DNA from: Candidatus Neomicrothrix sp. UBA7388
GTDB lineage: Bacteria > Actinomycetota > Acidimicrobiia > Acidimicrobiales > Poriferisodalaceae
Direction: 5' to 3'
NCBI GenBank assembly: GCA_002470695.1
Contig: DKNM01000091.1
Location: 1-19,057 of the forward strand
Length of the DNA: 19,057 nucleotides
Positions 1 through 19,057 of the stretch are shown piece after piece. Position numbers and translations under genes: made by a program. The notes under the pieces are model-generated. The model saw nothing but the letters and a program-made list of their open reading frames with translations, did no database searches and had not been told where the DNA came from. Positions within the stretch are counted from its first letter, which is position 1. Each line of letters starts with the position of its first letter.

Positions 1-473
1 TGTTGGCGTATCACGATAGGTGACTCGATCACCGCGTTTGCGTCGATAGCTATCAGCATTGGTGCTGCGCAATAACCTATGTTGCAATCAGTAAAAAAAT
101 CAGCTCCTACGGGAACCACCGAAGCTATTGCGTCTTCGAGAAGCGGTCCATCAAAATGAACTGAGACCAAGTCGTGGTGAATTTGGCATGCAACGACTTC
201 CCCATTGACTACTTCAATTACAGCAGCCGCATCTTTCTCAAGCCCTTCACTAAGTCCGCTACCGGTTGGCGCACCACCAGGCGCACCTAGATGAAACTCG
301 GACACATCTAGATCGTCTATTGGTGTGTAACGCCACAATTCCTCTTCGAAAGACGGCTGGCCCAGATCAGAAGCACTCTGTAGAGCTATTTGACGACGCT
401 CGGCGAAAGCCGAAGATCCAGTGAGATCAGTTAATTCCGAGGGTTCAAACAGACCAGTTTGCGTGCGTGCCAC
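1..473 (-). CDS. sufD: SufD, Fe-S cluster assembly protein (N-terminal part, runs off left edge)
   Basis: About 157 residues are visible before the window ends. SufD pairs with SufB and SufC in the cytosolic SUF scaffold that builds Fe-S clusters. The reading frame carries the SufD hallmark ELWRYTP near residues 45-51. Near the edge it has a stretch matching the SufB/SufD core pattern ('D-x-F-x-x-x-N ... I-x-x-D-A-N-A-V-I-E-S-P-I'), equivalent to the part of SufB reading '[20 protein letters not shown]'. The frame was read by hand from the reverse complement. An in-frame TAG lies just upstream. I chose GTG at 473-471, but TTG at 482-480 is a real alternative because an AGG sits 5 bases before it. 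The gene follows the four-cysteine protein gene by about 50 bases. SufC, SufS and SufU would be expected beyond the left edge. The sequence is divergent from well-known SufD, but the family call is fairly secure. Confidence 0.8.
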   Translation of the reverse strand, partial: MARTQTGLFEPSELTDLTGSSAFAERRQIALQSASDLGQPSFEEELWRYTPIDDLDVSEFHLGAPGGAPTGSGLSEGLEKDAAAVIEVVNGEVVACQIHHDLVSVHFDGPLLEDAIASVVPVGADFFTDCNIGYCAAPMLIAIDANAVIESPIVIRQ

Positions 474-523
474 AGATCTCAATTCTACCTACATGCGTAG
501 GAGAAATCCCCTGCGCACACAAC

Positions 524-904
524 TCAGCGTTTCTTACCTTTTTTCCGTTTGCGCGCTCGGGCTTTTTTGTTTACACCGCGTCTACGCCGCTTTTTTTTGC
601 CCTTTTCCGCCTCTAGTTCTAACAGAATGTCCGGACCCGCCGAATTAACAATATCTTCGGCCGCGTCAAGCAATGCGGCTATCGAATCGTCCTCTCCCAA
701 GCTTTGGGGCTCTTCTGCGAAATCGCTGACACCTAGCGAGCCATGATCCCACGCGACATCGATTCTTCGGGGCGTGTAATCAGCGCATTCATCGGGACAA
801 CGCCACGGTGCTTCGGGAGCTAAATCTAGATTGCACTTTCTTACTGTTTCGCCATTGCCATAAGACCTGGTTTCATAGTGGCGGCAGTTGGTGCGCATCG
901 GCAT
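524..904 (-). CDS. Small four-cysteine protein with Lys/Arg-rich tail, function unknown
   Basis: A 126-residue protein in two parts. Residues 1-45 hold four cysteines (C7, C24, C36, C40) plus H9 in a compact, tryptophan- and proline-containing segment (APWRCPDEC), which suggests a bound metal or Fe-S cluster. Residues 46-100 are acidic. Residues 101-126 are almost all Lys and Arg, suggesting binding to nucleic acid or another polyanion. I recall similar N-terminal segments in other actinobacterial hypothetical proteins but know no function. It lies between the Mcl2-like lyase (54 bases upstream) and sufD (about 50 bases downstream) on the same strand, so a link to Fe-S handling is possible but inferred. 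The start is ATG at 904-902. A second ATG lies two codons on, and no strong Shine-Dalgarno sequence separates them. Confidence 0.7.
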   Translation of the reverse strand: MPMRTNCRHYETRSYGNGETVRKCNLDLAPEAPWRCPDECADYTPRRIDVAWDHGSLGVSDFAEEPQSLGEDDSIAALLDAAEDIVNSAGPDILLELEAEKGKKKRRRRGVNKKARARKRKKGKKR

Positions 905-958
905 ATTTCTATTCTCGCGCTTTCTCTACAAAAATCAGTCTTCAGCGTCCATAAGTTT

Positions 959-1822
959 TTATCTCTCGGCAATAACTTGTGCCATGGCAATGGCTCTTCT
1001 GGCCTCGTCAACATGAAGGTTCTCGATCATTTTTCCATCTACGGTAAGAACCCCTCGGCCCTCATTCTGAGCAGCTTCGAACTCTTCAATCACTCGTTGG
1101 TGAAAGTCAAGCTCGTCTAAACTTGGAGAGAAGCTTTCATTAGTCGGCGCTACTTGACTGGGGTGAATGAGTGTTTTGCCGTCGAAGCCCATCTCTGCGC
1201 CCTGCCGACAGACTTGCTCAAAACCCTCTTCGTTCTTTATATCGTTGTAAACACCATCGAGGATTCCTACATCAGCAGCACGCGCTGCTAGCAGGCACAT
1301 CGCCAAATAAGGCAGCAGTGCGTGCCGATCTTGAGTAATGGATGCTCTCAACTCTTTAGCCATATCATTCGTACCCATGACAAGAACGGCCGTGCGTTCG
1401 AATTGCGCTATTTGATCTACGCACAAAATTCCGGCGGGTGTCTCCACCATCGCCCAGATCTCAGTTGCTGCAGGGGCTCCTCCTTCGTCGAGGACTTCCG
1501 AGACCTGAGCCAAATACTCCGGCCCGTCCACCTTAGGAATGACAACCGCTGAAGGAGCTGCTTCTGCAGCAGCAAGGATGTCTTCTCTGCCCCATGGGGT
1601 ATCAAGACCATTACATCGAATAGTCAGTTCTCGGTTTCCATAGTCAGAGGAGGCAGCTGCATTGCAAGCTTGTTCGCGAGCAAGTTCTTTGGCGTCGGGC
1701 GCCACTGCATCTTCAAGGTCGAATATCAAGGCGTCAGCAGGGATATCTTTAGCTTTTTCTAGGGCACGTTGATTAGCCGCAGGCATATACAAAACAGACC
1801 GTCGAGGTCGATAAGTCGACAT
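959..1822 (-). CDS. HpcH/HpaI-CitE family protein, Mcl2-like: malyl-CoA thioesterase or malyl/citramalyl-CoA lyase
   Basis: A 287-residue TIM-barrel enzyme of the CitE/malyl-CoA lyase superfamily. Visible motifs are RSVLYMPA (8-15), DLEDAV (35-40), the substrate-binding Arg in IRCNG (R69), VIPKV (94-98), the metal-ligand Glu in MVETPAG (E127), GTND with the metal-ligand Asp (D153), and GKTLIHPSQV (215-224). The length matches Rhodobacter Mcl2, a (3S)-malyl-CoA thioesterase of about 285 residues. The tandem with a longer Mcl1-like gene also matches that pathway's pairing. Beta-methylmalyl- or citramalyl-CoA lyase activity, as in mycobacterial CitE proteins, cannot be excluded by sequence alone. 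The start is ATG at 1822-1820 with a near-perfect AGGAGGT seven bases upstream. The gene is separated from the Mcl1-like gene by 36 bases, so they are very probably co-transcribed. Family call secure, exact reaction not. Confidence 0.85.
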   Translation of the reverse strand: MSTYRPRRSVLYMPAANQRALEKAKDIPADALIFDLEDAVAPDAKELAREQACNAAASSDYGNRELTIRCNGLDTPWGREDILAAAEAAPSAVVIPKVDGPEYLAQVSEVLDEGGAPAATEIWAMVETPAGILCVDQIAQFERTAVLVMGTNDMAKELRASITQDRHALLPYLAMCLLAARAADVGILDGVYNDIKNEEGFEQVCRQGAEMGFDGKTLIHPSQVAPTNESFSPSLDELDFHQRVIEEFEAAQNEGRGVLTVDGKMIENLHVDEARRAIAMAQVIAER

Positions 1823-1829
1823 CAGATGA

Positions 1830-1836
1830 ACCTCCT
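1830..1836 (-). promoter_or_regulatory. Strong ribosome binding site of the Mcl2-like gene
   Basis: AGGAGGT on the minus strand, seven bases before the ATG at 1822-1820. It is the most complete Shine-Dalgarno sequence that I noticed in the window and fixes this start. It suggests the second lyase is translated well even though it is the distal member of the pair. Confidence 0.8.
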
Positions 1837-1858
1837 ATGGAAATGTCAATTTCTCCGC

Positions 1859-2908
1859 TCAGAATCCGTACTCAGAAGCAAGATCGGGGTCTTTCGCAGC
1901 TAATTCTCGGGCAAGATTCACGACGACGTGACATTGCTTCACTGTTGCGTCATCTTGCATTTTCCCGTCGATCATGACGGCACCAGTGCCGTCTCCCATT
2001 TCGTCAATCACTCGCATTGCCCAAGCGACCTCCGAAGGTTCTGGACTGAAAACCTTCTTCGCAATATCAATTTGGACCGGGTGAAGACTCCACGCGCCTA
2101 CACAACCCAAGAGGTAGGCGTTTCTGAACTGGTCCTCACATGCAACTGTGTCCGCTATATCACCAAATGGACCATAGAACGGGAGGATCCCATGGGCTCC
2201 GCAAGCATCAACCATACGTGCCAAGGTGTAGTGCCATAAGTCTTGTTGATAGGTGGCCCGGGCCTCATCGTTCGCACCCTCTTCTGGGTCTTGACGAACC
2301 AAGTAACCAGGGTGTCCGCCACCAACTCTCGTCGTCTTCATCCGCCTGTCGGCAGCCAAGTCCGCTGGCCCAAGCGAGAGACCCTGCATACGGGGACTAG
2401 CGCCGCAAATACTCTCCACATTCGCAACACCTTGCGCTGTTTCGAGAATGGCGTGCACCAAGATTGGCTCCGCTAGCCCAGCGCGAGCCTCGAGCTGAGC
2501 TAGAAGCTGATCGACATAGTGGATGTCTTCTGGCCCTTCAACCTTCGGGACCATGATCACGTCGAGGTTCTCCCCTATCTCACTGACAAGTGTCATCACG
2601 TCATCTAAAAACCATGGTGAATCCAAGCTATTGACTCGTGTCCAAAGTTGCGTTTCCGAAGTCGACCAAGCTTTTCCGACTTCTACAAGACCGGCACGTG
2701 CTGCATCTTTGTTATCAGCGGCCACCGCATCTTCCAAATTGCCGAGCAGTACGTCAACTTTGGGAGCAATTGTGTCAATTTTACTCCGCATTTTTTCGTT
2801 GGATGGGTCAAAAAAATGGATCATCCGGGAAGGGCGAAATGGAATCTCGCGTAAAGGTTCAGGCGCCCCTAGCGCAAGTGGTGAAAAAAAGTCTTTCGGT
2901 GAACGCAC
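1859..2908 (-). CDS. mcl1: L-malyl-CoA/beta-methylmalyl-CoA lyase-like protein (Mcl1 type)
   Basis: A 349-residue HpcH/HpaI-CitE family enzyme. Mcl cleaves beta-methylmalyl-CoA to glyoxylate and propionyl-CoA, and interconverts malyl-CoA with glyoxylate plus acetyl-CoA, in the ethylmalonyl-CoA pathway or 3-hydroxypropionate cycle. Motifs: GNLEDAV (56-62), the substrate Arg in TRVNS (R91), MVPKVEG (119-125), the metal-ligand Glu in ILETAQG (E156), and the metal-ligand Asp in [13 protein letters not shown] (D183). These are followed by the long insertion with GGGHPGY (196-202) that separates Mcl-type lyases from short CitE proteins. The C-terminal [11 protein letters not shown] (311-321) forms the usual lid segment. 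The length is close to Chloroflexus Mcl. The start is GTG at 2908-2906 with GGAGG nine bases upstream. The gene lies about 100 bases after sufB, which leaves room for its own promoter, though I see no convincing one. Partner enzymes of the same pathway are encoded at 12883-15159. Confidence 0.85.
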
Positions 2909-3009
2909 CTGAAGGAACCTCCATGACAGTTTGAGATGTGACCGTACCCAGAGGAACCTCTTATTACTACCAACGCACAGCGGTTTCGGGGAACGAACTA
3001 TTTACCGAG

Positions 3010-4419
3010 TTAGCCGACGGAACCTTCCATCTGTAACTCTATGAGCCGGCTCCACTCCACCGCGTACTCCATTGGCAAAGTTTTGGTAACAGGTTCGATG
3101 AAACCATTGACGACCATACCCATCGCCTGCTCTTCAGAAAGACCACGACTCATTAGGTAGAAGAGCTGTTCATCAGCGACTTTAGACACAGTCGCTTCGT
3201 GTCCAATTTCTGCGTCTCGGGAACCTATCTCCTGATATGGGTAGGTATCTGAACGGCTGGTTTCGTCCAATAGCAGTGCGTCGCACTGGACATGAGAACG
3301 GCAGTCGCTCATTCCCTCCTCGACCCTCACTAGGCCTCTATACGTAGTTCTTCCTCCATCTTTTGAGATCGACTTTGAAACTATTTTGGAAGAAGTTTCT
3401 GGAGCGGCATGAACCATTTTGGCGCCCGCGTCTTGATGCTGACCTTCACCGGCATAAGCGACAGACAGCACTTCGCCCGAAGCTTTCGGACCCATGAGAT
3501 AAACAGCTGGATATTTCATGGTCAGTCTTGACCCGATATTCCCGTCAATCCATTCGACATGCGCTTCCTCATAGGCAGCTGCGCGCTTCGTAACCAGGTT
3601 AAAGACGTTGTTTGACCAGTTTTGAATGGTCGTGTACGTAATGCGGCCTCCAGGAAGAGCACATAGTTCAACCACTGCCGAATGCAGGGAGTCGGAGCTA
3701 TAGACAGGCGCTGAGCAACCCTCGATGTAGTGAACAGTCGCTCCTTCGTCAGCGATGATAAGCGTCCGCTCAAATTGACCCATGTTTTCGGCGTTAATGC
3801 GGAAATAAGCCTGCAAAGGCATTTCGACTTCGACGCCGGGAGGTACGTAGATAAATGAACCTCCCGACCACACGGCTGAGTTCAACGCGGAAAATTTGTT
3901 ATCGCCAGCCGGAATTATGGTTCCAAAATATTTTTGAACCAACTCGGGGTGATCCTTCACCGCTGAATCCATGTCGGAAAAGATTACGCCTTGCGCCTCT
4001 AGGTCATCTCTATTGCGGTGATAGACGACCTCCGATTCGTATTGCGCAGTCACCCCTGCAAGATACTTACGCTCCGCTTCGGGGATGCCGAGTTTTTCAT
4101 AAGTGTCTTTGACCGAGTCGGGCAACTCTTCCCAAGCGTCGACCTGACCTTCGGTCGGCTTGATGTAGTAATAAATGTCATCGAAAAAGATTTCCGATGT
4201 GTCGCCTCCCCAGTTGGGCATTGGCTTTCTTTTAAAGATTTCGTAGGAACGGAGCCGGAAATCGAGCATCCACTCTGGCTCTTTTTTTAGGAAGGACATT
4301 TCCCGAATGATGTCTTCGTTCAAACCCTTTTGTGGCTTATACACATAGTCTTCTTCATCACTCCAACCCAGCTGATATTTGCCTAGATCGATAGCAACAT
4401 TTTGTTCGGTGTCTGCCAC
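3010..4419 (-). CDS. sufB: SufB, Fe-S cluster scaffold protein
   Basis: A 469-residue protein, full length for SufB, which forms the SufBC2D scaffold on which Fe-S clusters are assembled in the cytosol. Highly conserved blocks include the N-terminal WMLDFRL, the [21 protein letters not shown] core, HYIEGCSAP, the TIQNWS block, the C-terminal [16 protein letters not shown] segment and [11 protein letters not shown]. The start is GTG at 4419-4417, supported by AGGAG five bases upstream at 4425-4429. No intein or frameshift is visible. Upstream are an inverted repeat (4439-4462) and an unrecognised gene. Downstream on the same strand come two CoA-lyase genes rather than sufD, which is displaced by about 2.5 kb. 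That arrangement is unusual for actinobacterial suf operons, where sufB and sufD normally touch. Confidence 0.98.
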
Positions 4420-4438
4420 GAGAACTCCTGAGGGTTAC

Positions 4439-4462
4439 TTACCACTATTAGGATAGTGGTAA
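4439..4462. promoter_or_regulatory. Inverted repeat upstream of sufB, candidate operator or RNA hairpin
   Basis: A perfect 10-bp inverted repeat, TTACCACTAT and ATAGTGGTAA, separated by TAGG. It spans the stop codon of the upstream minus-strand gene and ends 10 bases before the sufB Shine-Dalgarno sequence. No run of T follows on the minus strand, so it is not a standard intrinsic terminator. The position suits a repressor site acting on suf expression (many suf operons are controlled by SufR or Rrf2-type Fe-S regulators), or a hairpin affecting sufB translation. The sequence does not obviously match an operator I know. Confidence 0.5.
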
Positions 4463-5497
4463 TTGGATTTCGGGCCCACTCATCTGACCAGACCAAGGTT
4501 CGGAAACATCAAGATGTAGATATCCAGGCACTTGCGTGTGTGGCGTATCCAAATAGACCTTAGCTTCTGGGGCTTGCGCAAACCTGCCATGACTCCATCG
4601 AACTTCGACATGCCCGTCAACACTGGTTTCCTCACATGCTTCATGATCTCGGACCGTGGCCCGCCAGCCTATTTTGGGCTGTCCGGCATCCTCACCCCAC
4701 ATTTCTAAGTCTCTGAATTCAAAGCGACGACGCCAATCCCAGGGTGTTGTTACTAGTAACCGCAAAGATCGATCTTTGGCTGACCCCAGAACGTAGTAGG
4801 GAGCAGGACCAATTCTTAGAAGGCGCCACAACAGGGCTTCGCGCTGTCTCTTCGTGGCCACAGATTTTCGCCACTTACTAGCTGTAATGCGTCCTACTTC
4901 AACTGCGAGGTCCTGATAGGCCGCTGCGCACTCGGCACTCCATTCCCGGCTCGCCAACGCCACCTTGAGCTCCGCCCTGTGGTGCTTCGCCAAATCTCCC
5001 ACAAAGGGCGGAAGCTCTATGCGGCCGGCGATTTCTGTCCGGACCGCGGAATACAAGGCTTGGTGTTGCTTGGGAGCAACAAAGTCATACCAGTCCCCGA
5101 CATCGCCCTTGGCGGCAAAAAGATTCGAAGGCGCTGCATTGAGGAGAATTTTTGATGAGTACTTGCACGAGACGAGGTATACACGGTCCACTCTCAAGTC
5201 GATGGGAAGTTGATCGTGGCTAGGGCTTCGATGGCCACCTTTCCACTCGATGAGTAGTGGAGGCCGACCGCGAAGGCCGTCCTTCGCTTCCAAGAAAACC
5301 TGGCCATTGCGGAAGGCACCAGCAAAATCAACTCGGTGGGAGGGTTCATCAACGGCGCTAACGAATTTCTTCCAAACGGCTTCATCCACATCAACAAGTT
5401 GCTTGGGTAACCGACGAATGGCTTCAGCGGGGCTATCGAAGCCCAGCATGCCAAGACCAGTTGCTAGTTCAGTGATTTCAGTTCGGACTGAAGCCAC
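4448..5497 (-). CDS. Conserved-looking protein of unknown function with an E-W-K motif
   Basis: A 349-residue soluble protein that I do not recognise. The N-terminal third contains VDFAGAF (56-62), then LLIEWKGGHRSPSHDQLP (81-98), then RVDRVYLVSCKYSSK (102-116). A conserved-looking Asp (D57), E84-W-K86 and a following Gln (Q97) recall the D...(D/E)-x-K...Q layout of PD-(D/E)XK nuclease-fold proteins. This is pattern matching only. The middle is helical with many Arg and Lys. The C-terminal third (about 225-349) has aromatic and Trp-rich beta-like segments (TTPWDWRRRFEF). I start it at GTG 5497-5495, just after the LLM enzyme's stop. A longer frame beginning at 5581 would overlap that gene by about 80 bases and is unlikely. 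It is tightly packed between the LLM gene and sufB, so it is probably in the same transcript. Confidence 0.6.
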   Translation of the reverse strand: MASVRTEITELATGLGMLGFDSPAEAIRRLPKQLVDVDEAVWKKFVSAVDEPSHRVDFAGAFRNGQVFLEAKDGLRGRPPLLIEWKGGHRSPSHDQLPIDLRVDRVYLVSCKYSSKILLNAAPSNLFAAKGDVGDWYDFVAPKQHQALYSAVRTEIAGRIELPPFVGDLAKHHRAELKVALASREWSAECAAAYQDLAVEVGRITASKWRKSVATKRQREALLWRLLRIGPAPYYVLGSAKDRSLRLLVTTPWDWRRRFEFRDLEMWGEDAGQPKIGWRATVRDHEACEETSVDGHVEVRWSHGRFAQAPEAKVYLDTPHTQVPGYLHLDVSEPWSGQMSGPEIQLPLS

Positions 5498-5502
5498 CGA
5501 AT

Positions 5503-6411
5503 TTATCCGACCAGAGCCGGAGCTAGCCGCCGCCAGCCTTCGGGTACGTCTTGAGAGTCTTCGGTGAGGACCTGCACGCAAACATGGTCTGCCCCCGCAT
5601 CGAAGTGCGCTTTCACTCGCTCTTTAATTGCCTCAAGCGATCCCCAGGCAATGACAGCATCGACAACTCTGTCATCAAGACTTTCTATTTCCTCCGTTTC
5701 GTAACCAAGACGACGCAGGTTATTTGCGTAGTTTGGTAGAGCGGCGTAGGTGGTCATATGTTGTCGAGCAATTGCCCGAGCTGCTGATGGGTCTTCCTCC
5801 AAAACAACCATCTGTTCTGGATAGAGAAGCGCATCCTGACCCATAATTTCTCGTGCCATTTGAGTGTGTTCTGGCGGAACGAAATAAGGGTGTGCGCCCG
5901 CAGTTTCTGATGCTGCTAGCTCAAGCATTTTGGGGCCCAACGCTGCTAATACAAGTTCAGGCAACTCAGTCGGCCCTACCGCCATAAAGCGCGCTTTTTG
6001 CATCGCTGCGAGATAGTCCCTCATGAAAGTCAAAGGTTTTGAATAATCGTGTTTCCGGACCCATTCGACTAGGTGAAGGTGGCTAACGCCGAGTCCCAAA
6101 AGGAAGCGTCCAGGGTGAGCCTCTTCAACGCTTCGCTGAGCATTGGCCATGGTCATGGCGTCTCGAGCATAAATATTTGCAATTCCCGTTGCCACAACAA
6201 CATCGGCTGTGTTTTCTAGAACGCGCATCGCTGTGACAAATGGGTCGCGACCCACCGCTTCAGGAATCCATATTGTCTTAAACCCAAGTGAGCTGGCTTC
6301 AGCGCAAAGTTCGTTACCTTCCGAGGAAGGCAAGGTGTCGAGAATATTGGTCCATAAACCGACCTTCCCCAAGTCAATTGATGCTTTAGTCATGCATTGA
6401 CCATATGTCAT
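5503..6411 (-). CDS. LLM-class F420-dependent oxidoreductase (MSMEG_4141-like family, TIGR03620)
   Basis: About 300 residues with the luciferase-like monooxygenase TIM-barrel fold. Members are thought to use reduced coenzyme F420 for hydride transfer. Substrates are mostly unknown. Diagnostic segments: LGKVGLWTNILDTLP near the start, WIPEAVGRDPF, VVVATGIANIYARDAMTMA, HPGRFLLGLGVSH, LAALGPKMLELAA, GAHPYFVPPEHT, LPNYANNLRRLG, and GADHVCVQVLTED near the C-terminus. These match the TIGR03620 group closely as I remember it. The start is ATG at 6411-6409, with a weak GAAG upstream. ATG at 6393, six codons later, would also give a normal N-terminus. The gene begins 15 bases after the gamma-carbonic-anhydrase-like gene and ends 5 bases before the next, so it is operonic. 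Confidence 0.9.
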   Translation of the reverse strand: MTYGQCMTKASIDLGKVGLWTNILDTLPSSEGNELCAEASSLGFKTIWIPEAVGRDPFVTAMRVLENTADVVVATGIANIYARDAMTMANAQRSVEEAHPGRFLLGLGVSHLHLVEWVRKHDYSKPLTFMRDYLAAMQKARFMAVGPTELPELVLAALGPKMLELAASETAGAHPYFVPPEHTQMAREIMGQDALLYPEQMVVLEEDPSAARAIARQHMTTYAALPNYANNLRRLGYETEEIESLDDRVVDAVIAWGSLEAIKERVKAHFDAGADHVCVQVLTEDSQDVPEGWRRLAPALVG

Positions 6412-6426
6412 GCAAGAGATTTCTTC

Positions 6427-6945
6427 TCAATCGACGCGACGCATCTGCGTCCTAAAGGTCTCGCCTCTTTCGATGTAGGTGCGAACTCCCGGAAGAATTA
6501 GCGGGTTAGTGTCAACTCCTTCACGGATCTTGGCCGGCATTCCTAACGCCATAGTTCCGGGCGGAACATGCATGCGTCCCGGCACGACGGCACCGGCTCC
6601 CACGAGAGCTCTGCATCCTACTATCGCTTCATGCAGCACTATCGATCCCGTCCCAATCAAGGCTTCATCTTCCACAGTGCATCCTTCTAAATGCGCTAAG
6701 TGTCCAATCGTGCATCCGCGACCAACGTGTGTTGGTAGTTCGTTAGTGACATGTAGCACCGCGTTGTCTTGAATCGACGTTTCTTCGCCAATGATGATCT
6801 CGTTGTCATCCGCGCGAAGCACAGCGCCAGACCACACCGTTGCACGGGCTCCTATTTTTACGCGTCCAATAAGGACGGCTTCGGGCATAATCCACGCTTC
6901 GGGGTGAATTTCCGGTTCGTGTTCGCCTAGAGCGTATATTGGCAT
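6427..6945 (-). CDS. Gamma-carbonic-anhydrase family protein (left-handed beta helix), altered third metal ligand
   Basis: A 172-residue hexapeptide-repeat protein of the YrdA/PaaY/Cam group. The repeats give a left-handed beta helix from about residue 12 to 135 (VLIGRVKIGARATVWSGAVL, then TIGHLAHLEGCTV and ALVGAGAVVPG), followed by a short C-terminal helix. Active-site residues of the family are partly present: R44, D46, Q59, D60, and the zinc-ligand positions H65 and H82. The third ligand, normally His in the block 'LHGC', is Glu here (LEGC, E87), with an extra His at 85. It may therefore bind metal differently or lack carbonic anhydrase activity. The start is ATG at 6945-6943, supported by GAGG six bases upstream. 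The longer frame beginning with TTG at 6984 has no such support. This is the first gene of the minus-strand run. Confidence 0.9.
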   Translation of the reverse strand: MPIYALGEHEPEIHPEAWIMPEAVLIGRVKIGARATVWSGAVLRADDNEIIIGEETSIQDNAVLHVTNELPTHVGRGCTIGHLAHLEGCTVEDEALIGTGSIVLHEAIVGCRALVGAGAVVPGRMHVPPGTMALGMPAKIREGVDTNPLILPGVRTYIERGETFRTQMRRVD

Positions 6946-6951
6946 CGTCAA

Positions 6952-6955
6952 CCTC
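6952..6955 (-). promoter_or_regulatory. Ribosome binding site fixing the gamma-CA-like start
   Basis: GAGG on the minus strand, six bases before ATG 6945-6943. It favours this start over the TTG thirteen codons upstream. Confidence 0.6.
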
Positions 6956-7028
6956 GAGTTACGTTTGTCAAAGTTCGATAGCAAACTACCGTGCTTAAAA
7001 GCGTTCGGCTCTCGCTTCAGGAGCTACG

Positions 7029-7040
7029 GACGCTAGCGTC
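7029..7040. repeat. 12-bp perfect palindrome just before the oligopeptidase B start
   Basis: GACGCTAGCGTC is self-complementary and ends six bases before ATG 7047, in a 101-base divergent intergenic region. No Shine-Dalgarno sequence is visible at this start. The palindrome could be an operator near a leaderless or short-leader promoter. A few 12-bp palindromes are expected by chance in 19 kb, so this is weak. Confidence 0.3.
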
Positions 7041-7046
7041 ATCGGG

Positions 7047-9140
7047 ATGGACTCGGCAGATCAATCACCACCGATAGCCCCTCGAGAGAATTACATTCGA
7101 GAAGCCCATGGTGAATCAACGCAAGATCCATGGTTTTGGCTTCGAAACCGAGAGGATCCTCGGGTACTTGAATACTTGCGCGCGGAAAACGATTGGACCG
7201 ATTTCTCGACTTCGCATTTAAATGATCTATGCGGAAGCCTTTTCTCGGAAATCAAGTCGCGAGTCAACGAAGAAGATCAGTCAGTCCCGGTTCCAAAGGA
7301 TCATTGGGAATATCTCGTCAGGACGGGCACTGGTCTCCAATATCCGCTCCATATTCGACGTTCGCGCGACCAACCGGAGTCGGAAAAGGTGCTGTTAGAC
7401 GAAAACGAACTCGCCAAGGACGAGGGATACTTCGCTATCGGCGACCTTTCCGTGAGCCCAGATCATAGAAGGCTCGCCTACACCGTTGATACCGAGGGCA
7501 ACGAAGAATACAAATTGACAGTGTTGGACATCGAGAGTGGGCAAGAAATCGACGCCGGTATTGATGGCCTCTCTTACGGCTTAGTGTGGGCTAATGATTC
7601 GACAAATCTGTTCCTAGTTAAAACCGATGATGCTCATCGACCCAACAGGGTGCTGCGCCACGCAGTTGGAACAGCGAGCTCAAAGGATGTAGTTGTCTTC
7701 CAAGAAGATGACGAAAAGTTTTGGGTTGGTATTAGCGGAACGCGCAGTGAGAGCTTCGTCGTAATCGGGAGCGAGTCAAAGATGTCTTCCGAGTATTGGC
7801 TCATTGACGCCAACTTGCCGGAGACAGAACCACGTCTTGTAGAGCCACGTCGAGAAGGACACGAGTACAGAATTTCCCATCAAGGAGACCGGTTTCTAAT
7901 TCTGACAAATGAACAAGCAGTTGATTTCAGGTTGATGGAAGCACCGACTCAAGCGCTTTCCGCCGAAAACTGGACCGAGGTGATACCCCACCGCGAGGGC
8001 GTTCGGTTAGAAGACGTAGATGTCTTTGAGACTTTCATAGTCGTCTCTGAACGTCGTGATGGGGTACCGGCGCTCCGGGTAATCGACTATCTGAGTGATG
8101 TCGAATTTGAGATTGATTTTCCGGAGCCGGTTTATGAGGCCGGGTCCAACGCTAACGCTGAATTTAGGACACGAAAGTATCGATATTCCTACACATCTAT
8201 GGTTACTCCGCCCTCTATCTATGAAATCGATATTGATACGCGGGTCCAGTCGCTACTCAAGCAACAGCAAGTTCTGGGTGGCGTCGATTTGTCTTTATAC
8301 GAAAGTGAACGTTCATGGGCTTCCTCACCGGACGGAACGCAAATTCCCATAAGTCTCGTGTGGCGAAAGGACGTCATTGAGTGGCCCGCCCCTACTGTTC
8401 TGTACGGATACGGCGCCTACGAATTGGGGATACCGGCTTCTTTTTCCTCTGCTCGCCTGTCACTCTTGGACCGTGGCGTTATTTTCGCTATCGCCCATGT
8501 TCGGGGTGGGGGCGAATTAGGTCGAAAGTGGTATGAGGACGGTCGACTAGAAAAAAAGCAAAACACCTTTTCCGATTTTGGTGCCTGTAGGGACCACCTT
8601 GTTGCTTCTGGGTGGTCAGATTCCAAGAGAATCGTCGCACGCGGGGGCAGCGCTGGCGGGTTGCTGATGGGAGTTATCGTGAATCAACGACCGGAGGCAT
8701 TTGCGGGTGTTATCGCTGAGGTGCCGTTCGTCGACAACGTCAATACGATGCTCGATCCAACTATCCCATTGACCATTACTGAGTATGAGGAATGGGGCAA
8801 CCCTCAAGAACTTGAGAGTTTTCAGGTGATGTCTGAATACGGGCCCTACGAGAACGTTGTCGATGCCGATCACCCTGCAATTCTCGTAACCGCTGGACTG
8901 AACGACCCAAGAGTTCAATATTGGGAACCCGCTAAGTGGGTGGCAAAACTTCGTTCAGTCGCAAGCAATGGCCGGCCCTTACTACTTCGAACTGAAATCG
9001 AATCGGGCCATGGGGGCCCCTCTGGACGATATGACGCATGGGAAGAGGAAGCTTTTGTGCTGGCGGTCATCCTTGATTTTCTGACTTGCGCCGATTCCTC
9101 ATATTCCGCTGGAGAAAGCAGCTATAACCAAGAGCACTAG
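7047..9140 (+). CDS. ptrB: Oligopeptidase B (S9A family serine peptidase)
   Basis: A 697-residue cytosolic peptidase, the usual size, expected to cut short peptides after Arg and Lys. The N-terminal part to about residue 400 fits the seven-bladed beta-propeller (segments such as DPWFWLRNREDPRVL, residues 27-41, and SVSPDHRRLAYTVD). The C-terminal alpha/beta-hydrolase domain has YGYGAYE (453-459), GRKWYEDG, RGGSAGG with nucleophile S535, VPFVDNVNTMLDPTIPLTI, the acid D620 in LND, and H655 in SGHGG. E579 and E581 in TEYEEWGNP correspond to the acidic pair linked to basic-residue specificity in enterobacterial oligopeptidase B. This separates it from prolyl oligopeptidase. No signal peptide is seen. 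The start is ATG 7047 without a clear ribosome binding site. The 3' end overlaps the convergent MauE-like gene by 42 bases. Confidence 0.95.
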   Translation: MDSADQSPPIAPRENYIREAHGESTQDPWFWLRNREDPRVLEYLRAENDWTDFSTSHLNDLCGSLFSEIKSRVNEEDQSVPVPKDHWEYLVRTGTGLQYPLHIRRSRDQPESEKVLLDENELAKDEGYFAIGDLSVSPDHRRLAYTVDTEGNEEYKLTVLDIESGQEIDAGIDGLSYGLVWANDSTNLFLVKTDDAHRPNRVLRHAVGTASSKDVVVFQEDDEKFWVGISGTRSESFVVIGSESKMSSEYWLIDANLPETEPRLVEPRREGHEYRISHQGDRFLILTNEQAVDFRLMEAPTQALSAENWTEVIPHREGVRLEDVDVFETFIVVSERRDGVPALRVIDYLSDVEFEIDFPEPVYEAGSNANAEFRTRKYRYSYTSMVTPPSIYEIDIDTRVQSLLKQQQVLGGVDLSLYESERSWASSPDGTQIPISLVWRKDVIEWPAPTVLYGYGAYELGIPASFSSARLSLLDRGVIFAIAHVRGGGELGRKWYEDGRLEKKQNTFSDFGACRDHLVASGWSDSKRIVARGGSAGGLLMGVIVNQRPEAFAGVIAEVPFVDNVNTMLDPTIPLTITEYEEWGNPQELESFQVMSEYGPYENVVDADHPAILVTAGLNDPRVQYWEPAKWVAKLRSVASNGRPLLLRTEIESGHGGPSGRYDAWEEEAFVLAVILDFLTCADSSYSAGESSYNQEH

Positions 9141-9473
9141 ATTTCGAACTACAGAGCTGCTGCTAACAGGGCGCGCTGTCCACCTGCCGAAGCATGCACA
9201 CCTCGGTCTTTCGGTTATTGGTCGACGCATAGCTCTCAACATCGCCACAGTGAAGACTGCGAGAAGCACTTCCGCTGCAATCGACGTCCAAGGGACTCCG
9301 AGTCCTGCGACCAGCAAGGAGCCCAAAAATATTTCTAGGAATGGAAGGGGTTTCGCAAGGAGCCGGGGTGTTCCAAAAGCGGCAGCCGTTGCTGCCCAAG
9401 AAGAATCCCTGATTTTAAGAGCCCCCGATGTGAGAAAGACGACTCCTAGCACTATCCGCGCGAGTGAGACCAC
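9099..9473 (-). CDS. MauE/DoxX-like integral membrane protein with C-A-C-F-G motif
   Basis: A 124-residue protein with four predicted membrane helices (about 4-18, 43-60, 63-80 and 106-122). A CACFG motif (C92, C94) lies between helices 3 and 4. This fits the MauE family, named for methylamine dehydrogenase maturation but widespread in Actinobacteria as a redox-associated membrane protein related in topology to DoxX, VKOR and DsbB-like proteins. No methylamine genes are nearby, so that role is unlikely. It probably moves electrons or disulfides at the membrane. The start is GTG at 9473-9471, nine bases after the flavin reductase stop. The pair is therefore likely co-transcribed. The ribosome binding site is poor and an internal GTG at codon 8 is possible. 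Confidence 0.7.
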   Translation of the reverse strand: MVSLARIVLGVVFLTSGALKIRDSSWAATAAAFGTPRLLAKPLPFLEIFLGSLLVAGLGVPWTSIAAEVLLAVFTVAMLRAMRRPITERPRCACFGRWTARPVSSSSVVRNLVLLVIAAFSSGI

Positions 9474-9482
9474 GGGACCGTG

Positions 9483-9959
9483 CTAGCCGAATGTTCCGTA
9501 GTTTCCTTGGAAAAAAACGAGGGGGGATTTACTTTCCATCACTTTGAGGTCAACAACGCGTCCCACGACAATGTCGTGGTCACCAGCGTCGTGGATGTCT
9601 TCAATCTGGCAGTCGATGAAGGCAATGGATCCTTCAATAATTGGAGAGCCCGTTGACGCGGGGATCCAAGCAACGTCTGCAAATTTATCCTCGGCCCTGC
9701 TCGCCATTACGCCGCAGACGTCCATCTGGTCCTGCCCCATCACATTGACGCAGAAAGAACCCGATTCGCGAATTTCTTTCCAAGAGCCTGAATCTTTGCC
9801 CGGCAGAAAAGCTACTAATGGTGGGTCGAGCGACACTGAGGTGAATGATCCGATCGCCATTCCGATTGGTTTCCCGTTGTTGACCGCCGTCACCGCCGTT
9901 ACACCGGTCGGAAAGTGCCCTAGGACACTGCGAAATACGTCTGATTCGATGCCTGTCAT
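9483..9959 (-). CDS. Flavin reductase family protein
   Basis: A 158-residue FMN-binding split-barrel protein of the flavin reductase (HpaC/ActVB-like) family. It would supply reduced flavin to a monooxygenase or act as a small flavoprotein. Visible blocks: HFPTGVTAVTA near residue 15, the flavin-contacting GMAIGSFTSVSLDPPLVAFLPG, SGSFCVNVM, and the C-terminal GDHDIVVGRVVDL with PLVFFQGNYG. I begin it at ATG 9959-9957 because AAGGAG ends five bases upstream. The GTG two codons earlier overlaps that ribosome binding site. No partner monooxygenase is adjacent, unless the divergent LLM-type enzymes elsewhere in the window use it. It is divergent from the thioredoxin-like/selenoprotein unit with only 26 bases between starts, so the two units may share control. 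Confidence 0.9.
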   Translation of the reverse strand: MTGIESDVFRSVLGHFPTGVTAVTAVNNGKPIGMAIGSFTSVSLDPPLVAFLPGKDSGSWKEIRESGSFCVNVMGQDQMDVCGVMASRAEDKFADVAWIPASTGSPIIEGSIAFIDCQIEDIHDAGDHDIVVGRVVDLKVMESKSPLVFFQGNYGTFG

Positions 9960-9964
9960 AGCCA

Positions 9965-9970
9965 CTCCTT
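9965..9970 (-). promoter_or_regulatory. Ribosome binding site deciding the flavin reductase start
   Basis: AAGGAG on the minus strand, five bases before ATG 9959-9957. It overlaps the alternative GTG at 9965-9963, which argues against that GTG. Confidence 0.6.
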
Positions 9971-9985
9971 AGCTGCCTTCGGGAA

Positions 9986-11500
9986 ATGGTAGCGCCAGAA
10001 GCCAAAAGGAGTCTGTCCGAATTGCTACTGAATTCGGATTATCTTTCTGTCATGACTGTCGATATGACCGAAGTTCTGCCAGACGGATTAGTGGCAATAG
10101 TAAAAAGCGACTGTCCGACTTGTGAGTTAATCGTTCCAGTGTTAGTTCAGCTGGAAAACGCTGCGGATCTCACCGTGGTTACCCAAGACTGCGACACTTT
10201 TCCGGAGGAAATATCGGATCGACATTTCGATGAGGACCTGGCTATGTCATGGCATCACGAAATCGAAACAGTCCCAACGTTAATTAGTGTCTCAGGAGGC
10301 AAGGAAACAGATCGGACTGTTGGCTGGTCACGAAGTAATTGGGAAAAGCTATCCGGCGTTTCGGGTCTCGGTATTAACTTGCCTGAACAGCGACCCGGAT
10401 GCGGCTCGTTGTCCGTGGACCCCAGCCAGTCTGAAGTTCTTGCGGTTCGATTCGGCGACTCCAGCTTCGCGTCACGACGGATCGAGTTCGCTGCTCTCGA
10501 GGATAGTCATGAAGCACTTTTTGACAGAGGTTGGACTGATGGTCTTCCAGTTGTTCCTCCCACCGAGGATCGTGTTCTGAAAATGTTGGCCGGCACAAGT
10601 CGCTCACATGATGAGGTGGTGGCAGTCGTGCCACCTGACCTTGCACCATGCACCGTTGAAAAGATTGCGATCAACGCGGTAATGGCAGGGTGTCGGCCTG
10701 AGTACTTACCGATCGTAATCGCCGCCGTGGAAGCAGTTTGCACAGAGCAGTTCAACATGCATGGGCTGCTCGCCACCACCATGCCTCATGCCCCGGTCCT
10801 CATAATCAACGGCCCAATCGCCAATCAGATCGGCATGAACTCTGGCAACAACGCACTCGGGCAAGGTAATCGAGCTAACAGCACAATCGGCCGAGCAATT
10901 CAACTCATTATTCGCAATGTGGGAGGCGGCCGGCCTGGCGAAGTTGATCGATCGACATTTGGCTCTCCTGCAAAGGTTGGCTTTTGTTTCGCCGAACGCG
11001 AGCACGACTCACCTTGGCCTCCTATGTCAACCACGTACGGTTTCGAAAGCGGCACCAATACGCTTCTAGCCTTCGCCGGAGAGGCCCCAAGGAACCTTAT
11101 TGATCAGCTTTCAAGGGACCCCGAATCTCTGGCTAGGACATTTGCCGCCAATCTGATTTCCATTCAACATCCAAAACTAGTTTTGGGGTTCGATGCCGTT
11201 CTTGCCATCGCACCTGACCACTCTCGCGTCTTCGCCGAAGCTGGTTGGAGTAGAGAACGGCTCGTTGAACGAGTCTTGGATTTGACCACGAGATCCGGAA
11301 TTGACTTAGTGAGAGGGGCCGGAGGTATATCTGAGGGCGTTCCGGAGAGCATGAAAGACGCGGAATTGCCAAAATTTAGGCCAAATGGTCTTCATATTGT
11401 CCATTGTGGTGGCGCGGCGGGCCTATTTTCGGCGATCATTGGAGGGTGGGTGAATGGCGAAACGGGTTCAGACCCTGTTTGTGTTCCGATAACCCCTTAA
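9986..11500 (+). CDS. Thioredoxin-like domain fused to a large conserved domain; partner of the UGSC selenoprotein
   Basis: A 504-residue soluble protein in two parts. Residues about 30-125 look like a thioredoxin fold: a beta strand LVAIVKS leading to C43-P-T-C46, then the cis-proline site TVPTLI (P97), then strand and helix. A linker contains RPGCGS (C139). Residues about 170-504 form a conserved domain with GWTDGLPVVPPTEDRV (182-197), VVAVVPPDLAPCTVEKIAINAVMAGCRPEYLP, MNSGNNALGQGNRAN (284-298), NVGGGRPGEVDR (311-322) and the C-terminal HCGGAAG. I recall this domain in many Actinobacteria and Proteobacteria, without an assigned reaction. It ends 13 bases before the selenoprotein start, so the two are surely co-transcribed. 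A CxxC protein next to a U-x-x-C protein suggests a thiol/selenol redox relay, which is inference. The start is ATG 9986 with a poor ribosome binding site. Met23 or Met27 are alternatives. Confidence 0.8.
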   Translation: MVAPEAKRSLSELLLNSDYLSVMTVDMTEVLPDGLVAIVKSDCPTCELIVPVLVQLENAADLTVVTQDCDTFPEEISDRHFDEDLAMSWHHEIETVPTLISVSGGKETDRTVGWSRSNWEKLSGVSGLGINLPEQRPGCGSLSVDPSQSEVLAVRFGDSSFASRRIEFAALEDSHEALFDRGWTDGLPVVPPTEDRVLKMLAGTSRSHDEVVAVVPPDLAPCTVEKIAINAVMAGCRPEYLPIVIAAVEAVCTEQFNMHGLLATTMPHAPVLIINGPIANQIGMNSGNNALGQGNRANSTIGRAIQLIIRNVGGGRPGEVDRSTFGSPAKVGFCFAEREHDSPWPPMSTTYGFESGTNTLLAFAGEAPRNLIDQLSRDPESLARTFAANLISIQHPKLVLGFDAVLAIAPDHSRVFAEAGWSRERLVERVLDLTTRSGIDLVRGAGGISEGVPESMKDAELPKFRPNGLHIVHCGGAAGLFSAIIGGWVNGETGSDPVCVPITP

Positions 11501-11501
11501 C

Positions 11502-11508
11502 GAGGGAG
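11502..11508 (+). promoter_or_regulatory. Ribosome binding site of the UGSC selenoprotein gene
   Basis: GAGGGAG, with GGAG five bases before ATG 11514. It lies in the 13-base gap after the upstream stop codon and supports tight co-translation of the two genes. Confidence 0.7.
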
Positions 11509-11513
11509 AGCAG

Positions 11514-12029
11514 ATGACCAAGGTCCTAGATCCAACTAATGAAAACAGACCGGCCGAAATTCCAAGTGCGGATCGTCCGGAATCTTTAGATGGACTCACA
11601 GTCGGTTTGCTCGATATCAGCAAACCACGAGGCGATCGCTTCCTCGACCGAATAGAGGAGCGACTCATCGAACGCGGTTTACGAGTAGAACGATTTCGCA
11701 AACCTACTTTCACCAAACCAGCTCCCGTTGATTTGCGGCATGAGATTGCGACAAAGTGCGACGTCGTTATCGAAGCCCTAGCTGATTGAGGCAGCTGCAC
11801 GTCATGCAGTGTGCATGACATCGCTGACTTAGAACGCCGAGGTCTTCCTGGCGTATTTGTCGCCACTACTCAATTTATTGATGGCGCGGAGGTGCAAGGA
11901 AAAGCTCTGGGGTTCAAACCTTCGGCAGTCTGGGTCGAGCACCCTATCCAAGACCGCACCGACGATGAGATGATTACTATTGCCGACAAGGCCATAGATG
12001 AGCTACTCGAGAGAATTTCCAAGCAGTAG
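11514..12029 (+). CDS. UGSC-family selenoprotein (in-frame TGA read as selenocysteine)
   Basis: A 171-residue protein if TGA at 11787-11789 is decoded as selenocysteine (residue 92). The frame is open on both sides of that codon and ends at TAG 12027-12029. Around it the sequence reads VVIEALAD-U-GSCTSCSVHD, the signature of the UGSC family, a selenoprotein family first described from marine metagenomes. It has U92-x-x-C95 and a further C98. The N-terminal half has LTVGLLDISKPRGDRFLDRI (28-47). The C-terminal half has LERRGLPGVFVATTQF, alternating strand and helix like a thioredoxin-related or Rossmann-like fold. The role is presumed redox with unknown substrate. Support for recoding: the motif, continuity of protein-like sequence after the TGA, and a hairpin directly downstream. 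Cysteine-containing homologues exist in the family, as I recall. Sec machinery (SelA, SelB, SelD, tRNA-Sec) must be elsewhere in the genome and is not in the window. The 3' end overlaps mutY by 27 bases. Confidence 0.9.
11787..11789 (+). other. TGA selenocysteine codon (Sec92)
   Basis: In-frame TGA between GAT and GGC within the D-U-G-S-C motif. A premature stop is the alternative, but it would cut exactly before the family's conserved G-S-C. A hairpin follows at the correct distance. Confidence 0.88.
11792..11826 (+). promoter_or_regulatory. Candidate bacterial SECIS element
   Basis: A perfect 8-bp stem, GTCATGCA (11801-11808) with TGCATGAC (11812-11819), is closed by the loop GTG (11809-11811). 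The loop starts 19 bases after the TGA. Bacterial SECIS hairpins lie inside the coding region a few tens of bases after the UGA and carry G in a small apical loop, as here. An outer 4-bp helix CAGC (11792-11795) with GCTG (11823-11826) can extend it across an internal loop. The stem must also code for S-C-S-V-H-D, so its perfect pairing is under double constraint. Confidence 0.75.
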
Positions 12030-12878
12030 CAGATCATTTTTGAGGTTCAGGAGGCCTTCCCTCTGAAGGTCTCTAACCAACTTTTCTGCTCTAGCGCTCT
12101 CTCCTTGGAGGCCCATAACTGACGGTGCGTCCTGAAGTGCCAAACTCGAAGATGCCAAGGCGCGTAAAAGTAACCCTCTAGCTTGGCGGTCACTTCCTTC
12201 GAATCTGCTTTGTTTTCGGGTCACGCCAGCGCTTTGGAATGCCGGATCAGAACCTATTCCTTGCCATGCGCAAAAGTTTTTGACGGGACAAATTTGGCAC
12301 TTCGGTTTGCGCTTAGTGCATATTGTTGACCCGAAGTCGAACATGCCTTGCGTCCAGAGCCACGAGTCACCTTTCGGCACTATTCCATCTGCAATCTGTT
12401 GCGCAAGTTGAGGGCGGAGAGAGTCTCCGCTCCATCGAGCAAGAAGCCTGCCAACATTTGTATCTACCACTCCGATGTCAGCTTCAAATGCGAAAATCAT
12501 TACGGCTCGTGCTGTGTAAGGTCCAACACCGGGCAAACGTAAAAGGTCCTCCAAAGAGTCTGGCATCGTGCCTTGGTGGCAGCCAGATATCTGACGGGCT
12601 GCTGCGTGTAGATTACGTGCGCGCCTTGGGAAGCCAAGCCCAACCCAAAATTTAAGTAGCTCGGCGAGATCATCATTTGCAAGACACTGCGGGGTAGGCC
12701 ACCTTTTTAAAAACTCAAGGTACTTTGGCTCAACCCGGTTCACTTGGGTCTGTTGAAGCATCACTTCGGAAATTAAAATCGCCCAGGGGTCACGAGTATT
12801 TCTCCAAGGCAGGTCGCGCAGTGAGCGTTTCACCCACGCCAGCAGCGCTCCAGTCAACTCTTCCTGATAGGAGATCAA
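12003..12878 (-). CDS. mutY: MutY, A/G-specific adenine DNA glycosylase (short form)
   Basis: A 291-residue base-excision repair enzyme that removes adenine mispaired with 8-oxoguanine. Visible: LPWRNTRDPWAILISEVMLQQTQV with catalytic E38, the helix-hairpin-helix LPGVGPYTARAV (115-126), catalytic D139 in VVDTNVGR, and the Fe-S cluster ligands C187-x6-C194-x2-C197-x5-C203. After residue 205 there is only a short tail of about 85 residues, so the C-terminal NUDIX-like domain that recognises 8-oxoG in E. coli MutY is missing, as is usual in many Actinobacteria. The annotated start is TTG 12878-12876, only four bases after the MaoC gene's stop and without a Shine-Dalgarno sequence. It is probably translated by coupling, and TTG at codon 8 is possible too. 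It is convergent and overlapping with the selenoprotein gene. Confidence 0.95.
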   Translation of the reverse strand: MISYQEELTGALLAWVKRSLRDLPWRNTRDPWAILISEVMLQQTQVNRVEPKYLEFLKRWPTPQCLANDDLAELLKFWVGLGFPRRARNLHAAARQISGCHQGTMPDSLEDLLRLPGVGPYTARAVMIFAFEADIGVVDTNVGRLLARWSGDSLRPQLAQQIADGIVPKGDSWLWTQGMFDFGSTICTKRKPKCQICPVKNFCAWQGIGSDPAFQSAGVTRKQSRFEGSDRQARGLLLRALASSSLALQDAPSVMGLQGESARAEKLVRDLQREGLLNLKNDLLLLGNSLE

Positions 12879-12882
12879 AGAA

Positions 12883-13401
12883 CTAACGCTTTTCCCAGAT
12901 TTCTTCGCCGTAGGGAAAATTGCGCTGAGGAGCAGCCTCTCGTTTCCACACCAGCACTTTGCGACGGAAATAACAAACTTCTTCCTCTCGTTGATTTAAA
13001 GCTCGAGTTTCTACGCTTACGACGCCCCTATCTTCTTTGCTTTGCGACTCTATTTTATTAATTACCTTGCTAACCGCATAAATAGTGTCACCGTGAAATG
13101 TGGCGCGTTTATGGGAAAGACTCTCTACTTCCAAGTTGGCAATGGCAGACCCGCTGATGTCAGGGACACTCATACCCAACGCCAAGGAGTACACGAGGTT
13201 TCCAACAACCACGTTTTTCCCATGCACTGTCTCATTTTGTGCGAACCACTCGTTGGTGTGAAGCGGATGATGATTCATTGTGATCATGCAAAACAGATGG
13301 TCGTCTGCTTCAGTAATAGTCTTCCCTGGCCAATGTCGATAAACATCGCCGATTTCAAAATCTTCAAAGTATCGGCCGAATGGCCGGTCATAAGTGGTCA
13401 C
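12883..13401 (-). CDS. MaoC-type hot-dog hydratase, likely mesaconyl-CoA hydratase of the ethylmalonyl-CoA pathway
   Basis: A 172-residue single hot-dog domain of the MaoC-like dehydratase family. The start FGRYFEDFEIGDVYRH (residues 8-23) and EADDHLFCMITMNHHPLHTN (31-50) are typical. The 'G-D-x-N-P-x-H' catalytic block reads M-N43-H-H-P-L-H48, so the active-site Asp is replaced by Asn while the His is kept. I believe such variants occur in the mesaconyl-CoA/beta-methylmalyl-CoA dehydratase branch but cannot check. Rhodobacter Mch is about twice this length (double hot-dog). Actinobacterial versions are often short. It is divergent from an acyl-CoA dehydrogenase that looks like methylsuccinyl-CoA dehydrogenase, which would make its substrate. 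The start is GTG 13401-13399 with GGAG six bases upstream. MaoC family is secure; the specific substrate is inferred. Confidence 0.8.
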   Translation of the reverse strand: MTTYDRPFGRYFEDFEIGDVYRHWPGKTITEADDHLFCMITMNHHPLHTNEWFAQNETVHGKNVVVGNLVYSLALGMSVPDISGSAIANLEVESLSHKRATFHGDTIYAVSKVINKIESQSKEDRGVVSVETRALNQREEEVCYFRRKVLVWKREAAPQRNFPYGEEIWEKR

Positions 13402-13440
13402 AGAAATCTCCGTTCATCGACCGTAGCAACAAAACATTTT

Positions 13441-13469
13441 TTTATCGTAGAGACTTAGCATCAGCCCAA
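13441..13469 (-). promoter_or_regulatory. Candidate promoter for the maoC-mutY unit
   Basis: On the minus strand TTGGGC (13469-13464) and GATAAA (13446-13441) are 17 bases apart, placing a transcript start about 33 bases before GTG 13401. Each hexamer departs from consensus, so this is only a suggestion within the 177-base divergent gap (13402-13578), the longest gene-free stretch here. Confidence 0.25.
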
Positions 13470-13477
13470 TGTCGAAG

Positions 13478-13506
13478 TTGCCTCTAGGATGCATATCAAT
13501 TATCAC
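13478..13506 (+). promoter_or_regulatory. Candidate promoter for the methylsuccinyl-CoA dehydrogenase-like gene
   Basis: TTGCCT (13478-13483) and TATCAC (13501-13506) are 17 bases apart on the plus strand, about 72 bases before ATG 13579. The fit is moderate. The two candidate promoters of this divergent gap would lie back to back, with their -35 elements about 10 bases apart. Confidence 0.3.
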
Positions 13507-13578
13507 AAACCGTGTGTATTTATCTTCTCTGCCCATAGCGTGCGGAGTTGTTTCAATTTGACGAAGTGGTGAAAACTT

Positions 13579-15159
13579 ATGACAGCACCTGATTTACAAG
13601 CAGCCGCAGACTCTCTTGCGATCGGTATCTCAATTATTGATCGCGCCACGGCTCACGCAGCGTCCACGCCAGGTATCGATGACCAGCAAACCTTCCTCTA
13701 CGACCTTGCCCACGCCGCATCTGCCATAGAGATCAGTAGATCCCTGCTTGACTACGGCGCCAAGGGAGACGTTGAGGGAAAAATAGCTTGTGCCTTTATT
13801 GCTGACGCGCTGGCAGAGCTGCAAACGAAGCTCTTTGGGCAAGAAGAATCCTGGGGAGTGGAACAAGGCGAGATCGATATGGCTCGCAACTTTATAGCCA
13901 AGTTCAAATCCCCTGATTTTGTCGCCTCTCTTTCCACAGTCAACGCCCCGATGCATCTTGATGAAGATTTCGAAATGGTGGCAGATACGTTCCGCCGATT
14001 TGCTGAAGACAAGATCGCGCCCAAGGCCGAGCATATCCACAGAGAAGACACCGATATCCCCGAAGAAATCATCGATGGCCTAGCTGAGCTTGGCTGTTTC
14101 GGACTGTCGGTGCCCGAAGAGTATGGTGGATTTGCGACCGGCAGCGAGAGCGACTACATGGGCATGGTTATTGCCACGGAAGAGCTCTCCCGAGCTTCTT
14201 TAGGAGCAGGAGGGTCGCTAATTACACGGCCTGAAATCCTGACTCGGGCCTTAGAACGGGGTGGAACTGAAGAACAAAAACGACACTGGTTTCCTAAAAT
14301 CGCTACGGGCGAAACCATGGTCGCAGTGGCTGTAACCGAACCGGACTACGGCTCTGACGTCGCCAACCTAAAAGTCGCGGCGACAAAAGTCGATGATGGG
14401 TGGGCGATAAGCGGAGTGAAGACTTGGTGCACCTTTGCAGGCCGCGCGAACGTTCTCATGCTGCTAGCTCGCACAGATCCAGATAGGACTAAAACTCACC
14501 GAGGGTTGAGTCTTTTCATCGTTCCGAAGCCCCAAGCGGAGGGGCATAGTTTTGAATTTTCGCAAGATAATGGCGGAAAAATGGAGGGTAGAGCAATCCC
14601 GACCCTTGGGTACCGGGGTATGCATAGTTTCGAAATCGCCTTTGACAACTGGTTTGTGCCTGAAGAGAACTTGATCGGTGGAGAAGAGGGCTTAGGCAGC
14701 GGCTTTTACATGCAAATGGCCGGTTTCGAAAATGGCCGCCTCCAAACAGCCGCTAGAGCTGTAGGTGTAATGCAAGCCGCCTACGATGAGGCACTCGCAT
14801 ACGCACAAGATCGAGTTGTGTTTGGGCAACCTGTGGCCGAGTACCAATTAACTCAAACCAAGCTGGGGCGGATGGCAGCCATAATTCAGGGTTCCCGCCA
14901 ATACAGCTACACGGTCGCACAGATGATGGCGAAAGGCGAGGGCACCCTAGAGGCCTCAATGGTAAAGGCCTACGTCTGCAAGGCCGCAGAATGGGTCACT
15001 CGTGAAGCGTTGCAAATTCACGGGGGATTCGGCTTCGCTGAGGAATACACCGTAAGTCGACTATTCGTCGACGCTCGAGTGCTGTCGATTTTCGAAGGCG
15101 CTGATGAAACCCTGTGCCTGAAACTGATTGCAAAGCGGCTTCTCGCCGAAGCAAATTAG
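13579..15159 (+). CDS. mcd: Acyl-CoA dehydrogenase, methylsuccinyl-CoA dehydrogenase type
   Basis: A 526-residue flavoprotein, clearly longer than the usual 380-400 residues of acyl-CoA dehydrogenases. The first ~120 residues form an extra helical domain (AIEISRSLLDYGAKGDVEGK at 49-68, then FIADALAELQTKLFG), which is the mark of (2S)-methylsuccinyl-CoA dehydrogenase. The rest is a standard ACAD fold: FRRFAEDKIAP (138-148), VTEPDYGSD (252-260), GVKTWCTFAGRANV, GYRGMHSFEIAFDNWFVP, RVVFGQPVAEYQLTQ, QIHGGFGF (479-486), and the catalytic base E506 in IFEGADE. It would convert methylsuccinyl-CoA to mesaconyl-CoA, passing electrons to ETF. The start is ATG 13579, with GGTG seven bases upstream. It faces a convergent gene 26 bases after its stop, with no terminator hairpin visible. 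Another branched-chain acyl-CoA substrate is the main alternative. Confidence 0.85.
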   Translation: MTAPDLQAAADSLAIGISIIDRATAHAASTPGIDDQQTFLYDLAHAASAIEISRSLLDYGAKGDVEGKIACAFIADALAELQTKLFGQEESWGVEQGEIDMARNFIAKFKSPDFVASLSTVNAPMHLDEDFEMVADTFRRFAEDKIAPKAEHIHREDTDIPEEIIDGLAELGCFGLSVPEEYGGFATGSESDYMGMVIATEELSRASLGAGGSLITRPEILTRALERGGTEEQKRHWFPKIATGETMVAVAVTEPDYGSDVANLKVAATKVDDGWAISGVKTWCTFAGRANVLMLLARTDPDRTKTHRGLSLFIVPKPQAEGHSFEFSQDNGGKMEGRAIPTLGYRGMHSFEIAFDNWFVPEENLIGGEEGLGSGFYMQMAGFENGRLQTAARAVGVMQAAYDEALAYAQDRVVFGQPVAEYQLTQTKLGRMAAIIQGSRQYSYTVAQMMAKGEGTLEASMVKAYVCKAAEWVTREALQIHGGFGFAEEYTVSRLFVDARVLSIFEGADETLCLKLIAKRLLAEAN

Positions 15160-15185
15160 CGTCGGGATCTCATTCTCGATACCAC

Positions 15186-16007
15186 TTAAATTCCGAATCT
15201 CATCAGTTCGGCCATCTCCGCACAATCTTCTCGCAGAGGTATTTCACTTTCGCGCAAGTCCTTCGGCCCTACGGTGTGGCTTACATCTACTAGCGCAACT
15301 AATTCGTCATCGGCTTCAAGCGAATTCTCCTGATTCAGGGCGTGCTCTACTACCGAAAAGAGCTTCTTCGGAAGCGAACGGCCGTGCCCAACTGCGACCC
15401 AAACTTCTTTTTCCGAGTGCATGCCGCATACCGCTGCCGCATGAGATCCAGACGGCGCTACAAATGACGTAGGCCCGGCAACAGACGCTTCAAGAATCAC
15501 AACATCTGAGGTCGCACAAGCCTGACCTAAGCCGGTCAAAGGGACCTCTTCAACTCTCACACCTCTTTGCATAAGAGCTCTGGCTAGCCCGGCCCCCTCA
15601 CCATAAGCGTCAATGACACGGACACAAATATCTTGACGTTTATGAATCTCCGCTAAGGCCAAATCGGGCCACCCAACTACAGCGATGGTCGCTTGTTCAG
15701 GCAGAGATGAAACAATATTTTGCGAGGTTCGGTCCGTTTCCAGTTCCTTAATAAAATCAAAGGCGGCTGTGCGCGCATCCATCGAGATCAAAACTTTGGC
15801 CGCCATCACCCATAAAGTTCCAGCTAATGGATGGTGGCTCAACATCCGTCGACACGCATTTACCAGGTCAGCAGGTTCACCCCAAAGCGAAGCTAACGCA
15901 TCGGCCGCTTCACGAGTTAGGTCAGTTTGGTTGAAACCCCCGGCGCGCGCCACGTATCTAAGTCGTTCTATCGGATGCACTAGAGCAGATTGCCACAAGT
16001 CGCCCAA
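15186..16007 (-). CDS. Conserved actinobacterial-type protein resembling the eIF2B/ISOCOT fold
   Basis: A 273-residue soluble protein. Residues 1-95 are mostly helical (VHPIERLRYVARAGG near the start). Residues 105-245 alternate strands and helices. SDVVILEASVAGPTSFVAPSGSH (167-189) followed by VWVAVGHGRSLP (202-213) resembles the catalytic/ligand strip of eIF2B-alpha and methylthioribose-1-phosphate isomerase-like proteins, where an acidic residue sits in 'D-x-V-x-x-G-A-D-A'. Here the first Asp (D168) is kept but the second is changed (E-A-S). So it may bind a sugar phosphate or nucleotide, but I would not assign a reaction. The start TTG at 16007-16005 is uncertain and GTG at codon 10 is an alternative. 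It is divergent from the thioredoxin-fold gene at 16068 with 60 bases between them. Confidence 0.65.
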   Translation of the reverse strand: MGDLWQSALVHPIERLRYVARAGGFNQTDLTREAADALASLWGEPADLVNACRRMLSHHPLAGTLWVMAAKVLISMDARTAAFDFIKELETDRTSQNIVSSLPEQATIAVVGWPDLALAEIHKRQDICVRVIDAYGEGAGLARALMQRGVRVEEVPLTGLGQACATSDVVILEASVAGPTSFVAPSGSHAAAVCGMHSEKEVWVAVGHGRSLPKKLFSVVEHALNQENSLEADDELVALVDVSHTVGPKDLRESEIPLREDCAEMAELMRFGI

Positions 16008-16067
16008 GAAAATAAATCCGAATTCTAGATTAGCTCCACGTAGGTCCCGCCAAAATAGCGCGCTAAC

Positions 16068-16568
16068 TTGGCTTCCGTGGCTACTAATCCTTCTACACAG
16101 CTAACGGTTGCGACCATGGATGGCGCTGAACAGACGCTCGCTCAGTGGTTGACCTATTTCAATCTCCTGACGGTGATAATCGATCCCTACACGCACGAGA
16201 GCGGCTGGATCATTCCGACAGCAGACCGGATTTTCGCCCATTACGAGGAAGCCGACATAAGGTGTGCCTTTGTGGTGACCGGAGACGGTGACGGCGCTCG
16301 ACAATATCTAGGCAAGTACGCCGAGAAGTGGCTCGTTCTCACCGATCAAGACCGAAAGCTAGTCACTTCTTTGGAACTTGAGCGACTTCCTGCGCTAACT
16401 CACATCGACCAAAATGGGTCGCTGGCAGGTTACGCGGAAGGTTGGAACCCAGCGCGCTGGCGAGAGGTCCTGGAAGGGGTCGAGGATGCGATGGCTTGGC
16501 GATCAAAGCCAATTCTGCCCGCCCCACAAGATCCAGGTGCCTTTGAGGGAACTCCCGCTCTGGTTTAA
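16068..16568 (+). CDS. Thioredoxin-fold protein lacking active-site cysteines
   Basis: A 166-residue protein. The strand LTVIIDP (34-40) is followed by YTHESGW where thioredoxins have W-C-x-x-C. Then come CAFVVTGDGDGARQYLGKYAEKWLVLTDQD (66-95), the cis-proline site ERLPALTHI (P108) and YAEGWNPARWREVL (122-135). The order of elements is that of AhpC/TlpA-type thioredoxin folds, but the only cysteine is C66, outside the active site. It therefore cannot be a classical disulfide reductase and may be a scaffold or binding protein. I recall similar cysteine-less actinobacterial proteins but no function. The start is TTG 16068 or GTG 16077. Neither has a ribosome binding site, and ATG 16116 is also possible. 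The 3' end overlaps the diguanylate cyclase gene by four bases. Confidence 0.65.
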   Translation: MASVATNPSTQLTVATMDGAEQTLAQWLTYFNLLTVIIDPYTHESGWIIPTADRIFAHYEEADIRCAFVVTGDGDGARQYLGKYAEKWLVLTDQDRKLVTSLELERLPALTHIDQNGSLAGYAEGWNPARWREVLEGVEDAMAWRSKPILPAPQDPGAFEGTPALV

Positions 16569-17248
16569 AGCTGCAATTTATTGCGGTACATTTCCGCATC
16601 AGCGCGCGATAAAAGCTCTTCGGCCGAGTTCCGGGTTCCGTAACCGACCGTAATTCCAATACTGGTCTTAGCGATTATCGAATGGCTGCCTATCACGAAC
16701 GGGCGGTCCATAGTCATTTTGAGCCGCTCGGCTACTAACCCGACATCATTGGCATTTCTGAGGTCTGGACACACGACGACAAATTCGTCACCTCCGTAAC
16801 GAGCAACCGTGTCGGAGGGCCGCACCGAGTCCGCAAATCTCGCCCCAATCGCCGCCAACAGGCGGTCACCGACGGTATGTCCATAGACGTCATTTACGAC
16901 CTTAAAATCGTTCACATCACAAAATACGACCCCTACAGCGCGACCGTTGATACGCGACTGCTCTAAAGCCAGATTCAGGCGAGACTCTGCTTGGAAGCGG
17001 TTACCCAAGCCAGTTAGAGGGTCTTTCCGAACTGCTTGTGCAAGTTCGGCTTCCTGACGCCCACCATCCCATAAAGCGGCTATCGAGCTCAGGAACAGCA
17101 AAGCAACTGCGCCCACAGTCACCGATATTGCGCCCGTGCGGCCTATCCCTGATAACGCTACGCCGGTTGAGAGCGTCCAGATATAGAAACAAAGCAGCAT
17201 TAGAGACAATGGAATAGCCAAGAAGAAGAGAGTTCGACGAGCAGTCAT
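16565..17248 (-). CDS. Membrane-anchored diguanylate cyclase (GGDEF)
   Basis: A 227-residue protein with two N-terminal membrane helices (about 6-28 and 40-60) and one GGDEF domain (about 70-227). It would make cyclic di-GMP at the inner face of the membrane. The domain has DPLTGLGNR (76-84), the metal-binding D111 in FCDVNDFK, NDVYGHTVGD (119-128) and an intact G152-G-D-E-F156. The product-inhibition I-site R143-x-x-D146 lies exactly five residues upstream, so the enzyme is probably active and feedback-controlled. No PAS, GAF or other sensor domain is present. Input, if any, comes through the short membrane part. The start is ATG 17248-17246. It follows the short-chain dehydrogenase gene by 46 bases on the same strand. 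Confidence 0.95.
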   Translation of the reverse strand: MTARRTLFFLAIPLSLMLLCFYIWTLSTGVALSGIGRTGAISVTVGAVALLFLSSIAALWDGGRQEAELAQAVRKDPLTGLGNRFQAESRLNLALEQSRINGRAVGVVFCDVNDFKVVNDVYGHTVGDRLLAAIGARFADSVRPSDTVARYGGDEFVVVCPDLRNANDVGLVAERLKMTMDRPFVIGSHSIIAKTSIGITVGYGTRNSAEELLSRADAEMYRNKLQL

Positions 17249-17294
17249 ACTTCAACTCGAGAGTACGTCCATAATGCAGTTCGATCTATGACCT

Positions 17295-18071
17295 TTAGCG
17301 CGCTACCCATCCCCCATCAACCGGCAACGGTATACCTGTAACGTAAGAACTAGCGCTACTCGCCAAGAACAAAAGTGCGCCATCTAGTTCATCAACAGCT
17401 CCACCTCGACCCATTGCAGCGTTCCGAGCAATCCAACGACTTGAGCGATCATCATCGAACATCACTTGAGTAAGTTCAGTTTCAAAATAACCGGGGCAGA
17501 TTGCGTTAACTCTGACTCCGCTCTTCGCCCACTGGACCGCTAAGTCACGAGTCAAATTAACGAGGCCTGCTTTGCTAGCGACATACGCTGGTTGCAGGTT
17601 GGGAGCAGATGCCACAAGGCCGTGAACTGAGGCAATATTAATGATGCTGCCCTCCTTGCGACTCAACATATCCCTTGCTGCTAGTCCTGAAAGCAGAAAA
17701 CACGAATTAAGGTTGACGTCAACAACCCGACGGAAAGTCTCGATGTCGGCTTCCTCAGCCGGATTTATCGCATCCGAAATTCCTGCGTTATTAACAAGGA
17801 CATCGACTCTGCCGCAATTCTCAATAGTTTGAGCAATGAGATTTCGACACTGATCGTCATCGCTCACATCGCATTGAATTGCTAACGCGCCCGGAAGCTC
17901 CGCAGCTAACTGCTCAAGCCGTTCCTTACGGCGGGCCGCTAGCACTACTTTCGCGCCTGCTGCCGCGAGCACTTTGGCAAATCGATCGCCGATACCGCTT
18001 GATGCACCAGTGACGATGCATACTTTGCCGTCAAGTCGGTACATGTTTTCAATGTCGGGGAGTTCGCTCAT
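17295..18071 (-). CDS. Short-chain dehydrogenase/reductase (classical SDR)
   Basis: A 258-residue NAD(P)H-dependent oxidoreductase of the classical SDR family. It has the cofactor-binding TGASSGIG (21-28), CDVSD (67-71), NNAG (94-97), and the catalytic triad S148, Y163 and K167 (YVASK). VRVNAICPGYFETELT (187-201) and the C-terminal GIPLPVDGGW (246-255) are standard. VLAARRK after the second strand carries Arg residues where NADP-preferring enzymes have them, so NADPH is more likely. The substrate cannot be told. I start at ATG 18071-18069, which places TGASSGIG at the usual distance. The longer GTG start at 18104 adds a hydrophobic stretch without homologue-like features and has no ribosome binding site. 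It is divergent from the LLM gene by 71 bases. Confidence 0.92.
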   Translation of the reverse strand: MSELPDIENMYRLDGKVCIVTGASSGIGDRFAKVLAAAGAKVVLAARRKERLEQLAAELPGALAIQCDVSDDDQCRNLIAQTIENCGRVDVLVNNAGISDAINPAEEADIETFRRVVDVNLNSCFLLSGLAARDMLSRKEGSIINIASVHGLVASAPNLQPAYVASKAGLVNLTRDLAVQWAKSGVRVNAICPGYFETELTQVMFDDDRSSRWIARNAAMGRGGAVDELDGALLFLASSASSYVTGIPLPVDGGWVAR

Positions 18072-18142
18072 ACCCAAAGACAATAGGCAAACAATGGCCT
18101 TCACACACGGCGTAGCGTCCCTGACTGCCCTAGGGTCTAGGT

Positions 18143-19039
18143 ATGAAGATACGCGTCGGCTTTGGCCTCGGAACTCGCAGTTTCACAAATGATCACTCGA
18201 CCTTTGACCCTTTCGTTGATGCTCTTGAAGAACTCGAATTCGATTCGCTATGGCTCAGCGAGAGGCTTGGCGGCGAATGCCCTGACCCCTTGGTTGGGTT
18301 GGCCTACGCCGCTGGCAGAACCAAGCGAATGAAATTCGGTTTTTCGGTCATGGTGCTTCCCGGCAGAAATTTGGCAGTTTTAGCTAAGGAACTTGCCAGT
18401 CTCGACCGACTTTCCAATGGTCGGCTATTACCTGCATTTGGTCTAGGCGTCGCAGACGTTCACGAGCAGGCAGCCTTTGGAGTCGATCGGAAACAACGTG
18501 CAAAGATGTTTAATGAAGCACTTCCGCTGCTGAAGCGCATGTGGGAGGACGAACCCGTCAACCATCAAGGAGATTTCTACAACTATGAGGGCGTAGATTT
18601 GCTGCCAAAACCAACTCAGCAACCTATGGATATCTGGCTAGGCGGTGCGGCGGACGTTGAGTTGCGAAGGTGTGGCAGATTCGGTGACGGTTGGTTACCG
18701 TCTTTTTGTACCCCTGAGATGGCGTCTGACGGTTGGCGTCTTGTAAATGAGGCGGCGGAAGAAAATGGCCGGTTCATGGATCCAGAGCACTTCGGCGTCC
18801 TCGTTCCGTATAGCCACGGCGAACTGCCGTCTAGTTATAAAGCAATCCTCGATCGCCGAGCTCCTGGGATAGACCCTCAAGAGATAATCCCCGTTGGCCA
18901 TCAGGGATTGCGGGCGCAACTGGAACGCTTCGTTGAAGTCGGGGCTTCAAAGTTTGTACCAATTTTGGTAGGAGAGCCCGATGACTGGTTCGCCGAATTA
19001 GAGGGCGTTGCAGAAATAGTTCTACCCATTCAAAACTGA
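18143..19039 (+). CDS. LLM-class F420-dependent oxidoreductase (MSMEG_3544-like family, TIGR03854)
   Basis: A 298-residue luciferase-like TIM-barrel enzyme expected to use coenzyme F420. Blocks: IRVGFGLGTR (3-12), LEFDSLWLSERLGGECPDPL, AYAAGRTKRMKFG, VMVLPGRNLAVLAKELASLD, LSNGRLLPAFGLGV, AAFGVDRKQRAKMFNEALPL, DIWLGGAA and RRCGRFGDGWLPSF. These closely match the TIGR03854 group as I remember it. The two LLM enzymes in this window are of different subfamilies, so they are not a recent duplication. The start is ATG 18143 with AGG-containing sequence just upstream. The substrate is unknown. Confidence 0.9.
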   Translation: MKIRVGFGLGTRSFTNDHSTFDPFVDALEELEFDSLWLSERLGGECPDPLVGLAYAAGRTKRMKFGFSVMVLPGRNLAVLAKELASLDRLSNGRLLPAFGLGVADVHEQAAFGVDRKQRAKMFNEALPLLKRMWEDEPVNHQGDFYNYEGVDLLPKPTQQPMDIWLGGAADVELRRCGRFGDGWLPSFCTPEMASDGWRLVNEAAEENGRFMDPEHFGVLVPYSHGELPSSYKAILDRRAPGIDPQEIIPVGHQGLRAQLERFVEVGASKFVPILVGEPDDWFAELEGVAEIVLPIQN

Positions 19040-19048
19040 ACTCTTACT

Positions 19049-19053
19049 GGAGG
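19049..19053 (+). promoter_or_regulatory. Possible ribosome binding site of a gene beginning just beyond the window
   Basis: GGAGG, ten bases after the LLM stop codon and four bases before the window ends. It suggests that another plus-strand gene follows immediately. Confidence 0.4.
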
Positions 19054-19057
19054 CTTT

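Follow-up and report, generated by a model that had tools for sequence, protein, structure and literature searches.

The window, by which we mean the whole stretch of 19,057 nucleotides analysed here, contains two adjacent genes: a short frame interrupted by TGA, designated ugsc, and immediately upstream of it a longer gene, which we refer to as the partner. Their features are collected in Table 1. By visual examination, a ribosome-binding-like GAGGGAGAG is present ahead of the ugsc ATG. Many relatives of the partner protein begin near its residue 23, so that the real start of the partner gene may be at about 10052. Divergently upstream of the pair are genes on the minus strand for a MauE/DoxX-like membrane protein (9099-9473) and a flavin reductase (9483-9965); a flavin reductase also accompanies the UGSC-partner pair in 62 of 80 related loci, a pattern that may reflect synteny alone.

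Table 1. Coordinates of the ugsc gene, its partner and associated features in the window
Feature	Position	Strand	Remarks
Partner gene	9986..11500	+	same direction as ugsc, ending 13 bases before the ugsc ATG (by eye)
Thioredoxin-like domain of partner	10067..10360	+	residues 28-125; CPTC at 10112-10123
Conserved domain of partner	10463..11497	+	Cys236 at 10691-10693
ugsc gene	11514..12029	+	171 codons, one internal UGA (predicted Sec); ATG 11514, in-frame GTG 11811, stop TAG 12027-12029
TGA, predicted selenocysteine 92	11787..11789	+	starts U-G-S-C-T-S-C (UxxCxxC)
Putative bacterial SECIS-type hairpin	11801..11819	+	GTCATGC / loop AGTGT (11808-11812) / GCATGAC; TGA-to-stem gap 11 bases

The interrupted frame and its TGA codon

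The original prediction described two abutting frames of 91 and 72 codons in the same phase, with TGA and seven codons for G-S-C-T-S-C-S between them, and this description is exact for the window sequence, in which TGA is followed by GGC AGC TGC ACG TCA TGC AGT. The ORF list gives the 91-residue frame; the 72-codon frame is shorter than the minimum length of that list and was taken directly from the DNA. When TGA is read as selenocysteine (Sec), ugsc specifies 171 residues with Sec at position 92, and the UxxCxxC motif is made up of U92, C95 and C98. The assignment of this joined product to the UGSC family was upheld by two models, both above cut-off: PF24696 matched residues 3-168 (146.2 bits, cut-off 25) with an E value of 1.4e-42, which is far from chance, and NF041046 gave 150.6 bits (cut-off 125). 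The UGSC family (PF24696, NF041046; the 'UGSC-containing protein' of the GOS survey) has been known since at least 2008, and the window gene is a member of it, with the same full-length match, the UGSC motif, and Sec with rarer Cys forms; the window gene itself differs in nothing from the family. As described in passages of PMC2398784, UGSC ranked with the commonest selenoproteins of the GOS ocean survey, with 255 Sec forms versus 21 Cys forms in the samples, and passages of PMC5330540 mention UGSC-motif selenoproteins in Geodermatophilaceae with a tRNA-Sec of anticodon CUA.

It had also been anticipated that gene callers would report such genes as fragments, and this is what the databases contain: 109 of the best 120 proteins (of 3882) cover only 46-59% of the query. 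Among the same 120, ten proteins cover at least 87% of the query, and at the Sec position five of these have Cys, two Trp and one Arg, the remaining two being a protein without the region and one that is out of frame across the Sec position. The Trp and Arg copies are single sequences from contigs of about 1 kb.

For comparison at the DNA level we assembled 108 loci, of which named contigs supplied 80 (the best of 409 candidates) and whole genomes 28; the window itself is one of the 108, and they are mostly close relatives. The codon at the Sec position was TGA in 104 of these loci, TGC in 2 and TGT in 2, so that homologues carry a TGA or Cys codon at residue 92, as anticipated, in 108 of 108 loci; the Trp and Arg database copies run counter to this. 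The motif U-G-[STAC]-C with TGA is present in 103 loci and Cys in 4, and the one other locus, L126, has TGA with U-G-G-C. The source genome has three UGSC genes, all with TGA.

The source genome (2.3 Mb, 144 contigs, 91% complete) was also searched for selA, selB, selD and tRNA-Sec, as had been suggested with the original prediction, and all four were present: a tRNA-Sec with anticodon TCA (66.3 bits, cut-off 47), selA (390.5 bits) with selB (284.7 bits) immediately downstream on one contig, and selD (351.4 bits). The selD frame (L018, G000:C16:27599-28540) has an in-frame TGA inside its profile match, so that selD is probably a selenoprotein gene too.

Across 396 sampled genomes of the phylum, UGSC was above the cut-off in 27 and below it in 2 more (G196, G271), and 367 genomes had no match. 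We sought selA in the 27 UGSC genomes and in 20 genomes without UGSC (the nearest 20 of the 367), and it exceeded the cut-off in 22 of 23 genomes with TGA-type UGSC, in 1 of 4 genomes lacking TGA in their UGSC matches, and in 4 of the 20 without UGSC. Cys is read directly in three of the four genomes that have no TGA in the UGSC match; the fourth is G136. The single genome with TGA-type UGSC in which selA was not found, G036 (94% complete, 4% contamination), has the usual hairpin at its UGSC locus (L108), and the likely cause of the absence is an incomplete bin or contamination.

Bacterial SECIS elements are hairpins located shortly after the UGA, with a G early in the apical loop, and are absent in Cys forms. 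We observed a hairpin of 7 bp, 12-30 bases past the TGA, with a loop that is mostly AGTNT. Over 81 distinct TGA sequences, 548 of 567 cells hold standard pairs (slid controls, 13-307), the second loop base is G in 80, and three of the hairpin pairs show changes on both sides. It should be noted that most bases of the hairpin belong to codons for conserved residues as well, and hence only synonymous changes speak for RNA structure. Such changes occur at the pair formed by the third positions of a Ser codon and a His codon, which covary in the 108 loci: TCA..CAT occurs 25 times, TCG..CAC 50 times, TCG..CAT, which would retain a G-U pair, 3 times, and TCA..CAC not at all (0). When placed on a tree of the partner proteins, the two third bases switched together in 4 of 4 independent cases (p 0.125, too few for significance). 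Of the TGA genes on the tree, 99 of 102 have at least 6 of the 7 pairs, versus 0 of 4 Cys genes; the TGA genes with fewer than 6 pairs are L101 (4 pairs; a paralogue in the source genome, on C75), L115 and L121. The energy of the hairpin alone is unremarkable (z -1.56, with 17 of 200 shuffles as good).

The paralogue L101 (also L133; G000:C75:74021), with the motif YGHUGSCTSGT, has kept TGA but has neither the usual hairpin nor the AGT codon in the loop, and its SECIS, if any, appears to be of another shape. A relative of L101 in G113 (L179) has the same odd sequence downstream of TGA. At another UGSC paralogue of the source genome, on C44 (L132), a masked stretch of N lies to the 3' side, inside about 10.9-11.4 kb.

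In the aggregate, the family scores, the Sec machinery, the TGA/Cys pattern and the covarying hairpin lead us to conclude that ugsc almost certainly encodes a UGSC selenoprotein, as had been proposed; the UxxCxxC motif, the downstream hairpin, the operon partner and the similarity to GrdB and PrdB described below are additions to the original prediction.

The partner gene and its surroundings

A match to the partner accompanied the UGSC blast match in 108 of 108 loci and, in the sample of 396 genomes, was found in 27 of the 27 with UGSC above the cut-off; one genome of that sample (G183) has the partner without UGSC. The partnership is very probably a constant one, and the proposal that the two proteins act together is strongly supported on these genomic grounds. 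A fusion of UGSC to a domain called 'Unknown_1' is mentioned in the literature, and this domain may be the partner described here or a different one.

Residues 28-125 of the partner, with C-P-T-C, resemble the thioredoxin/TlpA/DsbE domains, but differ from these known systems in being fused to a 350-residue domain. The latter, conserved domain is without a Pfam or NCBIfam match, and its Cys236 is invariant in A6 (13 of 13). On the tree, 91 of 106 partners have a detected thioredoxin-like domain, a distribution with a single change; in this clade the partner carries the CPTC-containing domain, whereas constancy is a property of the other partner domain. With regard to the glycine and proline reductases, in which the partner subunit (GrdE or PrdA type) bears a pyruvoyl group, the UGSC partner showed no similarity to GrdB (0.2%), no glycine-reductase families were among the Pfam matches of 47 partner proteins (E 0.1), and no profile match of the GrdE or PrdA type was obtained.

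There is a fourth partner copy in the source genome (L190, G000:C46:14490-15554), which has the CPTC domain, and no UGSC was found near it within the 11 kb examined. In G183, which is without a UGSC hit, the partner-type locus (L191, on C272) consists of two long frames, each with two tandem partner-type domains.

Around 22 distant loci, 94 neighbour ORFs included those for acyl-CoA dehydrogenases (4), CoA-transferases (3), amidohydrolases (3), P450 (2) and transporter parts. These neighbourhoods fit catabolism, though the families are common ones.

Predicted fold and probable kinship with GrdB and PrdB

The structure model of UGSC (mean pLDDT 94.7) consists of five strand-helix units, in which Sec92 is located between strand 84-90 and helix 93-108, i.e. 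after the third strand. The best structural matches are to flavodoxin, receiver, TIR and other Rossmann-like folds, and the Foldseek matches listed have TM scores below 0.5 by query length. The thioredoxin fold has a C-terminal strand-strand-helix arrangement; judged by the predicted order of elements, there is no such C-terminal strand pair in the UGSC model. From the model, UGSC is predicted to consist of one Rossmann-like domain that stands alone and has Sec where its third strand ends. This disagrees with a passage of PMC2398784 in which the UGSC fold is called likely Trx-like. It perhaps disagrees also with PMC13188914, one sentence of which groups with Trx-fold selenoproteins a protein that may or may not be UGSC.

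We scanned 42 UGSC proteins against the 18950 models of NCBIfam at E 0.1 and observed matches to GrdB (25), GrdF (22), the wider selenoprotein B (14), GrdH (9) and PrdB (2), the best E value in the scan being 1.2e-6. The unrelated model PRK08931 was also matched, by 4 of the 42 proteins, with a best E value of 5.5e-4. For profile comparisons, GrdB genes were obtained via PF07355 and their frames extended past TGA, as the GrdB ORFs stop exactly at TGA in 13 of 13 full-length PF07355 matches. When UGSC was aligned by hhalign with the C-terminal regions of 10 GrdB and 7 PrdB-like proteins together, the result was 93.1% (pairwise E 3.1e-7) with Sec placed on Sec; with GrdB alone it was 28%, with the PrdB-like proteins alone 65%, and with reversed-profile controls 0.2% and 0.5%. 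All 13 full-length Pfam GRDB matches (L137-L149) break off immediately ahead of the Sec codon, as if the model had been built from TGA-cut proteins.

The similarity extends to arrangement. In UGSC, UxxCxxC is located at a strand end before a helix (U92, C95 and C98, with the strand and helix given above), as expected of the GrdB/PrdB family, and by eye the order strand-U-helix-G(I/L)P-strand is common to UGSC, GrdB and PrdB. Passages of PMC13188914 describe a UxxCxxC motif in GrdB and call PrdB a homologue of GrdB. The actinobacterial GrdB proteins examined here have UGTGTRC or UGTGTRS, not UxxCxxC as in UGSC. The Sec-centred profile match is shared with GrdB, GrdF, GrdH and PrdB. UGSC differs from GrdB and PrdB in having only 171 residues and in lacking the GrdB N-terminal domain (the three matches to PF07355 in the source genome include none of its three UGSC genes), and it is far below the GrdB and PrdB cut-offs (20.9 versus 602.2 bits for TIGR01917). 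By score and domain content, UGSC is outside the GrdB/PrdB family, and the kinship is remote; from the profile evidence, we consider it likely that UGSC is distantly related to the Sec-bearing domain of protein B of glycine, sarcosine and betaine reductase (GrdB/F/H) and of the D-proline reductase PrdB.

The source genome also has three PrdB-like short frames, with UPVC, UPLC and UPVC, which resemble UGSC in C-terminal layout and differ from it in the UPxC motif and in extra N- and C-terminal sequence. In each of these (L157, G000:C142; L158, G000:C117; L159, G000:C75:43866) the PrdB pattern continues past TGA and a hairpin is predicted after the TGA, and they are probably three more selenoproteins.

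Possible roles of the pair

The best explanation overall, to which we assign a probability of roughly 0.6, is that UGSC is a selenoprotein related to GrdB and PrdB that works with the upstream partner as a selenoreductase. Taken separately, the claim that UGSC and the partner constitute a two-protein selenoreductase stands, in our estimation, at about even odds. In such a system, the UGA at 11787 would be read as Sec by SelB and tRNA-Sec, aided by the downstream hairpin, and the partner domain would bind and activate a small organic substrate. Attack on this substrate by the Sec selenolate would leave Sec bonded to Cys95 or Cys98 in a selenenyl sulfide, which the thioredoxin-like CPTC domain of the partner could re-reduce; in clades whose partner is without this domain, a separate thioredoxin may serve as reductant instead. 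More tentatively, the pair may represent a previously unrecognised selenoreductase in actinobacterial catabolic loci, a counterpart of the glycine and proline reductases of anaerobic amino-acid fermenters, in which the partner with its invariant Cys236 would replace the substrate-activating subunit and the fused thioredoxin domain would be a built-in electron donor.

The UxxC motif, the thioredoxin-like domain fused in the partner and, if UGSC is what its sentence refers to, the grouping with Trx-fold selenoproteins in the available text of PMC13188914 are also what one would expect of a general thiol-disulfide oxidoreductase or antioxidant, in which UxxC acts on disulfides or peroxides and the Trx-containing partner donates electrons. 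We regard this as unlikely: the predicted fold of five strand-helix units does not have the C-terminal strand pair, and the thioredoxin domain is not detected in every partner while the other domain is constant. The large size of that constant domain and the invariant residues in it suggest, moreover, that the substrate is a specific one.

A still smaller likelihood attaches to the proposal that the partner is itself the enzyme, be it a lyase, a hydratase or another enzyme of catabolism, with UGSC as an accessory that supplies a nucleophile, a selenium or metal ligand or an electron carrier, without reductive cleavage of the GrdB/PrdB type. The CoA-transferases, acyl-CoA dehydrogenases and amidohydrolases at distant loci would suit such an enzyme, as would the partner copy on C46 that has no UGSC nearby. 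The sole fold match of the partner at E 0.001 was the fumarase alpha subunit 7xky_A, over the conserved part, but this match (E 7.1e-4, TM 0.22) is too weak for use, and the near-perfect co-occurrence of both genes together with TGA in 104 of 108 loci argues that Sec is central. That TGA is a true stop, in a gene that either has decayed or encodes two short proteins separately, would account for the fragments from standard gene callers and the few database copies with Trp or Arg, but is highly improbable in view of protein similarity that runs through TGA in 104 loci (up to 94% identity in relatives), Cys in its place in 4 loci, a whole Sec machinery in the genome and a hairpin that covaries at synonymous sites.

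In the open-licence literature, as far as its text was available and with subscription papers outside our scope, we found no function for UGSC and no account of the constant partner, the non-Trx fold or the link to selenoprotein B. Gene calling splits genes of the ugsc type and loses what is likely an active-site residue. Its constant partner in the operon, together with the probable tie to selenoenzymes of a superfamily with known chemistry, changes UGSC from an orphan to one member of a testable pair, and the apparent distant kinship with GrdB and PrdB suggests which chemistry to test for UGSC.
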